This document shows, piece after piece, positions 1 through 64,000 of a DNA stretch of 64,000 nucleotides (the stretch's first letter is position 1; the number at the start of each line of letters is the position of its first letter). The stretch is taken from assembly GCF_020164455.1 (NCBI RefSeq), contig NZ_JAIQWW010000014.1:1-64000 (forward strand), read 5' to 3'. Below the pieces are notes generated by a model. The model ran no database searches. It was not told where the DNA came from and saw only the letters and a list, made by a program, of their open reading frames with translations. The translations under genes and the position numbers were made by a program. This DNA is from Phyllobacterium chamaecytisi. Lineage in GTDB: Bacteria; Pseudomonadota; Alphaproteobacteria; Rhizobiales; Rhizobiaceae.

Positions 1-414
1 CGACAGAATTGCCGATGCGGTGAAAAACCAGAGTCCTGGCTGGGCGACCGCTGTGGCAAGCCCGCTCGTCTTTGCGCCGAAAATCACCAGAGCGACCAGC
101 AATACGTCCAGCATTGACCATTTTGACAGGAAGCCGATCCACCGGTGCAGAACATGGGCGGCAGCGGGTACTTGAGCTGCTGCCAATTGTGCGACGGCGA
201 GCTTTGTGACTGGCAGAATGACCGAAAAGAGCCCGACGACAGACGCCAGCAACCAGTCGCCGCCCGTCCAGAGCGATCGAATTATGCCCAGGAGCGAAGG
301 GTTCTCGTCGAAGAAGTATAGCCTGCTGACATTCATCAACGGCATGGTCATCCCCAGTGCCAGCGAAAACGTGGCGATGAAGAGAAAGATGGGAATGAAC
401 GATCTTGTCGACAT
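1..414 (-). CDS. PqiA-like (paraquat-inducible protein A) membrane protein, C-terminus cut by window edge
   Basis: The reverse strand is open from an ATG at 414 to the left edge, giving 138 codons without a stop. The N-terminus is a hydrophobic helix (FIPIFLFIATFSLALGM) followed by T-M-P-L-M, then further hydrophobic stretches (WLLASVVGLFSVILPVTKLA and MLDVLLVALVIFGAKTS). The pattern of helices with the PVTKLA and SKWSMLDVLLVAL segments is what I associate with the PqiA domain of paraquat-inducible inner-membrane proteins, which in other bacteria work with MCE-type lipid transport proteins. No clear ribosome site precedes the ATG, so the start is uncertain. It is divergent from the protease gene at 629. 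Its real role here is unknown, and the end of the gene lies outside the window. Confidence 0.7.
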   Translation of the reverse strand, partial: MSTRSFIPIFLFIATFSLALGMTMPLMNVSRLYFFDENPSLLGIIRSLWTGGDWLLASVVGLFSVILPVTKLAVAQLAAAQVPAAAHVLHRWIGFLSKWSMLDVLLVALVIFGAKTSGLATAVAQPGLWFFTASAILS

Positions 415-628
415 GCTGGTCCAAACCAAGGCTAACCCAGTTACGCATGAAGGAAATGCATGGCACCCGTCAAGCATAGGCGACGACAAGACACACCGGA
501 TCACATTCGCTTGTACCCGATTGACGCTTCCCATGGCTGGTCTCCATAGTTAGGGTACATAGCACCGACGACTGCTGGCGGTAACCAAGAGTATTTAATT
601 CTTGATGATTTGATCGAACATTGGATTG

Positions 629-2749
629 ATGCACCTTATGCGTACAAAATTCGGACTGCTGTTTGTTTTCCTGGCCTTTGTTTCCTCGGCCCAGGCGCTG
701 GAGGCCGGCTCCCCGCCACCGCTCGCTCCAGAGGAGGAGCAGGCCAAGGCTGCGCATTTGAGCGCGCAGGTGCTGACTTACTACCACTACAAGAAGGTGC
801 CGTTGGACGACGCCTTGTCTGAAAAAATAATTAACCGGTACATAGAATTACTCGACCCGGAGCGCTTCTTTTTCCTTCAGTCCGATATTGATCAATTCAT
901 GACCAATAAGGACAAAATCGATGATGCTATCTTTAGCGACGATCTGAGCATCCCGTTTGCTATCTTCAACGTGTACGAGCAGCGTTACGTCGAGCGCCTT
1001 ACATACGCGCGTGAATTGCTCAAGAATGGTTTCGATTTCAGTCAGAACGAAGAGTTCACGCTCATCCGCGACAAGGAGCCTTGGCCGAAAACAACGGCGG
1101 AGAGCCAGGACCTCTGGCGCAAGCGCGTGAAAAACGATTGGCTGCGCCTGAAACTGGCGGGTACGCCTGAGGCGACGATACGCGAAACACTTGGCAAGCG
1201 GTATGGAAACTCATTGGCCCGGGCGTACAAGTACAAGAGTGACGATGTCTTTCAGACATTCATGACTGCTTACACGAACTCGATCGAACCCCATACCGAC
1301 TATCTGGGTGTGGCGGCTGCATCGGATTTCGACATTTCGATGAAACTCTCCCTCGTCGGCATCGGCGCCGTACTGCAGGAGCGCGACGAATATACGACCA
1401 TACGCGAGCTGGTACCGGGTGGGCCGGCTCAGCTGTCCGGCCAGCTGGCGGTCGGCGACAGAATTGTCGGCGTCGCGCAGGGCAAGGACGGCACGCTGGT
1501 GGATGTTGTCGGCACCCGCGTCAACGAAGTCGTGAAGCTGATACGCGGAGAGAAGGATACTGTCGTACGGCTGGATATCTTGCCATCCGATGCGGGACTT
1601 GACGGCAAGCATCGCCTTGTCACCCTGGTACGTGACAACATCAGTCTGGACAAGCAGGCGGCCAAAAAAAGCGTTCAGATTGTCAAGGATGGCGATATCT
1701 CGCGCAAAATCGGTGTGATCTCGTTGCCCACGTTTTATGAAGATTTCGATGCGCGACGGCGCGGCGACAAGGATTATCGGAGCGCAAGCCGCGATGTCGC
1801 CAAGCTGCTGGCAGAACTGGAAAAAGAAAAGGTCGATGGCGTCGTTATCGATCTACGCAACAATGGCGGAGGTTCTTTGCCGCAAGCGATCGAACTGACC
1901 GGCTTTTTCGTAGGCAAAGGACCAGTTCTGCAGCAACGCAACGGCGATGGCGAGATCAGGGTAAATGGCAATAAGCGCGCGACGCCCCTCTGGACGGGGC
2001 CGCTTGCTGTGCTCATCAATCGTGGTTCCGCCTCGGCTTCGGAGATTTTCGCCGCCGCGATACAAGATTATGGCCGGGGCGTCATTATTGGCGAACCGAG
2101 TTTCGGCAAGGGCACTGTGCAAACAGTGGTCGATCTGGACGAGGAAGCGCGCAACCCAAAGCCGGAATTCGGCGAGCTGAAAATGACTGTCGCCCAGTTC
2201 TTCCGTATCAATGGCGGCACCACCCAGCTTCGCGGGGTGACGCCGGATATCGTCCTGCCGGGATTCGCGGACGAGGAGAAACTGGGAGAGTCGAGCTATG
2301 ACAATGCGCTGCCATGGCTGCAGATCAAACCTGCGAACTACAAACCCCTTGGTGATATCAAAACGGTTCTGCCGGAGCTACAGAGCCGCCACGACGCCCG
2401 CGCCAAAACGGACAAGGACTTCAAGGATCTCGTTGAAGATGTGAAGGAGCTCGATGATTTGCGTAACAAGCGGGTTATCTCACTCAACGAAACCGAACGG
2501 CGTGCCGAGAGGGAGCGTCAGGTCAACCGCCTGAAGGCGCGCGAGGCAGCAGACGGCAAGGGTTCCGTGTCACAGGCAGATCTTGTATTTCAGGAAGACG
2601 GACTGCAGGCCAATGAGCGCAGCTTGAGCGCAGACATAGCGAGCGAGAAGGCGCTGAAGGACGCAAAGGACGTTCTCTTGGATGAGACGGTGCATATTCT
2701 CAGCGATGCCGCGGATCTTACCAAAGTAAAATCGGCAAAGAACAATTGA
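629..2749 (+). CDS. prc: Carboxy-terminal processing (tail-specific) protease, S41A family
   Basis: This is a periplasmic serine protease that degrades proteins with nonpolar C-termini and trims envelope proteins. A signal peptide is visible at the N-terminus (about residues 4-23, ending S-S-A-Q-A). A Tsp-type N-terminal helical domain follows to about residue 230. A PDZ domain lies at about 237-330 (G-I-G-A-V then G-D-R-I-V-G-V). The S41 catalytic domain has the S-A-S-A-S-E stretch near residues 467-472 and the general-base lysine near 494 in F-G-K-G-T-V-Q. The charged tail matches the C-terminal DUF3340 region. Total length is about 706 residues, close to E. coli Prc (682). ATG at 629 is chosen; TTG at 626 and ATG at 638 are also in frame, and no start has a strong ribosome site. 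Confidence 0.93.
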   Translation: MHLMRTKFGLLFVFLAFVSSAQALEAGSPPPLAPEEEQAKAAHLSAQVLTYYHYKKVPLDDALSEKIINRYIELLDPERFFFLQSDIDQFMTNKDKIDDAIFSDDLSIPFAIFNVYEQRYVERLTYARELLKNGFDFSQNEEFTLIRDKEPWPKTTAESQDLWRKRVKNDWLRLKLAGTPEATIRETLGKRYGNSLARAYKYKSDDVFQTFMTAYTNSIEPHTDYLGVAAASDFDISMKLSLVGIGAVLQERDEYTTIRELVPGGPAQLSGQLAVGDRIVGVAQGKDGTLVDVVGTRVNEVVKLIRGEKDTVVRLDILPSDAGLDGKHRLVTLVRDNISLDKQAAKKSVQIVKDGDISRKIGVISLPTFYEDFDARRRGDKDYRSASRDVAKLLAELEKEKVDGVVIDLRNNGGGSLPQAIELTGFFVGKGPVLQQRNGDGEIRVNGNKRATPLWTGPLAVLINRGSASASEIFAAAIQDYGRGVIIGEPSFGKGTVQTVVDLDEEARNPKPEFGELKMTVAQFFRINGGTTQLRGVTPDIVLPGFADEEKLGESSYDNALPWLQIKPANYKPLGDIKTVLPELQSRHDARAKTDKDFKDLVEDVKELDDLRNKRVISLNETERRAERERQVNRLKAREAADGKGSVSQADLVFQEDGLQANERSLSADIASEKALKDAKDVLLDETVHILSDAADLTKVKSAKNN

Positions 2750-2800
2750 TTATTGGCGCCAGCGTTGAGTGCTGGCTCTAAACATGACGAATGGTGCAGC

Positions 2801-3097
2801 ATGGCAGATCAAATCAGTATCGATAAACAGGAAACGGGCAGCGGCGGACGCTATGTGGCCGTGGTATCGGGACACGAGGCAGAGATGGCTTTTTCACGCG
2901 CCAGCCCGCATCTGATCATCATCGATCATACGGCAGTGCCGGATGCGTTACGTGGCCAAGGTGTGGGGCAGGCCCTGGCGTTGCATGCGGTAGAAGATGC
3001 ACGGGCGGGCGGATGGAAGATCATTCCGCTTTGCCCATTCATGCGCGCTCAATCGCTCAGGCACGAGGAGTGGGCGGACGTCGTTCAGCAGAGATAA
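2801..3097 (+). CDS. Small GNAT-like N-acetyltransferase (NATD1/YjdJ type)
   Basis: A 98-residue protein with the short acetyltransferase fold of the NATD1 group. The acetyl-CoA-binding P-loop is seen as L-R-G-Q-G-V-G-Q-A-L-A, preceded by I-I-I-D-H-T-A-V-P and followed by the family hallmark W-K-I-I-P-L-C-P-F. The substrate is not known for this group. The ATG at 2801 is preferred over an in-frame TTG at 2753 because the conserved domain starts right after it and the extra residues are not conserved-looking. The gene lies about 50 bases after the protease gene and may be co-transcribed with it. It is convergent with the FliJ-like gene. Confidence 0.82.
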   Translation: MADQISIDKQETGSGGRYVAVVSGHEAEMAFSRASPHLIIIDHTAVPDALRGQGVGQALALHAVEDARAGGWKIIPLCPFMRAQSLRHEEWADVVQQR

Positions 3098-3151
3098 GGC
3101 CTTTTGGGAACTCTATGCCCACAGGAGCTGATTTCTCAAAAAGTCTTCTGA

Positions 3152-3538
3152 CTATCCGATCATCGCCCGCTTGTCGGTGACGGGAATGTCTTCGATATCA
3201 CGCGGCTTGCCATCGCGCTGCTCAAGTGCCTCAGCTTTGGCAAGTTCTGCTTCCGATTCGGTAAGAGCCGCCTCGGCATCATCCTTCTGGGCCTTCAGGT
3301 CGCGGATCGAATCAAACAGATTGTCGCGGCGCTGACGGGCGGCCTTGGCAAAAGTCGGATAGGCAAAATGCGTGGTGTCGGTGATGCCGGCCTTTTTTTC
3401 CTCGGACAGTATCTGCGCGTCCAATTCGGCAGCCATGCGTTCGAACTCGCCCATCATCAAATCAAGCTGGCCGAGTTGACGGCGCTTTTCCTTGACCTGA
3501 AAGAGCTTCAGCCGAACCAAACCTTCATGCGACTTCAT
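3152..3538 (-). CDS. FliJ-like coiled-coil protein next to ctrA
   Basis: A 128-residue, highly charged, helical protein. It begins M-K-S-H-E-G-L-V-R-L-K and has long heptad-like stretches (Q-L-D-L-M-M-G-E-F-E-R-M and D-L-K-A-Q-K-D-D-A-E-A-A-L). Proteins of this size and look beside ctrA in rhizobia and Brucella are annotated as the flagellar export chaperone FliJ; I rely on that remembered synteny. The start at 3538 is supported by a GAGGGGG ribosome site about eight bases upstream; an in-frame longer start at 3589 is less likely. It is transcribed away from ctrA, so the 490-base gap between them serves both genes. FliJ itself escorts export substrates to the FliI ATPase. No other flagellar gene is in the window. 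Confidence 0.65.
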   Translation of the reverse strand: MKSHEGLVRLKLFQVKEKRRQLGQLDLMMGEFERMAAELDAQILSEEKKAGITDTTHFAYPTFAKAARQRRDNLFDSIRDLKAQKDDAEAALTESEAELAKAEALEQRDGKPRDIEDIPVTDKRAMIG

Positions 3539-3589
3539 ACTCACTACCCCCTCAACACCTGCCAAAAGCCGGTACTCTGATCCTGCCAA

Positions 3590-4030
3590 AACGCTGGCGA
3601 TCGATCATCCGGCGCCGTTTCACCCCGAATCACTTCGGGAAAATGAAACAAAAACTTAAAGGTTGCCCTGTCTGGTAACCTTTCCTTTACGTTCAGCATT
3701 AATCATACGCCTTAAGACTTAAAGCTCTGTAAATCAGTGCGGCAAGTTTTTAGACGGCGATTTTATCGAGTCGAATGAATCGCTTAAGGCCAGAACCTGA
3801 TGCTGCGCCTTATGATTTTTGACCGGTAAGTTGACCTTATGAATCAATGCGGTGCCAATGATTTTTAATTCAAGAGTCAAAGACACTTGCAAAGCGGAAT
3901 TAGATTTTGTTAACCATTCGGTGGCAATCTTAACGTTATGGAAACGGCTTGTTTCGCGACCTGACTTCGGGATTGCCCTGATCGAGGTTTCTTGGGCAAC
4001 CCATTTCAGCGGCGGGAAAAGGGGAATGAT
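3590..4030 (+). promoter_or_regulatory. ctrA upstream regulatory region with clustered GANTC sites
   Basis: This AT-rich stretch holds no gene. It carries five GANTC sequences, the target of the cell-cycle DNA methylase CcrM, at 3627, 3768, 3777, 3841 and 3874. TTAA half-sites resembling CtrA boxes occur at 3699, 3712, 3719, 3910 (TTAACCAT) and 3930, but none of these pairs has the canonical seven-base spacing. A ribosome site AGGGGA ends about six bases before the ctrA ATG. In Caulobacter the ctrA P1 promoter is controlled by GANTC methylation and by CtrA itself; similar control here is an inference. Confidence 0.6.
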
Positions 4031-4732
4031 ATGCGGGTTCTTTTAATCGAAGACGATAGTGCAACGGCCCAGAGCATCGAACTGATGCTCAAGTCGGAAA
4101 GCTTCAATGTTTATACGACGGATCTGGGCGAAGAGGGTGTCGATCTCGGCAAGCTCTACGACTACGATATCATCCTCCTCGACCTCAACCTGCCGGACAT
4201 GTCCGGTTATGAAGTCCTGAGGACCCTGCGTCTGTCGAAGGTGAAAACACCGATCCTGATCCTTTCCGGCATGGCCGGCATCGAGGACAAGGTTCGTGGC
4301 CTCGGTTTCGGCGCCGACGACTATATGACCAAGCCCTTCCATAAGGACGAACTGGTTGCCCGTATCCATGCGATCGTGCGCCGTTCCAAGGGGCATGCCC
4401 AGTCGGTCATCACCACCGGCGACCTTATCGTCAATCTGGATGCGAAGACGGTGGAAGTCACCGGCCAGCGCGTTCACCTGACGGGCAAGGAATATCAGAT
4501 GCTGGAGCTGCTTTCGCTCCGCAAGGGCACGACGCTCACCAAGGAAATGTTCCTCAACCACCTCTACGGCGGTATGGACGAGCCGGAACTCAAGATCATC
4601 GACGTCTTCATCTGCAAGCTGCGCAAGAAGCTCGACAATGCATCCGGCGGTATCAACTATATCGAAACCGTCTGGGGCCGCGGCTATGTGCTGCGTGAGC
4701 CGGATGCATCGGACCTGCGCGAAATCGCCTGA
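4031..4732 (+). CDS. ctrA: Cell-cycle response regulator CtrA
   Basis: Master transcription regulator of the alphaproteobacterial cell cycle. It binds TTAA-type boxes and in Caulobacter also blocks the replication origin. The 233 residues are full length. The receiver domain (1-120) has the acidic pair at D8/D9, phospho-acceptor D51 in L-L-D-L-N-L-P-D-M, and the conserved lysine in T-K-P-F. The OmpR-type winged-helix domain (about 125-230) has [12 protein letters not shown] and the G-R-G-Y-V-L-R end. It is phosphorylated through CckA and ChpT; chpT is two genes away on the opposite strand. The ATG at 4031 follows an AGGGGA site. A longer in-frame start at 3992 lacks support. A strong terminator follows at 4753. 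Confidence 0.98.
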
Positions 4733-4752
4733 TCAAGATACTATCGAGAAAC

Positions 4753-4781
4753 AAAAAGCTCCGTGTGAACGGAGCTTTTTT
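4753..4781 (+). terminator. Intrinsic terminator of ctrA
   Basis: An 11-base stem (AAAAAGCTCCG paired with CGGAGCTTTTT) with a short loop, ending in a run of six T residues, sits 20 bases after the ctrA stop. The A/T symmetry also lets it act on the opposite strand for the convergent receiver gene. Confidence 0.92.
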
Positions 4782-4834
4782 GTTTGTTGTGACGCTGAAG
4801 CTCCGGCTAAGTGCCGTTGTATGCAATGTTGCTC

Positions 4835-5203
4835 TCAGCCTTCGACCGGCACCGGCGGCAGGATTTCGGCGATCGAAACACGATTGAACGGTTTCAGCAG
4901 ATATCCAGCTGCACCAGCACGCTTGGCCCGCATGATCCGGCTCAGGTCAACCTCGGGCAGGCAAAGATAGATCTTGCTGTTCTCACCGCCCGGCAAGGCA
5001 CGCACCTGACTGATGATCTCCGGCGCGGGCATGTCGGATAGCGCGTCGTCGAGGATGATGATGTCAGGCATTTCAACGCTACAGGCGGCAATCGTCTGAT
5101 AGCCGGTATCGGCGGTCGTCACGACGGTCGTTTCGTTGGCGATGAGCCTCCGCGCAACCTTCCTGACTACAGGAGATCCATCCACAATCATGCAGCGTAG
5201 CAA
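4835..5203 (-). CDS. Single-domain response regulator receiver protein, degenerate
   Basis: A 122-residue stand-alone receiver domain between ctrA and chpT. It begins L-R-C-M-I-V-D-G-S, has a candidate phospho-acceptor D52 in I-I-I-L-D-D-A-L, and ends with the conserved G-Y-L-L-K-P-F lysine motif. Two usual features are missing by eye: the second acidic residue at position 9 is glycine, and the switch Thr/Ser after the fourth strand appears to be leucine (I-Y-L-C-L-P-E). It may therefore signal without normal phosphorylation. TTG at 5203 is chosen because a GGGGAG ribosome site lies eight bases upstream and this gives the family-typical M-L-R-C start; an ATG four codons later and a longer ORF to 5251 are alternatives. 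It is not CpdR, whose sequence differs. Confidence 0.85.
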   Translation of the reverse strand: MLRCMIVDGSPVVRKVARRLIANETTVVTTADTGYQTIAACSVEMPDIIILDDALSDMPAPEIISQVRALPGGENSKIYLCLPEVDLSRIMRAKRAGAAGYLLKPFNRVSIAEILPPVPVEG

Positions 5204-5321
5204 TTGAAAAACTCCCCGCAAAAGCCAAGTTGCGTTTGCCCCCATGACCAAGACTACCAGCCGTTGGGTGAATAAATACCCAAGGTTGATGGTAAATTTT
5301 TAGAACAACTTGCGCGATCGG

Positions 5322-5951
5322 CTACGCCGCGGTGAAGACGATCTCTTCAGGGCTGGCATGGATGGAGATGGTCATGCCGGCTTCCTGGGCCAGCAGCAGC
5401 GTATAGTAGGGCTGAACGCCGTGGGCATCGATCGGCTCTTCAGGAACCTTGCCGCTGTGCAGTTCAAGGAATTTCGGCGGGACGCGTAGCATTGGACCAC
5501 GTGATGTCAGGACAAAACGCGGCTGTGTTTCCGGTGTTTGCAGCGCAACCGACAATGTGCCACCACGGGGCAGGGCTGCATTGGCGATCAGGACCAGATT
5601 GAGCAAGAGCTTCACCTTGTTCTTGGGCAGCAGAACCCGGGTGCCCTCCCAACTCAATTCGGCTTTCTCGCCCTTCATATATTCATTGGCGACATTCTGC
5701 GCATCGCCGGTATCGATCTGAACTCCAGCGGAGCCGGCGGCGCCGAAAGCAATACGCGCGAACTGCAGGCGAGCAGACGCGCTGCGTGCGCTGGATTTGA
5801 TGAGGCTCATCGCGTCTTCATCGGAACCGCCTTCTTCGAGCAATTCCAACCCATTGTTGATGGCGCCGACGGGTGAAATGATATCGTGACAGATGCGGCT
5901 GCTCAGGAGCGCTCCGAGGTCCGTTGCCGAGAGAATAACGGGCAATGTCAT
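5322..5951 (-). CDS. chpT: Histidine phosphotransferase ChpT
   Basis: Cytoplasmic phosphotransfer protein that carries phosphate from the hybrid kinase CckA to CtrA and CpdR. The phosphorylated histidine is H22 in S-R-I-C-H-D-I-I-S-P-V-G-A, inside a two-helix hairpin like a histidine kinase dimerisation domain. The rest (about 90-209) is a degenerate ATPase-like domain without nucleotide-binding motifs. The length of 209 is normal for the family. An AGGAGA ribosome site stands just upstream of the ATG at 5951. The gene points toward the receiver gene and ctrA. It is divergent from eipA, with which it shares a 315-base control region. Confidence 0.93.
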   Translation of the reverse strand: MTLPVILSATDLGALLSSRICHDIISPVGAINNGLELLEEGGSDEDAMSLIKSSARSASARLQFARIAFGAAGSAGVQIDTGDAQNVANEYMKGEKAELSWEGTRVLLPKNKVKLLLNLVLIANAALPRGGTLSVALQTPETQPRFVLTSRGPMLRVPPKFLELHSGKVPEEPIDAHGVQPYYTLLLAQEAGMTISIHASPEEIVFTAA

Positions 5952-6266
5952 GGGGAAATCTCCTGAAGATTGGCTGGTGTTTCAGAGGCCGGCGCGAATC
6001 AGTAACACGCGAATCACTCCGATTTCTGGCCTATTTGGATACATAGCTCGATCATGATCGGCAAGAACGACTTGGCCGGAGCCTGTAAATGTTGAAATTT
6101 CAAGGTTTTTGCCATTCTTTGCAAGTCATTGAAATGCCAAGATCGATTCATAAACTTTTATACAAGGTTTAGCGCCTTAAAATGAATTCGATTTTAAAAG
6201 CAGGCGCAAGATCTGCTCATCCTTGCATCAGGCGTCAGGCAAAGAAGCGAACAGCCAAAAGGAATT
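5952..6266. promoter_or_regulatory. chpT-eipA divergent control region
   Basis: No gene is seen in this 315-base gap between divergent chpT and eipA. It contains three GANTC methylation sites (5996, 6011 and 6145) and AT-rich tracts with TTAA at about 6177 and 6195. In Brucella, eipA is directly controlled by CtrA; the TTAA elements here do not show the standard TTAA-N7-TTAA spacing, so the CtrA site is only inferred. Confidence 0.45.
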
Positions 6267-6848
6267 ATGATGGCGTCTCTACTCTTGTCTTTGAACCGCG
6301 GCTTTCTCCTCATTTTGACACTTGTGTCACTCGTTGTCGCCCAGGCGCAGACGGCGCGTGCGCAAGAAACCTACACGATGGAAGAAATCGTCAATTCCGG
6401 CCAGCGGTTCTTCGGATCGACTTCTGGTGGGCTCGCCACGGCTGTCGAAAAAGTCTTCCAGAGTTACGGTCTGCCCAACGGCTATGTTCTCGGGGAGGAA
6501 GGATCTGGCGCTCTCATCGGCGGCCTGACCTACGGTGAAGGTTCGCTCTACACCAAGAATGCCGGGGATCACAAAACCTTCTGGCAAGGACCATCGATCG
6601 GTTGGGATTTCGGCGGACAGGGCTCGCGCGTCATGATGCTCGTCTACAATCTCGACGATGTGCAGAACCTCTACGGCCGCTTCGTTGGTGTCGCCGGTTC
6701 CGCCTATCTTTTCGCCGGGGTCGGTTTCAATGTGCTCAAGCGCAATCAGGTACTGCTCGTTCCGATCAGGACGGGTGTAGGTGCACGTCTGGGTGTCAAT
6801 GTGGGTTACCTGAAGATTACCCAGACGGCGACGTGGAATCCTTTCTGA
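6267..6848 (+). CDS. eipA: Envelope integrity protein EipA (DUF1134)
   Basis: A secreted 193-residue protein of the DUF1134 (SYLF-like) family. An N-terminal signal peptide runs to about residue 32 (A-Q-T-A-R-A). The mature part has Y-T-M-E-E-I-V, F-F-G-S-T-S-G-G-L-A, G-P-S-I-G-W-D-F-G-G and the G-V-G-A-R-L-G-V-N-V-G-Y-L end typical of the family. In Brucella abortus the homologue next to chpT is named EipA. It lies in the periplasm, is needed for normal envelope resistance and cell separation, and is linked to O-polysaccharide synthesis. The same gene order here supports orthology. The ATG at 6267 has an AAAAGGA ribosome site. A terminator follows at 6873. Confidence 0.93.
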   Translation: MMASLLLSLNRGFLLILTLVSLVVAQAQTARAQETYTMEEIVNSGQRFFGSTSGGLATAVEKVFQSYGLPNGYVLGEEGSGALIGGLTYGEGSLYTKNAGDHKTFWQGPSIGWDFGGQGSRVMMLVYNLDDVQNLYGRFVGVAGSAYLFAGVGFNVLKRNQVLLVPIRTGVGARLGVNVGYLKITQTATWNPF

Positions 6849-6872
6849 TAAAATAAACCGTATCGCATTTGG

Positions 6873-6900
6873 GACGCGAACTCTTCAGTTCGCGTCTTTG
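6873..6900 (+). terminator. Intrinsic terminator after eipA
   Basis: A perfect ten-base stem (GACGCGAACT with AGTTCGCGTC) closes a four-base CTTC loop, followed by TTTGCGTTT, 24 bases after the eipA stop. Confidence 0.85.
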
Positions 6901-6918
6901 CGTTTCAGGGCCTGACTG

Positions 6919-7097
6919 TAGAGCCTTGCATGCCTAAATAGTACCGTTCTGCCGGCCCTTCGGGTTTCCGGTTGGCGGCCAACCACTTTGTCAGGCGGCT
7001 TCGTCCGATGGATAAACATCGGCCTCGCCACCTTCCGCGTGGATTGTCTCGCCATCCGAGAAACAGAACTGCTTCTATTTAGGCACGAAAGGCTCTA
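6919..7097. repeat. Palindromic repeat element, short copy (copy 1)
   Basis: A 179-base intergenic element. Its ends are inverted repeats of about 33 bases (6919-6951 against 7064-7097: TAGAGCCTT, GCCTAAATAG and GTTCTG match on the other strand). The core (6951-7070) matches the core of the second copy at 40967-41087 with about a dozen differences by my count, including a stretch of 47 identical bases beginning CCTCGCCACC. It lacks the inner left arm present in the longer copy. It looks like a non-autonomous mobile palindrome of the MITE type. No transposase is nearby. Confidence 0.8.
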
Positions 7098-7139
7098 GTA
7101 CACCTTGTGCCAAGATAGACATCCAACAGGACCCTGATC

Positions 7140-8180
7140 GTGATCCAGTCTGCGCTATATTTTGCTTTCGGATTCCTGAGCGCCGTGCTGGTGGCGCTTT
7201 TGGTTGCGCCGCCCATCTGGCGCCGGGCGACACTGCTCACGCGCAAGCGTGTCGAGGCGGAGACTCCGCTGACGCTCAACGAGATACAAGCCCAGCGGGA
7301 TGGCCTGCGCGCTGAACATGCGATCGCCGAGCGCAAGCTTGAGTTGATGCTGGAGAGCTCCCGCGAAAAAGCTGCACTGCAGTTGGCCGAACTCGGCGAG
7401 AAAGAGCGTCTCATGCGCAATCTCACCTCTGAACTTTCGGCGCGCGACGCGGCGATAGCCGAGTCTCGATCGTCATTTGCCGATCGCGACAAGGAACTGG
7501 AGAAAGCCGCGGCCATGATCATAGGGCATGAGCGATTGATCGAGCAAAAGTCAGCTGAACTCGAACTCGTGCATCGCCGCGTGTCGAGTGTCGCGATGAA
7601 TGCGGACAGTTTTCAAATCGAAGTCGCAGCGCAATCGGCCAGGATCGACAATCTTTTGGATGATCTGAAAGAGGCGCGGCAGGACAAGCGCGACAGCGAC
7701 AACCTGAGACAACGGGCCGAAGCAGAGATCAAGGAAGTGCAACATTCGCTGGCCCAGGAAACCAAGCGAAGCGCCGAGCTTGAGAAACGCTCGAATGCCC
7801 TGCTCAGGCAAATTTCCGATAGCGAGGCCAAGCTTTCAAGGCGCGAGAAGGAGATCGAGCGGATCAATGAACGTTTGCGCAAGGTGCTCGCTGAAGGGCG
7901 CAAGCAGGGATCTTCTGTTCTGGATACGCCGCGCGGCAAGCAGGCACTGGTTCAAGCGCAGGAAATCGAGCGGTTGCGCGAAGAGATGAACAAACTTGCA
8001 GCTCAGGTTGTTGCCATGGTCGCGCGGCTTGAGGGGCCAACCTCGAAGGTCAACGAACTCCTGGCGAAAGCCGAGAGTGAAATGTCTCCGGTGCATGACG
8101 AAAACGGCGAAATCATCGTCAGCCTGGCCGATCGGATTCGGGCTTTGCAGACAGACTCTAGAGACCAGAAAAACGGCTGA
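7140..8180 (+). CDS. Membrane-tethered coiled-coil protein of unknown function
   Basis: I do not recognise a named family. The 346 residues begin with one hydrophobic helix (about 4-25, Y-F-A-F-G-F-L-S-A-V-L-V-A-L-L-V) followed by a basic stretch (W-R-R-A ... R-K-R). Then comes a very long, charged, Ala/Glu/Lys/Arg-rich coiled coil (about 45-300). The last 40 residues look globular (E-N-G-E-I-I-V-S-L-A-D-R-I-R-A-L). The topology suggests an inner-membrane anchor with a cytoplasmic rod. The start is GTG at 7140, behind the weak site AGGA. Its 3-prime end overlaps the convergent methyltransferase gene by 23 bases. Confidence 0.8.
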   Translation: MIQSALYFAFGFLSAVLVALLVAPPIWRRATLLTRKRVEAETPLTLNEIQAQRDGLRAEHAIAERKLELMLESSREKAALQLAELGEKERLMRNLTSELSARDAAIAESRSSFADRDKELEKAAAMIIGHERLIEQKSAELELVHRRVSSVAMNADSFQIEVAAQSARIDNLLDDLKEARQDKRDSDNLRQRAEAEIKEVQHSLAQETKRSAELEKRSNALLRQISDSEAKLSRREKEIERINERLRKVLAEGRKQGSSVLDTPRGKQALVQAQEIERLREEMNKLAAQVVAMVARLEGPTSKVNELLAKAESEMSPVHDENGEIIVSLADRIRALQTDSRDQKNG

Positions 8181-9003
8181 AACGCGATAGTGCGATGCCC
8201 GAAGCTGTCGCAACGTTCAGGCTGTCGAAGCTCCCGGACATAGGGATTTTCACTGTTTTCAGTTTTTGCAAGAGTAGCTTTGGCAGGCCGCCGCCTTCCG
8301 TGCCCAGAAGCAGCGCAACGCGTCGCGAGGGTTTGGCGTCGTAGATATCGGTGGTGCCGGCGGGGCTGAGGGCAAAAATGTCGAACCCGGCAGTTTGCAG
8401 TTTGGTCACGATGGCTTCGATTGATCCTTCCCTGGCAAAGGGGACTTTCAATGCTGCGCCGACCGATACGCGGATGGCCTTGCGGTAAAGGGGATCGCAA
8501 CTGGTTTCGTCCATCAAAATGCAATCCGCTTCGAAGGCGGCGGCGTTGCGAAAGATCGATCCCATGTTGTCGTGATTTGAAATGCCGCACAAAGTTACCG
8601 CCAATGCCTTGTCTGGCATTCCATCGATCAACGCATCGATGGATTGCGGCGCGTTGCGGCGGCCGACAGCGAGGATGCCGCGATGCATGGGAAAGCCGGC
8701 AATTGCATCCATGACCTCGCGAGACACGCAATAGACCGGTACATCAGGCGGGCAAAGCTTGAGCTGCTGGCTCAGTCCGGCAAGCCGGTTTTCCAGTACG
8801 AGGAGCGATTCCACCGCAAAAGCCGGGTTGGACAACAGGACATTGAGGACAACCTTGCCCTCGGCGATGAACCGGCCCTCGCGCCCGACGAGATCCCGTT
8901 CACGCACATTCCGGTAAGGCGCGAGCCGATCATCCTCGGCATCGGCGACGCGGGTTACCCGATGTTGCAGCCAGTCGTGCTCTTCCGGGACCAGTGTTTT
9001 CAC
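8158..9003 (-). CDS. SpoU/TrmH-family RNA 2-prime-O-methyltransferase
   Basis: A 281-residue SPOUT-fold methyltransferase that uses S-adenosylmethionine to methylate a ribose in rRNA or tRNA. All three SpoU motifs are present: N-H-D-N-M-G-S-I-F-R-N (motif 1), L-L-L-G-T-E-G-G-G-L-P (motif 2) and I-P-M-S-G-S-F-D-S-L-N-V-A-T-A (motif 3). The N-terminal 110 residues resemble the substrate-binding domain of 23S rRNA methylases (F-I-A-E-G-K-V-V-L). The exact target cannot be read from sequence. The upstream gene (to 9000) overlaps it by four bases, so the two are co-translated. Confidence 0.9.
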   Translation of the reverse strand: MKTLVPEEHDWLQHRVTRVADAEDDRLAPYRNVRERDLVGREGRFIAEGKVVLNVLLSNPAFAVESLLVLENRLAGLSQQLKLCPPDVPVYCVSREVMDAIAGFPMHRGILAVGRRNAPQSIDALIDGMPDKALAVTLCGISNHDNMGSIFRNAAAFEADCILMDETSCDPLYRKAIRVSVGAALKVPFAREGSIEAIVTKLQTAGFDIFALSPAGTTDIYDAKPSRRVALLLGTEGGGLPKLLLQKLKTVKIPMSGSFDSLNVATASGIALSRFSRFSGL

Positions 9004-9770
9004 GACTGCGATGCGAGCCCGGCGCGAGCCTCGCCAGCCATCCGCACGAGCGTCATGTGCATGTCCTTGGCAGAGGTCAGGGGCTCCTGGAAAAAGACAC
9101 GCAGGACGTCGTCACCCTCGGCCAGATCGAAGCCATCGGCGTCAATACCTGTCATGCGCCACTTACCATTGGGTGCCCTGGCATAAAAGCGGGCATAAAG
9201 CGCGATCGCATCGGAATGGTCTTCGTTCATATGGTCGACGGCGCCCCGTTCCGCGGCGGCGAGTTCCTCGCCGACCGGACTGAGACTAAGCCAATCATTT
9301 GCTGACAATTGGTAAGCCTGGCCAAAGCCGCCATTCAGCTTGGCGCTTTCAGGTTCCAGCCGGAAAAAGCGAAAATCACCGAGGCCTACATAGAGCTTGG
9401 CCTTGGGCAAGTGGGAAAGATAGCGCCATGCAATGCGGGTGTGTTCCGGCGTATCGCGGGCGATCTCTCGCGCCTTGGCGGTTATCGTCATCCGCGGATG
9501 GGCGAGTAGGTCACCTTTGCCCGGTTCGCCGACCAAAAGCGAGCACCGGGGATCGGCCAGCAGTGCCGGTGTGTGTGCGGCGAGGGCCGAAACAAGGATG
9601 ATTGGTGCGCCATCATGATCTGTCGAGATGCCGACGCGCGTGGCAATCGGAGCGCCGGACTGCGGATCGAGCGTCGCAATCACGGCATGGCGCGCGGTAC
9701 GCATCAACGTGCGCGCAAGGCGTATTGCATTGTCGTCAATCTCGCGGAGGACGTCTTTCTTTTCGCTCAC
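9000..9770 (-). CDS. HugZ-like pyridoxamine 5-prime-phosphate oxidase-fold protein with DUF2470 tail
   Basis: A 256-residue protein. The first about 150 residues have the flavin-binding split-barrel signature (A-V-I-A-T-L-D-P-Q-S-G-A-P-I-A-T-R-V, then C-S-L-L-V-G-E-P-G-K-G-D). The C-terminal about 80 residues are the DUF2470 domain with V-D-H-M-N-E-D-H-S-D-A-I. This two-domain layout is that of the HugZ/HutZ haem-utilisation family, where the tail histidines bind haem. The other members of the fold are FMN enzymes, so haem breakdown is likely but not certain. It is the first gene of a two-gene unit with the methyltransferase. Confidence 0.85.
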   Translation of the reverse strand: MSEKKDVLREIDDNAIRLARTLMRTARHAVIATLDPQSGAPIATRVGISTDHDGAPIILVSALAAHTPALLADPRCSLLVGEPGKGDLLAHPRMTITAKAREIARDTPEHTRIAWRYLSHLPKAKLYVGLGDFRFFRLEPESAKLNGGFGQAYQLSANDWLSLSPVGEELAAAERGAVDHMNEDHSDAIALYARFYARAPNGKWRMTGIDADGFDLAEGDDVLRVFFQEPLTSAKDMHMTLVRMAGEARAGLASQS

Positions 9771-9868
9771 GTGTCATCCTTCAAACCGGTCATCTTGCCG
9801 ATTGATAGTTTGTCACACGGATTGGAACAAGTCCTGTGCAGACAGGTAGCGAGGATGGACCGGGAATG

Positions 9869-10060
9869 TCAGGCTGCGATCGCCCGATTGTCGTTAAGGC
9901 CGATATCGTTCATGCAATCGGCCAGCAGATCGAGATCGACCGGTCCGATCGTGCACAAAACCGGGGCAACATCTTCAACCGGAATTTGCAACGCCATGAG
10001 TTCGACAAGCGCTGCCATAAGCGATTCGCGGGTATCGTAGCGGACTGAATGATTGCGCAT
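9869..10060 (-). CDS. Small hypothetical protein (63 residues)
   Basis: A short, acidic, helical protein with no family I recognise: M-R-N-H-S-V-R-Y-D-T-R-E at the start and V-D-L-D-L-L-A-D-C-M-N-D-I in the second half. The start at 10060 follows AAGG about eight bases upstream. The ORF is open to 10177, but the added residues are Phe/Asn-rich and look non-coding. It is divergent from the lipoprotein hydrolase gene and stands 98 bases before the HugZ-like gene. Confidence 0.6.
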   Translation of the reverse strand: MRNHSVRYDTRESLMAALVELMALQIPVEDVAPVLCTIGPVDLDLLADCMNDIGLNDNRAIAA

Positions 10061-10298
10061 AGCGTGCCTTACGAGCTTGGGCAGATGCACAAAGTTTAGG
10101 GCAAATGTGGTAAACAAGTTCTTAATTTTGCCATTATTGAAATTTTTTTGCTGTTGAAATGAATAAAATAACTGCATATTTTCAAATGGATGGTAATGTC
10201 GTATATCACAATAATGATCACTGCCATTGTTTGGCCCTAAATCGCATCAATCTGTCAGCAACTTCACCAGCAGGATTAACAGCGATGAGAAATGCTTC

Positions 10299-11243
10299 GT
10301 GAACGGCGTCGGTAGGGGAAAACTCCACTCTGTTATAGGCATTGTTGCGGCCGCCGGTCTTGTCACCGGTTGTACGACGAGCCAGAATTCAGGCAAATTA
10401 TCCGCCGGTCTGACGACGCATTCGGGTACCAGAACCAGCTCTTACGCTTATACGCCGAAGGACAAGGAATGCCTTGAACGGGCGATGTTCTTCGAGTCCA
10501 ATCGCTCGAGCAAGGAAGGTTTGCTCGCGGTCGGCACCGTGGTGATGAATCGTCTCGATTCAGGCAAATGGGGAAATTCCATCTGCGGCGTGGTTGGTCA
10601 GAAAAACCAGTTCGCGCCGGGCGTGCTATCGCGGCCCATGCGTTCTGTGGCAATGCCCGACGTGCAAGCTGCTGCGGACGCCGTGCTCAAGGGTGAGCGC
10701 AATCCCAAAGTGAAGAACGCGATGTATTTCCATACTGCGGGTCTTCGGTTCCCCTACAAGAACATGCATTACACTGTCGTCGCGGGCGGCAACGCATTCT
10801 ACGAAAAGCGTGACCGTTATCATTCAGCCGATATAGCTTCGAATGATGCCAGCCGTGCAATTGCCAACGCCTACATTGCCAGCACCAGAATGGCAGGGGG
10901 CAATGTGCAGATGGCCAGCGCTGCGTCGGCCACGACGACGACGTCCACAGCGACTTCAGGTCGTGTTGTGAAGGATACCAGCCAACAGCCGATCGTTGTT
11001 GCTCAGGCTGACCTTCCCTTGCCACCCCAAATGGCATTTGCCAGCGACAAGGTAGCAGTGCCAGTTGATCCTCCGGCGCAGGCAATGGAGTACACGGCTC
11101 CGCAACCGGTAACGATGCCAGCTGCGACGGCAGAGGGAACTCTGCAGACCAGTGCACTAGCCTATGAAGCGCCGACCGCAAAGAAGGTAGACGCGATCGG
11201 CCAGATGCTTTTGGCGCAGGATCGTCCAAGCACCCTCAACTGA
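10299..11243 (+). CDS. SleB-type cell wall hydrolase, lipoprotein
   Basis: A predicted lipoprotein with a Hydrolase_2 (SleB) domain, which cuts peptidoglycan glycan strands as a lytic transglycosylase or amidase-like enzyme. The lipobox L-V-T-G-C puts the lipid-modified cysteine at residue 25 when GTG 10299 is the start. The catalytic domain spans about 50-180 with the probable acid E66 in A-M-F-F-E-S-N. It includes V-V-M-N-R and the C-G-V-V-G-Q-K-N-Q-F hallmark. The last about 120 residues are Pro/Ala/Thr-rich and probably disordered. A longer TTG start at 10227 is in frame, but it would bury the signal sequence. A five-codon ORF at 10285 overlaps the GTG. Confidence 0.85.
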   Translation: MNGVGRGKLHSVIGIVAAAGLVTGCTTSQNSGKLSAGLTTHSGTRTSSYAYTPKDKECLERAMFFESNRSSKEGLLAVGTVVMNRLDSGKWGNSICGVVGQKNQFAPGVLSRPMRSVAMPDVQAAADAVLKGERNPKVKNAMYFHTAGLRFPYKNMHYTVVAGGNAFYEKRDRYHSADIASNDASRAIANAYIASTRMAGGNVQMASAASATTTTSTATSGRVVKDTSQQPIVVAQADLPLPPQMAFASDKVAVPVDPPAQAMEYTAPQPVTMPAATAEGTLQTSALAYEAPTAKKVDAIGQMLLAQDRPSTLN

Positions 11244-11255
11244 TTTCCACGTGAA

Positions 11256-11648
11256 CTATTCGGACACCAAATAGTGGTGAGCCCATTCGCTATGGGGAAT
11301 AACTTGTCCTATGGCGTATTGGAAAGACAACACCGTCATGTGGTCCGGAGACGTGGCGCAGGTGTAGGACAGATGGTACCATTCGCCCTTGCTCCGGAAA
11401 GCTGCGCCGCCTGAACGTATCTTGTCACCTTTGATCTTCGGTTCTTCAAAAGCATAGGCGACCAATTCGTCCGCTACCAGTTTGGCCGGATCCTTGTGGA
11501 TGCGCTCCATTGCCTCGAGATCACAGCGCTGTTCGAGCCGCGTTTGCGGGTCCAGCCGCTTCAGCTCTTCCGCAGCGCCATTGTCCATAGCGCGTGCCGG
11601 ACTTGCCAAGGCGGCCGACACCAAGAGCATGGCGCTTATTATTCTCAT
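11256..11648 (-). CDS. DUF930 secreted protein
   Basis: A 130-residue exported protein. A clear signal peptide (residues 1-20, ending S-P-A-R-A) is followed by R-L-D-P-Q-T-R-L-E-Q-R-C-D-L-E-A-M and W-Y-H-L-S-Y-T-C, which I match to the DUF930 family found in rhizobia. Two cysteines could form a disulphide in the periplasm. Its function is not known. It is convergent with the SleB-type gene, with only 12 bases between stops. Confidence 0.82.
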   Translation of the reverse strand: MRIISAMLLVSAALASPARAMDNGAAEELKRLDPQTRLEQRCDLEAMERIHKDPAKLVADELVAYAFEEPKIKGDKIRSGGAAFRSKGEWYHLSYTCATSPDHMTVLSFQYAIGQVIPHSEWAHHYLVSE

Positions 11649-11783
11649 CGTAGGCGGCTTTCATCGTGTGAACGCAAAGGACGAGTCGTTGGTTCTGGTC
11701 CCGGCGCGGTATTGATACCAACCGGATTGGGACTAAATTATGAAAGCCCCCTAGCCTGAACAAAATGGCAGTGGGTTCCGCCG

Positions 11784-12443
11784 TCAACTGGCCGCTTTTT
11801 TCCTCCCATCGCCGTTCGCATCGATATAGGCATATATATAGGAAAACGACGGCTGCGCGCGATTGGCAGGCTCGACCAATCCTGCAACGCTACCAAGTGA
11901 TGCCGCGTAGTTGTTGCAGTTGTAGCCGAACATGCGCCACATGGGCGGATTGGCAATAGCTGCCTGCACTTTGCCAAGCAATTGCTGATACTGACTTTCG
12001 GTCAGCGATACACGATAGGCGGCGTTTGGCGTGAGATGGCAGTCGGCGTAGCTCGGCACCAGATCCGCGGGCATCGGGACAAGCGCGCCGGCATACAGTC
12101 CAGCAAGACTGCCTTTCGGGAACAGACCGGTATAAAGGCGGGTCACTGGGTTGCCTTTGGCGTCCAGTCGCCCAAAAACCACATAGAGATGACCGCTGGG
12201 TATGCCGGGGGAGAAACGCTGGCGGAACTCGATATAGGCGGGATCACCGATTCTTGTGCGATTGGCTGTCAGTTTCGCCGGTGAGCCATTGGGATTGCCG
12301 TGCGGAGCGCAGCTGAGTTGCGGCGTTTCAGGAGCGTAGGCCGATACCGTAATCGCGCTGGTCGATTGAGGGACTGACTGACAGGCTGTGAGGGAAATTG
12401 CGGCAATGCTAGCGATGGTTGATTTCAGAGATGCTTGAGGCAC
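11784..12443 (-). CDS. Conserved lipoprotein of unknown function
   Basis: A 219-residue predicted lipoprotein. The signal peptide ends in the lipobox I-S-L-T-A-C, with the modified cysteine near residue 21. The mature part contains R-L-Y-T-G-L-F-P-K-G-S-L-A-G-L-Y-A-G-A, Y-A-D-C-H-L-T and, near the end, F-G-Y-N-C-N-N-Y-A-A-S-L. The cysteine-Asn-Asn motif recalls papain-like or NlpC-like folds, but I cannot assign a family. It is likely anchored in the outer or inner membrane. It lies 21 bases downstream of the ICMT gene and may be in its operon. Confidence 0.78.
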   Translation of the reverse strand: MPQASLKSTIASIAAISLTACQSVPQSTSAITVSAYAPETPQLSCAPHGNPNGSPAKLTANRTRIGDPAYIEFRQRFSPGIPSGHLYVVFGRLDAKGNPVTRLYTGLFPKGSLAGLYAGALVPMPADLVPSYADCHLTPNAAYRVSLTESQYQQLLGKVQAAIANPPMWRMFGYNCNNYAASLGSVAGLVEPANRAQPSFSYIYAYIDANGDGRKKAAS

Positions 12444-12464
12444 GATTAACCTTCTCTCGATGTG

Positions 12465-13055
12465 TCAGTATACGTAAGGCAGGACGCGCCACGTGCGCGC
12501 GCGGTATCGGCTATATTCCTCTCCAAATGCTTCCTGCAGCATCGCTTCTTCAGGACCTATCCGAGAGAAAAACAGATAGCCGAAGCCAACAATGCCAGCC
12601 AGACCGGCGACATAGTTCGGGAGGAGCAACGCCTGGGTCAATGCCATGAGCCAGAACGCCGTATACATCGGGTGACGGAGATATTTGTAGATGCCCGTGG
12701 TGATCAGCTTATGGTCCTGCTTCAACTGGAGCGATACGGACCACATTTTTCCCAGCGCCTTGTGCGTGAGACGGAACATGATCAAGGAGAGAATTCCGAA
12801 GGCAATACCAAGCAGGAAAAGTATGGGGCTTACCGGGTAGGATGCAAAATGTGGCTGGTCGGTCACAACGTAGATTGCCGGAATGATACCGAGGCCGGTG
12901 AGGGAAACCGCAAGCCTGGCCGTATCGGCGCCCTTCCGCCGATCAACCGTGAGGGTCATCCTACGTGCACGCCGATCGAATGGCCGACGCAGCACATACC
13001 AGCCAACGACATGAAGGACCCACAGGACCTTGCCGACAGATATAAGGGAGATCAT
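12465..13055 (-). CDS. Isoprenylcysteine/phospholipid methyltransferase-family membrane protein (ICMT/PEMT)
   Basis: A 196-residue integral membrane protein with about four to five hydrophobic helices. The SAM-binding hallmark is Y-K-Y-L-R-H-P-M-Y-T-A-F-W, followed by the C-terminal G-P-E-E-A-M-L-Q-E-A-F-G-E-E-Y-S-R-Y signature. The superfamily methylates isoprenylcysteines in eukaryotes, and phospholipid head groups or small lipids in bacteria; the substrate here is unknown. Its start overlaps the stop of the upstream membrane hydrolase by four bases, pointing to translational coupling and a joint role. Confidence 0.88.
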   Translation of the reverse strand: MISLISVGKVLWVLHVVGWYVLRRPFDRRARRMTLTVDRRKGADTARLAVSLTGLGIIPAIYVVTDQPHFASYPVSPILFLLGIAFGILSLIMFRLTHKALGKMWSVSLQLKQDHKLITTGIYKYLRHPMYTAFWLMALTQALLLPNYVAGLAGIVGFGYLFFSRIGPEEAMLQEAFGEEYSRYRARTWRVLPYVY

Positions 13056-14248
13056 GTGGTGGCAGTTCCAGCAATATTGAGTTTTGCCGGGGAAGGTGTG
13101 TTCTGATCACAGCGCAGGCCACCTAATGCGGCGACATCGGCGAATTGTTCCGGGCCACATAAAATGGCATGCCATGAATAATGGGTGCGTTTTTCGACGC
13201 CGAAAACAAACTGGCGATGCACGCGAAAGAAATCCCGTCGAATAGATTTATATGCCTCATCGCAAAGTTGATTTCGGAAACGCACTCTCACCAGGATGGG
13301 CGATTTCCCATCTTTTATCTTTAAGTCTCGCACGGGATCAGATTGGTAGAAATTCATTGGGTCCGTCAGCGATTGCACATCGATCCAGACCGTTTTGCTA
13401 TTTGCAACGGTCTCGACACTTTCGCGCAGCGTGCGAGCAGTAGGATGCAATGCTACCTTCAACAGACTGGACCCGACAGTGAGCAGGCCATACCGGCGGG
13501 AACCCTCGCGGCGAAGGGCGGCATCGAGAATCGGAATTGCGCAAACTGCGCCAAGGCTATGAGCTGCGACAACGATTTCTGTGCCGGGTGGAGCATTGCT
13601 TATACGATTGGCTGCATCAGCGATGACGCGATCCAGTTTCCGCATCACATCCGGCCGTTTGCCCCGCGCCATATCACGGGCAAACGTCCAGTCATCCATG
13701 AGGAGCAGGAAATGGAGCTTCGAGGCAGCGAGCCAGAACAACAGGATGGCGGTAATCAAGGCTATCACCGGTGCGACCGGTACGCTGGTCTGGTTGTACG
13801 CCATGGCAAGACGCCCGGTGCCGTAGGATGCACCCAGTATGACAAAGCAGATCAACAATGGATAAACGAAAAACAGGGCATAGCGCCAACTCGTCGCAAC
13901 AAACCGGAAGAAAGTCCCGGTGAGGATAAAATCAAGCAGGGCGATAATTCCACTTAGCAACCGCCTTAGGGGATTTCTGGACGCGTAGAAAAGGGTGATG
14001 TCGCCTAGTCCGTAGAGGATGAAATCCGTATTGGCCGACCAGCCTTCGCCTGAAGTATGCAGACTGAATTCGCCGGTTGCGATCCCGCCATCGGTCGAGG
14101 AAACGCGCAGCGGTTCAGACTGAGTCAAGGACATGTCGTAAACAGGGGCTGTCTTGGCCGCTTCGCGAGTAAAGCGGCGATGATGGGCCTCTACAGGCAT
14201 ATGCTCAAAGCCTGGTAATAATACGACCAGACGATTGATAACGGACAT
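13052..14248 (-). CDS. Multi-pass membrane protein with alpha/beta-hydrolase-like serine motif
   Basis: A 398-residue protein with no firm family. The N-terminal 80 residues begin like a lipase (V-V-L-L-P-G-F-E-H-M). Three hydrophobic helices follow at about 100-120, 122-142 and 158-176. A soluble part then carries V-V-A-A-H-S-L-G-A-V with serine near residue 231, a lipase-type nucleophile elbow in which the first glycine is alanine. A later His in the Y-S-W-H-A-I-L stretch could complete a triad. ATG 14248 follows AAAAGG. Its stop overlaps the methyltransferase start, so the two form one unit. A lipid or ester substrate is an inference. Confidence 0.72.
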   Translation of the reverse strand: MSVINRLVVLLPGFEHMPVEAHHRRFTREAAKTAPVYDMSLTQSEPLRVSSTDGGIATGEFSLHTSGEGWSANTDFILYGLGDITLFYASRNPLRRLLSGIIALLDFILTGTFFRFVATSWRYALFFVYPLLICFVILGASYGTGRLAMAYNQTSVPVAPVIALITAILLFWLAASKLHFLLLMDDWTFARDMARGKRPDVMRKLDRVIADAANRISNAPPGTEIVVAAHSLGAVCAIPILDAALRREGSRRYGLLTVGSSLLKVALHPTARTLRESVETVANSKTVWIDVQSLTDPMNFYQSDPVRDLKIKDGKSPILVRVRFRNQLCDEAYKSIRRDFFRVHRQFVFGVEKRTHYSWHAILCGPEQFADVAALGGLRCDQNTPSPAKLNIAGTATT

Positions 14249-14393
14249 CTGCAACCTTTTCTCGTCGGGTATAATCGGTGTCAGCGACCTATGACAACTA
14301 CTGCCAAGGATTCTAGATGACCGACGTTAACAGAACATCGCCGGCGCGTAAAAGTTGCAACCCACAATTCGATTTATGCGTCAACTTGCCTCT

Positions 14394-15155
14394 TCATTTT
14401 GGAGCCATCCGGATTGCGCCATCAAGACGGATAGTTTCGCCGTTAAGCATCGGATTTTCAATGATATGCAAGGCCAGGGCCGCATACTCCTCCGGCTTGC
14501 CGAGCCTGGAGGGGAACGGAATGGAGGCGGCAAGGGAATCCTGAACTTCCTGCGGCATGGCGAGCAACATAGGCGTTCCGAAAATACCGGGCGCAATAGC
14601 CATGACGCGAATGCCGAAACGCGCGAGCTCGCGCGCAGCAGGCAAGGTCAGGCCTGCTATACCGGCTTTGGAAGACGCATAGGCCGCCTGACCGATCTGG
14701 CCGTCAAAAGCGGCGACGGATGCGGTGGAGATGATGACGCCGCGTTCGCCTGTTTCGAGCGGATCAAGCTTTGACGCGGCATCGCTGACAAGCCGAAGCA
14801 TATTGAACGAACCGATGAGATTGACCTCGATCACACGTCGATAAAGATCAAGATCGTGCGGGCCATCGCGACCGACGATGCGCCCCGCATTGGCTATACC
14901 GGCGCAGTTGACCAGAATGCGCGGCGTACCGAGTTCGTCGATGACACGCGCAACAGCCGTCTCGGCGTCACCTGCACTCGACACATTGCAACTCAGTGCC
15001 AATCCGTCGATCTCATTTGCGACGCTTTGTGCGGCGTCAAGATTGATGTCAAAAAGGGCAACTTTCGCACCTTTTGCCGCGAGTGCACGGGCCGTCGCTG
15101 CTCCCAAACCCGAGCCGCCACCTGTTACAATTGCCACGTGCCCATTGGTGTCCAT
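14394..15155 (-). CDS. Short-chain dehydrogenase, 3-hydroxyacyl-CoA dehydrogenase (HSD10-like)
   Basis: A 253-residue NAD-dependent oxidoreductase of the classical SDR family. The nucleotide-binding loop is T-G-G-G-S-G-L-G. The acidic D in L-F-D-I-N favours NAD over NADP. N-C-A-G-I-A is conserved, and the catalytic Ser-Tyr-Lys set appears as I-I-S-T-A-S-V and A-A-Y-A-S-S-K-A-G. Overall it resembles type II 3-hydroxyacyl-CoA dehydrogenases of beta-oxidation. ATG 15155 has GGAG six bases upstream; the longer ORF to 15281 is not supported. Confidence 0.88.
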   Translation of the reverse strand: MDTNGHVAIVTGGGSGLGAATARALAAKGAKVALFDINLDAAQSVANEIDGLALSCNVSSAGDAETAVARVIDELGTPRILVNCAGIANAGRIVGRDGPHDLDLYRRVIEVNLIGSFNMLRLVSDAASKLDPLETGERGVIISTASVAAFDGQIGQAAYASSKAGIAGLTLPAARELARFGIRVMAIAPGIFGTPMLLAMPQEVQDSLAASIPFPSRLGKPEEYAALALHIIENPMLNGETIRLDGAIRMAPK

Positions 15156-15488
15156 AATCATCTCCGATGCTCGTCCTTGCCTTTTCGCATGGGTGTGGTC
15201 GGTTATCCAGCCGTTTAAGTGTTTCCTGCCGTCAAAATCGTTCCTTGCCGCACAAGTATGAGGGCCCCTGCGACGCGTCATAGTAAAAGCCAGTGGACGG
15301 ATTTTTAGGGATTTTCACTTTTTTTTTGGCATGAAGGCAGAGATTCTCCAGAATCCAGTATTATCGGCGTTTCGGTGGGTTGACTGCGAATAAATCTGCT
15401 TGCATTGCGACATGGCAAAGGCTTCCATGCAACCTTCGTTGTAGGCATGGGGGCCTGCAACACAAAAAAACCTCTGAAGGTGGAAAAG
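15156..15488. promoter_or_regulatory. Divergent promoter region between SDR gene and dpp operon
   Basis: This 333-base gap holds no convincing gene. It has AT-rich tracts (ATTTTTAGGG, a run of nine T at about 15319) and a small palindrome at 15342-15355 (GATTCT-CC-AGAATC) that contains two GANTC sites. A ribosome site GGAAAAG precedes the operon start. No riboswitch or clear sigma-70 box was recognised. Confidence 0.4.
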
Positions 15489-17093
15489 ATGAATACCTAC
15501 AAGAAACTCCTTGCGGCGACCGCGCTCGCAATGCTGACAGGTGGGCTGATGGCAGGTGGAGCCGCAGCCAAGACGTTAGTCTTTTGCTCGGAAGCTGCCC
15601 CAGGCGGTTTTGATCCGGCGCTTTATACGGGTGGTGAGACACTCGATGCGACAGGACAAGCCGTCTTCAACAAACTGGTGGAATTCAAGCCAGGAACGTC
15701 GGAAGTTGAACCAGCTCTCGCTGATAGCTGGACGATCTCCGATGATGGTCTGGAATACACGTTCAAACTTCATCCAGGCGTCAAGTTTCAGACGACAAGC
15801 TATTTCACGCCATCGCGTGAGCTAAATGCCGACGATGTGGTGTTTTCCTTTGAACGCCAGAAGGAAGGCAGCCCTTGGGCCAAGTATGTCGACGGCGCTT
15901 CCTACGAATATTTTGAAGGCATGGACTTTCCGAAGCTGATCAAGTCAGTGGAAAAAGTCGACGACCTGACCGTAAAGGTCACGCTGACCAAGCCGAACGC
16001 ACCAATGCTTGCCAACCTTGCCATGGATTTCTCGTCCATCGTTTCCAAGGAATATGCCGACAAGCTGATGGCTGACGGAACACCGGGAAAGCTCAACGAA
16101 CAGCCGGTTGGTACGGGCCCATTCCAGTTCGTGGACTATCAGCTCAACACTGCTATCCGCTACGAAGCCAATCCTGACTACTACAAGGGCAAGGTAAAGC
16201 TCGACAGCCTCATCTTCGCCGTTACGCCCGATGCTGCTGTCCGTGTGCAGAAGCTCAAGGCCGGTGAATGCCAGCTGACGATCTATCCGGATCCGGCAGA
16301 TGTGGAAGGCCTGAAGGCTGATACAAACCTGAATGTCATCCAGGAAGAAGGCCTGAACGTTTCGACGCTTGCCTACAACACAACGCAGGCGCCGTTCGAC
16401 AAGCCCGAAGTGCGCAAGGCGCTCAACCAGGCGATCGACAAGAAGGCAATCGTCGACGCCGTCTATCTCGGTCAGGGTACACCGGCGATCAACCCGATCC
16501 CGCCAACGATGTGGTCCTACAACAAGTCGATCAAGGATGACGAATACAATCCTGAAGCGGCGAAGGCAGCACTCGAGAAGGCTGGCGTAAAAGATCTGTC
16601 GATGAAGATCTGGGCTATGCCGGTTGCACGTCCGTACATGCCAAACGGCCGTCGCACCGCCGAACTGATCCAGTCGGATTTTGCCAAGGTTGGTGTTAAG
16701 GCCGAGATCGTTACCTTCGATTGGCAGGAATACCTGAAGCAGGCTTCCGATCCAAAGCACGATGGTGCGGTCATCATCGGCTGGACCGGTGACAATGGCG
16801 ATCCGGATAACTTCCTTGCAACCCTGTTGTCCTGCCAGGCTGTTGGTACATCCAACCGCGCTGCATGGTGCAACCAGGAATTCACGGATTTGATCAACAA
16901 GGCGGCTGTCGTCTCCGATCCTGCAGAGCGCACCAAGCTCTATGAAGAATCGCAGGTTGTGTTCAAGCGTGAAGCACCGTGGGCAACGCTTGCTCACTCG
17001 CTCGTTACGACAGCTATGACGAAGAACGTATCTGGCTATGTGCCGAGCCCGCTCGGTGTTCACAACTTCGCCAGCGTCGACGTCGCAGAGTAA
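15489..17093 (+). CDS. dppA: Dipeptide ABC transporter, periplasmic binding protein
   Basis: A 534-residue extracytoplasmic solute-binding protein of family 5. The signal peptide ends near residue 27 (G-G-A-A-A-K). The family core E-P-A-L-A-D-S-W-T-I-S-D-D-G follows, with Y-T-F-K-L-H-P-G-V-K-F. Near the C-terminus the cysteine pair in L-L-S-C-Q-A-V-G-T-S-N-R and W-C-N is the same as in E. coli DppA, which argues for dipeptides (and possibly haem or aminolevulinate) as ligands. It is the first gene of a five-gene operon, and a hairpin separates it from the permease genes. The start at 15489 is preferred over 15405 because the signal peptide begins there. Confidence 0.92.
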   Translation: MNTYKKLLAATALAMLTGGLMAGGAAAKTLVFCSEAAPGGFDPALYTGGETLDATGQAVFNKLVEFKPGTSEVEPALADSWTISDDGLEYTFKLHPGVKFQTTSYFTPSRELNADDVVFSFERQKEGSPWAKYVDGASYEYFEGMDFPKLIKSVEKVDDLTVKVTLTKPNAPMLANLAMDFSSIVSKEYADKLMADGTPGKLNEQPVGTGPFQFVDYQLNTAIRYEANPDYYKGKVKLDSLIFAVTPDAAVRVQKLKAGECQLTIYPDPADVEGLKADTNLNVIQEEGLNVSTLAYNTTQAPFDKPEVRKALNQAIDKKAIVDAVYLGQGTPAINPIPPTMWSYNKSIKDDEYNPEAAKAALEKAGVKDLSMKIWAMPVARPYMPNGRRTAELIQSDFAKVGVKAEIVTFDWQEYLKQASDPKHDGAVIIGWTGDNGDPDNFLATLLSCQAVGTSNRAAWCNQEFTDLINKAAVVSDPAERTKLYEESQVVFKREAPWATLAHSLVTTAMTKNVSGYVPSPLGVHNFASVDVAE

Positions 17094-17103
17094 ATTTACT
17101 CCA

Positions 17104-17135
17104 GCGGTACCGGCTTCGGCCGGTACCGCATTTTT
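17104..17135 (+). terminator. Intergenic hairpin/partial terminator between dppA and dppB
   Basis: A perfect ten-base stem (GCGGTACCGG with CCGGTACCGC) around a six-base CTTCGG loop is followed by ATTTTTA, 12 bases before the permease start. Such hairpins let the binding protein be made in excess over the membrane parts, by partial termination or by protecting the upstream mRNA. Confidence 0.8.
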
Positions 17136-17146
17136 ATCAGGTCACC

Positions 17147-18154
17147 ATGTTTCGCTATATCGCGTCCAGAGTGCTGCTGCTGATTCCGACGTTTATCGGT
17201 ATCAGTTTTGTGGCCTTCATTTTCATTCGTTTGTTGCCCGGCGACCCAGTTATCGCACTTGCGGGGGAACGCGGCATGACGCCGGAACGGCATCAATTGC
17301 TGATGGACCAGTTCGGCTTCAACAGGCCCATATGGGAACAGTATTTCTCGTTCTTATGGGGTATTTTCCATGGAGATTTCGGCACGTCGATCGCCAGCAA
17401 GCGGCCCGTACTGGCGGATTTCCGAGCGCTTTTTCCGGCGACACTGGAGCTAAGTATCTGCGCCATGCTCTTTGCCGTCATCATCGGCATCCCGGCGGGT
17501 ATTTTCGCTGCAGTCAAGCGCGGTTCGATCTTCGATCAGTTGAGCATGGGCATCGCGCTCGTTGGTTATTCGATGCCGATCTTCTGGTGGGGTATTCTCC
17601 TGATCATCCTTTTCGCCGGTATACTGCATTGGACGCCGGTGTCAGGACGCATGGACCTTATCTATTTCTTCAAGCCAACCACAGGCTTCATGCTGATAGA
17701 TAGCCTGATTTCAGGTGGCAAAGGCGCATTCAAATCGGCTGTTTCGCATCTGATTCTGCCGACAATCGTGCTTGGAACGATCCCGCTCGCGGTTATCGCG
17801 CGTCAAACGCGATCCGCGATGCTTGAGGTTTTAGGCGAGGACTATGTGCGTACTGCGCGCGCCAAGGGCCTCGAACCCAAGCGTGTCATCGGCGTGCATG
17901 CCCTGCGCAATGCGATGATCCCGGTCATTACGACGATCGGTTTGCAGATGGGGCTGCTCATGGCCGGTGCAATCCTGACCGAGACCATCTTTTCCTGGCC
18001 TGGCATCGGCAAGTGGATGATCGATGCCATCTCCCGCCGGGATTACGTCGTGGTGCAGGGAGGTCTCATGCTCGTGGCGCTGATCGTCATGGTCGTCAAT
18101 CTGATTGTTGATCTGCTCTATGCGGTTATCAACCCGCGTATTCGCGTAAAGTGA
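17147..18154 (+). CDS. dppB: Dipeptide ABC transporter permease DppB
   Basis: A 335-residue inner-membrane permease with about six hydrophobic helices, beginning M-F-R-Y-I-A-S-R-V-L-L-L-I-P-T, the standard DppB/OppB start. The first periplasmic loop has L-P-G-D-P-V. The cytoplasmic coupling loop with the EAA-type sequence reads Y-V-R-T-A-R-A-K-G-L, followed by H-A-L-R-N-A-M-I-P-V. It forms the pore with DppC. ATG 17147 lies right after the hairpin; a longer ORF from 16979 is an artefact of open frame. Confidence 0.95.
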   Translation: MFRYIASRVLLLIPTFIGISFVAFIFIRLLPGDPVIALAGERGMTPERHQLLMDQFGFNRPIWEQYFSFLWGIFHGDFGTSIASKRPVLADFRALFPATLELSICAMLFAVIIGIPAGIFAAVKRGSIFDQLSMGIALVGYSMPIFWWGILLIILFAGILHWTPVSGRMDLIYFFKPTTGFMLIDSLISGGKGAFKSAVSHLILPTIVLGTIPLAVIARQTRSAMLEVLGEDYVRTARAKGLEPKRVIGVHALRNAMIPVITTIGLQMGLLMAGAILTETIFSWPGIGKWMIDAISRRDYVVVQGGLMLVALIVMVVNLIVDLLYAVINPRIRVK

Positions 18155-18161
18155 GGAACCC

Positions 18162-19079
18162 GTGACCAACGAAGTTTCCCCGCCCGTACCGCTTGCCTCG
18201 TCCCAGACTTCGGGCCGTATGGCGCGGTTTTCGGAATTCTGGTTCTATTTCAGCGTCAACAAGGGCGCGGTGATAGGTTTTGCCGTTCTCGTCGTTCTGG
18301 TGCTGATCGCCATATTTGGTCCGCTCATTGCGCCCCACGCTCCTTACCAACAGTACCGTGATGCTTTGCTAACGCCGCCATCATGGCAGGTGGGCGGCAA
18401 GGAGCAGTTTTTGCTTGGCACCGATGCCGTGGGCCGGGACCTGCTTTCCCGCCTGATCTACGGCGCGCGTTATTCGTTGTTCATCGGCTTGATTGTTGTG
18501 ACGTTCGCCATGATTACCGGCGTTATTCTCGGTGTGCTGGCTGGCTATTTCCGTGGTTGGGTCGATACGCTGATCATGCGCATCATGGACATCATCCTGG
18601 CGTTTCCGCCGCTGCTGCTCGCACTCGTGCTTGTGGCTATTCTGGGGCCTGGTCTATTCAATGCGATGATCGCAATTGCTCTCGTTCTGCAACCGCACTT
18701 CGCGCGCCTTACGCGTGCGGCGGTCATGAGCGAAAAGAACCGTGAGTACGTCATTGCATCGAAACTGGCAGGCGCTGGCCACCTCCGCTTGATGTTCAAA
18801 ACGATCCTGCCGAACTGTCTCGCGCCGCTGATCGTGCAGGGAACGCTATCGTTTTCGAATGCAATTCTCGAGGCTGCAGCACTTGGGTTCCTCGGCATGG
18901 GTGCACAACCGCCAACACCGGAATGGGGGACGATGCTGGCAGAGGCCCGTGAATTCATCCTGCGTGCCTGGTGGGTTGTTACATTCCCGGGTCTTGCAAT
19001 CCTGATCACCGTCCTCGCGATCAATCTCGTAGGAGATGGACTGCGCGACGCCCTCGATCCTAAGTTGAAAAGGAGCTGA
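18162..19079 (+). CDS. dppC: Dipeptide ABC transporter permease DppC
   Basis: A 305-residue partner permease. It has a longer N-terminal cytoplasmic tail, an N-terminal OppC-type helix (K-G-A-V-I-G-F-A-V-L-V-V-L), then the L-G-T-D-A-V-G-R-D-L-L-S-R signature of the DppC/OppC group. The coupling loop near A-S-K-L-A-G-A-G-H-L is also present. It starts with GTG at 18162, seven bases after the dppB stop, behind GAGGAA. Confidence 0.95.
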   Translation: MTNEVSPPVPLASSQTSGRMARFSEFWFYFSVNKGAVIGFAVLVVLVLIAIFGPLIAPHAPYQQYRDALLTPPSWQVGGKEQFLLGTDAVGRDLLSRLIYGARYSLFIGLIVVTFAMITGVILGVLAGYFRGWVDTLIMRIMDIILAFPPLLLALVLVAILGPGLFNAMIAIALVLQPHFARLTRAAVMSEKNREYVIASKLAGAGHLRLMFKTILPNCLAPLIVQGTLSFSNAILEAAALGFLGMGAQPPTPEWGTMLAEAREFILRAWWVVTFPGLAILITVLAINLVGDGLRDALDPKLKRS

Positions 19080-19082
19080 GGT

Positions 19083-19937
19083 ATGGCGCTGCTTGAAATC
19101 AAGAACCTCTCTGTTGGCTTCGATACCAACGCCGGCCTGTTCATGGCCGTGCAGGGCATCGATCTTTCGGTCGATAATCGTGAAGTTCTGGCGATCGTTG
19201 GTGAATCCGGCTCCGGTAAATCAGTTGCCATGTTGGCAGTGATGGGCCTTTTGCCGAAGACCGCAACCGTCACCGCCGACAGCATGACATTCGACGGCCA
19301 CAACATGTTGACCATGACCGGCAAGCAGAGGCGAGAAATCGTCGGCCGCGATGTCGCGATGATCTTCCAGGAACCGATGGCGAGCCTCAATCCCTGCTTC
19401 ACAGTCGGTTTCCAGCTGGAAGAGGTGCTGCGCTTCCATATGAAGATGGATGGTCCGACACGGCGCAAGCGCGCGATCGAACTGTTCAAGCAAGTGGGCA
19501 TTCCGTCGCCGGAAGAGCGTTTGAATTCCTTCCCGCATCAGATGTCCGGCGGTCAATGCCAGCGTGTGATGATCGCCATTGCCATTGCCTGCAATCCGAA
19601 ACTGCTGATCGCGGATGAGCCGACGACAGCGCTGGATGTGACGATCCAGAAGCAAATTCTTGATCTGCTTGTCAGCCTGCAAGTGAAGCATGGCATGGGC
19701 CTGATCATGATTACCCACGATATGGGTGTGGTCGCGGAAACGGCTGATCGCGTGATTGTTCAATATAAGGGCCGCAAGATGGAGGAGGCCGACGTGCTGT
19801 CGCTGTTCGAGTCGCCCAAAAGCCCCTACACCCGCGCGCTTCTGTCTGCCTTGCCGGAGAATGCGACTGGCGACCGTCTGTCAACGGTTGCAGATTTCAT
19901 GAAGAATGAAGCCGCCAATGCAGGAGTGGCGCCATGA
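19083..19937 (+). CDS. dppD: Dipeptide ABC transporter ATP-binding protein DppD
   Basis: A 284-residue ATPase of the transporter. Walker A is G-E-S-G-S-G-K-S, the signature is M-S-G-G-Q-C-Q-R-V (cysteine where Arg is usual) and Walker B is [12 protein letters not shown]. The switch histidine is in I-T-H-D-M-G-V-V. Family members carry an oligopeptide C-terminal extension with S-P-Y-T-R-A-L-L, seen here. It starts three bases after dppC and its end overlaps dppF by four bases. Confidence 0.95.
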
Positions 19938-20764
19938 GCGAGGTCGTACTCGAGGGCCGCAATATCGTCCGCGACTATCATGTCGGCGGCGGCCTGTTCG
20001 GCAAGCAGAAGACCGTGCAGGCGGTCAAGGGCGTCAGCTTTACTTTGGAAAAGGGCAAAACCCTTGCCATCGTGGGCGAGAGCGGTTGCGGAAAGTCAAC
20101 GCTGGGCCGGATACTGACGCTGATCGATCCGCAAACTTCCGGCGAACTATTGATCGATGGCAAGCCGATCAATATCGCCAAGGATCGCGTCACGGCGGAG
20201 ATGCGCCGCAAGGTGCAGATCATCTTCCAGAATCCCTATGGTTCGCTTAATCCGCGCCAGAAGATCGGTGAAGTTCTGGGCGAACCCTTGTTGTTGAACA
20301 CCAACAAGACGGCCGCCGAGCGGCGCGATCTGGCAATGCAGATGTTGGTCAAGGTCGGTCTCGGCCCTGAACACTATAATCGCTATCCGCACATGTTCTC
20401 CGGAGGTCAGCGCCAGCGTATCGCCATCGCCCGCGCGCTCATGCTGAGCCCAAGTCTGCTGGTCCTGGACGAACCGGTCTCTGCGTTGGATCTCTCGGTA
20501 CAAGCACAGGTTCTTAACCTGTTGGCCGATCTGCAGGACGAGTTCAATCTTACCTACGTCTTCATCAGCCACGATCTTTCTGTGGTGCGCTACATCGCCG
20601 ACGAAGTCATGGTGATGTACTACGGCGAAGTCGTTGAATACGGTACGCGGGAGGAAGTGTTTGCCAACCCGCAGCACAGCTATACGAAGACGCTGTTTGC
20701 AGCGACGCCGAAGTCCGATGTGGAAAGCATCAGGGCACGCTTGGCCAAGAAGAAGGCCGCATGA
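19934..20764 (+). CDS. dppF: Dipeptide ABC transporter ATP-binding protein DppF
   Basis: The second ATPase subunit, 276 residues. Walker A is G-E-S-G-C-G-K-S-T, with [10 protein letters not shown] at the Q-loop. The signature is [13 protein letters not shown] and Walker B is [12 protein letters not shown]. The H-S-Y-T-K-T-L-F-A end is the usual oligopeptide-type tail. It pairs with DppD to drive import and is translationally coupled to it by the ATGA overlap. Confidence 0.95.
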
Positions 20765-20765
20765 C

Positions 20766-21026
20766 ATGACCAAAAAGCAGCCGATCTCCACAGCACCCAA
20801 GGATGGCAGCAAGATTCAGGTGTTCTGGACTGACGAGGATGGACAGGAAAATGAGTCCATCGGCCAGTATCGTTCGCTGGATCGCCTGAAGGCCACGGGT
20901 GGTCAGTGGGACGAAACGGATGCCGGCTGGTGGATATTCACGGATTCAAATACGCAGAAAAAAGTCGTGCCTCATTCCTGGCAGCCAGCCGGGAAATCCG
21001 GCGACGAGGATACCGAAGAAGAGTAG
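20766..21026 (+). CDS. Small acidic protein with T-A-P-K-D-G motif, end of dpp operon
   Basis: An 86-residue protein that starts one base after the dppF stop. The N-terminus P-I-S-T-A-P-K-D-G-S-K-I-Q-V-F-W resembles small proteins common in phages and rhizobia (W-x-P-I-x-T-A-P-K-D-G). It is rich in Trp and acidic residues (W-D-E-T-D-A-G-W-W-I-F, tail D-E-D-T-E-E-E). No function is known, and it is not a transporter part in other dpp operons I know. A longer ORF from 20634 overlaps dppF and is not supported. Confidence 0.75.
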   Translation: MTKKQPISTAPKDGSKIQVFWTDEDGQENESIGQYRSLDRLKATGGQWDETDAGWWIFTDSNTQKKVVPHSWQPAGKSGDEDTEEE

Positions 21027-21032
21027 CCTGAA

Positions 21033-22076
21033 CTAGTGCTTCTGGTGCTTTAACAGGCCGCGCACAATGTCATCGGCGGAGATCATCCCGAGAAATGCGC
21101 CGTTTTCCACGACGCCCACATCGCCACTGTTTTTCGCGATCGCTTGCATGATTTCGCGTACCGGCGTTTCCGGACGCGCCGTAGCAGCAAATGGCCTGCT
21201 GGCGGGACGCGTGCGATCAAGGGGAACCATGATATCGGCGGCAGTGAGGACACCAAGTGGATTCATGTTGGCGACGAAATCCGCAACATATTCATCGGCC
21301 GGGTTAAGCAGGATGTCTTGAGCTGTACCGCACTGGATGATCCGTCCGCCTTCCATGATGGCGATGCGATTGCCAATTTTCATGGCCTCGTCGAGATCAT
21401 GACTGACGAAAACGATCGTCTTCTTCAGGCGCTCCTGTAGGCTCAGAAGCTCATCCTGGAGCCGGGTTCGAATAAGCGGGTCAAGCGCTGAAAAGGGTTC
21501 ATCCATCAGCAGGATCGGTGCACCTGTCGCGAAAGCGCGCGCGAGGCCGACACGCTGCTGCATGCCACCGGAGAGCTCGCCGACCTTACGCTTGGCCCAG
21601 TCCTTGAGATTAACCAGTTCCAGCTGCTGCTGCACGGCTTTCGCGCGCTCTTCTTTCGGAACACCCGAGAGCTCAAGTCCGAACCCGACATTCTCTTCAA
21701 CGGTACGCCAGGGCAGGAGACCGAACTGCTGGAAGACCATCGAAACAAGGTGCTTGCGCAGATCCCGCAAGGTTGTCTTGTCAGCCTTGCCGACATCGAT
21801 GGACCGCCCTTTGTTGTGAACGACGACGGAGCCCCGCGAGATAGGATTAAGGCGATTGATGGCGCGCAGGAGCGTCGACTTACCGGAGCCCGAGAGCCCC
21901 ATCAACACGACTATTTCCCCCTCGGCAACGGTGAGAGTGCAATTGTGAACGCCAAGCACATGGCCTGTTTCAGCCTGGATATCCGAGCGGCTTTTGCCCT
22001 GGTCGGCCAAAAACAAGGAACCGTCAGTCTTCTTGCCAAAAATAATACAGACATTATCCAGTGTGATTGCGGTCAT
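21033..22076 (-). CDS. choV: Choline (quaternary amine) ABC transporter ATP-binding protein
   Basis: A 347-residue ATPase of the ProV/OpuAA type. Walker A is G-L-S-G-S-G-K-S-T, the signature is L-S-G-G-M-Q-Q-R-V-G-L-A-R, Walker B is I-L-L-M-D-E-P-F-S-A-L-D, and the switch His is in V-S-H-D-L-D-E-A. After about residue 240 there is a single CBS-like segment (G-V-V-E-N-G-A-F-L-G-M-I-S-A-D-D-I), shorter than the CBS pair in ProV. Its start overlaps the permease stop by four bases. The order choX-choW-choV matches the Sinorhizobium choline uptake operon. It is convergent with the dpp operon. Confidence 0.92.
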   Translation of the reverse strand: MTAITLDNVCIIFGKKTDGSLFLADQGKSRSDIQAETGHVLGVHNCTLTVAEGEIVVLMGLSGSGKSTLLRAINRLNPISRGSVVVHNKGRSIDVGKADKTTLRDLRKHLVSMVFQQFGLLPWRTVEENVGFGLELSGVPKEERAKAVQQQLELVNLKDWAKRKVGELSGGMQQRVGLARAFATGAPILLMDEPFSALDPLIRTRLQDELLSLQERLKKTIVFVSHDLDEAMKIGNRIAIMEGGRIIQCGTAQDILLNPADEYVADFVANMNPLGVLTAADIMVPLDRTRPASRPFAATARPETPVREIMQAIAKNSGDVGVVENGAFLGMISADDIVRGLLKHQKH

Positions 22077-22915
22077 TCACCTGGCTCCTTGCCGGGACGG
22101 AATATGCGGTCGAGTATGATGGCGACGACCACAATGACGAGGCCTGCTTCGAAGCCCAAGGCCGTGTTAACCGAGTTCAGCGCGCGCACGACTGGAACGC
22201 CAAGGCCATCGGCTCCGACCAGAGCGGCGATGACCACCATGGAGAGCGACAGCATGATCGTCTGCGTAAGTCCAGCCAGGATTTGCGGCATAGCGTAGGG
22301 CAGTTCGATCTTCCATAGCAGTTGGCGGGAAGATGCACCGAATGCCTCGCCCGCTTCGATCAGGTGCCGGGGTGTCGAGGAAACGCCGAGATGGGTGAGG
22401 CGGATGGGTGCTGGCAAAACAAAGATTGCCGTTGCAATCAGGCCGGGCACCATACCTATGCCGAAAAAGACTATGGCGGGGATGAGATAGACGAAGGTGG
22501 GTAACGTCTGCATGAGGTCGAGTACGGGACGTATCGCGGCATAGAACTTCGGCCGGTGCGCGGCGACAATGCCGATGGGCACGCCGATCCCCATACACAG
22601 GATGCACGAGGAGAGCACCAGCGTCAGTGTCTCCATTGTTTCTTGCCAGTATCCCTGATTGAGGATGAACAGGAAGCCGAGAATGGTGAGAAGCGTGACC
22701 GCTATGGACCGGCGCAGGGCGTAAGCGATGGCGGCGAAAATCACGACCATGATCAGGGGATGCGGATATTTCAGCACAAACATCAGGCCGTCGATGAAGG
22801 CCTGCATGACAGCGGCAAGTCCATCGAAAAATCCGGCAAAATTGGTGGTGAGCCAATCGACGGCCGCTTTCGCTGTCCTGCCAACCGGAATCTTGTCTTG
22901 CGTTAACCAATCCAA
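22073..22915 (-). CDS. choW: Choline ABC transporter permease
   Basis: A 280-residue inner-membrane permease with about six to seven hydrophobic helices, of the ProW/OpuAB type. The coupling loop is recognisable as E-A-G-E-A-F-G-A-S-S-R-Q-L-L-W-K-I-E-L-P, followed by A-M-P-Q-I-L-A-G. It forms the membrane channel with ChoV. It lies about 100 bases after choX. Confidence 0.92.
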   Translation of the reverse strand: MDWLTQDKIPVGRTAKAAVDWLTTNFAGFFDGLAAVMQAFIDGLMFVLKYPHPLIMVVIFAAIAYALRRSIAVTLLTILGFLFILNQGYWQETMETLTLVLSSCILCMGIGVPIGIVAAHRPKFYAAIRPVLDLMQTLPTFVYLIPAIVFFGIGMVPGLIATAIFVLPAPIRLTHLGVSSTPRHLIEAGEAFGASSRQLLWKIELPYAMPQILAGLTQTIMLSLSMVVIAALVGADGLGVPVVRALNSVNTALGFEAGLVIVVVAIILDRIFRPGKEPGE

Positions 22916-23017
22916 ACCAAAACCATCCCCACAAAGAGTAAGTGAAAGGAGCAGCCCGACCAGTGCATCGGGCGGCTCATGTTCTTTGGTCTCTTATCCC
23001 GTCAGGGACAGCGATTG

Positions 23018-23959
23018 TTATAGGCCCAGCGATGCCTTGACCGCGGGGAGGCCTTCCTTGCCGTCGAAGGTTGTAACGCCTGCCAGCCACGTATCCAGAA
23101 TCGCCGGGTTGGCCTTCAGCCATTCGGTAGCAGCCTTGGCACCGTCTTCACCATCATCAAGAATCTTGCCCATGATCTCATTTTCCATCTGCAGATTGAA
23201 TTTGAGATTGGTCAGGAGCTTGCCGATATTCGGGCATTCGGTGGTGTACCCAGCACGAACGTTGGTATGAATGATGGCGCCACCAAAGTCCGGTCCGAAA
23301 ACATCATCGCCGCCAGAGAGATAGGCAAGCTTGAAATTCGAGTTCATCGGGTGCGGTTCCCAACCGAGGAAGACGATTGGTTTTTCGCTTTTTGTCTGCT
23401 TGGCGACCTGCGCGAGCATGCCCTGCTCGGACGATTCAGCAAGTTCAAAACCCTTCAAACCGAAGGTGTCCTTGGAGATCATGTCGAGAATCAAGCGGTT
23501 GCCATCATTGCCGGGCTCGATGCCGTAGATCTTGCCGCCGAGGTCATCCTTGAACTTGGCGATATCCTTGAAGTCCTTCAGACCCTTGTCATAGAGATAT
23601 TGCGGCACTGCGAGTGTGTATTTCGCACCTGTCAGATTAGGGCCGAGGTCTTCGACAGTCTTGTTCTCGAGATATGGCTTTACGTCGGCTGCCATAGTCG
23701 GCATCCAGTTGCCCAGAAACACGTCAATGTCTTTCTTGCCAAGCGAAGCATAGGTCACCGGCACGGAGAGAACCTTCGTGTCGGTCGAATAACCCAGGGC
23801 CTTCAACACTTCGCTCGTCGCAGCCGTGGTGGCTGTTATGTCAGTCCAGCCCACATCGGCGAATCGGACTGTCTTGCAGGATTCGGGTTCCGCAGCGAAT
23901 GCCGTACCTGCGGCAAGAACCAAAGCCAAGGAAATGGTGAGTTTGGATAGTACTTTCAT
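23018..23959 (-). CDS. choX: Choline ABC transporter periplasmic binding protein
   Basis: A 313-residue exported binding protein. The signal peptide ends at A-G-T-A-F-A-A near residue 23. The mature start T-V-R-F-A-D-V-G-W-T-D-I-T-A-T-T is the pattern of ChoX, which cages choline with aromatic residues. Further aromatic motifs (F-L-G-N-W-M-P-T-M and F-L-G-W-E-P-H-P-M-N) are those of the OpuAC/ProX-like fold. ATG 23959 has GGGAGAA upstream; the ORF runs open to 24037 without support. It heads the choXWV operon. Choline would feed glycine betaine synthesis, but no bet genes are in this window. Confidence 0.92.
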   Translation of the reverse strand: MKVLSKLTISLALVLAAGTAFAAEPESCKTVRFADVGWTDITATTAATSEVLKALGYSTDTKVLSVPVTYASLGKKDIDVFLGNWMPTMAADVKPYLENKTVEDLGPNLTGAKYTLAVPQYLYDKGLKDFKDIAKFKDDLGGKIYGIEPGNDGNRLILDMISKDTFGLKGFELAESSEQGMLAQVAKQTKSEKPIVFLGWEPHPMNSNFKLAYLSGGDDVFGPDFGGAIIHTNVRAGYTTECPNIGKLLTNLKFNLQMENEIMGKILDDGEDGAKAATEWLKANPAILDTWLAGVTTFDGKEGLPAVKASLGL

Positions 23960-24149
23960 AGATAGTTCTCCCCTTCCGGTTTTTACCGGATTTTCAATGT
24001 CATGAACCAAGCACCAAACGGAAACGCATTCAAGCATAGGCGCGCATAAATCCGGTCAAATAGCGACAGTTGTTGATATTCCGACAAAAGTTGCGAAGGA
24101 GTGGATTGCAAGGGTTCATGCGGAGACCCAACTCTGATTAAAGCGGGAG

Positions 24150-24752
24150 ATGGCAAAACTCTATTTCAGTTACTCGGCGATGAATGCCGGAAAATCGACG
24201 CTGCTTTTGCAGGCTTCCTACAACTATCAGGAACGCGGTATGCGGACGATGCTGTTTACCGCTGCGCACTATGCCGAAGACGGTGTCGGAAGGATAACCT
24301 CGCGGCTGGGTGTCAGCGCCGAGGCGCTGCTTTATCGCGATCAAGATGATCTTTTTGCGATTATCGCAAAGGCCCACGGTGAAAGCGCGCTGAGTTGCGT
24401 GTTTGTCGACGAAGCGCAATTTCTGACCAAGGAGCAGGTCTGGCAGCTGGCGCGCGTGGTCGACCGGCTTAACGTGCCGGTCTTGTGTTTTGGTCTGCGC
24501 ACGGATTTTCAGGGTAAACTCTTTCCCGGTTCTGCGGAATTGCTAGCGATTGCGGACACTTTGCGGGAAATCAGGACGATCTGTCATTGCGGCGCAAAAG
24601 CGACAATGGTGGTCCGCCACGGGCCGAAAGGGGAGGCGCTGCTTGAGGGCGATCAGGTGGCAATCGAGAAATCCGTTTATGTCTCGCTCTGTCGCAAGCA
24701 CTGGGAGGAGGAAACCGGCCGGATTGCAAGCGGGGACGTTCAAAAGCCTTAA
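24150..24752 (+). CDS. tdk: Thymidine kinase, type II
   Basis: A 200-residue salvage enzyme that phosphorylates thymidine and deoxyuridine with ATP in the cytoplasm. The P-loop is S-A-M-N-A-G-K-S-T. The Walker B/lid segment is C-V-F-V-D-E-A-Q-F. The zinc ribbon is seen as I-C-H-C-G near residue 149 and S-L-C-R-K-H near the end, in which a histidine replaces the last cysteine as is common in this group. The length is standard. The start at 24150 has GGGAG just upstream. It is divergent from choX and stands alone before the uncharacterised five-gene block. Confidence 0.94.
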   Translation: MAKLYFSYSAMNAGKSTLLLQASYNYQERGMRTMLFTAAHYAEDGVGRITSRLGVSAEALLYRDQDDLFAIIAKAHGESALSCVFVDEAQFLTKEQVWQLARVVDRLNVPVLCFGLRTDFQGKLFPGSAELLAIADTLREIRTICHCGAKATMVVRHGPKGEALLEGDQVAIEKSVYVSLCRKHWEEETGRIASGDVQKP

Positions 24753-24879
24753 ACGGCGAATCTCTGCTTGCAAGTTTACCTTGAGACCTGTCATTTTCCC
24801 GCAGGCTTTTTTTCGCAATGTACCGTGTCTATATTCGATCGTCGCGAGAAGCGATTTTGGCAATCAGGGGAATACGTAA

Positions 24880-25968
24880 ATGGCGAGTCTGCAGCACTTC
24901 GATTCCGAGATCGAGAAGACCAGAACAATGGTCAATGACATGCGGACGAAAATCGATCAGTCCACAATAGTCCTCGACAAATTTGCCAAAGCCGATGAAA
25001 AGATCGGCGCTTCCGATTTCGATATCGAAAATGCGCGTATTGACGATGTCCTGCGCCAGCAAAAGGTAATGGAAGGCAATATCGCCGAGCTGATCATCGG
25101 GCTAGAGGATGCCACCAATGTTTTCGGTTCTGAATTCGAAAGCATGAAAGGCTATTCCGGCTGGGAAAAGTTTATCGGCATCTTCTCCAAGCAGAAGATG
25201 CAGCGCCTGCGTTCAGACCGCGTGCGTAACATGTCACTTGCGGGAAATCTCCAGGAACTCCTTTCGAAGTCCGACCGGATTGTCGGTATTCTGAAAGAGC
25301 AGAAAGGTGTTCTGGACGAGCGCTACAAGACCTCCGAAACGAGCCTTGCGACTGTCATAGAGCGGCGCAAGTCCACCATCGCCAACCTTGAAGCGACGCA
25401 AAAGCGCATCGAAGAACTCAACCCGCTCTTGCTGGAAATTGAAAACAAGATTGCCGCATCGACCGATCAGGGCGCACGCACCGAGCTTGAAGGTCAGCGG
25501 TCGAAACTTGCGACAGAATATAATGAGCGGCAGGCCAAGGAACAGGAGCTTCTTGCGGAAAGCCAGACGCTGGAACGCTACACGTCCATGTTCCAGACTT
25601 TCGTCGATTCACTCAATAACCAGATCGCGGCACAGAGCACGCTGATCAACAAACTGTCGATCGATACCGAGCAGCGCATTGTTCTTTACAAGGCGCTGGA
25701 AGATTCTTTGAAAACGGCCGCGCAACAGGACGTGGCACACAAGATCAATACGCTCGGCAGCAAGGTGGATACGGCAGCTGAAGAGACCATGGCCGGTGTC
25801 GGCGCTGCGGCCCAGAAGCACATTGGCGATCTTCTCGAAATGCACGAAAGGAACATGGTCAGTTCGCAGGATATCCAGCGCCGCAAGAAGCTGGCTGACG
25901 ATGCTTTCTCCCGGCGGTTCTCAGAGGTCCTGAAGAAGCACAATTCCGCCGATTACGTGCAGAGCTAG
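24880..25968 (+). CDS. Uncharacterised coiled-coil protein, first gene of five-gene block
   Basis: I do not recognise a family. The 362 residues are almost wholly helical and charged with no membrane segment or signal peptide. Two coiled-coil zones flank a Gly/Trp-containing turn (G-Y-S-G-W-E-K-F-I-G-I-F-S). A second half rich in E-L-N-P-L-L-L-E-I-E-N-K and L-I-N-K-L-S-I-D-T-E-Q-R follows. It loosely recalls cytoplasmic scaffold proteins of membrane-stress systems, but this is only a look-alike. ATG 24880 has CAGGGGA nine bases upstream. The next gene begins three bases after its stop, so it heads an operon with the AAA+ ATPase. Confidence 0.82.
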   Translation: MASLQHFDSEIEKTRTMVNDMRTKIDQSTIVLDKFAKADEKIGASDFDIENARIDDVLRQQKVMEGNIAELIIGLEDATNVFGSEFESMKGYSGWEKFIGIFSKQKMQRLRSDRVRNMSLAGNLQELLSKSDRIVGILKEQKGVLDERYKTSETSLATVIERRKSTIANLEATQKRIEELNPLLLEIENKIAASTDQGARTELEGQRSKLATEYNERQAKEQELLAESQTLERYTSMFQTFVDSLNNQIAAQSTLINKLSIDTEQRIVLYKALEDSLKTAAQQDVAHKINTLGSKVDTAAEETMAGVGAAAQKHIGDLLEMHERNMVSSQDIQRRKKLADDAFSRRFSEVLKKHNSADYVQS

Positions 25969-25971
25969 TCA

Positions 25972-27120
25972 ATGACTGATAATGCAGATCTTGCAGCGGC
26001 CGAGCGCTATTTTGGGGCTATCCGCGCCGCGCTCGATGGGCTCGAAGTCTTTCTGAACAACCAGGACTCGCCACTCTACAAGCATGACCTGGTTGCACAG
26101 ACGGTGTCTGAATATCTGCAACGCCTTGATTCTTCGTTCGAATGCTGGCGCAACAGGCTCGGTTTTGCCGAGCGCTTTCGTATATCCAAGGCCGAGAGCG
26201 GCTTTCCTGTCTTCCAGAATGTTCTGGAACTTGAAAATGACAAGAAGGACGCATCGGTCCGGCTTGCTGCCATTCCGCCGGCGGATGCGCTTCGGGGCGA
26301 GATGGCGGATTTCATTTTGCGCAATCGCGAGTTTCCGCGCGACCTGCAAAGGTCCATGGCGGAACGGGTATATCTGGAAGTCGTAGAAAAAGGCGAGATA
26401 TTCTCTCCCTTCCTGTTGCCGACGACTATCCGCGTCTCTGTTAACCCGAAGACCATGCGCCCCTTTTACGTGGTGCATTGGGGCGCATTCGACGGAGCCT
26501 CGAACCTGCCATTGATCTACATGGCGATCATCGAGGATTCATCCGAAGATATGGTGGAGACGCTGGTGGCCGAGGGCAAGCTCAACAGCAAAGTCAGGAT
26601 TCCTCTGCCGGTCGGCGGTCTTCTCAATCCGGATCTCGCACGCCGCTTCGACGATTTCGCCGCGAAGAACTCGGCCTATTCGCTGTCACCGATAACCATC
26701 GCCACGGCACTCGATCAGGATTTTCCGGAACTGCATCCCAAGCAGCTACGCCGGCTTGTTCTCGGGCCATTCTACACGGCCGGGATTACCGAGCATAATC
26801 AGAAAGTTGCCGACGTTCTTGAGCGGGTACGCAAGCCAGAGGACGCCTGGCTCCTGACCTGGACCTTGCAGGAGGTTTTTTCCAAGGCGGAAAAACCCGG
26901 CAAACGTGGACTTTGGTCGTCGGAGCCGTCGCGTGAGGAGTTTCACATCAATACGGATGACCTCGAAGCGGCAAGGCAGGGCGTCAGTCACTATGAGCAG
27001 CACGCTCTGGTGCCGCATGAAGCCTATCAGGCGTTGTACGCATCAGGGGAAGCGGCAGGTATCTTCAAGGGGTTTCAGACGCATATCCTGTCCAATGGCC
27101 AGGTGATCAGCGGCATTTGA
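25972..27120 (+). CDS. Uncharacterised protein, second gene of five-gene block
   Basis: A 382-residue soluble protein with no family I can name. The first about 120 residues look helical (A-A-E-R-Y-F-G-A-I-R-A-A-L-D-G-L). The middle has alternating strand-like segments (P-F-Y-V-V-H-W-G-A-F-D-G and L-P-L-I-Y-M-A-I-I-E-D) suggesting a mixed alpha/beta domain. The end carries a helical part with P-H-E-A-Y-Q-A-L-Y-A. No catalytic motif is evident. It sits between the coiled-coil gene (3-base gap) and the ATPase gene (13-base gap with a GGAGGAAA ribosome site) and is surely co-expressed with them. Confidence 0.82.
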   Translation: MTDNADLAAAERYFGAIRAALDGLEVFLNNQDSPLYKHDLVAQTVSEYLQRLDSSFECWRNRLGFAERFRISKAESGFPVFQNVLELENDKKDASVRLAAIPPADALRGEMADFILRNREFPRDLQRSMAERVYLEVVEKGEIFSPFLLPTTIRVSVNPKTMRPFYVVHWGAFDGASNLPLIYMAIIEDSSEDMVETLVAEGKLNSKVRIPLPVGGLLNPDLARRFDDFAAKNSAYSLSPITIATALDQDFPELHPKQLRRLVLGPFYTAGITEHNQKVADVLERVRKPEDAWLLTWTLQEVFSKAEKPGKRGLWSSEPSREEFHINTDDLEAARQGVSHYEQHALVPHEAYQALYASGEAAGIFKGFQTHILSNGQVISGI

Positions 27121-27133
27121 GGAGGAAAAAACC

Positions 27134-29041
27134 ATGGATGTCGGTCTGACCACGCTTGAGGAGAAGGACATCGCCAAGCATCTTGCCGTCGCACAGGCAA
27201 TGGTGACGCGATTTGTCTCGCTCGACAGCGGCGAAAAGACCGGTACCGAAATTGCGGGTACCGGCAGACGTTTTGTTTCTACCGTTTCAACCGGCGGATT
27301 GCGCAAGACGCGTGAGGTGGAGCTTGCAAAAACGATCCAGTCTGTGCGTGCCGACGATCAGATGCTTTCGATTGCCCAACACACGCTGCTGTTTCGCGCG
27401 CGGCGCGGGGTTGCAATCGCGTTGGCCGTTGCCGATGTTTTCGGCCGGCAAAGTGATCTTGAAAGCCTGATGGCGCGCAATGCTTCCGCGCCGTTACAGG
27501 GTGACGAGGCCAGTCATTTCAAGCGGCTTCTGTCAGCCGCAGCTTACGTTGGCGCTTTCGCCTTTGCCGCCTATCTCGCGCAATTAATCGAAGCTGATTC
27601 AGAGCCAGCCAATGATATGAGTGAGCCGGATTTCATCTTCGATACGGCGCAAGACGCGTTGAAATCGGTGATTGCCGGTCTCGATCGCGCAATTTCCGGC
27701 GCGAGCGACGAGCAGGTAATGCTGGCGCGCGCCAAAGCCTTTTCGGCGCTTGCCATCGAAGGGCTTTTGCAGCGCAAGGGACGATTTGACGGGCTTGGCA
27801 GTTTCGAGGACACGCACCTGCGGCTCGACAGCGATGACTTCACGCTGGACGGGTTCGATGTTGCGCCATCGAAGAAACGCACGCCGCTGGTGATGACATT
27901 CAAGAAACCGAATGAAGTCGTCGGCAACCACATCGCCAAGTTTCAGGCCCTGAAGCTTTCCAAAATGCTGATGGCCTATGATTTTGACCGGCAGCTCAAT
28001 CCGTTTGTCGAATTGGGCGGGTTTCTCTTCACTTTCATTGGCGATGGCGCGCCAGGCACAGGCAAGACCACGCTGATCCAGATGATCGCCGGGCTGCTCA
28101 ATGATTATTGCCAGGTCGCGGGTTACGCCTTTCACTATGAGAATTTCGGTGTGGATCAGATATCGTCCTATCAAGGCAAATCCGGACAGAACTGCAAGCA
28201 ATTCGTGACGAATGTGCTTAATCCGCGCGTGATTGGCTTCGGTACAATCGACGACATCGATCAGGTTGCGGCCAAGCGTTCGGATGACCGCGCCTCCTCC
28301 GGCCAGCACGAGATCACCGGCGTGCTGATGGAAGCTTTTTCCGGCGCATCCACCGTTGTTCGCGGTAATTGCTCATTCGGCATGTTCTCCAACTATCCGG
28401 AGAATGTCGACGATGCGTTGAGGCAGCGGGCAGGGGCGCGCTGGCTGGTTGATGGGCCGCAGACTCGCGAGGACTACATCGATATCTTTGCATTGCTGGC
28501 GGGCAAAAACCACAAGATACCGCTGGGCGATCACAAGCTCTACGAAGCGCAACAGATCGAACGGGCGGTGGAGACGGCCTATGACGAATTGTCGGAGCCG
28601 CAGGAGGAGGGGCTGAAAGTGGTCTTTGATCGCTTCATCAAGGACAATGGCGAGCCACAAACCCTATCCGACATCGGCACCTATCTGCACATGATCAAGG
28701 AACGCGAGCCACGCTTCACCGGCCGCGCTATCAAGAACGTCACTGACGCAATCAAGATGCGGGCGATGGATGTGGAACTGCCGGATGAATGGTTCGAAAA
28801 GCCCGAAACGTTCATGCACAAGGCCTATGATGAAAAGAAGGCGATGATCGAGAAATTGCGCAAACCCTTCACGATGGAGATGGTGCTACAGGAAACCAAC
28901 CGATATGCGGATTCGGAATTCCGCTATGCTGACAAGTCTGATGACGCTGCAGTGGACAAAATGGTGCGGGACGCGAGGTTGCGCGAGCGAGCGGTCAGAG
29001 AAGTCGAAGCGCTCAAGGCCAAGGGGCAGTGGGACCTCTGA
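27134..29041 (+). CDS. AAA+ ATPase, third gene of five-gene block
   Basis: A 635-residue protein. The N-terminal about 290 residues are mostly helical and unrecognised. An AAA+ module follows: Walker A G-A-P-G-T-G-K-T-T with K311, and Walker B F-G-T-I-D-D-I-D-Q with D373/D374. A sensor-like stretch reads F-G-M-F-S-N-Y-P-E-N, and an Arg-finger-like segment reads A-L-R-Q-R-A-G-A-R-W. The C-terminal 150 residues are helical and charged. It should form a ring ATPase that remodels a protein partner, very likely one encoded by its neighbours. It is neither MoxR nor Lon nor Clp by its motifs. Its stop overlaps the next start by one base. Confidence 0.88.
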   Translation: MDVGLTTLEEKDIAKHLAVAQAMVTRFVSLDSGEKTGTEIAGTGRRFVSTVSTGGLRKTREVELAKTIQSVRADDQMLSIAQHTLLFRARRGVAIALAVADVFGRQSDLESLMARNASAPLQGDEASHFKRLLSAAAYVGAFAFAAYLAQLIEADSEPANDMSEPDFIFDTAQDALKSVIAGLDRAISGASDEQVMLARAKAFSALAIEGLLQRKGRFDGLGSFEDTHLRLDSDDFTLDGFDVAPSKKRTPLVMTFKKPNEVVGNHIAKFQALKLSKMLMAYDFDRQLNPFVELGGFLFTFIGDGAPGTGKTTLIQMIAGLLNDYCQVAGYAFHYENFGVDQISSYQGKSGQNCKQFVTNVLNPRVIGFGTIDDIDQVAAKRSDDRASSGQHEITGVLMEAFSGASTVVRGNCSFGMFSNYPENVDDALRQRAGARWLVDGPQTREDYIDIFALLAGKNHKIPLGDHKLYEAQQIERAVETAYDELSEPQEEGLKVVFDRFIKDNGEPQTLSDIGTYLHMIKEREPRFTGRAIKNVTDAIKMRAMDVELPDEWFEKPETFMHKAYDEKKAMIEKLRKPFTMEMVLQETNRYADSEFRYADKSDDAAVDKMVRDARLRERAVREVEALKAKGQWDL

Positions 29042-30324
29042 TGGACCTTCTCTACGAAAACGAGCTGATCTATGGACGCTTGCTGACGATCGACCAGCCG
29101 CATCTGATAGAGCGCTACAATCGCGCGCTGAAATCCTTCGGTTTCCCTGCGACGAAACTCAAGAAATTCAACGTCGACAGGACCGGCTTTTCTCCGGAAA
29201 TCGCCAAGGAGCTGAAGGATCCGTCTTATCTCGATCCAAATGGCGTCAACCGGCGGTTTATCATTTTGACACCGGCGCAGGCGGATTTGCCGGTCGTGCA
29301 CACGCAATTTTCCAACACATCGCAACTGATGTACGAGTTTTTCACCAGCAATTCCCGCGCCATCAATGCACTGACGATTAAGGATGTACTCTACGGCGAG
29401 ATCGAGGATAGCGTTTCGGTCGTCAATGACATCGAGGACCTCCTGTCGATCAACCAGGTTGAGTTCCGGGTGCTCTCGGCGGAAAACGTCATGGGGCAGG
29501 CGGCGGAATTGCGGCTACTGGTCGACAGGCTGGAAGACGAGCCAGACGCCTGGCGCAACAACGAGCTCATCAACCGCATGGTGGAACTCGCCAAGGTCAC
29601 CGGTGATATCCGGGAGAATTCGCTGGTGCCGGATAAGGTGATATTCCGGCATCGCGCCTTCTGGACCAGCCATTTCGGTGGTGTTTTCATCTTTGTAGAT
29701 GACAATACGACGACCGTCATTGGCGATCCGTCGGCACCGGGATTCCGGCGATCGCGGCCGTGGCAGGTGAATTATATTTCCATCAAGGATGCCGAGCAGG
29801 TCTTTCAGTTTCTCGCTTCGACCGCTCGCATCGAACTGCCGCGCGCCTCATGGATCGAGCAGTCCGGCTATCTGGAAAATCGCGGCGAGATGATCATCCG
29901 CCATCTGATCCAGTCACTGGAGCCGGAAAGGGACCTCACCAACATAGATCGGATTTGGCTGCAGACGTGGATTCACGCCAATGCCAGCTTGATCAATCAT
30001 GACGGCACCTGGCCGTTCCTTAATGCGGTCAAACGCGAAATCGGCCAGACCGGGCAGCTCAACATGGCGGAAATAGATCCGAAACGCCGGTTTCTTGTCA
30101 TACGCGCCCTGCCAAGACATCCGGACGCCTGGCTGGTCAACCATCTGATCGGCGATTTCGTGCCGTGGGATTTCCTGTCGCGTTATGTCTTCAACAAACC
30201 GGGGTTCTTTGCAGACTATGAGGGCTGGAGCCCTCCCTATCAGGCACATGTCGTCGAGACTCTGAAGACGATTTATTTGAAGGATAAGGAGGGGCTAAGG
30301 AAGAGGCTGTATGGGTTGTCTTAA
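29041..30324 (+). CDS. Uncharacterised protein (possibly DUF6638), fourth gene of five-gene block
   Basis: A 427-residue soluble protein whose ATG overlaps the ATPase stop (TGATG). I recall rhizobial proteins of this size and context as DUF6638, but I am not certain. Visible features are L-I-Y-G-R-L-L near the start, a central strand-rich part (H-F-G-G-V-F-I-F-V-D-D-N-T-T-T-V), tryptophan-rich motifs (R-P-W-Q-V-N-Y and L-Q-T-W-I-H-A-N-A), and a conserved tail K-R-L-Y-G-L-S. A degraded second copy of its last about 55 codons follows directly (30325-30500). No membrane segment is seen. Function is unknown; tight coupling suggests a complex with the ATPase. Confidence 0.82.
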   Translation: MDLLYENELIYGRLLTIDQPHLIERYNRALKSFGFPATKLKKFNVDRTGFSPEIAKELKDPSYLDPNGVNRRFIILTPAQADLPVVHTQFSNTSQLMYEFFTSNSRAINALTIKDVLYGEIEDSVSVVNDIEDLLSINQVEFRVLSAENVMGQAAELRLLVDRLEDEPDAWRNNELINRMVELAKVTGDIRENSLVPDKVIFRHRAFWTSHFGGVFIFVDDNTTTVIGDPSAPGFRRSRPWQVNYISIKDAEQVFQFLASTARIELPRASWIEQSGYLENRGEMIIRHLIQSLEPERDLTNIDRIWLQTWIHANASLINHDGTWPFLNAVKREIGQTGQLNMAEIDPKRRFLVIRALPRHPDAWLVNHLIGDFVPWDFLSRYVFNKPGFFADYEGWSPPYQAHVVETLKTIYLKDKEGLRKRLYGLS

Positions 30325-30500
30325 AGCCGTGGGAACGCGATTTTGTCCTCTGCTGACAGCAAACGCAGGAACCTTCGGGCCGTTTGTACCGGTTGGCGCT
30401 CTATCTCGAAGGAACACGTTGTCGATATTCTCAAAACAACCTATGTGAATGACAGGCAAGGGCTGCGAAGGCGGCTTTATGGACTTGAACAACAACGAGG
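30325..30500 (+). pseudogene. Decayed duplicate of the C-terminus of the preceding gene
   Basis: The spacer before the DUF2333 gene resembles the last about 165 bases of the preceding gene. It starts with the same GCCGTGGGA and ends with H-V-V-D-I-L-K-T-T-Y and G-L-R-R-R-L-Y-G-L, against H-V-V-E-T-L-K-T-I-Y and G-L-R-K-R-L-Y-G-L in the gene. The copy has an in-frame stop and at least one frameshift, so it is not translated as a unit. It reads as an old tandem duplication or a leftover of a second family member. Confidence 0.75.
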
Positions 30501-30506
30501 GATAGG

Positions 30507-31640
30507 ATGCTCGAGCCCGTGATCAATTTCTTCAGCCGTATCTTCTACTACATCGGACGCGGTATCGGCTTCGTCATCGGCATCATTCTCTTGCCGTTCA
30601 TTTGGGCCGGCCGTTGGTATGGCCAGCGCGGAATTATCCTCAAGGCGGTTCTCGGTCTTGCAGTGCTCGTATGGCTCGGTCTCTACGGCTATTTCTTCTA
30701 CAACACGCAGGTCTGGAAGAATTTCAACCCCGATTACATCGCGTCCTATAATTTCAAAAACCTGACTGTTCCGGTAGGGGAACCGGTTCCTTCGCCGACG
30801 CAAGCTGCCGATACAGGCGCGGCGAAGACCTGCGCGCGCTCAGCTATCGTGCAGGTGACCGCAGACCTTACGGATTTCAACGTCAACCAGAACGCGTGGA
30901 TTTCCTCCATGCTGCTCTACAAGCTCGGGTTCTTCGGCGTCGATTGGGACAATACGCCTTTCCTCGATAACAAGGCGTCCTTCCAGCGCGGCATCAATTC
31001 GGCAGTGCGCCGCACAGCAGTTGAACTCGTCGATACACTTGGCCGTGTACGAGGGACCTCGCAGATCGACGCCGACTTGCAGAAGGCGCGCGGAAACCTG
31101 CAATTTACCGAAGACGCCTGGTATTTTGGTCTCAATCCCTTTGGTCCGAAGACGCCGACGCCGAGTTATTATCGTTCGGCGGTCAAGGATTTGCGTACGT
31201 TCAATACCAAGCTTGAGTCCTGCAATGCCATTTTTGATGCGCGTGCGGACAATCTTATCCAGTTCATCGACCGTATCGCCAACGACATCGGCGCGACTTC
31301 GGCGATTTTGAAAGATCGTTCGGAAAACAACAATTATGGCTGGTTCGACACGCGTGCCGATGACCGTTTCTGGTTCGCCTACGGCCAGCTTTATGCCTAT
31401 TACGGCCTGATGAATGCAGCTCAGTTGGATTTCAAACAGGTGCTCGATGAAAAGCACCTGACGCCGCTTTGGGATGGTATGGACGGGCAACTTCGTTCGG
31501 CCTTGAACATCAAGCCTTGGATCATCGCCAATGGCAGCGAAGGCGGCTGGCTGTTGCCGAACCACCTGACGACGATGGGTTTTTATATCCTGCGCGTGCG
31601 CTCAAACCTGATCGACATCAAGCAGGTGCTGCAGCAGTAA
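30507..31640 (+). CDS. DUF2333 membrane protein, fifth gene of five-gene block
   Basis: A 377-residue protein with a hydrophobic N-terminus: a segment at about 15-35 (I-G-R-G-I-G-F-V-I-G-I-I-L-L-P-F) and a second at about 45-67 (A-V-L-G-L-A-V-L-V-W-L-G-L-Y-G-Y-F-F). A large domain then matches the DUF2333 family known mainly from gammaproteobacteria (F-Q-R-G-I-N-S-A-V-R-R-T-A-V-E-L, D-T-L-G-R-V-R-G-T-S, F-D-A-R-A-D-N-L). No enzyme motif is known in the family. The domain probably faces the periplasm. The ribosome site GAGGGATAGG ends next to the ATG. It likely gives the module its membrane anchor. Confidence 0.86.
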   Translation: MLEPVINFFSRIFYYIGRGIGFVIGIILLPFIWAGRWYGQRGIILKAVLGLAVLVWLGLYGYFFYNTQVWKNFNPDYIASYNFKNLTVPVGEPVPSPTQAADTGAAKTCARSAIVQVTADLTDFNVNQNAWISSMLLYKLGFFGVDWDNTPFLDNKASFQRGINSAVRRTAVELVDTLGRVRGTSQIDADLQKARGNLQFTEDAWYFGLNPFGPKTPTPSYYRSAVKDLRTFNTKLESCNAIFDARADNLIQFIDRIANDIGATSAILKDRSENNNYGWFDTRADDRFWFAYGQLYAYYGLMNAAQLDFKQVLDEKHLTPLWDGMDGQLRSALNIKPWIIANGSEGGWLLPNHLTTMGFYILRVRSNLIDIKQVLQQ

Positions 31641-31646
31641 TAAAGC

Positions 31647-31672
31647 AGCTTGCCGGCTCAAACCGGCAAGCT
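31647..31672. terminator. Bidirectional hairpin between DUF2333 gene and putR
   Basis: A perfect ten-base stem (AGCTTGCCGG with CCGGCAAGCT) and a six-base loop sit where two convergent genes end; the putR stop is inside the loop. T runs on either side are weak, so termination strength is uncertain. Confidence 0.65.
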
Positions 31673-32119
31673 TGACGTTTCCTTGACTTCTTCCATCACG
31701 GCGTAGGTGTGGCTTTCGCGGACGCCTGGCAGTGAAAGCAGCATATCGGAGAGAAAGCGCCGGTAATGCTCCATATCGGCAACGCGGGCCTTGATCAGAT
31801 AATCGAAGCCGCCGGCAACCATATGGCATTCCATCACGTCCGGGTTACGGCGCGTAGCTGCGGCAAAGGTTGCAAAGACGTCGGGCGTGGTGCGATCAAG
31901 TTTTATCTCGACGAATACAAGCATTGCGCGATCGAGCTTTTTGGGCGACAATTTTGCCGTGTATCCAAGGATGTAGCCGTCGCGGGACAGGCGCTTTACC
32001 CGTTCGGTCGTTGCGGTTTGCGACAGGCTGATGCGCTCGGACAATTCTGTGTTGGTCAGGCGTCCATCCTTCTGCAGCTCGCGCAATATTCTGCGATCGA
32101 GACTGTCCAAATTTTTCAT
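31658..32119 (-). CDS. putR: Lrp-family regulator PutR
   Basis: A 153-residue Lrp/AsnC-type DNA-binding protein that senses proline and activates putA in alphaproteobacteria. The N-terminal helix-turn-helix is R-I-L-R-E-L-Q-K-D-G-R-L-T-N-T-E-L followed by S-L-S-Q-T-A-T-T-E-R-V-K-R-L. The C-terminal RAM ligand-binding domain has V-M-E-C-H-M-V-A-G-G-F-D-Y-L-I-K. It is divergent from putA across a 110-base gap with a strong palindrome. The ATG at 32119 gives the usual M-K-N-L-D start; an in-frame ATG six codons upstream (32137) is possible. Confidence 0.93.
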   Translation of the reverse strand: MKNLDSLDRRILRELQKDGRLTNTELSERISLSQTATTERVKRLSRDGYILGYTAKLSPKKLDRAMLVFVEIKLDRTTPDVFATFAAATRRNPDVMECHMVAGGFDYLIKARVADMEHYRRFLSDMLLSLPGVRESHTYAVMEEVKETSSLPV

Positions 32120-32153
32120 CGCTAAAATAGTCCCCATTTGTAGTTTTTTATAC

Positions 32154-32183
32154 GTATTCTCTCACATTCATTGGTGAGAATAC
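32154..32183. promoter_or_regulatory. Palindromic operator candidate between putR and putA
   Basis: An inverted repeat GTATTCTCTCAC / GTGAGAATAC (one base bulge, loop of about eight) lies midway between the divergent putR and putA genes. Its position and dyad form fit an Lrp-type PutR binding site controlling both genes. Confidence 0.65.
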
Positions 32184-32229
32184 CTGAGTAGATTAGATTA
32201 TATGGGAAAAATCAATAAGGGGAAGCCTG

Positions 32230-35200
32230 ATGACCGCACCATTGCCATCTACCAATGATTTTTCTGCACCTTATGCCGTCGATGACCAGGCGTTGGTTGC
32301 CTCGTTGCTTAAGTCCATAACGTTGCCGGAAGATGTCAACCGTCGCATCGATGCCCGAGCCAGCAAATATATCACGACGATCCGCAAGGAAGCGAGCGGT
32401 ATCGGTGGGGTCGAGGATTTCCTGAGGGAGTATGGTTTGTCGACCCGCGAGGGGCTGGCGCTGATGGTGCTGGCGGAAGCCTTGCTGCGCGTGCCGGATG
32501 CGGCAACGCAGGACAAGCTGATCGAGGATAAACTGAAGCAAGGTCATTGGTCAGAACACGAGCCGAGCGGCGATACATGGTTCGTGTCGGCATCCGCTTG
32601 GGCGCTTGGTCTCTCAGCGAAGGTCATCAAGCCGGGCGAAACTCCGGAGGGCGTGCTTTCCTCGCTGGTCAAGCGGATTGGCCTGCCGACAGTTCGGACC
32701 GCCACCAAGCAGGCCATGCGCTATCTCGGACACCATTTTGTCTTGGGCGAAACGATCAAGGACGCGCTGAAGCGCGCCAGCACCAATGAGGCCAAGGGTT
32801 ATCGCCATTCCTTCGACATGCTGGGGGAGGGAGCTCGTACACGTAAGGATGCGCAGGGCTATTTCAAATCCTATGCGGACGCCATCGATGCGATCGGCCG
32901 TGCCACAGGTAACAAGAAGCTCCCGGATCGCATGGGGATTTCGGTCAAGCTCTCGGCGCTGCATCCGCGATATCTGGCGACGCATCATGATCAGGTCATG
33001 GCCGAACTGGTGCCGGACCTTCTCGCTCTTGCGCAAAAGGCGAAATCTTACGATCTTAATTTCACCGTCGACGCGGAAGAGGCTGACAGGCTTGAGCTGT
33101 CACTGGATGTGATCGACCGGGTATTTGCCGATCCTTCGCTGGATGGCTGGGATGGATTTGGCCTTGCCATTCAGGCTTACCAGAAGCGGGCTCTTGATGT
33201 GATCGATCACATTGACAAGCTCGCGGCGCGGCACAACCGCAAGATGATGGTGCGTCTCGTCAAGGGCGCTTATTGGGATACGGAGGTGAAGCGGGCGCAG
33301 GAGCGCGGGCTGGCCGACTATCCGGTTTTTACCCGCAAAGCAGCGACCGATGCGTCCTATCTCGCATGTGCCAAGCGCATGCTCGATGCACGACCGCGTA
33401 TCTTCCCGCAATTCGCTACACACAATGCATTGACCGTGGCCATGATTCTGGAAATGGCAGGCGCCGACAAGAGTGGCTTCGAATTCCAACGCCTGCACGG
33501 CATGGGCGAGAGTCTTTACAAGCAGATCACGGAGAAGAACGACAAGATCGCCTGCCGAATTTATGCGCCCGTGGGCGGCTATCGCGATCTTCTCGCGTAT
33601 CTTGTGCGCCGTCTTCTCGAAAACGGTGCAAACTCGTCGTTTGTCTCTGTGGTTGGCGACAACAATATACCGATTTCGGAGTTATTGATAAGGCCGGCCG
33701 AGAAACTGAACGATGGCAAGGGCTATCGCCATCCGAACATCCCCTTGCCGCTAAAGCTCTATGGCAAGCGCACCAATTCAGCCGGTGTCGAGCTTGGCGA
33801 CCGCAAGGAGTTAGCCGCTCTGCTGTCTGGAATTGCCAAGGCGTCAACGACTGTAAAAGCGGTTCCGTTGATCGAAGGCGTGAAGCCATCCGGCAAGACG
33901 CAGGATGTGGTCTCTCCAGTAAACGGCTCGACTGTCGGTACCGTGGTTTTTGCTACCGCTGAAGAGGCGGCCAAAGCCGTCAGTGTTGCGCGCAAGGGTT
34001 TCTCATCCTGGTCGCGTGTCCCGGTGGAAACGCGGGCAAAAGCGTTGGAAAAGGCGGGAGACCTCCTGGAAGCCAATCGTGACAGCCTTCTCGATCTTCT
34101 TTCGCGTGAAGCAGGCAAGACGATCGATGACGGCATCGCCGAAATCCGCGAAGCAGTGGATTTCTGCCGCTACTACGCCGCCGAAGCCCGCAGACAGTTT
34201 GGCGTGGACAAAGTCATGCCGGGGCCTACCGGCGAGGACAACAAGTTGCGGCATCGAGGCCGCGGCGCGTTCGTCTGTATCAGCCCATGGAATTTCCCGT
34301 TGGCGATTTTCCTGGGTCAGGTAACGGCAGCGCTAGCCGCCGGCAATACTGTCTTGGCCAAGCCGGCAGAACAGACGCCACTTATTGCCTATGAGGCAAT
34401 TCGCGCCCTGCATGAGGCAGGTGTTCCGAAAGATGCAGTCCTCTATGTGCCAGGCGATGGTTCCGTTGGGGCGGCGCTGACTTCACATCCGGAAATCGCC
34501 GGTGTGGCCTTTACCGGCTCGACGGACACGGCCTGGGCGATCAACCGCACGCTGGCAGCGAAGAAGGGACCGATTGTTCCGCTGATCGCCGAGACAGGAG
34601 GCCTCAACGCGATGATCGTCGATGCGACAGCCCTTTCCGAACAGGTTGCCGACGATGTTGTTATATCTGCCTTCCGATCAGCCGGTCAGCGTTGCTCTGC
34701 TCTGCGCATTCTCTATCTGCAGGAAGACATCGCCGACAACATGCTTGACATGATCGAGGGCGCAGCAAAGGAACTCACCTTGGGAGATCCTTCTTTGCCT
34801 TCGACGGACGTCGGCCCGATCATCGATCAGGCACAGCGCGATATGCTGACAGATCATATCGCGGCGATGCGGAAGTCACAAAAAGTGCGCTTTGCAGGTG
34901 AGGCGCCGAAAGATGGCCTGTTTTTCGCGCCGCACATCGTGGAACTCAACCGGGCGGAGGCGCTGGAGCGCGAGGTATTTGGCCCGGTCTTGCATGTTGT
35001 TCGCTGGAAGGCCAAGGACCTCGACAAGGTGCTCGACCAGATTGCGTCGACTGGCTACGGCCTGACGTTTGGTTTGCACACCCGCATCGAAGCGACAGTA
35101 ACCAAGATCATCGACCGGCTCGACATCGGTAATGTCTATGTCAACCGCAATACGATCGGCGCTGTCGTCGGTACGCAACCTTTCGGTGGTTCCGGTCTTT

Positions 35201-35322
35201 CCGGTACTGGACCAAAGGCGGGCGGGCCGGCCTATCTGGCACGATTTGCACTCGAGCAGGTTGTTTCCGTGAACACGGCGGCGGCAGGTGGCAATGCAAG
35301 TCTTATTGCCATGGGCGAATAG
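32230..35322 (+). CDS. putA: Bifunctional proline dehydrogenase / pyrroline-5-carboxylate dehydrogenase PutA
   Basis: A 1030-residue enzyme that oxidises proline to glutamate in two steps with FAD and NAD. The FAD-binding proline dehydrogenase barrel occupies about 100-500 (G-I-S-V-K-L-S-A-L-H-P-R-Y, V-R-L-V-K-G-A-Y-W-D, F-Q-R-L-H-G-M-G). The aldehyde dehydrogenase domain occupies about 550-1010, with catalytic E788 in A-E-T-G-G-L-N-A and C822 in A-G-Q-R-C-S-A-L-R. It lacks the N-terminal ribbon-helix-helix DNA-binding domain of E. coli PutA, so it is the short type regulated by PutR. The start at 32230 follows AAGGGGAAG. A hairpin follows the stop. Confidence 0.97.
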   Translation: MTAPLPSTNDFSAPYAVDDQALVASLLKSITLPEDVNRRIDARASKYITTIRKEASGIGGVEDFLREYGLSTREGLALMVLAEALLRVPDAATQDKLIEDKLKQGHWSEHEPSGDTWFVSASAWALGLSAKVIKPGETPEGVLSSLVKRIGLPTVRTATKQAMRYLGHHFVLGETIKDALKRASTNEAKGYRHSFDMLGEGARTRKDAQGYFKSYADAIDAIGRATGNKKLPDRMGISVKLSALHPRYLATHHDQVMAELVPDLLALAQKAKSYDLNFTVDAEEADRLELSLDVIDRVFADPSLDGWDGFGLAIQAYQKRALDVIDHIDKLAARHNRKMMVRLVKGAYWDTEVKRAQERGLADYPVFTRKAATDASYLACAKRMLDARPRIFPQFATHNALTVAMILEMAGADKSGFEFQRLHGMGESLYKQITEKNDKIACRIYAPVGGYRDLLAYLVRRLLENGANSSFVSVVGDNNIPISELLIRPAEKLNDGKGYRHPNIPLPLKLYGKRTNSAGVELGDRKELAALLSGIAKASTTVKAVPLIEGVKPSGKTQDVVSPVNGSTVGTVVFATAEEAAKAVSVARKGFSSWSRVPVETRAKALEKAGDLLEANRDSLLDLLSREAGKTIDDGIAEIREAVDFCRYYAAEARRQFGVDKVMPGPTGEDNKLRHRGRGAFVCISPWNFPLAIFLGQVTAALAAGNTVLAKPAEQTPLIAYEAIRALHEAGVPKDAVLYVPGDGSVGAALTSHPEIAGVAFTGSTDTAWAINRTLAAKKGPIVPLIAETGGLNAMIVDATALSEQVADDVVISAFRSAGQRCSALRILYLQEDIADNMLDMIEGAAKELTLGDPSLPSTDVGPIIDQAQRDMLTDHIAAMRKSQKVRFAGEAPKDGLFFAPHIVELNRAEALEREVFGPVLHVVRWKAKDLDKVLDQIASTGYGLTFGLHTRIEATVTKIIDRLDIGNVYVNRNTIGAVVGTQPFGGSGLSGTGPKAGGPAYLARFALEQVVSVNTAAAGGNASLIAMGE

Positions 35323-35343
35323 AGACTCTTAGCCTCAGCAACT

Positions 35344-35374
35344 GGGGATAGTCCCTTCTGGCTATCCCCATTTC
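35344..35374 (+). terminator. Terminator hairpin after putA
   Basis: An eight-base stem GGGGATAG / CTATCCCC with a ten-base loop, followed by ATTTCG, lies 22 bases after the putA stop and before fhs. The T run is short. Confidence 0.65.
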
Positions 35375-35421
35375 GCTTACACGATGCTATTTGACGTTCT
35401 TGAAGCATTGAGGAGACGTCG

Positions 35422-37101
35422 ATGGCTATCGTCAAATCCGATATTGAGATTGCGCGCTCCGCGGTGAAAAAGCCGGTGCTGGAGATCGGCGCGAAGATCG
35501 GTATTCCGCCGGAGCATCTTGCTCCCTATGGCCATGACAAGGCCAAACTTTCGGCGGAGTTCATCCGGTCCAAGCGTGGTGCCAAGGATGGCAAGCTCAT
35601 TCTCGTGACTGCCGTCAGCCCAACGCCGGCGGGCGAGGGCAAGACGACGACGACAGTCGGTCTTGGCGACGGGCTCAATCGGATCGGGAAAAAGGCTATC
35701 GTCTGCATTCGTGAAGCATCACTCGGTCCCTGTTTCGGCACCAAAGGTGGTGCTGCGGGTGGCGGCTATGCGCAGGTCATTCCTATGGAGGACATCAACC
35801 TGCACTTTACAGGTGATTTTCATGCCATCACCTCCGCTCACAATTTGCTGGCGGCGATGATCGACAACCACGTCTACTGGGGCAATGAGCTAAATCTCGA
35901 TACGCGCCGTATCACCTGGCGGCGGGTTATGGACATGAACGACCGGGCCTTACGCGATATTGCTTCCTCGCTCGGCGGCGTGGCCAATGGTTTTCCACGT
36001 GAATCGGGCTTCGACATCACGGTCGCCTCGGAGGTGATGGCGATTCTTTGCCTTGCCAATGATCTGGAGGACCTGGAACAGCGGCTCGGCGAAATCATCA
36101 TCGGCTACCGCTTCAACAAGACCCCTGTTTATGCCCGCGACCTGAAGGCCGACAAGGCCATGGCCGTGCTTCTCAAGGATGCCATGCAGCCCAACCTGGT
36201 GCAGACTCTCGAGAACAATCCAGCCTTCGTGCACGGCGGCCCGTTTGCAAATATTGCGCATGGCTGCAATTCGGTCGTTGCGACGACAACTGCGCTGAAA
36301 CTTGCGGACTATGTGGTCACCGAGGCAGGTTTTGGTGCGGATCTTGGCGCTGAGAAATTCTTCGACATTAAATGCCGAAAGGCTGGTTTAAAGCCGGCGG
36401 CGGCAGTGATCGTCGCAACGGTCCGTGCCATGAAGATGCATGGCGGTGTGGCGAAGGAGGATCTGGGTCAAGAAAACGTCGCTGCCGTCAAATCTGGCTG
36501 CGCGAATCTCGGGCGCCATATGGAGAACGTCCGCCAGTTTGGCGTGCCGGTTGTGGTCGCAATCAATCATTTTACTGCCGACACGGATGCAGAGATTGCA
36601 GCCGTAAAGGCTTTTGTGACGGCGCATGGCGCGGAGGCCGTTCTATGCAAGCACTGGGCCCAAGGCTCGGCCGGGATCGAAGAACTTGCGCACAGGGTCG
36701 TTGCTTTGGCGGAAAGTGGCTCAGCGCAGTTTTCGCCACTTTACGAGGATGAGCTTTCGCTGTTCGACAAAATCGAAACGATCGTCAAGCGCATCTATCG
36801 CGGTGCAGAAGCGGATGCGGATACGAGCGTGCGCGAACAATTGCTGCAATGGGAGGAGGCTGGATATGGCGATCTTCCGGTTTGCATGGCGAAGACCCAA
36901 TATTCATTTTCGACGAACCCACATTTGCGTGGAGCGCCGGTAAATCATGTTGTTCACGTACGCGAAGTTCGTCTTTCTGCCGGAGCTGGCTTCGTTGTGG
37001 CCATCTGCGGAGAAATCATGACCATGCCCGGCTTGCCGAAGTCTCCCTCGGCCGAACGGATTCATCTGAATGGTGATGGTTTGATAGAAGGGCTCTTTTA
37101 G
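35422..37101 (+). CDS. fhs: Formate-tetrahydrofolate ligase
   Basis: A 559-residue enzyme making 10-formyl-tetrahydrofolate from formate, tetrahydrofolate and ATP, feeding one-carbon metabolism. The P-loop is [15 protein letters not shown]. Other family segments are [37 protein letters not shown] and the folate-site [11 protein letters not shown]. The length is typical. ATG 35422 has GAGGAG upstream. It stands alone between putA and the trp leader. Confidence 0.96.
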
Positions 37102-37165
37102 ACGTTGGTCCAAGCTCGTATTTTTGCTGTTGCAAGCGCTGCAATGTAACGCTAACAATCACCGC

Positions 37166-37210
37166 ATGGATACGCGCATTCTTTCAAATGGCTGGTGGTG
37201 GGCTCGCTGA
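37166..37210 (+). CDS. trpL: Trp leader peptide
   Basis: A 14-codon [17 protein letters not shown], with three Trp codons in a row just before the terminator structure and 123 bases before trpE(G). It works as a sensor: ribosomes stall on the Trp codons when charged tRNA-Trp is scarce. Sinorhizobium meliloti trpE(G) is known to use this design. Confidence 0.93.
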
Positions 37211-37212
37211 TA

Positions 37213-37287
37213 GCGGCCACTAAAGCCTTTTGCATGTTTGTGAAAAGGGAACAGGGCCGCGACGGATTTTTCCGGGCGGCCTTTTTG
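37213..37287 (+). promoter_or_regulatory. trpE(G) transcription attenuator
   Basis: The terminator stem is GGCCGC (37255-37260) with GCGGCC (37276-37281), containing an inner CGGA/TCCG pair and followed by TTTTT. A competing GCGGCC at 37213-37218 can pair with 37255-37260 to form the anti-terminator, or with the Trp-codon region upstream. This gives the classic 1:2, 2:3, 3:4 choice. Confidence 0.88.
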
Positions 37288-37332
37288 TTTGTCCGCCCGA
37301 AGCCCGCAACGCCAGATGCAACAAGGGAATTC

Positions 37333-39519
37333 ATGATGCACAGAATTGAAGGCGATGTGGAAATATTCGATACCAAAGGCGGTGTCACGATCACACGGTC
37401 CCGCATAGCAACGGCCTATGCCAGCGCTATCGACAGCTATGTCGATGCTCTCGACGAGCGGCGCGGCGCCGTCTTCTCGTCGAATTATGAATATCCGGGC
37501 CGCTATACGCGTTGGGATACGGCGATCGTCGATCCGCCCGTCGTGATAACTTCCAATGGCCGCCATATGACCGTTGAGGCGTTGAACAAGCGCGGCGAAG
37601 TTCTTTTGGCTCCAATCAAGCAAGCTATCGAAGCGCTTGAGGAAGTGTCCGTTACAGGTACAAGTGCGACCAGGCTTGAACTTGAGATTGCGCTACCCAG
37701 CCGCCAATTCACCGAAGAAGAGCGTTCACGCATACCTTCCGTCTTCACGGTCCTGCGCGGCATTGTTGGTCTGTTCTTTACCGAAGACGATGCCAATCTC
37801 GGCCTCTATGGCGCGTTCGGCTACGATCTGGCGTTCCAGTTCGATACAGTCCAGTACAAGTTGAAACGTCCGGATGACCAGCGTGATATCGTCCTATATC
37901 TGCCGGATGAGATCCTAGTGGTCGACCATCATGCTGCCAAGGCATGGCTCGATCGCTATGACTATGCGTTCGCCGGCGCTTCAACCGAGGGTCTCCCACG
38001 GGATACGGCGGCAAAGCCATTCAAGCCGACAGACAAGATACCCGGACGCGGCGATTACAATCCAGGCGAATATGCTGAACTGGTCAAGAAGGCCAAGGAA
38101 AGCTTCATGCGTGGCGATCTCTTTGAGGTCGTACCGGGGCAGACATTCTATGAGCGCTGCGAAACCAAACCGTCGGTTATTTCGCGCCGGCTGAAAGCCA
38201 TCAACCCATCGCCCTATTCGTTCTATATCAATCTTGGCGACAACGAATATCTGGTCGGTGCTTCGCCGGAAATGTTCGTGCGCGTGGTTGGTCGGCGTAT
38301 CGAGACTTGCCCGATTTCAGGAACGATCAAGCGCGGCGAAGACGCAATCGCCGACAGCGAGCAGATCATCAAGCTGCTGAACTCAAAGAAAGATGAGTCC
38401 GAGCTCACCATGTGCTCGGATGTCGATCGCAACGACAAGAGTCGCGTGTGTGAGCCGGGGTCGGTCCGTGTCATCGGGCGTCGCCAGATCGAAATGTATT
38501 CGCGGCTGATCCACACCGTCGATCATATCGAGGGTCGCTTGCGTGAGGATATGGACGCATTTGACGGATTCTTGTCACACGCCTGGGCTGTGACCGTAAC
38601 CGGCGCGCCAAAACTCTGGGCTATGCGTTTCATCGAAGAAAACGAGCGCAGCCCGCGCGCTTGGTATGGTGGTGCCATCGGCATGGTCAATTTCAATGGC
38701 GACATGAACACGGGCCTGACTTTGCGCACGATCCGCATCAAGGACGGCATCGCGCAGGTTCGTGCAGGCGCAACCTTGCTCTATGATTCAGTTCCCGAGG
38801 AAGAGGAGGCTGAGACCGAACTCAAGGCTTCGGCGATGATTGCGGCGGTGCGGGACGCGCACAAGAGCAATGTCCTGCCCGAGGAACGTGCTGTCGCGCG
38901 AGTAGGAGAGGGGCTGTCGATTCTTCTCGTCGATCACGAGGATTCCTTCGTCCACACCTTGGCGAATTATTTTCGGCAGACCGGTGCAAGCGTGACAACT
39001 GTGCGCACGCCGGTTGCCGACGAGATTTTCGACAGGATCAAGCCGGATCTGGTGGTTCTGTCACCTGGACCCGGGACGCCGGAAGATTTTGATTGCAAGG
39101 CGACGATCAAGAAGGCCCGCAATCGGGAACTGCCGATCTTTGGCGTTTGCCTCGGTTTGCAGGCACTTGCCGAGGCCTACGGCGGATCGTTGCGACAGCT
39201 GCATGTTCCGATGCACGGCAAACCCTCGCGCATTCGCATTACCAAGCAAGGCAAGATTTTCTCGGGCCTGCCCAAGGAAGTCACTGTGGGCCGCTATCAC
39301 TCGATCTTCGCCGATCCGGTTCGCTTGCCGGACGAGTTCATCGTTACCGCAGAAACGGAGGACGGTGTCATCATGGCGTTCGAGCATAAAAGCGAACCGA
39401 TTGCGGCGGTGCAATTTCATCCGGAATCGATCATGACACTGGGTCATAACGCTGGTATGCGGATTATCGAGAATGTTGTGGCGCACCTGCCGCGCCGGGC
39501 AAAGATACGAGCAGCATGA
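37333..39519 (+). CDS. trpE: Fused anthranilate synthase TrpE(G)
   Basis: A 728-residue fusion of both anthranilate synthase components, converting chorismate and glutamine to anthranilate, the first step of tryptophan synthesis. The chorismate-binding TrpE part spans about 1-510 ([31 protein letters not shown]). The glutamine amidotransferase part spans about 525-725 with C606 in G-V-C-L-G-L-Q and the H696/E698 pair in Q-F-H-P-E-S. Fusion is the rule in Rhizobiales. ATG 37333 or 37336 follows AAGGGA; the ORF is open from 37195 but that part overlaps the attenuator. The next gene overlaps its end by four bases. Confidence 0.96.
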
Positions 39520-40424
39520 CAGAAAACACCACAGTTCAGCGCATCGCAGGCTGGTCGATTTTAATCGGGATCACCGTGCTGGCGCTGAAATACGCTGCCT
39601 ATTATGTGACCGGTTCTGTCGCACTTTATTCGGACGCGCTGGAATCGATCGTCAATGTGGTGGCTGCGATCGCCGCCTGGTGGGCGATCCGTGTCAGCTA
39701 CAAGCCCGCCGACCAGAATCATCCCTTCGGGCACCATAAGGCCGAGTATTTCTCGGCGGTGCTTGAGGGGGTACTGATTGTCGTCGCTGCCTTGCTGATC
39801 CTGCGCGAAGTTTGGGTCGCTTGGGAGACACCCCGGACGTTGGAGCAGCCATGGCTTGGTCTTGCGATCAACGGCGGTGCATCGATCATCAACGCGTTCT
39901 GGGCTTCTTTGCTTATCAACCGCGGGCGTAAACACAAATCTCCTGCATTACAGGCCGACGGAAAGCACATCATGACCGATGTGGTGACTTCTGTCGGCGT
40001 ATTTGCCGGTCTGGTCGGCGCCGTCCTGACCGGTTGGACGATCCTCGATCCGCTGCTTGCCGTCATTGTCGCACTCAACATCCTGTGGCAGGGATGGAGT
40101 GTGATCGGAAATTCCGTGCAGGGCTTGATGGACATGGGCGTGGCGACCGAAGAGACGATGCGCATCCGCGATGTCATTTCTTCCAACGCTGGCGGCGCGC
40201 TTGAGGTTCATGATCTGAAGACACGCATCGCCGGGCGCGTAACCTTTATTGAATTTCACTTGGTGGTTGAGGCGAACATGAGCGTTGGCGATGCACACAT
40301 CATTTGCGACCGTATCGAAAACGCATTGATGGCAGAGATTCCGGACGCCAGTGTGGTCATCCATGTCGAACCCGAAGACGAGGCGAAATTGCCTATCGGG
40401 ACGGCCGCAGTTCCTTTCGCCTGA
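39516..40424 (+). CDS. Cation diffusion facilitator (CDF) metal exporter
   Basis: A 302-residue inner-membrane transporter, about six helices followed by a cytoplasmic CDF C-terminal domain (about 210-295). Metal-site motifs are L-Y-S-D-A-L-E-S in helix 2 and H-I-M-T-D-V-V-T-S in helix 5. [10 protein letters not shown] is the strongly conserved loop of the family. The tail has F-H-L-V-V and V-V-I-H-V-E-P-E, as in zinc/iron exporters. The metal cannot be fixed from sequence. The start overlaps the trpE(G) stop, an unusual pairing that suggests shared transcription. A long palindrome begins at its stop codon. Confidence 0.9.
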
Positions 40425-40568
40425 GAGACCGACCGTAAATTCGCCATGGCGGGCTGCAAATGGTGCTTTTCTGTGCTCCGATGATGCTCACGTACCCAAA
40501 TGTACGCTGCGCTTCGGTGCTCGAAAACCACCATTTTCGTCACCCCATGACGAACTTTCGGTTCAGTC
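40424..40568. repeat. Long imperfect palindrome at the 3-prime end of the CDF gene
   Basis: About 145 bases centred near 40497 fold back on themselves. Inner arms 40457-40496 and 40498-40537 share AAATGGTG, CTTTTC, CCGA and CGTAC on opposite strands. Outer arms around 40431-40450 and 40545-40563 share ACCG, TTCG and CATGG. It starts at the TGA stop. It could act as a terminator, or be a member of an intergenic palindromic repeat family. Only one copy is in the window. Confidence 0.7.
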
Positions 40569-40838
40569 ACGGACGATGGTTCGATGCAGTCCTGCAACAT
40601 TTTGTAACGGATTGTTTCAGTCGGTCATGATTTCGTTACAATTATGTTGACATACAAGCGCTGCCGGGTGACATGTCTTCCAGCAATGCAATTCTCCGTA
40701 TGAGATGCGACGCCGGGGGCGTACGTCTGGGGACCGTAAATTTTGGCGATACGCATCAGTTCCCTTTGAGGATCGAGCGGCCAAAGCGCATGGCAGCGCC
40801 GAGCGGATGACCGCGGCTGTTTACAATCTTAGTTAACC
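40569..40838. other. Intergenic stretch with an inverted repeat, no gene seen
   Basis: No ORF, tRNA or known RNA was recognised here. It contains one clear eight-base inverted repeat (TTGTAACG at 40602, CGTTACAA at 40634) and a TTGACA hexamer near 40648 that could be a -35 box. A small RNA or remote promoter cannot be excluded. Confidence 0.3.
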
Positions 40839-41115
40839 TTAGAGCAAAGGATAACCAGATAGAATCGTTCTGCCGGAGGGAATTTGATTTAAGGTCGAGG
40901 GGTTTGGCGAGGCCGATGCTTTTCCATCGGATGATGCCGAAGCCCGAAGGATTTGGAGCAAATTCACCCGGCCCTTCGGGTTTTCCGGCTGGCGGACACC
41001 CACTTTGTCAGGCGGCGTCGAACGATCGAAACACATCGACCTCGCCACCTTCCGCGTGGATTGTCTCGCCATCCGAGAAACAGAACTGGTTCTATCTGGA
41101 TATCCTTTGCTCTAA
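40839..41115. repeat. Palindromic repeat element, long copy (copy 2)
   Basis: A 277-base element. Its ends are a near-perfect inverted repeat of about 33 bases (TTAGAGCAAAGGATA at the left, matching TATCCTTTGCTCTAA at the right). The inner parts also pair: GGCGAGGCCGATG near 40908 with CATCGACCTCGCC near 41034, and GCCCGAAGG with CCCTTCGGG at the apex. The whole element can fold as one long hairpin. Its right two thirds match copy 1 at 6919-7097. The 86-codon ORF inside it is an artefact of the repeat. No transposase is seen; it resembles a MITE. Confidence 0.85.
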
Positions 41116-41133
41116 AACTGCCAGGATTAACTT

Positions 41134-42084
41134 ATGGGTAAACCTTATCTTTATGGACTATTAACCGGGCTCTCCATCATCGTTGCCGCGTATCCGGCTA
41201 GCGCGCGCAATACCGCAGATTGCGACAAGCTGCAGTCCGGTAAAGCGGAAGTGTTGTTAAATACGATTGATCCACAGCCCGACGTTGATAAAAATAGCGC
41301 CGGAGATGCCTGCCCGCAGAAGGGTCCGGCAAATTCACAGACGCCAGTAAAAGCGGTACCGATTAGCCTCGGAGCAACAGGCAGTGGGACTATTGTGAAG
41401 AAAGCGACCAAAGGTGACATTCTCCCCCAGAGCGAAGGTTCGCTCCATGAGGATCTTACTTTCAAGTACCGAATCTACCGTCCGGAAGTTCAGAACGGAG
41501 ATACGATGGTTCTCCTGCATGGCTCAGGCCAGGACGAGACGAGCCTCGTTTCCTTTGCTTCCAAGATCGCACCGAATGCTCTGCTGCTCGCCGTGCGCGG
41601 GCGTGTAGTCCAGGATGGTTCGAATCGCTGGTACCGCCGGCTGACACCTATCAGTTTCGACCAGCAGGGTATTCGATCCGAAGCAAAGGCTTTTGCTGAG
41701 TTTCTGAAGCAGGTCACGCGGGAATACAAATTCGACCCCAATCGCACGACGTTTCTCGGGTATTCCAACGGCGCCAATCTGGTCAACGCCGTGATGATGC
41801 TCTACCCGGATTTGGTGAAACAGGCAGTACTCTTACGTTCTATGCCGGTCCTGACGGGGACAATCGAGGCTAATCTCGCCAATGCCCGCGTGTTGACCGT
41901 TTCCGGCGCTTCGGATCAGCTCTATGCACCCTATGCGCCTGCCCTTGAGGACTTGCTTCGCTCGCACGGTGCTCGCGTGGAAGCACGTTCGATCAAGTCC
42001 GATCATGGATTGGGCAAGGACGACGTGAAAGTCGTCAGTGAATGGCTGGCTGGCGGTGCGACGGCTCAGTTGAAGAAGAACTAG
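41134..42084 (+). CDS. Secreted alpha/beta-hydrolase (phospholipase/carboxylesterase-like)
   Basis: A 316-residue exported protein. The signal peptide ends at P-A-S-A-R-N near residue 25. A short linker has a D-P-Q-P-D-V-D-K-N-S-A-G-D acidic stretch like a calcium loop. The hydrolase domain begins near residue 105 with Y-R-I-Y-R-P, M-V-L-L-H-G-S-G-Q-D-E. The nucleophile elbow is G-Y-S-N-G-A-N, an Asp lies in S-G-A-S-D-Q-L-Y, and the His is in S-D-H-G-L-G. The layout fits small carboxylesterases/YpfH-like enzymes. The start is 19 bases after the palindromic element, with AGGA upstream, so its promoter lies in or before the element. Confidence 0.85.
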   Translation: MGKPYLYGLLTGLSIIVAAYPASARNTADCDKLQSGKAEVLLNTIDPQPDVDKNSAGDACPQKGPANSQTPVKAVPISLGATGSGTIVKKATKGDILPQSEGSLHEDLTFKYRIYRPEVQNGDTMVLLHGSGQDETSLVSFASKIAPNALLLAVRGRVVQDGSNRWYRRLTPISFDQQGIRSEAKAFAEFLKQVTREYKFDPNRTTFLGYSNGANLVNAVMMLYPDLVKQAVLLRSMPVLTGTIEANLANARVLTVSGASDQLYAPYAPALEDLLRSHGARVEARSIKSDHGLGKDDVKVVSEWLAGGATAQLKKN

Positions 42085-42143
42085 ACAAACTTGCTCTAGC
42101 ATTCTTCTTGCATCCGGCCTGGCAGTCGTTTAATTGTCTGGTC

Positions 42144-42260
42144 ATGAAAACGCGCCCGACCCCACAGTCATTTTTTCAGTCCGCTTCCGCGGGCGTGACC
42201 AATCGCGCATTTCTCCTTCCGCTTCTTCTTAACCTTACTGGCGATCGCCGGGCTCGTTAA
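42144..42260 (+). CDS. leuL: Leu-rich leader peptide of leuA
   Basis: A 38-residue ORF starting ATG-AAA-ACG. Near its end it carries F-L-L-P-L-L-L-N-L, six Leu codons out of eight (mostly CTT). It sits just before a terminator-like hairpin and 132 bases before leuA, the expected layout for leucine attenuation. It is longer than most leader peptides; an internal start is possible. Confidence 0.85.
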   Translation: MKTRPTPQSFFQSASAGVTNRAFLLPLLLNLTGDRRAR

Positions 42261-42261
42261 G

Positions 42262-42312
42262 AGGAGCGTCCGGCGGTCGAATTAGCCGCCAGGCAATCGC
42301 TCCTTATTCCCT
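42262..42312 (+). promoter_or_regulatory. leuA attenuator hairpin
   Basis: A stem AGGAGCG (42262-42268) with CGCTCCT (42298-42304) encloses an inner stem GGCGG/CCGCC (42272-42276 with 42286-42290), followed by TATTCCCTTT. It starts right at the leader stop codon. The T tract is broken, so termination may be modest. Confidence 0.7.
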
Positions 42313-42392
42313 TTACAAGATAACTGTAACACTTAAGAAGAGTGCCGAGATCGCGCCAGATTTGATGCGCATCGGCCGGAAACGAGAAACAA

Positions 42393-44090
42393 ATGACCGA
42401 CATGATCCAACGGAACATGGGCATGCCCTATGCGGCCAAGAAGTACGAACCTTATCCCTTGGTGGATCTGAAAGATCGCCAATGGCCCTCCAAACGTATC
42501 GAGAAGGCACCCATCTGGTGTTCCGTCGATTTGCGCGACGGTAACCAGGCACTGATCGATCCGATGGGGCACGACAGGAAAGTGCGCATGTTCGCGCTGC
42601 TGCTCGAGATGGGATTCAAGGAAATCGAGATCGGTTTTCCTTCGGCCTCGCAAACGGACTTCGATTTTGCGCGCTGGTGCGTGGAGGAGGGCAATGCCGG
42701 CCCCGATGTTTCCCTGCAGGTGCTGGTGCAGTGCCGTCCGGAGTTGATTACGCGTACCTTCGAGTCGTTGGAAGGTGCCCACAAGCCGATTGTCCATTTC
42801 TACAACTCGACCAGTGAACTGCAGCGGCGCGTCGTGTTCAACAAGGACGTTCACGGCATCAAGACGATTGCCACAGACGCCGCCAAAATGATCACGGATA
42901 TGGCGGCAAGGGCAGGCGGAGGCTATCGCTTCGAGTATTCGCCTGAAAGCTTTACGGGCACGGAACTCGAAGTCGCGTTGGAAATCTGCAATGCGGTAAC
43001 GGAAATCGTCAAGCCAACACCTGACAACAAGTTGATCATCAATTTGCCTTCGACGGTTGAGATGTCCACGCCAAACATCTATGCGGATCGCATCGAATGG
43101 ATGTGCCGTCAGCTCGACAATCGCGAAAATCTGATCATCTCGCTGCATCCGCATAATGACCGCGGCACTGGCGTTGCAACCACCGAACTCGGACTGATGG
43201 CTGGTGCCGACCGCGTCGAAGGCACCTTGTTTGGCAATGGCGAGCGCACCGGCAATGTCGATATCGTCACCTTGGCACTGAACATGTTTACGCAAGGCGT
43301 CGATCCCGAACTCGACTGCTCCGACATCAACCGGATGAAGGAGGTGTACGAGTATTCCAACCAGCTTGTTATCCCGGAGCGTCACCCTTATGTCGGCGAG
43401 CTGGTTTACACGGCGTTTTCGGGGTCACATCAGGACGCGATCAACAAGGGTATGAAAGCGATCAAGCAGGCCAATAAGATGCTCTGGGAAGTGCCTTATC
43501 TGCCTATCGATCCGCAGGATGTCGGGCGCAGCTACGAAGCAATCATCCGCATCAATTCACAGTCCGGCAAGGGCGGTATCGCCTATATTCTACAAGCCGA
43601 CTACGGCCTGAATTTGCCGCGTGGCATGCAAGTGGAGTTTCGCGAAGACATCCAGCAGATCACGGACGAAGAGGGCAAGGAGATGCCGTCCAAGCGAATT
43701 TACGATCGCTTCCAGGAACTCTATGTCGAACAGCCAAATGCCCGGCTGAAATTCGTCGACCACCACACCTATCCCGATACGGAGCGCAAGGGTGTGCGTG
43801 TGCTTTCTGCGGAGATCACTGATCGCGGTGAAACAAAACGGATTGAGGGAAGAGGCACCGGCCCTGTCGATGGATTCATTGACGCTCTTTCGCACTATCT
43901 CGGCATTAAATTATCGGTCGTGAACTATTCGGAACACTCGCTCCAGCACGGTTCGGATGCAGCCGCGATCAGCTACATGGAAATCGAACATCCCGGGGGC
44001 AAGATTTTTGGTGCAGGTATCAACAAGAACATTGTGACTGCCTCACTTGAGGGCATTGTCTCGGCGGCAAACCGGATAATCGGACAGTGA
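42393..44090 (+). CDS. leuA: 2-isopropylmalate synthase LeuA
   Basis: A 565-residue enzyme joining acetyl-CoA and 2-oxoisovalerate, the first committed step of leucine synthesis. The catalytic TIM barrel starts with W-C-S-V-D-L-R-D-G-N-Q-A-L. It includes the metal ligands in I-S-L-H-P-H-N-D-R-G-T-G-V-A, and G-N-G-E-R-T-G-N-V-D. The C-terminal regulatory domain (about 440-565) ends G-A-G-I-N-K-N-I-V-T-A-S and should bind leucine for feedback control. Length and motifs are those of the longer LeuA group (LeuA2). It is regulated by the leader and hairpin upstream. Confidence 0.96.
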   Translation: MTDMIQRNMGMPYAAKKYEPYPLVDLKDRQWPSKRIEKAPIWCSVDLRDGNQALIDPMGHDRKVRMFALLLEMGFKEIEIGFPSASQTDFDFARWCVEEGNAGPDVSLQVLVQCRPELITRTFESLEGAHKPIVHFYNSTSELQRRVVFNKDVHGIKTIATDAAKMITDMAARAGGGYRFEYSPESFTGTELEVALEICNAVTEIVKPTPDNKLIINLPSTVEMSTPNIYADRIEWMCRQLDNRENLIISLHPHNDRGTGVATTELGLMAGADRVEGTLFGNGERTGNVDIVTLALNMFTQGVDPELDCSDINRMKEVYEYSNQLVIPERHPYVGELVYTAFSGSHQDAINKGMKAIKQANKMLWEVPYLPIDPQDVGRSYEAIIRINSQSGKGGIAYILQADYGLNLPRGMQVEFREDIQQITDEEGKEMPSKRIYDRFQELYVEQPNARLKFVDHHTYPDTERKGVRVLSAEITDRGETKRIEGRGTGPVDGFIDALSHYLGIKLSVVNYSEHSLQHGSDAAAISYMEIEHPGGKIFGAGINKNIVTASLEGIVSAANRIIGQ

Positions 44091-44094
44091 TGAA

Positions 44095-44111
44095 GGGCCC
44101 TTCGGGGCCTC
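44095..44111 (+). terminator. Weak terminator-like hairpin after leuA
   Basis: AGG(G)CCC and GGGCCT pair around TTCG five bases after the leuA stop, followed by CTCATTTATA. There is one bulge and no proper T run, so the call is tentative. Confidence 0.4.
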
Positions 44112-44214
44112 TCATTTATACGGGGAACGAAAGTCATTCCGGACAAGATTCTGATGCAATGAAAGCGACACATGGTTAATGATGTTCTAACCCTAGCTCG
44201 TGCCGGAAATGCTT

Positions 44215-44859
44215 ATGAGTGAGATGCGAGAGAAGATCACCGCCGTTGATAATCGGCGAAAACTTGCTGACGCCGTTCGGGGTGCGCAAATTGCTGCTGC
44301 CGATCGCGGCGACGTTGTCGTCGATATGAAGGAAGCGGACCTCGCCAGGATCGAAATCCTTGCCCATGATTTGAAGCCGGTATTCGATGATGTGCCTGTG
44401 GACGATCTGCAATGGGATTTCGCAATTTCCAAAGGGCAGCAGCCGAGATTGTGGATTGATCCAACGTCGCATGTCATGATGGGCCGTGATCGTCGGACGT
44501 ATCGGTTTGTCCGGGACACGAGGTTAGGTCGGATCGTGGTGGCGGAATCCCCCGACGTGCAGCCCATTTCAGATGCGGTAACCAATTATATCGCTGAGCG
44601 GCTCGTCGAGCGTCAGCGCCTGATGGAAGGTGAGAGGATTAATCTTCGCTCCGCCGCCATTTATCAGAAAAATCAGACCCCTGGTCCAACTGAACATGCA
44701 TTGGTTCGGCCATCCGCAGTATCGTCCGCTTCAGCGCGTCGCTCCAGATCGGTTGTGAGCGAACTGGTCACTGTATTGACGTGGTTTGTTATCGGCGGCC
44801 TGGCGGGTGCAGGAGCGCTCCTGGCATTTTTCTGGGACCGCTTATCGCCGTACTTTTGA
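44215..44859 (+). CDS. Uncharacterised protein with C-terminal membrane anchor
   Basis: A 214-residue protein without a family I recognise. The N-terminal part is charged (M-R-E-K-I-T-A-V-D-N-R-R-K-L-A). The middle contains W-D-F-A-I-S-K-G-Q-Q-P-R-L-W-I-D-P-T-S-H, strand-like with an aromatic core. A Ser/Ala-rich linker follows, and a single hydrophobic helix near the end (V-L-T-W-F-V-I-G-G-L-A-G-A-G-A-L-L-A-F-F) makes it a tail-anchored inner-membrane protein. ATG 44215 has GGAA six bases upstream; GTG 44200 is an alternative start. It is convergent with the phosphoesterase gene. Confidence 0.72.
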   Translation: MSEMREKITAVDNRRKLADAVRGAQIAAADRGDVVVDMKEADLARIEILAHDLKPVFDDVPVDDLQWDFAISKGQQPRLWIDPTSHVMMGRDRRTYRFVRDTRLGRIVVAESPDVQPISDAVTNYIAERLVERQRLMEGERINLRSAAIYQKNQTPGPTEHALVRPSAVSSASARRSRSVVSELVTVLTWFVIGGLAGAGALLAFFWDRLSPYF

Positions 44860-44860
44860 A

Positions 44861-45787
44861 TCACACCGGGGCGAGTACAGCGCCCACTTGAAGGTTATGT
44901 TCGCGGATAGTCCGGATGTTCATCTGTTCGTCGACAATTCCACGCTCAATCATATGACACGACCAGCCGATATTGGTTTTAGCAATGGAAAACAGATTGA
45001 ACGCCGCGGGAGGCTTGTGATTTCCACCAAAACTCTGGCTTGCTGAGGGGACGCATATCACTGGTATTTTCCAACTTGGACCTTCAATCTCGTAGCGTGT
45101 TGCCAGGTGCGTATGACCATGGAGAACCAATTCAGCCCCATGTTCGCGAACCGTGCGCTGAAAAAGACCGATGCCGAGCAGGCGCTTGTGAGAAGGCGCG
45201 GCGCCGCGCACTGGCGGATGGTGAATCATAATTACCCGGAAGAGGCCAAGTTTACCTGTTTCGTCGAGAAGTTCGCCCAGTTTTCGAGCTTGCCGCTCGC
45301 GAATATCGCCGGTCGCCATGAAGGGAGCAGTAGCGCGCGCTGAGGAAACGCCAATAAGCGCTATGTCGCCGCGGACGCGAAGATATGGAAACTCCACAGG
45401 GCTGTTTGCCGCTGCCTGCGCGTCCCCTCGCATCCATGGTTGCCAAAAGCGGCGTGTCTTTTTCAGTGCACCCGGCACGTACGCATCATGATTGCCGGGA
45501 ACAACCGAGACGTTAGCGGGATCACCCAATGTTTTGAGCCAGCGCTGTGCCGTCTCCAGTTCCTCATCCAGAGCCAGGTTCACGAGATCGCCGGTGACGG
45601 CGATATGATCCGGGGACTGTGCCTTCATATCGGCCACAAGAACATCCAGTGTGCCGCTCGTCATCGAGCCCTTGCGGTTCGATCGCCAATTGATATAGCC
45701 AGTAATGCGCTTGGAGATCAGTTCACGCAAAGTCAGCGCGGGTAAAGGCGACAGATGTATGTCGGAGATATGAGCGAGGTGGAACAT
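44861..45787 (-). CDS. Metallophosphoesterase (calcineurin-like)
   Basis: A 308-residue two-metal phosphoesterase. All five family motifs are present: H-I-S-D-I-H-L, V-T-G-D-L-V-N, V-P-G-N-H-D, I-M-I-H-H-P-P and H-G-H-T-H. Members hydrolyse phosphodiesters or phosphomonoesters, including cyclic AMP and lipid intermediates; the substrate here is unknown. No signal peptide is seen. ATG 45787 begins the conserved M-F-H-L-A-H-I-S-D start; the ORF is open to 45841. It is divergent from the Nudix gene. Confidence 0.92.
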   Translation of the reverse strand: MFHLAHISDIHLSPLPALTLRELISKRITGYINWRSNRKGSMTSGTLDVLVADMKAQSPDHIAVTGDLVNLALDEELETAQRWLKTLGDPANVSVVPGNHDAYVPGALKKTRRFWQPWMRGDAQAAANSPVEFPYLRVRGDIALIGVSSARATAPFMATGDIRERQARKLGELLDETGKLGLFRVIMIHHPPVRGAAPSHKRLLGIGLFQRTVREHGAELVLHGHTHLATRYEIEGPSWKIPVICVPSASQSFGGNHKPPAAFNLFSIAKTNIGWSCHMIERGIVDEQMNIRTIREHNLQVGAVLAPV

Positions 45788-45872
45788 CGACTCAGCTTTA
45801 TGAGAGTATTGGCGCGAAATCCAGTGATACAACCGTCGCACACCGGAGAAGTTCCGGCCAAGGTCAGGCAGA

Positions 45873-46343
45873 ATGGCTGAAAAACGTTCAAAATGGCGTC
45901 ATCGCCTGTTCCATACCTACTTTCTGTTTCGTCGACCCATGACGCTTGGTGCCCGCGGCGTTGTACTGGATGACAAGGAGAAATCGGTATTTCTCATTCG
46001 CCACACTTACGTTCCTGGCTGGCAATTTCCAGGCGGTGGCGTGGAAACGGGGCACACGGTTGAACAGACGCTCAAGAAGGAATTGATGGAGGAAGGTAAT
46101 ATCGAGCTGACAGGCCGACCGCAGCTTTTCGCCATCTATCACAATGCGCACGCGTCAAGACGCGATCACGTTGCGCTTTATGTTTGCCGCTCGTTCCGGC
46201 AGATAACACCGTTCATCGCCAATCGCGAGATTGCCGAAGCGGGGTTTTTCAAACTCGGGGCTCTGCCACCGGATACTACACCGTCCACCCGGCGCCGGCT
46301 TGCCGAGATTTTAGAGGGAGCAGACGTCCCGCTTGACTGGTAG
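45873..46343 (+). CDS. Nudix hydrolase
   Basis: A 156-residue hydrolase of nucleoside diphosphates linked to another group. The Nudix box reads G-G-G-V-E-T-G-H-T-V-E-Q-T-L-K-K-E-L-M-E-E-G-N, with Lys in place of the usual Arg before the E-L-x-E-E core. The N-terminal basic part (R-S-K-W-R-H-R-L-F-H-T-Y-F) is unusual and may bind membrane or nucleic acid. The substrate is unknown. It is convergent with the glutathione-transferase-like gene, with three bases between them. Confidence 0.9.
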   Translation: MAEKRSKWRHRLFHTYFLFRRPMTLGARGVVLDDKEKSVFLIRHTYVPGWQFPGGGVETGHTVEQTLKKELMEEGNIELTGRPQLFAIYHNAHASRRDHVALYVCRSFRQITPFIANREIAEAGFFKLGALPPDTTPSTRRRLAEILEGADVPLDW

Positions 46344-46346
46344 CGA

Positions 46347-47324
46347 TCAGAAACGGTCGCGATCATGCGGGGCTGTGTAGTCGATTTCCGGTCCAACAGG
46401 AATTATCCCGCTTGGATTGATGGTCTTGTGACTGCCGTAGTAGTGCGCCTTGATGTGTTTCAAGTTCACTGTCGGCGCGACGCCCTGCACCTGATACAGT
46501 TCGCGCGTGTAGTTCGACAGGTTCGGATAGTCGGCAATGCGCTGGCGATTGCATTTGAAATGACCGACATAGACAGGATCGAAGCGCAGCAGCGTGGTAA
46601 ACAGGCGCCAGTCGGCTTCCGTCAGCCGATTGCCGACGAGATAACGCTGACGAGACAGCCGTTCCTCCACGTGGTCAAGCGCATCGAACAATTGCGCAAA
46701 CGCCTCTTCGTAAGCTTCTTGCGTCGTGGCAAAGCCAGCCCGATAGACGCCGTTGTTGATATTCGGATAGACCAGCGCGTTGATCTCATCGATCTCGCCG
46801 CGCAGTGCTTCGGGATAAAAATCAAGGGAGGCATCGCCGAAGTCGTTGAAAGCGGAATTGAGCATCCGAATGATCTCTGACGATTCATTGGAAACGATAG
46901 TCTTCTGCTGTTTGTCCCAGAGGACCGGCACGGTCACGCGGCCCGAGTAATTGGGATCGGCGCGTGTGTAGATTTCGTGCAGGCGCTTGTAGCCGAAGAG
47001 GTGGTCAGGTGTTGCACCATCCTTTTCGTAGAATGTCCAGCCTTCCGCTCCCATGTAATGGTCGACGACTGACAACGAAATTACGTCCTGCAGTTGTTTG
47101 AGTGCACGGAAAATCAGCGTGCGGTGCGCCCAGGGACAAGCATAGGAAACATACAAATGATAGCGACCAGGTTCGGCCTTGAATCCGGCCTTGCCCGATG
47201 GTCCCGCGCTACCATCAACAGTCACCCAATTGCGAAACTGTGACTCGGTCCGGATGAAACGGCCGCCAGTGTCCTTTGTATCGTACCATTGGTTATGCCA
47301 CACGCCATCAATCAATAAACCCAT
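46347..47324 (-). CDS. Glutathionyl-hydroquinone reductase (Xi-class GST, YqjG/ECM4 family)
   Basis: A 325-residue enzyme that removes glutathione from glutathionyl-hydroquinones, a cytoplasmic redox repair activity. The catalytic cysteine is in Y-A-C-P-W-A-H-R. Other family segments are V-P-V-L-W-D-K, S-N-E-S-S-E-I-I-R-M-L-N, Y-P-N-I-N-N-G-V-Y-R-A-G-F-A and R-L-T-E-A-D-W-R-L-F-T-T-L. ATG 47324 is preceded by GGAGACGAG. An ORF extension to 47342 is less likely. Confidence 0.94.
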   Translation of the reverse strand: MGLLIDGVWHNQWYDTKDTGGRFIRTESQFRNWVTVDGSAGPSGKAGFKAEPGRYHLYVSYACPWAHRTLIFRALKQLQDVISLSVVDHYMGAEGWTFYEKDGATPDHLFGYKRLHEIYTRADPNYSGRVTVPVLWDKQQKTIVSNESSEIIRMLNSAFNDFGDASLDFYPEALRGEIDEINALVYPNINNGVYRAGFATTQEAYEEAFAQLFDALDHVEERLSRQRYLVGNRLTEADWRLFTTLLRFDPVYVGHFKCNRQRIADYPNLSNYTRELYQVQGVAPTVNLKHIKAHYYGSHKTINPSGIIPVGPEIDYTAPHDRDRF

Positions 47325-47643
47325 CTCGTCTCCTGGAACCACGCTGTGCGCTGGTTGATTTCAGTATTCGGTTGTTCCTGACAGTTAGGCTCAATTCCTC
47401 TCGGTTCCATGACCAAGCCGGTGAACAGAGTGTCACTTTTTGCCTGACAAACTGGATTTTCGGTTTACGGCCGTTTCTTTTGATGTTACGCGGACAAAAA
47501 AGGAGACTTTTGTGGCAGGAATTCTGTTCATCCGACGATGATACCCGGACCGACGCTTTTTCCAAGCGGCGGAAAATTCCTGTGTTCGCCAACAACCGAA
47601 GGGTTTGAGGCGCATATCCACTCCTTTCAAAAAGACACCCAGC
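47325..47643. other. Intergenic region, no firm gene
   Basis: This 319-base gap lies between the divergent GST and GNAT genes. It holds a strong ribosome-site-like AAGGAG at 47500 followed six bases later by GTG and a nine-codon ORF (47512-47541). An overlapping 41-codon ORF starts at ATG 47482. Neither is convincing as a gene; a leader peptide is possible. Confidence 0.3.
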
Positions 47644-48150
47644 ATGCTGACTCAAGTCGTGACTTACGCCCCGGAGGACCCGGTGCATGACGCTGCCATA
47701 GAAGACATAAACATGGAAGCTTTTGGACCGGGACGGTTCGCTCGTGCCGCATACCGGATTCGCGAAGGTGGCCCGCATGATCGTACGCTCTCCTTCGTCG
47801 CACTGAACGGCGAGCATGTGGTGGCATCGGTCCGGCTAACGCCTATCCAGATTGGCACGACTTCGGCTTTGCTTCTCGGCCCCCTGGCCGTACGTCCTGC
47901 ATGGAAAAATCAGGGCATCGGCGCTGCGCTGATGCGCACCAGTATGGAAGCGGCGCGTGTCGCTGGCCACCATCTGGTTATCCTTGTCGGCGATGAGCCT
48001 TACTATGCGCCTTTTGGCTTTCGCCAGATACCAGGTCATCTGATCGAAATGCCCGCGCCCGTGGAACCGACCCGGTTTCTCGCCTGCGAACTCACACCGC
48101 GCGCCTTGGAGGCCGTGCAGGGGCGCGTACGCCACGCCATCCAGACCTGA
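47644..48150 (+). CDS. GNAT-family N-acetyltransferase (YhbS-like)
   Basis: A 168-residue acetyltransferase. The acetyl-CoA loop is V-R-P-A-W-K-N-Q-G-I-G-A-A-L-M, preceded by L-L-L-G-P-L-A. The Y-Y-A-P-F-G-F end motif (P-Y-Y-A-P-F-G-F-R-Q-I-P) is typical of the YhbS group. The acceptor substrate is unknown. ATG 47644 is chosen; a TTG at 47605 is in frame but unsupported. It is convergent with the large membrane protein gene ending at 48175. Confidence 0.88.
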   Translation: MLTQVVTYAPEDPVHDAAIEDINMEAFGPGRFARAAYRIREGGPHDRTLSFVALNGEHVVASVRLTPIQIGTTSALLLGPLAVRPAWKNQGIGAALMRTSMEAARVAGHHLVILVGDEPYYAPFGFRQIPGHLIEMPAPVEPTRFLACELTPRALEAVQGRVRHAIQT

Positions 48151-48174
48151 TAGAAATCTGGCCTGACGGTACCA

Positions 48175-50256
48175 CTACTTGCCTTCGCGGTACCACATGC
48201 CGCCCAGCACCAGGATCATTGCGGCGAGGCCAAGGAAGCCTGAGAAGAGCGGCAGGCGATTGACACTCTTGAGGATCGTCTCGTTGGTGGGGCGCAATCC
48301 GATCCAGTTGTCACCACTCGCGCTCGCCATACCGCGCGACGCGACGATATTGGGAACCTCTATAGTGCTCTGGTCGGCGGCTGGCCGCAGCCGCCGCGTT
48401 CCGCCACCGGTTTCGCGTGCCAACGGGTCGAGCTTGGCGGTTGTGGAAACATTATCGCTGAATTCCGGTGCGTCGACCGGTCCGACATGGGCAAGCGTCG
48501 TCAGATCACCATTGGCCACCTGATAGAGACCGATTTCGTCGGTCGTCACTGAGGCCGTAAAGACCCCTGGCTCGGATTCCGTCAGGGGAATGGACCTCGT
48601 CTTCCCCGATGGCGTGATGATGCTCGCGGGGTTGGCAGTCTTCTGCATGGTTTGCCGGCGAATCTCGAGATTGCGGCCGCTGCCGGTTGCTGTCAGTGCT
48701 TCTTCTTCGAGTTCCGGCTCCTTCATAAGCCAGTGGGCGATGCGCCGGTAGAGCGCGGCATGCGGGCCGCCGCCTTCGAAGCCTCGAGCCCAGAGCCAGC
48801 CCTGGTCGGAAAGAAACATGCCTACCCGGCCTTCTCCAACATGATTCAGGACCAGCAATGGCTTATCGCCTGCATCCATAACTGTTGTGCCTTCGGGCTG
48901 ATTGACGTCAATAACGCGGAACCAGCGGCTCCAGTGTGGCGGCTCCTGCGTGCTGCCCTCAAGGCCACGTGTTACCGGATGACGTTTCCCTTGGTCGCTC
49001 AGTCGGGGATAGAACGCTTTTTCTTCGATGTTCCCCGTCGGCGTCGCAGGCAGGACCGAGAGGAGCGGTGTATTGGCGATCGACATGTTGCCCGCGTATT
49101 CGGGACCAGCGGCGATGAGAAGTGCGCCACCCTTTTGGACGTAATCGTTGATGTAGTCGTAATAGAGCAGCGGCAGCACATCGCGGTGCTGGTAGCGATC
49201 GAAAATGATGAGGTCAAACTGCTCGATCTTGTCGACGAAAAGTTCCCGGGTCGGGAAAGCGATCAGCGAAAGCTCGTTGATAGGGGTTGAATCCTGCTTC
49301 TCGGGCGGCCGCAAAATCGTGAAGTGCACAAGGTCGACAGATGCGTCGGATTTCAAAAGATTGCGCCATGTACGCTCGCCATTGTGCGGTTCGCCGGAAA
49401 CCAGCAGGACACGCAGATTCTCGCGAATGCCGTCAACCATGGCAACGGCACGGTTGTTCACTTCTGTGAGCTCGTTCGGAACGGCATCGACGACAATCTC
49501 AACAATGTTCACGCCTGCACGCGGTAGTGTGACCTCCAGCGGCATTTCCTGGCCGATGATCGCGTCCTGATTGCTCACCTCGTCACCGTTCACGCGCACG
49601 CTAACACGCGCACGGCCGCCCTGCGGCTCGCCCGACGCTGTCACCTTGTATGTCATTTCTTGTGGCTTGCCCGTCAACCCGAAACGCGGTGCACGGACAA
49701 ATTGAATACGGCGGTCGATCTCGCCGGGCGTGCCGGTGATCAGCCCATGCACCGGGGCATTGAAACCGAGCCCGGCCATATTGGTCGGGATATCATGAAT
49801 CTGGCCGTCCGTGATCATAATCGCGCCGCCGATCCGAGCTGGCGGCACATCACGGAAAATGCCATTCAATGCCTGGAACAGACGTGTTGAGGTTGCGTCA
49901 TCATTTTCGGTTGCCTGGCCGGTTTCAACCGTCCTGACCTCGAATTGCGGTAGCCGGCCGAGTTCTGCCTGAACCTGTTTCAAAGCTGCATCGGTATCTG
50001 CAGTGCGGTTGCCGATATCCTGACTCTGGCTGCGGTCAGCAACTACAGCAACGATGCTTTTCAGCGGCTCGCGTTCCTCATTCACAACAATCGGATTGAA
50101 GAGTGCCATGGCAAATGCTGCAACGGCCAACAGCCGGATCAGGCTGCCGCGCTGGCGAAAATAGATTCCGGCCAGCGTAAGAATGAACAGCGGTACGAGC
50201 AAAAGCGCGAGAAGCGTGCTTGAAACAAGAGGCTGGAAATCCAATGACAGATACAT
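48175..50256 (-). CDS. Membrane protein with glutamine-amidotransferase-like fold, end of MoxR operon
   Basis: A 693-residue protein. Two hydrophobic segments lie at the N-terminus (about 12-30 and 38-56), one near the C-terminus (L-P-L-F-S-G-F-L-G-L-A-A-M-I-L-V-L), and a large domain between that should face the periplasm. The part after residue 70 begins V-A-V-V-A-D-R-S-Q-S, like a von Willebrand A metal site, and contains A-I-M-I-T-D-G-Q. A middle region (L-I-I-F-D-R-Y and G-G-A-L-L-I-A-A-G-P-E) has a class I amidotransferase-like fold. It is the last gene of the four-gene unit, 3 bases after the DUF4159 gene. Envelope stress or aerotolerance roles are suggested by relatives. Confidence 0.85.
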   Translation of the reverse strand: MYLSLDFQPLVSSTLLALLLVPLFILTLAGIYFRQRGSLIRLLAVAAFAMALFNPIVVNEEREPLKSIVAVVADRSQSQDIGNRTADTDAALKQVQAELGRLPQFEVRTVETGQATENDDATSTRLFQALNGIFRDVPPARIGGAIMITDGQIHDIPTNMAGLGFNAPVHGLITGTPGEIDRRIQFVRAPRFGLTGKPQEMTYKVTASGEPQGGRARVSVRVNGDEVSNQDAIIGQEMPLEVTLPRAGVNIVEIVVDAVPNELTEVNNRAVAMVDGIRENLRVLLVSGEPHNGERTWRNLLKSDASVDLVHFTILRPPEKQDSTPINELSLIAFPTRELFVDKIEQFDLIIFDRYQHRDVLPLLYYDYINDYVQKGGALLIAAGPEYAGNMSIANTPLLSVLPATPTGNIEEKAFYPRLSDQGKRHPVTRGLEGSTQEPPHWSRWFRVIDVNQPEGTTVMDAGDKPLLVLNHVGEGRVGMFLSDQGWLWARGFEGGGPHAALYRRIAHWLMKEPELEEEALTATGSGRNLEIRRQTMQKTANPASIITPSGKTRSIPLTESEPGVFTASVTTDEIGLYQVANGDLTTLAHVGPVDAPEFSDNVSTTAKLDPLARETGGGTRRLRPAADQSTIEVPNIVASRGMASASGDNWIGLRPTNETILKSVNRLPLFSGFLGLAAMILVLGGMWYREGK

Positions 50257-50259
50257 GAC

Positions 50260-53091
50260 CTAGTTCCCCAACCGCTGCAAAAGGTCAGGCACATGCACCT
50301 GATCGGATTTGTAATTTCCGGTCAGCATATACATGACAATGTTGATACCGGCGCGGTAGGCGTAAACGCGTTGCATCGGATCGTTGGGGATCGTCGGGTA
50401 GAGTGGAGAACCTTCGGCATTCGTCGCCCAGGCGCCTGCGAAATCGTTGCCGGTGATCATAATGGGCGTGACACCATCTCCCGCCCTCACTGGTCGATCG
50501 GAGCGGGTCTCGGTCGAGAGGGATGCCTGCACCCACAAGGGACTACCGCGATAACGGCCAGGAAAATCCTGCAGAATGTAGAAGGATTTGGTCAAGACGT
50601 GGTCGCTCGGGACTGGCTCAAGCGGCGGTATGTTGAGGCCGGCAAGAATGTCACGCAACCTCTGATTGGCGGGCGTTGTCGAGTTGTCAAAACTGATCGC
50701 GGCCGCATCCTGATCGCGGGTGTCGAACAGCACCGTTCCGCCCTGCTGCATATATGCATCGATCTTGGCGATCGCCTCTGGTGCCGGCATTTTTGCGGCA
50801 GCATCAACAGGCCAATAGATCAAAGGATAGAAGGCGAGTTCATCAGTCGCAGGATTGACGCCGATGGGTTCACCAGGTTCGAGAGCCGTGCTGTCGGAGA
50901 GAGCTTTGGACAGGCCAAGCAGGCCCGCCTTGCTGACATCGTCGACAGCACCATCACCAGTTATGACGTAGGCGAGATGCGTGGCATTGACGGCCTCGAG
51001 AATCGCTTGGTCGCCGGGCTTGCTGTCATTCTGCTGGGCAGATGCGGGAGTAGGGCCAAGGGCAAGTAGGGCCGGTAACAGGAGGATGGCCAGCGATGCC
51101 GCCGCTGCCGTACGATAACGGCGACGCAGATGGCCGCCGAGCCAAAGTACGGCAATGGCATCCAGTGCCAACAACAGTGCTGCAAGTGCCAAGAGCGGTC
51201 CACGCAATGGCAAGGATTCGTCCACGGCGTAGCGTGCTGTCGTTACCGGAAATGCCAGATCGGGTCGAATCAACGGCTTGATTTCGCCGTCAGGCTTGAA
51301 AAGGTTGAGGGCCGTCATGGCATCCTCAACGCCGTAGAAGCCGGGAGGATTGTCGAAACTCACCTGTGGGCTAGCACCAGTCGCGATTAGGAGCGGTCTG
51401 GTGTCGCCGTTGGGCGGGACAAGCGACCCCTCGGCATTCAATGTCAGATAGGGTGGAAGCACACGCGAGCCACTTGCGCCATTATCGTTTGTCAATGGTC
51501 CGGCTGCGTTGGACAACGAGACGAGACGGTGCAGCATATCTACAAAACTGCCGCTGATCGGCAGGTTTGACCATGTGGCTTCAGGTGTTACGTGGAATAG
51601 TACCAACTGGCCTCGCTCGCGTGTCTCGCCAGTTACCAGCGGCGTACCGTCTGCCAGATTGGCCCAGCTCTTGTCGTACAAGTCGGAAGATGGCTCCGCC
51701 AGAACCTGCCGCGTCACGGTCACATCTTGCGGAGTTGGCAAGCCAGCAAAGGGCCCGTTCTCCGGGAAGGCCGCAACAGGTTGCGATTCCTTCCACGATA
51801 ACGTGCCGCCGAGGGACCGCTCGCCTTTACGCAAGGTAACGGGCAGCAATGGATCCTGGTCACTGTTACCTGCGAGGCGCGGTCCAGCAAAACGGATCAG
51901 CGTACCGCCTTTGTTGACCCAATCAGAAAGCGTTTGCTCAGTCTCTGGCGGTAGTTTGCCGATATCCGCCATGATGAAAACAGAGGGCTTCTGTTCGAGG
52001 AGTTCGGGGACGCCGCGCACAAGTTCCGGGTTACGAGGACGCAATAGATCGGCAAACGGCTCGAGCGCACGTGATATATAGTAGAGCGGCGAGAGCAGCG
52101 GTTGTGAAAGGTCTGCGTCAGAACCGGAAAGTAACGCAACGCGCCTTCGCTTGTTGTTGTCGTCAATGAGGTAGGTAGCACCCGCCTGCGCGGCGCCGTC
52201 AACCCGCAATGTGTGGAAGTCATTGCGCAATTCGTAAGGCGCGTTGATGACGGCTTCGCCGATGCTCTCGCCCGCCGTAAAGACCAAACCGGTTTCAGCA
52301 ATACGCCGGCCCTTCTCATCAAATGCGCCTATGGTAATTCCGTTCTGCCCGCGATCATTGCTTGGTCGCACCGCACGAACAGTCAGACCATTCGCGTTGT
52401 TGACGGCCTGTCGAAGAGCGACCAGCGATGTTATCGATGGTTGGTACCAGATGATGGATGCGATAGCTGAACCTTCGAGCGACTTGACTGCTTCCGCAGC
52501 CTGCGGTGTGTCGACACCATCGTTGAGATAGGCAAGCCTCGTGCCGGAAACGTTCGCAATCGCCGTTTTCAACCGCGCAAACGCGGCCGGCCGGTCGACC
52601 GGGATTGGGCGCACGGCCATAGCCCGGAGCCGTTCTAGCGCGGCGTTCGCGTCGAACGGCCCGATATCGGTATTGGCTTTTTCGGCCGTACCCAAAATGT
52701 AGATCAGCGCTCCGGAGTTCTCCGCGTCGGAAATCAGGCGCTCAGCCGTATCCTTGCGTGAACTCCATTCCTCGTTTGACGACCAGCCATTGTCGAGGAC
52801 TATGGCGACTGGGTCCTTGCCTGTCAGTGTTTCGGCTCGGGGATTCCATACAGGCTCCGCCAGTGCGAGAATAACGAAAGCCGCGAGCAACAGCCGCAGT
52901 AGCGTCAACCACCAAGGGCTTTTGTTGGGGGTCTCTTCCTTCTTCAGGAGTTGGGCAAGGATTTTCAGCGGGGGGAATATTTCCGTGACCGGACGGGGAG
53001 GGGTCACCCGCAAAAGCCACCAGATGATTGGAAGAACGATGAGTCCGGCAAGGATGGCAGGCGCACCAAAGGCCAAAGGGAGTGCATTCAT
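50260..53091 (-). CDS. BatA/DUF4159 membrane protein
   Basis: A 943-residue protein. The N-terminus is BatA-like: a hydrophobic helix (I-L-A-G-L-I-V-L-P-I-I-W-W-L-L), then R-P-V-T-E-I-F-P-P-L, then a second helix. A VWA-like domain follows (V-A-I-V-L-D-N-G-W-S-S-N). Two more helices lie at about 670-725, and the last 210 residues carry the DUF4159 domain (H-L-A-Y-V-I-T-G-D-G, G-G-T-V-L-F-D-T-R-D-Q-D). The canonical D-x-S-x-S metal site is altered to D-N-G-W-S-S. ATG 53091 is preferred over the longer ORF to 53208. Its start overlaps the DUF58 gene by four bases. Confidence 0.9.
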   Translation of the reverse strand: MNALPLAFGAPAILAGLIVLPIIWWLLRVTPPRPVTEIFPPLKILAQLLKKEETPNKSPWWLTLLRLLLAAFVILALAEPVWNPRAETLTGKDPVAIVLDNGWSSNEEWSSRKDTAERLISDAENSGALIYILGTAEKANTDIGPFDANAALERLRAMAVRPIPVDRPAAFARLKTAIANVSGTRLAYLNDGVDTPQAAEAVKSLEGSAIASIIWYQPSITSLVALRQAVNNANGLTVRAVRPSNDRGQNGITIGAFDEKGRRIAETGLVFTAGESIGEAVINAPYELRNDFHTLRVDGAAQAGATYLIDDNNKRRRVALLSGSDADLSQPLLSPLYYISRALEPFADLLRPRNPELVRGVPELLEQKPSVFIMADIGKLPPETEQTLSDWVNKGGTLIRFAGPRLAGNSDQDPLLPVTLRKGERSLGGTLSWKESQPVAAFPENGPFAGLPTPQDVTVTRQVLAEPSSDLYDKSWANLADGTPLVTGETRERGQLVLFHVTPEATWSNLPISGSFVDMLHRLVSLSNAAGPLTNDNGASGSRVLPPYLTLNAEGSLVPPNGDTRPLLIATGASPQVSFDNPPGFYGVEDAMTALNLFKPDGEIKPLIRPDLAFPVTTARYAVDESLPLRGPLLALAALLLALDAIAVLWLGGHLRRRYRTAAAASLAILLLPALLALGPTPASAQQNDSKPGDQAILEAVNATHLAYVITGDGAVDDVSKAGLLGLSKALSDSTALEPGEPIGVNPATDELAFYPLIYWPVDAAAKMPAPEAIAKIDAYMQQGGTVLFDTRDQDAAAISFDNSTTPANQRLRDILAGLNIPPLEPVPSDHVLTKSFYILQDFPGRYRGSPLWVQASLSTETRSDRPVRAGDGVTPIMITGNDFAGAWATNAEGSPLYPTIPNDPMQRVYAYRAGINIVMYMLTGNYKSDQVHVPDLLQRLGN

Positions 53092-54002
53092 GCGCCGTTC
53101 CCCTCGTAGCCAATATTGGCGGTCATGTTCATGTGAACCGACACGAGCGCGTCGGAGGCCAGGCGATCGGTACGATTGGTGGTGTAACTCCAGCCAATCC
53201 GCCGGCAAAAATCGCTGAGGACCTCACGGCGCGCATAGAACAATCGGCGATAATCGTCGGCGTAATCCTCTGCACGCCCGAACGTTAGAGACGCGCCGGT
53301 TTCGGGATCGACGAATTCGGTGCGCCGCTTGTAGGGAAAATCTTCTTCGGCTGGATCATAGACCTCTATCAGGTGCGCACGGGCGCCAGCCTGAACGAGT
53401 TGTTGGAGAAGAGCCAGCGTATCTTCCACAGGCTCTAGAAAATCACTGACGAGAACTACATCGGAAAAGCGTCGCACTCTGCTCAGATCAGGCTTGGCAG
53501 GCAGGTTCGTCGTGTGGGCGAGTAGAGTTGCGAGGCGTTCCGCACCGTTTCGGGCGGATATAGGGTCCGCCACGCCGGGGAAGCCGATCCGCTCACCACT
53601 GCGTGATAAAAGTTCGTCCAGTGCCAGAACGAGTACCAGAGCCCGCGATTCTTTCGATACATGGGCTTGTTCGGACTTGTAGAGCATGGAAGGCGAAGGA
53701 TCGGCCCATAGCCACACCGTATGAGCTGCTTCCCATTCCTGATCGCGGATGTAAGTACGATCATCGCGGGCAGAGCGGCGCCAGTCGATACGGGAGATAG
53801 CCTCACCCTGAGCATAGGGGCGAAATTGCCAGAAAGTTTCGCCAACGCCACTCTTCCGCCGGCCATGCCAGCCGGTGTTGACGGTATTGAGGATGCGGCG
53901 CGCTTCGACCAGAAGATCAGGTAGCAGGGCGGCACGCTGGCGGGCACGCGCAAGCGCATCCCCTGTGTCAGCCCGTTTTACCTGCGCGCCAATTGCTGCC
54001 AT
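53088..54002 (-). CDS. DUF58 protein
   Basis: A 304-residue protein of the DUF58 family, which shares a fold with VWA domains and nearly always pairs with a MoxR ATPase. The family signature is visible as R-I-D-W-R-R-S-A-R-D-D-R-T-Y-I-R-D-Q-E-W-E. The region V-W-L-W-A-D-P-S-P-S-M-L has the D-x-S-x-S-M metal-binding pattern intact. No membrane helix is obvious. Its ends overlap both neighbours (1 base with moxR-like, 4 with DUF4159), so the four genes are one translational unit. Confidence 0.93.
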   Translation of the reverse strand: MAAIGAQVKRADTGDALARARQRAALLPDLLVEARRILNTVNTGWHGRRKSGVGETFWQFRPYAQGEAISRIDWRRSARDDRTYIRDQEWEAAHTVWLWADPSPSMLYKSEQAHVSKESRALVLVLALDELLSRSGERIGFPGVADPISARNGAERLATLLAHTTNLPAKPDLSRVRRFSDVVLVSDFLEPVEDTLALLQQLVQAGARAHLIEVYDPAEEDFPYKRRTEFVDPETGASLTFGRAEDYADDYRRLFYARREVLSDFCRRIGWSYTTNRTDRLASDALVSVHMNMTANIGYEGNGA

Positions 54003-55009
54003 TAGAAAGCAACTTTTGTAAGGTTGCCAATAACGTCGCGTACATTCATTCCGTCGGCCCGCGCGGCGAATGTCAACGCCATCCGATGTTGCAATACTGG
54101 TTCTGCGAGAGCCTTTACGTCGTCTACTGATGGAGCGAGCCGACCGTCATAGAGAGCGCGTGCCCGAGCGCAGAGCATCAGGGCCTGGCTAGCGCGCGGG
54201 CCGGGGCCCCAAGAGATGAATTTTTTTGCAATTTCGTTGTCAGCCCCGGGACGAGCGGAGCGAACAAGCTTGAGAATGGCATCGACAACACCTTCCGGTA
54301 CCGGCATCCGTCGGATGAGGTGCTGCATGTCGCGCAGGCGCTCCGCATCGATTGTCTTTTCCGCTTTGGCATCTGAAGTACCGGTGGTCTCCAGAAGCAC
54401 CCTGCGTTCTGCCTCGAGTTCCGGGTAGAGAATATCGATCTGCATCAGAAACCGGTCTAGCTGCGCCTCCGGCAGCGGATAGGTTCCTTCCTGTTCAAGC
54501 GGGTTCTGCGTTGCCAATACATGAAACGGTTGTGGCAAATCGTGCCGCTCGCCTGCAATCGTAACGTGGTACTCCTGCATGGCCTGCAGGAGCGCCGACT
54601 GTGTCCGAGGTGAGGCGCGATTTATTTCGTCCGCCATGAGCAATTGAGCAAAAATAGGGCCTCTGACATAGCGGAAATAACGTTTGCCATTGTCATCCTG
54701 TTCCATGACTTCAGAGCCCAGGATATCTGAAGGCATAAGGTCGGGCGTGAATTGAATGCGGCGGTCATCAAGACCGAGAACAGTCCCCAGTGTTTCTACC
54801 AGCTTTGTCTTGGCCAAGCCCGGGACGCCGACAAGAAGCGCATGTCCGCCTGCCAGCAGCGCTACCAAGGTTCGCTCGATGACACTCTCCTGTCCAAAGA
54901 TGACAGTGCCGATGCCCGTCTTTATCCTTGAGATGTCTGCCAGCGCTTTCTCAGCCTCGGCAATCATAGCCTTGGGATCGGACGGTACCTCAGGTTTAAT
55001 CATGGTCAT
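54002..55009 (-). CDS. MoxR-family AAA+ ATPase
   Basis: A 335-residue ATPase, the presumed chaperone motor for the DUF58 and BatA-like proteins downstream. Walker A is G-V-P-G-L-A-K-T-K, the Walker B region reads Q-L-L-M-A-D-E-I-N-R-A, and Q-N-P-L-E-Q-E-G-T-Y-P-L-P-E-A-Q-L-D-R-F is the sensor region typical of MoxR. The C-terminal lid follows. The first gene of the operon, it has GAGGTGA before ATG 55009. The gap to the divergent DUF1285 gene is 138 bases. Confidence 0.95.
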   Translation of the reverse strand: MTMIKPEVPSDPKAMIAEAEKALADISRIKTGIGTVIFGQESVIERTLVALLAGGHALLVGVPGLAKTKLVETLGTVLGLDDRRIQFTPDLMPSDILGSEVMEQDDNGKRYFRYVRGPIFAQLLMADEINRASPRTQSALLQAMQEYHVTIAGERHDLPQPFHVLATQNPLEQEGTYPLPEAQLDRFLMQIDILYPELEAERRVLLETTGTSDAKAEKTIDAERLRDMQHLIRRMPVPEGVVDAILKLVRSARPGADNEIAKKFISWGPGPRASQALMLCARARALYDGRLAPSVDDVKALAEPVLQHRMALTFAARADGMNVRDVIGNLTKVAF

Positions 55010-55147
55010 GGGTCACCTCACCGCTGGTATCTGCACAGAGTCTCTCTTAAATGACTCTAACGTAAAACGACTCTAAGTCACTATGACATGCTGACAAGCG
55101 GTCCAACGTTGACTATTTCGTGACGTATATGGAAAAAAAGGCAGGCC

Positions 55148-55756
55148 ATGGCAGGATCAGAGGACACTCTACGGGATACGGCAGGGCTCGAAGCGCTGAT
55201 CTCGCGTGCCGCTGCACCGGGCAAGGGCCTGCCACCCGTCGATAAATGGAATCCCGATTTTTGCGGTGATCTCGATATGGAGATCAAGGCCGATGGCACC
55301 TGGTTTTATATGGGCACCCCTATAGGGCGCCAGCCGCTTGTGCGCCTTTTTTCCACGGTCCTACGCAAGGACGCTGACGGACGGACCTATCTCGTGACGC
55401 CAGTCGAAAAGGTGGGAATCCGTGTCGAGGATGCACCTTTTCTGGCAGTTGAACTCGATGTGGCAGGCGAAGGGGATGCGCGGGTCATGACGCTGCGCAC
55501 AAATGTTGGTGATATCGTCGAGGTAAGCGCCGGCAATCCGTTGCGGTTTGTGATCGATAAAGTCAACGGTGGACTAAAGCCTTACCTCTTGGTGCGAGGC
55601 CGTCTCGAGGCGCTTCTGGCGCGGCCGGTGATGTATGAGTTGGTCAGCTATGGGGAGGAAGTCATCATCGACGGAAAGCCTATGTTCGCGGTACGATCAA
55701 ACGGAGGTGTGTTCCCAATCATGCCGTCAGGTGAACTGGAAAAGCAGAGCCAATGA
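55148..55756 (+). CDS. DUF1285 protein
   Basis: A 202-residue protein of the DUF1285 family, common in proteobacteria and without known function. Its hallmarks are P-P-V-D-K-W-N-P-D-F-C-G-D-L-D-M, W-F-Y-M-G-T-P-I-G-R-Q-P-L-V-R-L-F, and Y-L-V-T-P-V-E-K-V-G-I. No membrane helix or signal is seen. Its end overlaps the Nudix gene by four bases. It heads a three-gene unit with the Nudix hydrolase and the CCA-adding enzyme. Confidence 0.92.
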   Translation: MAGSEDTLRDTAGLEALISRAAAPGKGLPPVDKWNPDFCGDLDMEIKADGTWFYMGTPIGRQPLVRLFSTVLRKDADGRTYLVTPVEKVGIRVEDAPFLAVELDVAGEGDARVMTLRTNVGDIVEVSAGNPLRFVIDKVNGGLKPYLLVRGRLEALLARPVMYELVSYGEEVIIDGKPMFAVRSNGGVFPIMPSGELEKQSQ

Positions 55757-56394
55757 GTCTGACCAAATCGCTGCATGAGGGTTTTTCCGCCCGTGCATTC
55801 TCACAACGTGTGGCGCTCAAGGGCAGTGAACCCTTGGACCGGGATCATGGCGATCATTTGCTCAATCCTGAACTCGATGCGCTGATCGCAGCAAATCCCC
55901 TGCGCGACGCTGCTGTCCTTGTGCCAATTGTGGATCGCGGCGATGAGGCAAGCGTGCTCCTCACCCTGCGCAACGCCAATATGCGCAAGCATTCGGGGCA
56001 GGTTGCTTTTCCGGGTGGTGCGATTGATCCGGAAGACGATTACGAGCCGGAGAAAGCGGCGCTACGCGAAGCGCATGAGGAAATCGGGCTTGAGGGTCGC
56101 CATGTGGAGGTCATCGGGCGGCTGCCTCGCTACTTGACCACGACCGGCTATTCGATCACGCCGGTACTAGGGCTGGTGCATCCGCCATTTGAACTCACCC
56201 CGAACCCCGCTGAAGTCGCCGACGTGTTCGAGGTACCTTTGTCTTTCCTGATGGATCCTGGCAATCATCGTCGCGAAAGCCGGATATGGCAGGAAAAGGA
56301 ACGGTTCTACTATACGATGCCATTTGGTGACCGCTTCATCTGGGGCGTAACTGCGGGCATCATCCGGACACTCTATGAAAGGCTCTATTCTTGA
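55753..56394 (+). CDS. CoA pyrophosphatase (NuCoA-type Nudix hydrolase)
   Basis: A 213-residue hydrolase that probably cleaves coenzyme A or its derivatives to phosphopantetheine compounds and adenosine 3-prime,5-prime-bisphosphate. The CoA-specific motif precedes the Nudix box: L-L-T-L-R-N-A-N-M-R-K-H-S-G-Q-V-A-F-P-G-G. The Nudix core is A-L-R-E-A-H-E-E-I-G-L. Its ATG overlaps the DUF1285 stop, and its stop overlaps the next start (TTGA). Confidence 0.92.
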   Translation: MSLTKSLHEGFSARAFSQRVALKGSEPLDRDHGDHLLNPELDALIAANPLRDAAVLVPIVDRGDEASVLLTLRNANMRKHSGQVAFPGGAIDPEDDYEPEKAALREAHEEIGLEGRHVEVIGRLPRYLTTTGYSITPVLGLVHPPFELTPNPAEVADVFEVPLSFLMDPGNHRRESRIWQEKERFYYTMPFGDRFIWGVTAGIIRTLYERLYS

Positions 56395-57662
56395 GCGTGA
56401 CAATTTCCATTGCCGACCATGCTTCGTGGCTTAAAGACGAGTCCTTGCAAAAGCTGCTCGCCGTACTTGCCGCTGATGGCGAGGCTGCGCGCGTTGTCGG
56501 CGGGGCGGTAAGAAATACGCTTTTGGGTGAAAAGGTTAGCGATATTGATATCGCAACGACCTGCTTGCCGGAGGTGACTTTGCAGCGTGCGATTGGTGCC
56601 GGATTCAAGGCCGTTCCGACCGGCATAGACCATGGCACGATCACGGTCATTGCGCATGGCAGACCGTTCGAAGTGACGACTTTGCGCGCTGATATCGAGA
56701 CAGATGGACGGCACGCTGAAGTTGCCTATGGCCGCGATTGGCAGGTGGATGCAAACCGGCGCGACTTCACCATGAATGCCTTATATGTCGAGGCGGATGG
56801 CATGATCGTCGATCTTGTTGGTGGGCTTGCGGATGTTGAAAGCCGCACGCTGCGCTTCATCGGCGATCCTGAGCAGCGTATCCGCGAGGACTATCTGCGT
56901 ATATTACGGTTTTTCAGATTTTTCGCCTGGTACGGCAAAGGCAGACCTGAAAGCGAAGGACTGAAGGCCTGCGCGCGTCTGAAAGATGGACTGACACGGC
57001 TCTCGGCTGAGCGCGTCTGGTCGGAGCTCAGGAGATTGCTGAGTGCGCCGGACCCTTCGCGCGCATTGCTATGGATGCGGCAGGCGGGCGTCCTGACGGC
57101 AGTTCTGCCCGAAAGTGAGAAGTGGGGCATCGATACAATCCACTCTCTCGTGAAGACCGAGCAGGACTTGAATTGGGAGATAGATCCGCTCTTGCGTCTG
57201 GCAAGTATGATACCCCCGCAAATCGGCCGCATCGCCGAAATGGCGTCGCGGCTGAAACTTTCCAACAGTGAGCGAGCACGGCTGGAGGCTTGGACTGAAA
57301 CGGCACTGCCGCAACCGGAGATTTCCGAGAGCGGATTTGCGAAACAACTTTACCGCAGTGACCAGCAAGGCATGCGTGATCGGCTCAGTCTGGCCTTGGT
57401 TTCAGCGCGTGCGGAGGCGATCCACGATAACGCCGCGATGATGAGGGCCGGGCATCTATCCAAATTGCTCGAATATCTCGATAGCTACGAGCGGCCGAAG
57501 TTTCCCGTTTCCGGCGGCGATCTACTCGCTGCGGGTCTCGAAGAAGGACCGGAAATCGGCAAGGTCCAGCGCGCGCTAGAGGACGACTGGATCAGATCGG
57601 GCTTTACCCTCGAGCGCGATACATTACTTGCCAAAATTCCTGAATATGCAGGTAAGGCCTGA
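56391..57662 (+). CDS. cca: CCA tRNA nucleotidyltransferase
   Basis: A 423-residue enzyme that adds or repairs the CCA end of tRNA. The class II nucleotidyltransferase head shows V-V-G-G-A-V-R-N-T-L-L-G and the D-I-D-I-A-T-T catalytic aspartates. R-R-D-F-T-M-N-A-L and the L-R-I-L-R-F-F-R-F-F neck follow. It lacks an HD phosphohydrolase domain, as in other alphaproteobacteria. The start is TTG at 56391, four bases inside the preceding gene; GTG at 56397 is an alternative. Confidence 0.93.
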   Translation: MSVTISIADHASWLKDESLQKLLAVLAADGEAARVVGGAVRNTLLGEKVSDIDIATTCLPEVTLQRAIGAGFKAVPTGIDHGTITVIAHGRPFEVTTLRADIETDGRHAEVAYGRDWQVDANRRDFTMNALYVEADGMIVDLVGGLADVESRTLRFIGDPEQRIREDYLRILRFFRFFAWYGKGRPESEGLKACARLKDGLTRLSAERVWSELRRLLSAPDPSRALLWMRQAGVLTAVLPESEKWGIDTIHSLVKTEQDLNWEIDPLLRLASMIPPQIGRIAEMASRLKLSNSERARLEAWTETALPQPEISESGFAKQLYRSDQQGMRDRLSLALVSARAEAIHDNAAMMRAGHLSKLLEYLDSYERPKFPVSGGDLLAAGLEEGPEIGKVQRALEDDWIRSGFTLERDTLLAKIPEYAGKA

Positions 57663-57845
57663 TCAGGCTGCCTGGCCTTTCGACGGCTGGATATTCGCCT
57701 TGATAGTTTCGAGCATTGATTCCCGAATAACCGTTTCACCGTGGGTTTCACGCAGATGCTCGGCAGCGCGGCGAATGATTTCAGCTTCGGTGTCGTGACG
57801 TGTATGCCACTGGCAACCGGGAACAATGCAATGAAGTTCTTTCAT
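57663..57845 (-). CDS. DUF1059 small protein
   Basis: A 60-residue protein of the DUF1059 family: M-K-E-L-H-C-I-V-P-G-C-Q-W-H-T-R-H followed by an acidic helix and H-L-R-E-T-H-G. The two cysteines and nearby histidines suggest a small metal (zinc) site. Function unknown. The start at 57845 is backed by GGGAGAGAAGG just upstream. It ends exactly at the stop of the convergent cca gene. Confidence 0.88.
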   Translation of the reverse strand: MKELHCIVPGCQWHTRHDTEAEIIRRAAEHLRETHGETVIRESMLETIKANIQPSKGQAA

Positions 57846-57969
57846 GCCTTCTCTCCCTGTTGTAAGCCCGCAAAAATACGTGCTCTTCCCATAAGAGCGC
57901 GGCTGCTTTTGCCGCACCAGCGGTTAGCATAACGCATGAAGCGGCGGATTGATCCCTTAAATATCTATC

Positions 57970-58884
57970 TCACGGCCATTTGACCGTAGGTGGCATCGAC
58001 GAGAGAATTGAATCGACATTCCCGCCGGTCTTCAAGCCGAAGATCGTGCCGCGATCATAAAGCAGATTGAATTCGACATAGCGGCCACGGCGGACAAGTT
58101 GCTCCTGACGGTCGGCATCTGTCCAGTCGTGATTAAAGTTCTGCCGTACAAGATAGGGGTAGACTACGGAAAAGGCGCGGCCGACGTCACGCGTGAAATT
58201 GAAATCGGCCGTATAGCCGCCGTTTTCTTCGGAGGAGTGTAGCCAGTCATAAAAAATACCACCAGTTCCGCGCGGCTCCTTGCGGTGAGGAAGATAAAAG
58301 TACTCGTCGCACCATGTCTTGAATTTCTCATGATCCGCGACGGCTGAATGCTTGTCGCAAACGAATTTCATCGCTTTGTGGAAAGCCAGTGTATCCGGAT
58401 CGTCCTGTGTTCGCTTGCGGTCAAGAACCGGCGTGAGATCAGCGCCACCGCCGAACCATTGTCTCGTCGTTACAACCATGCGCGTGTTCATATGTACAGC
58501 AGGGACAAACGGACTTTGGGGATGTGCGATCAATGAGATTCCCGATGCCCAAAAACGGGGATCTTCGTCAGCTCCGGGTATCTGCTTGCGAAACTCCTGC
58601 GAAAACTCACCATGGACTGTTGATGTGTGGACGCCGACTTTTTCGAAGACGCGGCCGTGCATGACCGACATAACGCCGCCGCCGCCCTTGCCATCATCGC
58701 GTTGCCATGGGGTCTGCTTGAAGCGACCTGGCGTGCGGTCCGAGAGCGGTCCGTCCAGTTCGTCTTCCAACTGCTCGAAACTCGCGCAGATCTTGTCGCG
58801 CAATTCCATAAACCAAGCGGTCGCTTCAGCTTTCTTTTCATCGAGCGCTTCGGGAAGTACGGCGGGGATATCTGGACGGTCCAT
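57970..58884 (-). CDS. hemF: Oxygen-dependent coproporphyrinogen III oxidase
   Basis: A 304-residue haem-synthesis enzyme that decarboxylates coproporphyrinogen III using oxygen. Family motifs include [52 protein letters not shown] and [11 protein letters not shown] 58884 follows AAAAGGA. Confidence 0.96.
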
Positions 58885-59039
58885 GGCAAAGAATCCTTTT
58901 TCGCCTGGACATTATCACATCCACTTGAAGCCAAAAGGAAGTTGCTGCCGTTCATTCAGCCTATCCATAAAAAAATGACTCGTTTTCCGGCTTTGCTGCA
59001 CCTACTCTCATGATTGTAGGGTTCAGTGAGGGATACGAG

Positions 59040-59312
59040 ATGGTCTCCAAAGCGCCCCGATCGCAATATCCAAAACCGCCGCTCGACGGTTTGCGAAAGA
59101 GACTTAAGGAAAGCCGCGAAGCTCCCAGCCAGCAACGCGGTGCATTTGTTCGCGAGAGTTTTAAACTGCCGCGTCTGGCGGCGCGCGAAAAGGCACGCGA
59201 ATGGTTCGAGCAATATCCGAAAGCCGCTTATTGGACTGAAATTGAGAGCTGGTATGAGCGTCCTGGCGACATCATTGAATTCACTATGCGCCGCTTGCCG
59301 AACGCTGATTGA
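59040..59312 (+). CDS. Small uncharacterised protein (90 residues)
   Basis: A basic protein with A-F-V-R-E-S-F-K-L-P-R-L-A-A-R-E-K-A-R-E-W-F-E and Y-W-T-E-I-E-S-W-Y-E-R-P-G-D-I. The aromatic, charged pattern looks like a real protein found in rhizobia, but I cannot name a family. ATG 59040 is supported by GAGGGATACGAG directly upstream; the ORF is open from 59010. It is divergent from hemF and followed by an AT-rich 220-base gap. Confidence 0.7.
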   Translation: MVSKAPRSQYPKPPLDGLRKRLKESREAPSQQRGAFVRESFKLPRLAAREKAREWFEQYPKAAYWTEIESWYERPGDIIEFTMRRLPNAD

Positions 59313-59533
59313 AAATGCGAAAAATCCTCGATTCAACAATAAAATTGATGTTCTTTTTCAAATATTTGATTGTTTCGGCCGAAAACGGTCCCAGTTTTTG
59401 AGAATTCTTCAAATTTTCTTCCATTTATGCAGAATTTCCAATGATCGCAGCTGACAGCCATTTCCAAAGACAGTAGAACTCTGCCAGCACCGGAGAACGT
59501 TCCGGACGCATAAGAAAATCCAAGGAGGAAATA

Positions 59534-60637
59534 ATGCGCTTATCGTTGATCTCTGGCGTGGCGTTGGCAGCCGTTATGGCGATGACGTCGTTTGCCAAAG
59601 CCGACATCGTCGTCGGAATTATCGCACCTGTGACCGGCCCCGTCGCGGCTTATGGTTTGCAGGTAAAGAATGGCGTCGAAAGCGCTGCTGAAGCCATCAA
59701 CGCAGCAGGCGGCATCAAGGGCGAAAAGATTGTAACGAAGATCTTCGACGATGCAGGCGAACCCAAGCAGGGTGTATCGGTTGCCAACCAGGTCGTTGGT
59801 GAGGGCATCAAGTTCGTCGTGGGTCCGGTGACGTCCGGCGTCGCCATGCCTGTATCGGATGTTCTGGCCGAAAACGGTATCGTCATGGTCACGCCTACGG
59901 CCACCACACCAGATCTCACGACACGCGGTCTCGAAACTGTGTTTCGCACTTGCGGCCGCGATGACCAGCAGGCTGATGTTGCGGGCAAGTACATGCTCGA
60001 CAAGTTCAAGGACAAGCGCATCGCTATCGTCTACGACAAAACGCCCTATGGTACCGGTATTGCCAACGGTCTGAAGGCCGTGCTCAACAAAGGCGGTGTT
60101 ACCGAAGTCGTCTTCGAAGGCATCAATGCCGGCGAAAAGGACTACAGTGCGCTCATCACACGTATCAAGTCTGAAAAAGCCGACGTGATCTACTTTGGCG
60201 GTTATCATGCCGAGGGCGGCCTTATCGCCCGCCAGTTGAACGATCAGGGAATCAAGGCCCAGATCATCGGTCCCGATGGCTTGTCGAACACCGAATATTG
60301 GGCAATTGGCGGCGACGCAGCAGCGGGTACACTGTTCACCAACAGTGCCGATCCAACCAAGAATCCAGCCGCGGCAAAGGTTGTGGAAGCACTTCAGGCC
60401 AAAAACATTCCGGCTGAAGCATTCACGCTGAATGCTTATGCCGCGTTGCAAGTGATCGCCGGAGGTATTGAAAAGGCTGGCTCTGCCGAACCATCCGAGG
60501 TCGCGGCAAAGATCAAGTCTGGTGACGCGTTCCCGACGGTAGCTGGGGATCTCAGCTATTCCAGCACTGGAGATCTGAACACACCTGCTTTCGTCTTCTA
60601 CAAGTGGGAAGGCGGCAAGGCCACTCAGATCGACTGA
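59534..60637 (+). CDS. Branched-chain amino acid ABC transporter periplasmic binding protein
   Basis: A 367-residue exported protein of the LivJ/LivK family. The signal peptide ends near residue 23 (T-S-F-A-K-A). The mature start is [18 protein letters not shown], with [11 protein letters not shown] and V-V-G-P-V-T-S-G as expected. The acceptor site T-A-T-T-P-D-L-T and a cysteine pair-like R-T-C-G-R are also present. An AAGGAGGAA ribosome site precedes the ATG, a sign of high expression. No permease genes follow, so it works with a transporter elsewhere. A hairpin lies after the stop. Confidence 0.93.
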
Positions 60638-60657
60638 CGAGAACCGTCGACTGCTAA

Positions 60658-60682
60658 TTCGCCGGCCGAGTTGGCCGGCGAA
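60658..60682. terminator. Hairpin between the binding-protein gene and trmL
   Basis: TTCGCCGGCC and GGCCGGCGAA pair in a perfect ten-base stem around five bases, between two convergent genes. There is no T run on either side, so it may protect mRNA ends rather than terminate by itself. Confidence 0.6.
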
Positions 60683-60684
60683 GA

Positions 60685-61176
60685 TTAGCGGACCAATGAA
60701 AACTGTCGTTGCGCTTCAGCGGTTGCGATCGCTGCGGAGAGCGCCAGATTGAGCGAGCGGGCGCCAGACACCATTGGAATGATGAGTCTGGCGTCGGCAG
60801 CCTGATGAACTTCATCGGGAACACCGGCAGATTCGCGGCCGAACATTAAAATGTCACCGGGTGCAAACTTGAAGCGAGTATAGGGCTCAGCCGCCTTGGT
60901 GGAGAAAAGCAGAACCCGGCGTTTTTCCCGAAGCCGCCATTCCTGAAACTGTGTCCAATCGGGATGACGTGTCAGGGTGGCTTGTTCGAGGTAATCCATT
61001 CCGGCGCGTTTCAGCGCGCGATCGGAAATATCGAATCCGGCAGGCTCGATGATATCAACGCCGACGCCAAAACACGCTGCCATGCGCAGAATAGTTCCAG
61101 CATTGCCAGGAATATCTGGCTGGTAGAGTGCAATGCGTAAGTCGGTATATGGTTCGGTCAACGAGATGCCTTCCAT
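60685..61176 (-). CDS. trmL: tRNA (cytidine/uridine-34) 2-prime-O-methyltransferase TrmL
   Basis: A 163-residue minimal SPOUT methyltransferase acting on the wobble base ribose of tRNA-Leu isoacceptors. The conserved motifs are L-Y-Q-P-D-I-P-G-N-A-G-T-I-L-R-M-A, F-G-R-E-S-A-G-V-P and P-M-V-S-G-A-R-S-L-N-L-A-L-S. Compact length and knot motifs separate it from the larger enzyme at 8158. Confidence 0.93.
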   Translation of the reverse strand: MEGISLTEPYTDLRIALYQPDIPGNAGTILRMAACFGVGVDIIEPAGFDISDRALKRAGMDYLEQATLTRHPDWTQFQEWRLREKRRVLLFSTKAAEPYTRFKFAPGDILMFGRESAGVPDEVHQAADARLIIPMVSGARSLNLALSAAIATAEAQRQFSLVR

Positions 61177-61212
61177 GAGTCGGCGTGGAATGACGATGAA
61201 TGAGGTTTAACA

Positions 61213-63060
61213 ATGTTTCGCTGGTTTGAAGAGAGGCTCGAACCATTTCCGACGGCTGAACCCGCTGAGCCGCCGAAATCGCTCGTCGCGTTTTGCCTGC
61301 ATTATACCCAAGGCGCCTGGCCATGGATTGCCGTTATGGCTGTTTGTACAGCGCTGATCGCTGTACTCGAAGTGTCCATGTTCGCCTTCATGGGCAATAT
61401 CGTCGACTGGTTGTCCAATCATTCGCGCGAAACCTTCCTTTCCGATGAAGGGTGGAAGCTGGCGCTGATTGCCGGTGTCGTGTTGATCATCATGCCCGGC
61501 ATCGTACTCGTGGATTCGCTCATCATCCATCAGACTTTGCTTGGTAATTATCCCATGCGCATCCGCTGGATGGTGCATCGCTATCTCATTCGCCAATCGA
61601 TGACTTTCTTCCAGGACGAGTTTGCAGGGCGGGTGTCCACCAAGCTTATGCAGACCTCGCTTGCCGTGCGCGAAACGGTGATGAAGCTGCTTGACGTGCT
61701 AAACTATGTCATCGTCTATTTCACCGGAACATTGATCATCGCGGCAGCAGCGGATTTGCGGCTCATGCTGCCTTTCCTTGTCTGGCTCGCTATTTATGTT
61801 GGACTGCTTCGCTATTTCATTCCGAAAATCCGCGTCATTTCCGAGCGACAGGCTGATGCACGTTCGACGATGACCGGACGGATCGTCGACAGCTATACAA
61901 ATATCGCCACGGTAAAGCTGTTCTCGCATTCGAAACGCGAGGAGCGTTATGCGCGCGAAGGATTGGAGAACTTTTTAAACACTGTCCACGGGCAGATGCG
62001 GCTGGTGACCAGTTTTCACTTCTCGCTCTATGCGATGAATTGCCTGCTGCTTTTCTCGGTAGGCGCAATTGCCATCTGGCTGTGGCTTGGATCGGCCATC
62101 TCCGTAGGTGCTGTAGCGGTGGGCATTGGCCTTGTGCTCCGCCTCAACGGCATGTCGCAGTGGATCATGTGGGAAATGTCAGCGCTGTTTGAAAATATCG
62201 GCACTGTCGAAGACGGTATCACGTCCATTTCCCTGCCGCGACTTGTACCCGATGTCCCCAACGCGCCGGAGCTCGAAGTCACTGCAGGGGCGATCAGCTT
62301 CGATTCGATCGGCTTCCACTACGGAAAAGGCGCAGGCATTATAGATCGTCTGTCTCTGGATATACGTCCAGGCGAAAAGATCGGCCTTGTTGGACGATCC
62401 GGAGCCGGCAAATCGACACTAGTCAATTTGCTGTTGCGATTTTACGATCTCGAAAGCGGCCGGATACTTATCGATGGTCAAGATATATCCAAAGTCTCGC
62501 AAGACTCCTTACGTGCACAAATCGGGATGGTGACGCAGGACACATCGCTTTTACATCGCTCGGTTCGGGACAACGTGCTTTACGGCCGTCCCGATGCGTC
62601 GGAAGAGATGATGCTGCAGGCGGTGAGAAATGCTCAAGCCGACAGCTTCATCGAAGACCTATCGGACCCCAAAGGCCGGCGCGGTTTCGACGCCCATGTC
62701 GGCGAGCGCGGGGTCAAGCTTTCCGGCGGGCAGCGCCAGCGTATCGCCATTGCACGTGTCATGCTGAAGGATGCTCCTATTCTCATCATGGACGAGGCAA
62801 CCTCGGCGCTCGATTCAGAGGTCGAAGCAGCGATACAGGACAACCTCTATCGGCTGATGCAGGGGAAGACGGTTATTGCCATCGCGCACCGGCTGTCGAC
62901 CATTGCGGCGCTCGACCGGCTTATCGTCTTGGACAAGGGACAAATTGTCGAAAGCGGCAGTCATGAACAGTTGATTGCGGCCGACGGTATCTATGCCGGA
63001 TTGTGGGCACGTCAGTCAGGCGGTTTCCTTGGTCTCGACGATCAGGAAGCTGCAGAATAA
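61213..63060 (+). CDS. ABC exporter, fused membrane and ATPase domains
   Basis: A 615-residue half-transporter that should dimerise and export a hydrophobic or drug-like substrate. The N-terminal 330 residues hold about six hydrophobic helices. The ATPase half has Walker A G-R-S-G-A-G-K-S-T (K400), signature [13 protein letters not shown], Walker B I-L-I-M-D-E-A-T-S-A-L-D, and switch H in I-A-H-R-L-S-T. It is of the MsbA/ABCB-like group. The substrate is unknown. It is divergent from trmL across 36 bases. Confidence 0.93.
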   Translation: MFRWFEERLEPFPTAEPAEPPKSLVAFCLHYTQGAWPWIAVMAVCTALIAVLEVSMFAFMGNIVDWLSNHSRETFLSDEGWKLALIAGVVLIIMPGIVLVDSLIIHQTLLGNYPMRIRWMVHRYLIRQSMTFFQDEFAGRVSTKLMQTSLAVRETVMKLLDVLNYVIVYFTGTLIIAAAADLRLMLPFLVWLAIYVGLLRYFIPKIRVISERQADARSTMTGRIVDSYTNIATVKLFSHSKREERYAREGLENFLNTVHGQMRLVTSFHFSLYAMNCLLLFSVGAIAIWLWLGSAISVGAVAVGIGLVLRLNGMSQWIMWEMSALFENIGTVEDGITSISLPRLVPDVPNAPELEVTAGAISFDSIGFHYGKGAGIIDRLSLDIRPGEKIGLVGRSGAGKSTLVNLLLRFYDLESGRILIDGQDISKVSQDSLRAQIGMVTQDTSLLHRSVRDNVLYGRPDASEEMMLQAVRNAQADSFIEDLSDPKGRRGFDAHVGERGVKLSGGQRQRIAIARVMLKDAPILIMDEATSALDSEVEAAIQDNLYRLMQGKTVIAIAHRLSTIAALDRLIVLDKGQIVESGSHEQLIAADGIYAGLWARQSGGFLGLDDQEAAE

Positions 63061-63349
63061 CACCAACGACGACAAATTAGCCCAAGGCGATCTCGCCATA
63101 GCTGGCGGCATTTATGCTGGGGTTGGATGAGGCAATCAGGAGTTTTTATAGGGTGCGAACAAGATCAGGGTCTATCCCTGCGACATCCTGCCCTTGTGAC
63201 GCTGTCTCACTGGACAAGCTCAAGCGACATGCTTAGAAACCACGCCATATGTTGGGGATTCCTCATGGCTCAGCTCTTGGGCCAGTCTTCTATTGTGCTG
63301 ACAATGTGGACTCTCCCGCTGCGTTGTTATTCGGAAAGGAACAGGCCCC

Positions 63350-63913
63350 GTGAGCGCACACGATACGACCGAGCCGACACGGCGTGACTTCCTCTATATT
63401 GCGACAGGTATGGCCGGTGTGGTCGGTGCGGGGGCTTTTGCTTGGCCCTTTATTGACCAGATGCGACCGGACGCGTCGACCTTGGCAGTCTCGTCGATCG
63501 AAGTTGATGTTTCTGCTGTTCAGCCAGGCATGTCTCTGACGGTCAAATGGCGTGGCAAACCGGTTTTCATTCGCAACCGGACGCCGAAAGAAATCGAAGA
63601 CGCCAAGAACGTTCAAATGGGTCAGCTCAAGGATCCGATTGCGCGCAATGCCAATTTGCCGAGCGACGCCCAGGCGACCGACGCGGATCGTGCAGCAGCC
63701 AAGGACAAGGAAAACTGGCTGGTGATGATCGGCGTTTGCACTCACCTCGGCTGCATTCCGCTTGGCCAGCAAGGCGAATTCGGTGGCTGGTTCTGCCCTT
63801 GTCATGGTTCGCAATACGACACTGCCGGACGCATTCGTTCAGGTCCAGCGCCGGAAAATCTACCTATCCCGCCACTTACTTTCACTTCCGACACCGTCAT
63901 CAAGATCGGCTAA
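63350..63913 (+). CDS. petA: Rieske iron-sulfur subunit of ubiquinol-cytochrome c reductase
   Basis: The [2Fe-2S] subunit of the cytochrome bc1 complex, 187 residues, carrying electrons from ubiquinol to cytochrome c1. It has a Tat-type anchor ([11 protein letters not shown], then a hydrophobic helix to about 33). The cluster ligands are C130/H132 in C-T-H-L-G-C and C149/H152 in C-P-C-H-G-S; C135 and C151 form the disulphide. The start is GTG 63350 behind AAAGGA. petB begins 21 bases downstream. Confidence 0.97.
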
Positions 63914-63934
63914 GGTTCCACGGGGAGATACGAC

Positions 63935-64000
63935 ATGAGCGGTGGACATTCATCCTATACGCCGAGCACTGGCATCGAGAAATGGATCGACGCGCGACTA
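63935..64000 (+). CDS. petB: Cytochrome b of the bc1 complex, N-terminal fragment
   Basis: Twenty-two codons beginning M-S-G-G-H-S-S-Y-T-P and reading G-I-E-K-W-I-D-A-R-L at the window edge, the usual start of rhizobial cytochrome b. GGGGAGA lies just before the ATG. The gene continues beyond the window. The operon order petA-petB is standard. Confidence 0.9.
   Translation, partial: MSGGHSSYTPSTGIEKWIDARL

What the first reader, a model, noticed from the sequence alone, without database searches (positions are those of the whole stretch)
24880..31640. Five-gene module built around a AAA+ ATPase, apparently uncharacterised
Five genes run in one direction: a coiled-coil protein, an unrecognised protein, a AAA+ ATPase, a second unrecognised protein and a DUF2333 membrane protein. 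Gaps are 3 bases, 13 bases and a one-base overlap, then a 182-base spacer. The ATPase has intact Walker A (K311) and Walker B (D373/D374) motifs but a long unknown N-terminal part. Stoichiometric coupling of an ATPase with a coiled coil and a membrane anchor suggests one machine, perhaps for membrane or protein remodelling under stress. I know of no described function for this set; the role is inference.
Basis: partly seen in the sequence, partly recalled or inferred. Interest (0 to 1): 0.78.

Follow-up and report, generated by a model that had tools for sequence, protein, structure and literature searches.

The report
Conserved four-gene ATPase machine, function unknown
Four neighbouring genes, built around a ring-type ATPase, are inherited and transferred as one set in many bacteria and in one giant virus of bacteria, usually beside genes for membrane proteins, which points to a cellular machine for which I found no published study.

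Summary
In detail: five + strand genes at 24880-31640 of a Phyllobacterium-like genome, with the gaps and ATPase motifs stated. The set is real but built differently from the reading. A (coiled coil), B, C (AAA ATPase) and D are a core: C and D occur in the same 26 of 398 genomes of the phylum, and A-B-C-D order holds in 96 of 99 loci, the other three ending at contig ends (one locus apparently counted twice). The core moved as a unit into a genome of another class. D is Pfam DUF6638. E (DUF2333) is an exchangeable partner: family-f32-type loci carry DUF1523 instead, and E often occurs alone. A 359-kb jumbo-phage contig carries E-A-B-C-D. Where B, C and D are missing, A survives beside E with its C-terminal half eroded, which suggests which part works with the ATPase. 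The 182-base spacer holds a decayed copy of D's 3' end. C has an aromatic pore loop and an invariant Asp-Asp Walker B. Best inference: an ATP-driven machine at the inner membrane acting on A. Its role is not shown, nor is membership of Ter/TelA, ESCRT-III/Vps4 or MoxR-VWA systems.

The parts
24880..25968 (+). gene A, 362-aa all-helical coiled-coil protein, core
   Evidence: no Pfam or NCBIfam match above a cut-off; predicted as long helices, low confidence
25705..25758 (+). A residues 276-293, SLKTAxQQxVAHxINxxG stretch inside the family's most invariant region (241-300)
   Evidence: S276 T279 A280 Q282 Q283 A286 H287 I289 G293 invariant in 23 of 23; region partly deleted in orphan A
25972..27120 (+). 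gene B, 382-aa protein of no known family, core
   Evidence: no Pfam match above cut-off, no NCBIfam or PHROG match
27134..29041 (+). gene C, 635-aa classical-type AAA ATPase with a long undescribed N-terminal part, core
   Evidence: PF00004 E 2.3e-11, residues 305-435
28046..28069 (+). C residues 305-312, Walker A GxPGTGKT
   Evidence: invariant in 23 of 23 except residue 306
28169..28177 (+). C residues 346-348, YQG, aligned with YVG of an i-AAA protease (pore loop 1; the role is recalled)
   Evidence: invariant; alignment to 5ubv
28250..28255 (+). C residues 373-374, Walker B Asp-Asp; Asp at the place of the usual catalytic Glu
   Evidence: invariant in 23 of 23; aligned with IDELD of 5ubv
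29041..30324 (+). gene D, 427-aa DUF6638 protein (PF20343), core
   Evidence: E 2.1e-69; same 26 of 398 genomes as C
30391..30486 (+). relic: decayed copy of 32 residues from the end of D, inside the 182-base D-E spacer
   Evidence: similar copies in L026, L027 and L081
30507..31640 (+). gene E, 377-aa DUF2333 (PF10095) membrane protein, exchangeable partner
   Evidence: E 1.2e-23; hydrophobic stretches at residues 11-38 and 41-65

Best explanation
A-B-C-D is the core of one ATP-driven protein machine of the cytoplasmic face. C forms an AAA ring (inferred from its clade) whose conserved aromatic pore loop pulls on a protein substrate. The most likely substrate or scaffold is A, a coiled-coil protein, engaged through its C-terminal half, which holds the family's most invariant block (residues 241-300), with B and D as dedicated adaptors or structural subunits. 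The machine works at the inner membrane through an exchangeable membrane partner: E (DUF2333) in rhizobia and on the phage contig, a small two-TM protein plus DUF1523 in f32-type genomes. Its likely action is to assemble, remodel or clear a sub-membrane scaffold made of A. Shown: the families, co-inheritance, order, transfer as a unit, motifs, and the A-E pair where B, C and D are gone. Inferred: the physical complex, A as substrate, membrane docking and the biological role.
For: C and D in the same 26 of 398 genomes, A in those 26 plus four. A-B-C-D in order in 77 of 80 named and 19 of 19 sampled loci. G088, of another class, nests with one f32 genome in the A, C and D trees alike (100/99, 98/95, 100/98). 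Purifying selection on all five genes. Walker A, YQG pore loop, N420, R432 and R436 invariant. Membrane-type partners next to D: DUF2333 or DUF1523. The phage contig keeps E-A-B-C-D together. Orphan A beside E keeps 11 of 14 invariant residues in 61-180 but 11 of 34 in 181-362 (L190), and evolves faster (dN/dS 0.19 and 0.31 in two comparisons, against 0.09-0.10 for E).
Against: No experiment and no interaction data. E was not found near the core in Vibrio or on R. leguminosarum pRlX5, where I identified no substitute. The loss in orphan A is spread over 181-362 (3 of 7, 7 of 20 and 1 of 7 invariant residues kept in its three segments, L190), so it does not single out one docking site, and the orphan genomes are related. 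A's fold was predicted at mean pLDDT 61.9 only. D's model matches no solved structure, so no activity can be read from it. Asp instead of Glu in Walker B could mean slow hydrolysis. Invariance in A could reflect self-assembly rather than ATPase docking.
Confidence: 0.47

Rival explanations
1. Phage exclusion or stress-barrier system: the module reorganises a sub-membrane layer so that phage DNA or toxic compounds do not enter, as proposed for Ter/TelA systems, and jumbo phages carry it against competitors.
For: The whole set lies on a jumbo-phage contig. The C-D slot often holds toxin- or defence-type genes (DUF559, PIN, ParE, AbiJ_NTD4) and the B-C slot Fic, which matches PADLOC candidates. 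Iyer et al. 2021 (PMC7824862, passages) describe TelA in group 2.2 jumbo phages and propose superinfection control. If, as the handles suggest, the 120 genomes are G000 and G039-G157, TelA is over its cut-off in 8 of 9 core genomes and 11 of 111 others. The phage B matches BrxA weakly (E 1.5e-4).
Against: Window proteins B, D and E match no PADLOC model at E 0.1; A and C only weak AriA, TRIP13, IetA, MkoC and PDC-S53 matches. Present in 20 of 20 genomes of the genus, unlike patchy defence genes. Slot genes may be selfish passengers, and none sits in the window's C-D junction. The TelA pattern is confounded by kinship, 79 rows were not listed, and the window's own genome has no TelA.
Confidence: 0.22
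2. Dedicated assembly chaperone: C with adaptors A, B and D matures or inserts a particular inner-membrane complex, in the way MoxR-VWA pairs do, and the membrane partner is part of the client.
For: Fixed gene order with a membrane-type protein next to it; different possible clients (DUF2333, DUF1523) in different clades.
Against: No VWA model for any partner and no MoxR model for C at E 1. DUF2333 exists without the core in 87 of 98 genomes, so it does not need the core there.
Confidence: 0.2
3. E is an unrelated housekeeping gene that merely lies downstream in rhizobia; the machine is soluble and not membrane-linked.
For: DUF2333 in 98 of 398 genomes, 87 without the core; no E near the Vibrio set.
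Against: E is adjacent to A on the phage contig and kept beside orphan A in 4 of 4 genomes, and other membrane-type proteins stand in its place in f32-type loci.
Confidence: 0.2

Closest known systems
Classical-clade AAA ATPases (FtsH/i-AAA, PAN/Rpt, Cdc48/VCP)
   Same: Walker A, pore-loop aromatic-x-Gly, asparagine and arginines of the second region of homology; the profile hits are i-AAA, VCP-like and Rpt
   Different: Asp-Asp Walker B, no protease or substrate-binding domain recognised, own N- and C-terminal parts, dedicated neighbours
ESCRT-III with Vps4 (and PspA/Vipp1)
   Same: helical coiled-coil protein encoded with a AAA ATPase, membrane link (analogy only, recalled)
   Different: no MIT domain match in C and no ESCRT-III or PspA match of A at E 1; helical-bundle matches are not specific
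Ter/TelA stress systems
   Same: helical protein of similar length; both found in jumbo phages; often the same genomes
   Different: A does not match PF05816; profile comparison prob 9.6%, E 0.0033
MoxR-VWA chaperone pairs
   Same: AAA ATPase with co-encoded partners (recalled)
   Different: no VWA partner, no MoxR model match
DUF2333, DUF6638 and DUF1523 families of Pfam
   Same: E, D and the f32-type partner match them
   Different: no function found in the papers searched (those seen as a listing only)

Membership tests
AAA (PF00004), classical clade | profile match above curated cut-off | tested here: met
   44.7 bits against 21.2
AAA (PF00004), classical clade | Walker A, Asn and Arg residues of the second region of homology | tested here: met
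   K311, N420, R432 and R436 invariant in 23 of 23; residue roles recalled
AAA (PF00004), classical clade | catalytic Glu in Walker B | tested here: not met
   Asp374 in 23 of 23
DUF6638 (PF20343) | D matches above cut-off | tested here: met
   235 bits against 27
DUF2333 (PF10095) | E matches above cut-off | tested here: met
   84.1 bits against 22
TelA (PF05816) | A matches the TelA profile | tested here: not met
   not among the matches of A at E 1; no match in the window's own genome at E 10
TelA (PF05816) | distant relation by profile comparison | tested here: inconclusive
   prob 9.6%, E 0.0033 with 23 and 11 rows; weaker with 7 and 11 rows
Ter system | co-encoded TerB, TerC, TerD | not tested
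   not searched in the window's genome
ESCRT-III/Vps4 | MIT domain in the ATPase | tested here: not met
   no MIT match at E 1 in C
ESCRT-III/Vps4 | ESCRT-III fold of A | tested here: inconclusive
   model pLDDT 61.9; matches are generic helical bundles
MoxR-VWA | VWA-domain partner and MoxR-type ATPase | tested here: not met
   no VWA or MoxR model at E 1
known anti-phage systems (PADLOC 2.0.0) | core proteins match models of one system | tested here: not met
   C: weak TRIP13, IetA, MkoC, PDC-S53; A: weak AriA; B, D, E none at E 0.1. The phage B: BrxA at E 1.5e-4, 19.4 bits
one ATPase complex | physical association of A, B, C and D | not testable with these tools
   needs pull-down or complex structure

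The most novel reading that the evidence does not exclude
A-B-C-D is a new class of prokaryotic membrane-remodelling machine: a polymer-forming coiled-coil protein recycled by its own AAA ATPase with two new adaptor families, plugged into different membrane partners, and captured by a jumbo phage to reshape or seal the host's inner membrane during infection.
Probability: 0.17. Interest if true: 0.9.

Novelty: new variant of a known kind. Interest (0 to 1): 0.7.

Why it matters
It puts four families, three of them without any known function, into one defined and testable unit, present in 20 of 20 genomes of the window's genus, in many rhizobia, in another family of the class and on one jumbo-phage contig. 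If it remodels the inner membrane it would add a bacterial ATPase-scaffold machine to a field that knows few. The natural variants (orphan A with E, exchanged membrane partner, phage copy) give ready-made comparisons, and the erosion of the C-terminal half of orphan A names a region to mutate.

Tried and rejected

Literature: DUF6638 (0 papers), DUF2333 (1 paper, two passages read: only a neighbour of an orphan hcp gene), DUF1523 (4 papers, listing only), accession terms (2 papers, listing only), recalled S. meliloti locus tags (1 paper; one passage, a ChvI-study fragment inside SMc02733; that this tag belongs to the module is recalled, not checked), and four wider searches (listings only, except the passages of PMC7824862). 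One search of ten was left unused.

Limits: outside Pseudomonadota only the 14 control genomes were looked at, for D, E and TelA (D 0 of 14). B was not searched genome-wide.
Full report
What is there. The genome is Phyllobacterium-like: the best named ATPases are from Phyllobacterium trifolii (97%) and other Phyllobacterium species. Upstream lie a glycine-betaine/choline-type ABC transporter and thymidine kinase, downstream an Lrp-type regulator and a proline-dehydrogenase-type gene (tdk and Lrp named, the others by my reading). D belongs to DUF6638 and E to DUF2333; A and B match no Pfam or NCBIfam model above its cut-off.

How firmly the genes belong together. In 398 genomes drawn from the phylum, C (E at or below 1e-20) occurs in 26 and DUF6638 in 26, and the 26 handles are the same. 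A (E at or below 1e-10) occurs in those 26 and in four more. Of 80 named loci 77 show A-B-C-D-E in order, and the other three end at contig ends; 19 of 19 sampled loci show A-B-C-D, four of them with E. In 39 relatives, the own genome included, C is in 23: 20 of 20 of the genus, 1 of 3 others of the family, 2 of 16 others of the order.

Transfer as a block. Trees of A, C and D (20 rows each) agree on a rhizobial and an f32 clade. G088, of the phylum but not the class, sits with the same f32 genome in all three; G300, of the window's own order, sits with f32_g68 in A and C and is unresolved in D. The rows of the phage, Vibrio, G035 and, in A, R. leguminosarum have long branches and I lay no weight on their places. 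Vibrio parahaemolyticus and V. vulnificus records carry A-B-C-D with about 39% identity in C, and R. leguminosarum plasmid pRlX5 carries A-B-C-D without E in the stretch read.

The membrane partner changes. Of the 26 core genomes, 11 have DUF2333, all of the window's family; 15 do not. In f32-type loci D is followed by an 88-aa protein with two hydrophobic stretches and a 216-aa DUF1523 protein (Pfam E 6.5e-68 for the one tested, L163). Each DUF1523 ORF that I saw had relatives in 13 other loci of the 18 mapped. DUF2333 itself is broader: 98 of 398 genomes, 87 without the core. In 16 such stretches its neighbours look like housekeeping genes (read by eye). So E is a partner, not part of the core.

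A jumbo phage carries the set. One IMG/VR contig of 359,044 bases (L189, L194, L195) holds E-A-B-C-D on one strand. E there matches DUF2333 at 7.7e-91. On one side lie a virion structural protein (phrog_13138, E 3.2e-33) and an HNH gene, on the other a DNA polymerase exonuclease subunit and a ClpA-like ATPase. The structural protein and the ClpA-like ATPase have relatives in jumbo phages such as Sinorhizobium phage Phosso (469 kb); the latter also in Agrobacterium phage Atu_ph07 (490 kb). No other contig with C was found in three scans; one search missed this contig, so such scans are not exhaustive. Two scans with A found it and one 51-kb contig with an 81% A near its end. The annotated phage collection has no match to A or D, only generic AAA matches to C, and two records with E-like proteins at 44% and 27%. 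A misassembly of the contig is not formally excluded.

A natural experiment. In four genomes of the window's family (G081, G145, G291, G303) the same spot reads tdk, diverged A, E. C and D are not found in these genomes, and B is not in the stretch read. Of 49 residues invariant in 11 A proteins, orphan A of L190 keeps 11 of 14 in 61-180, but 3 of 7 in 181-240, 7 of 20 in 241-300 and 1 of 7 in 301-362; about 22 residues of 241-300 are deleted. L193 keeps 8 of 14 in 61-180 and 5 of 20 in 241-300. Two comparisons among three of these genomes give dN/dS 0.19 and 0.31 for A and 0.09-0.10 for E, against 0.014-0.055 for A with the full set. My reading is that the C-terminal half serves the B-C-D side and the rest serves something else, perhaps E. 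The genomes are related, so this is not four independent cases, and the loss is not confined to one motif.

The ATPase. C is of the classical clade: its profile relatives in solved structures are i-AAA protease, VCP-like and Rpt domains. The pore-loop position reads YQG, and N420, R432 and R436 stand in the second region of homology, all invariant in 23 of 23. Walker B has Asp at the place of the catalytic Glu in 23 of 23. The pore loop favours pulling on a protein; the Asp may make turnover slow. Both are inferences from known AAA proteins (recalled).

Insertions inside the operon. Between C and D the gap is 400 bases or more in 41 of 79 named loci, against 10 of 78 for B-C, 2 of 78 for A-B and 1 of 79 for D-E. 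The 41 hold DUF559-type genes (28), PIN with a PhdYefM-type gene (6), ParE-type (3) or none of my representatives (4); B-C holds Fic in 7 of 10. Of eight such C-D gaps in the sample, three hold a DUF4145-like gene (below that family's cut-off), two DUF559, one each AbiJ_NTD4, DUF3825 and a hydrophobic protein. S. meliloti Ak57 has an annotated endonuclease-domain gene and ISRm16 there. This is either an insertion hot spot that the operon tolerates or a slot for associated effectors; I cannot tell which. It is not used in the window, where C and D overlap by one base.

Verdict. A solid four-gene core with an exchangeable membrane partner, undescribed as far as my searches go. The best mechanism is an AAA ring acting on a coiled-coil scaffold at the inner membrane, at about even odds; the physiological role is open. 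Iyer et al. 2021 (PMC7824862; passages) describe TelA and Ter genes in jumbo phages as possible means against superinfecting phages, which makes the exclusion rival testable here. No paper on DUF6638 was found in the held library, and the one on DUF2333 is incidental.

Noticed in passing
L189 8903-16387 (IMGVR_UViG_3300035698_035310): Full E-A-B-C-D set on a 359-kb jumbo-phage contig that also encodes SmpB, DnaJ, a peptide deformylase and a FliG middle-domain protein.
   Followed up: partly
named loci L026-L105, C-D gap: Insertion hot spot inside the operon: 41 of 79 gaps of 400 bases or more, mostly DUF559 genes and toxin-antitoxin-type pairs.
   Followed up: partly
window 30325-30506: Decayed partial copy of D's 3' end between D and E, similar copies in L026, L027 and L081.
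   Followed up: yes
L190-L193: Diverged A kept beside E with B, C and D gone, in four genomes.
   Followed up: partly
genomes: TelA over its cut-off in eight core-bearing genomes of the listed rows, not in the window's own; 79 rows unlisted, may be kinship.
   Followed up: no
L037 12044-13741, - strand: Opposite-strand 566-aa ORF in the C-D gap matches DrmC-type models (E 8e-16), so probably a phospholipase-D-like protein; not examined further.
   Followed up: no
L208 5474-7905: A stand-alone DUF2333 gene lies near a gene whose start looks like PspA; read by eye only.
   Followed up: no
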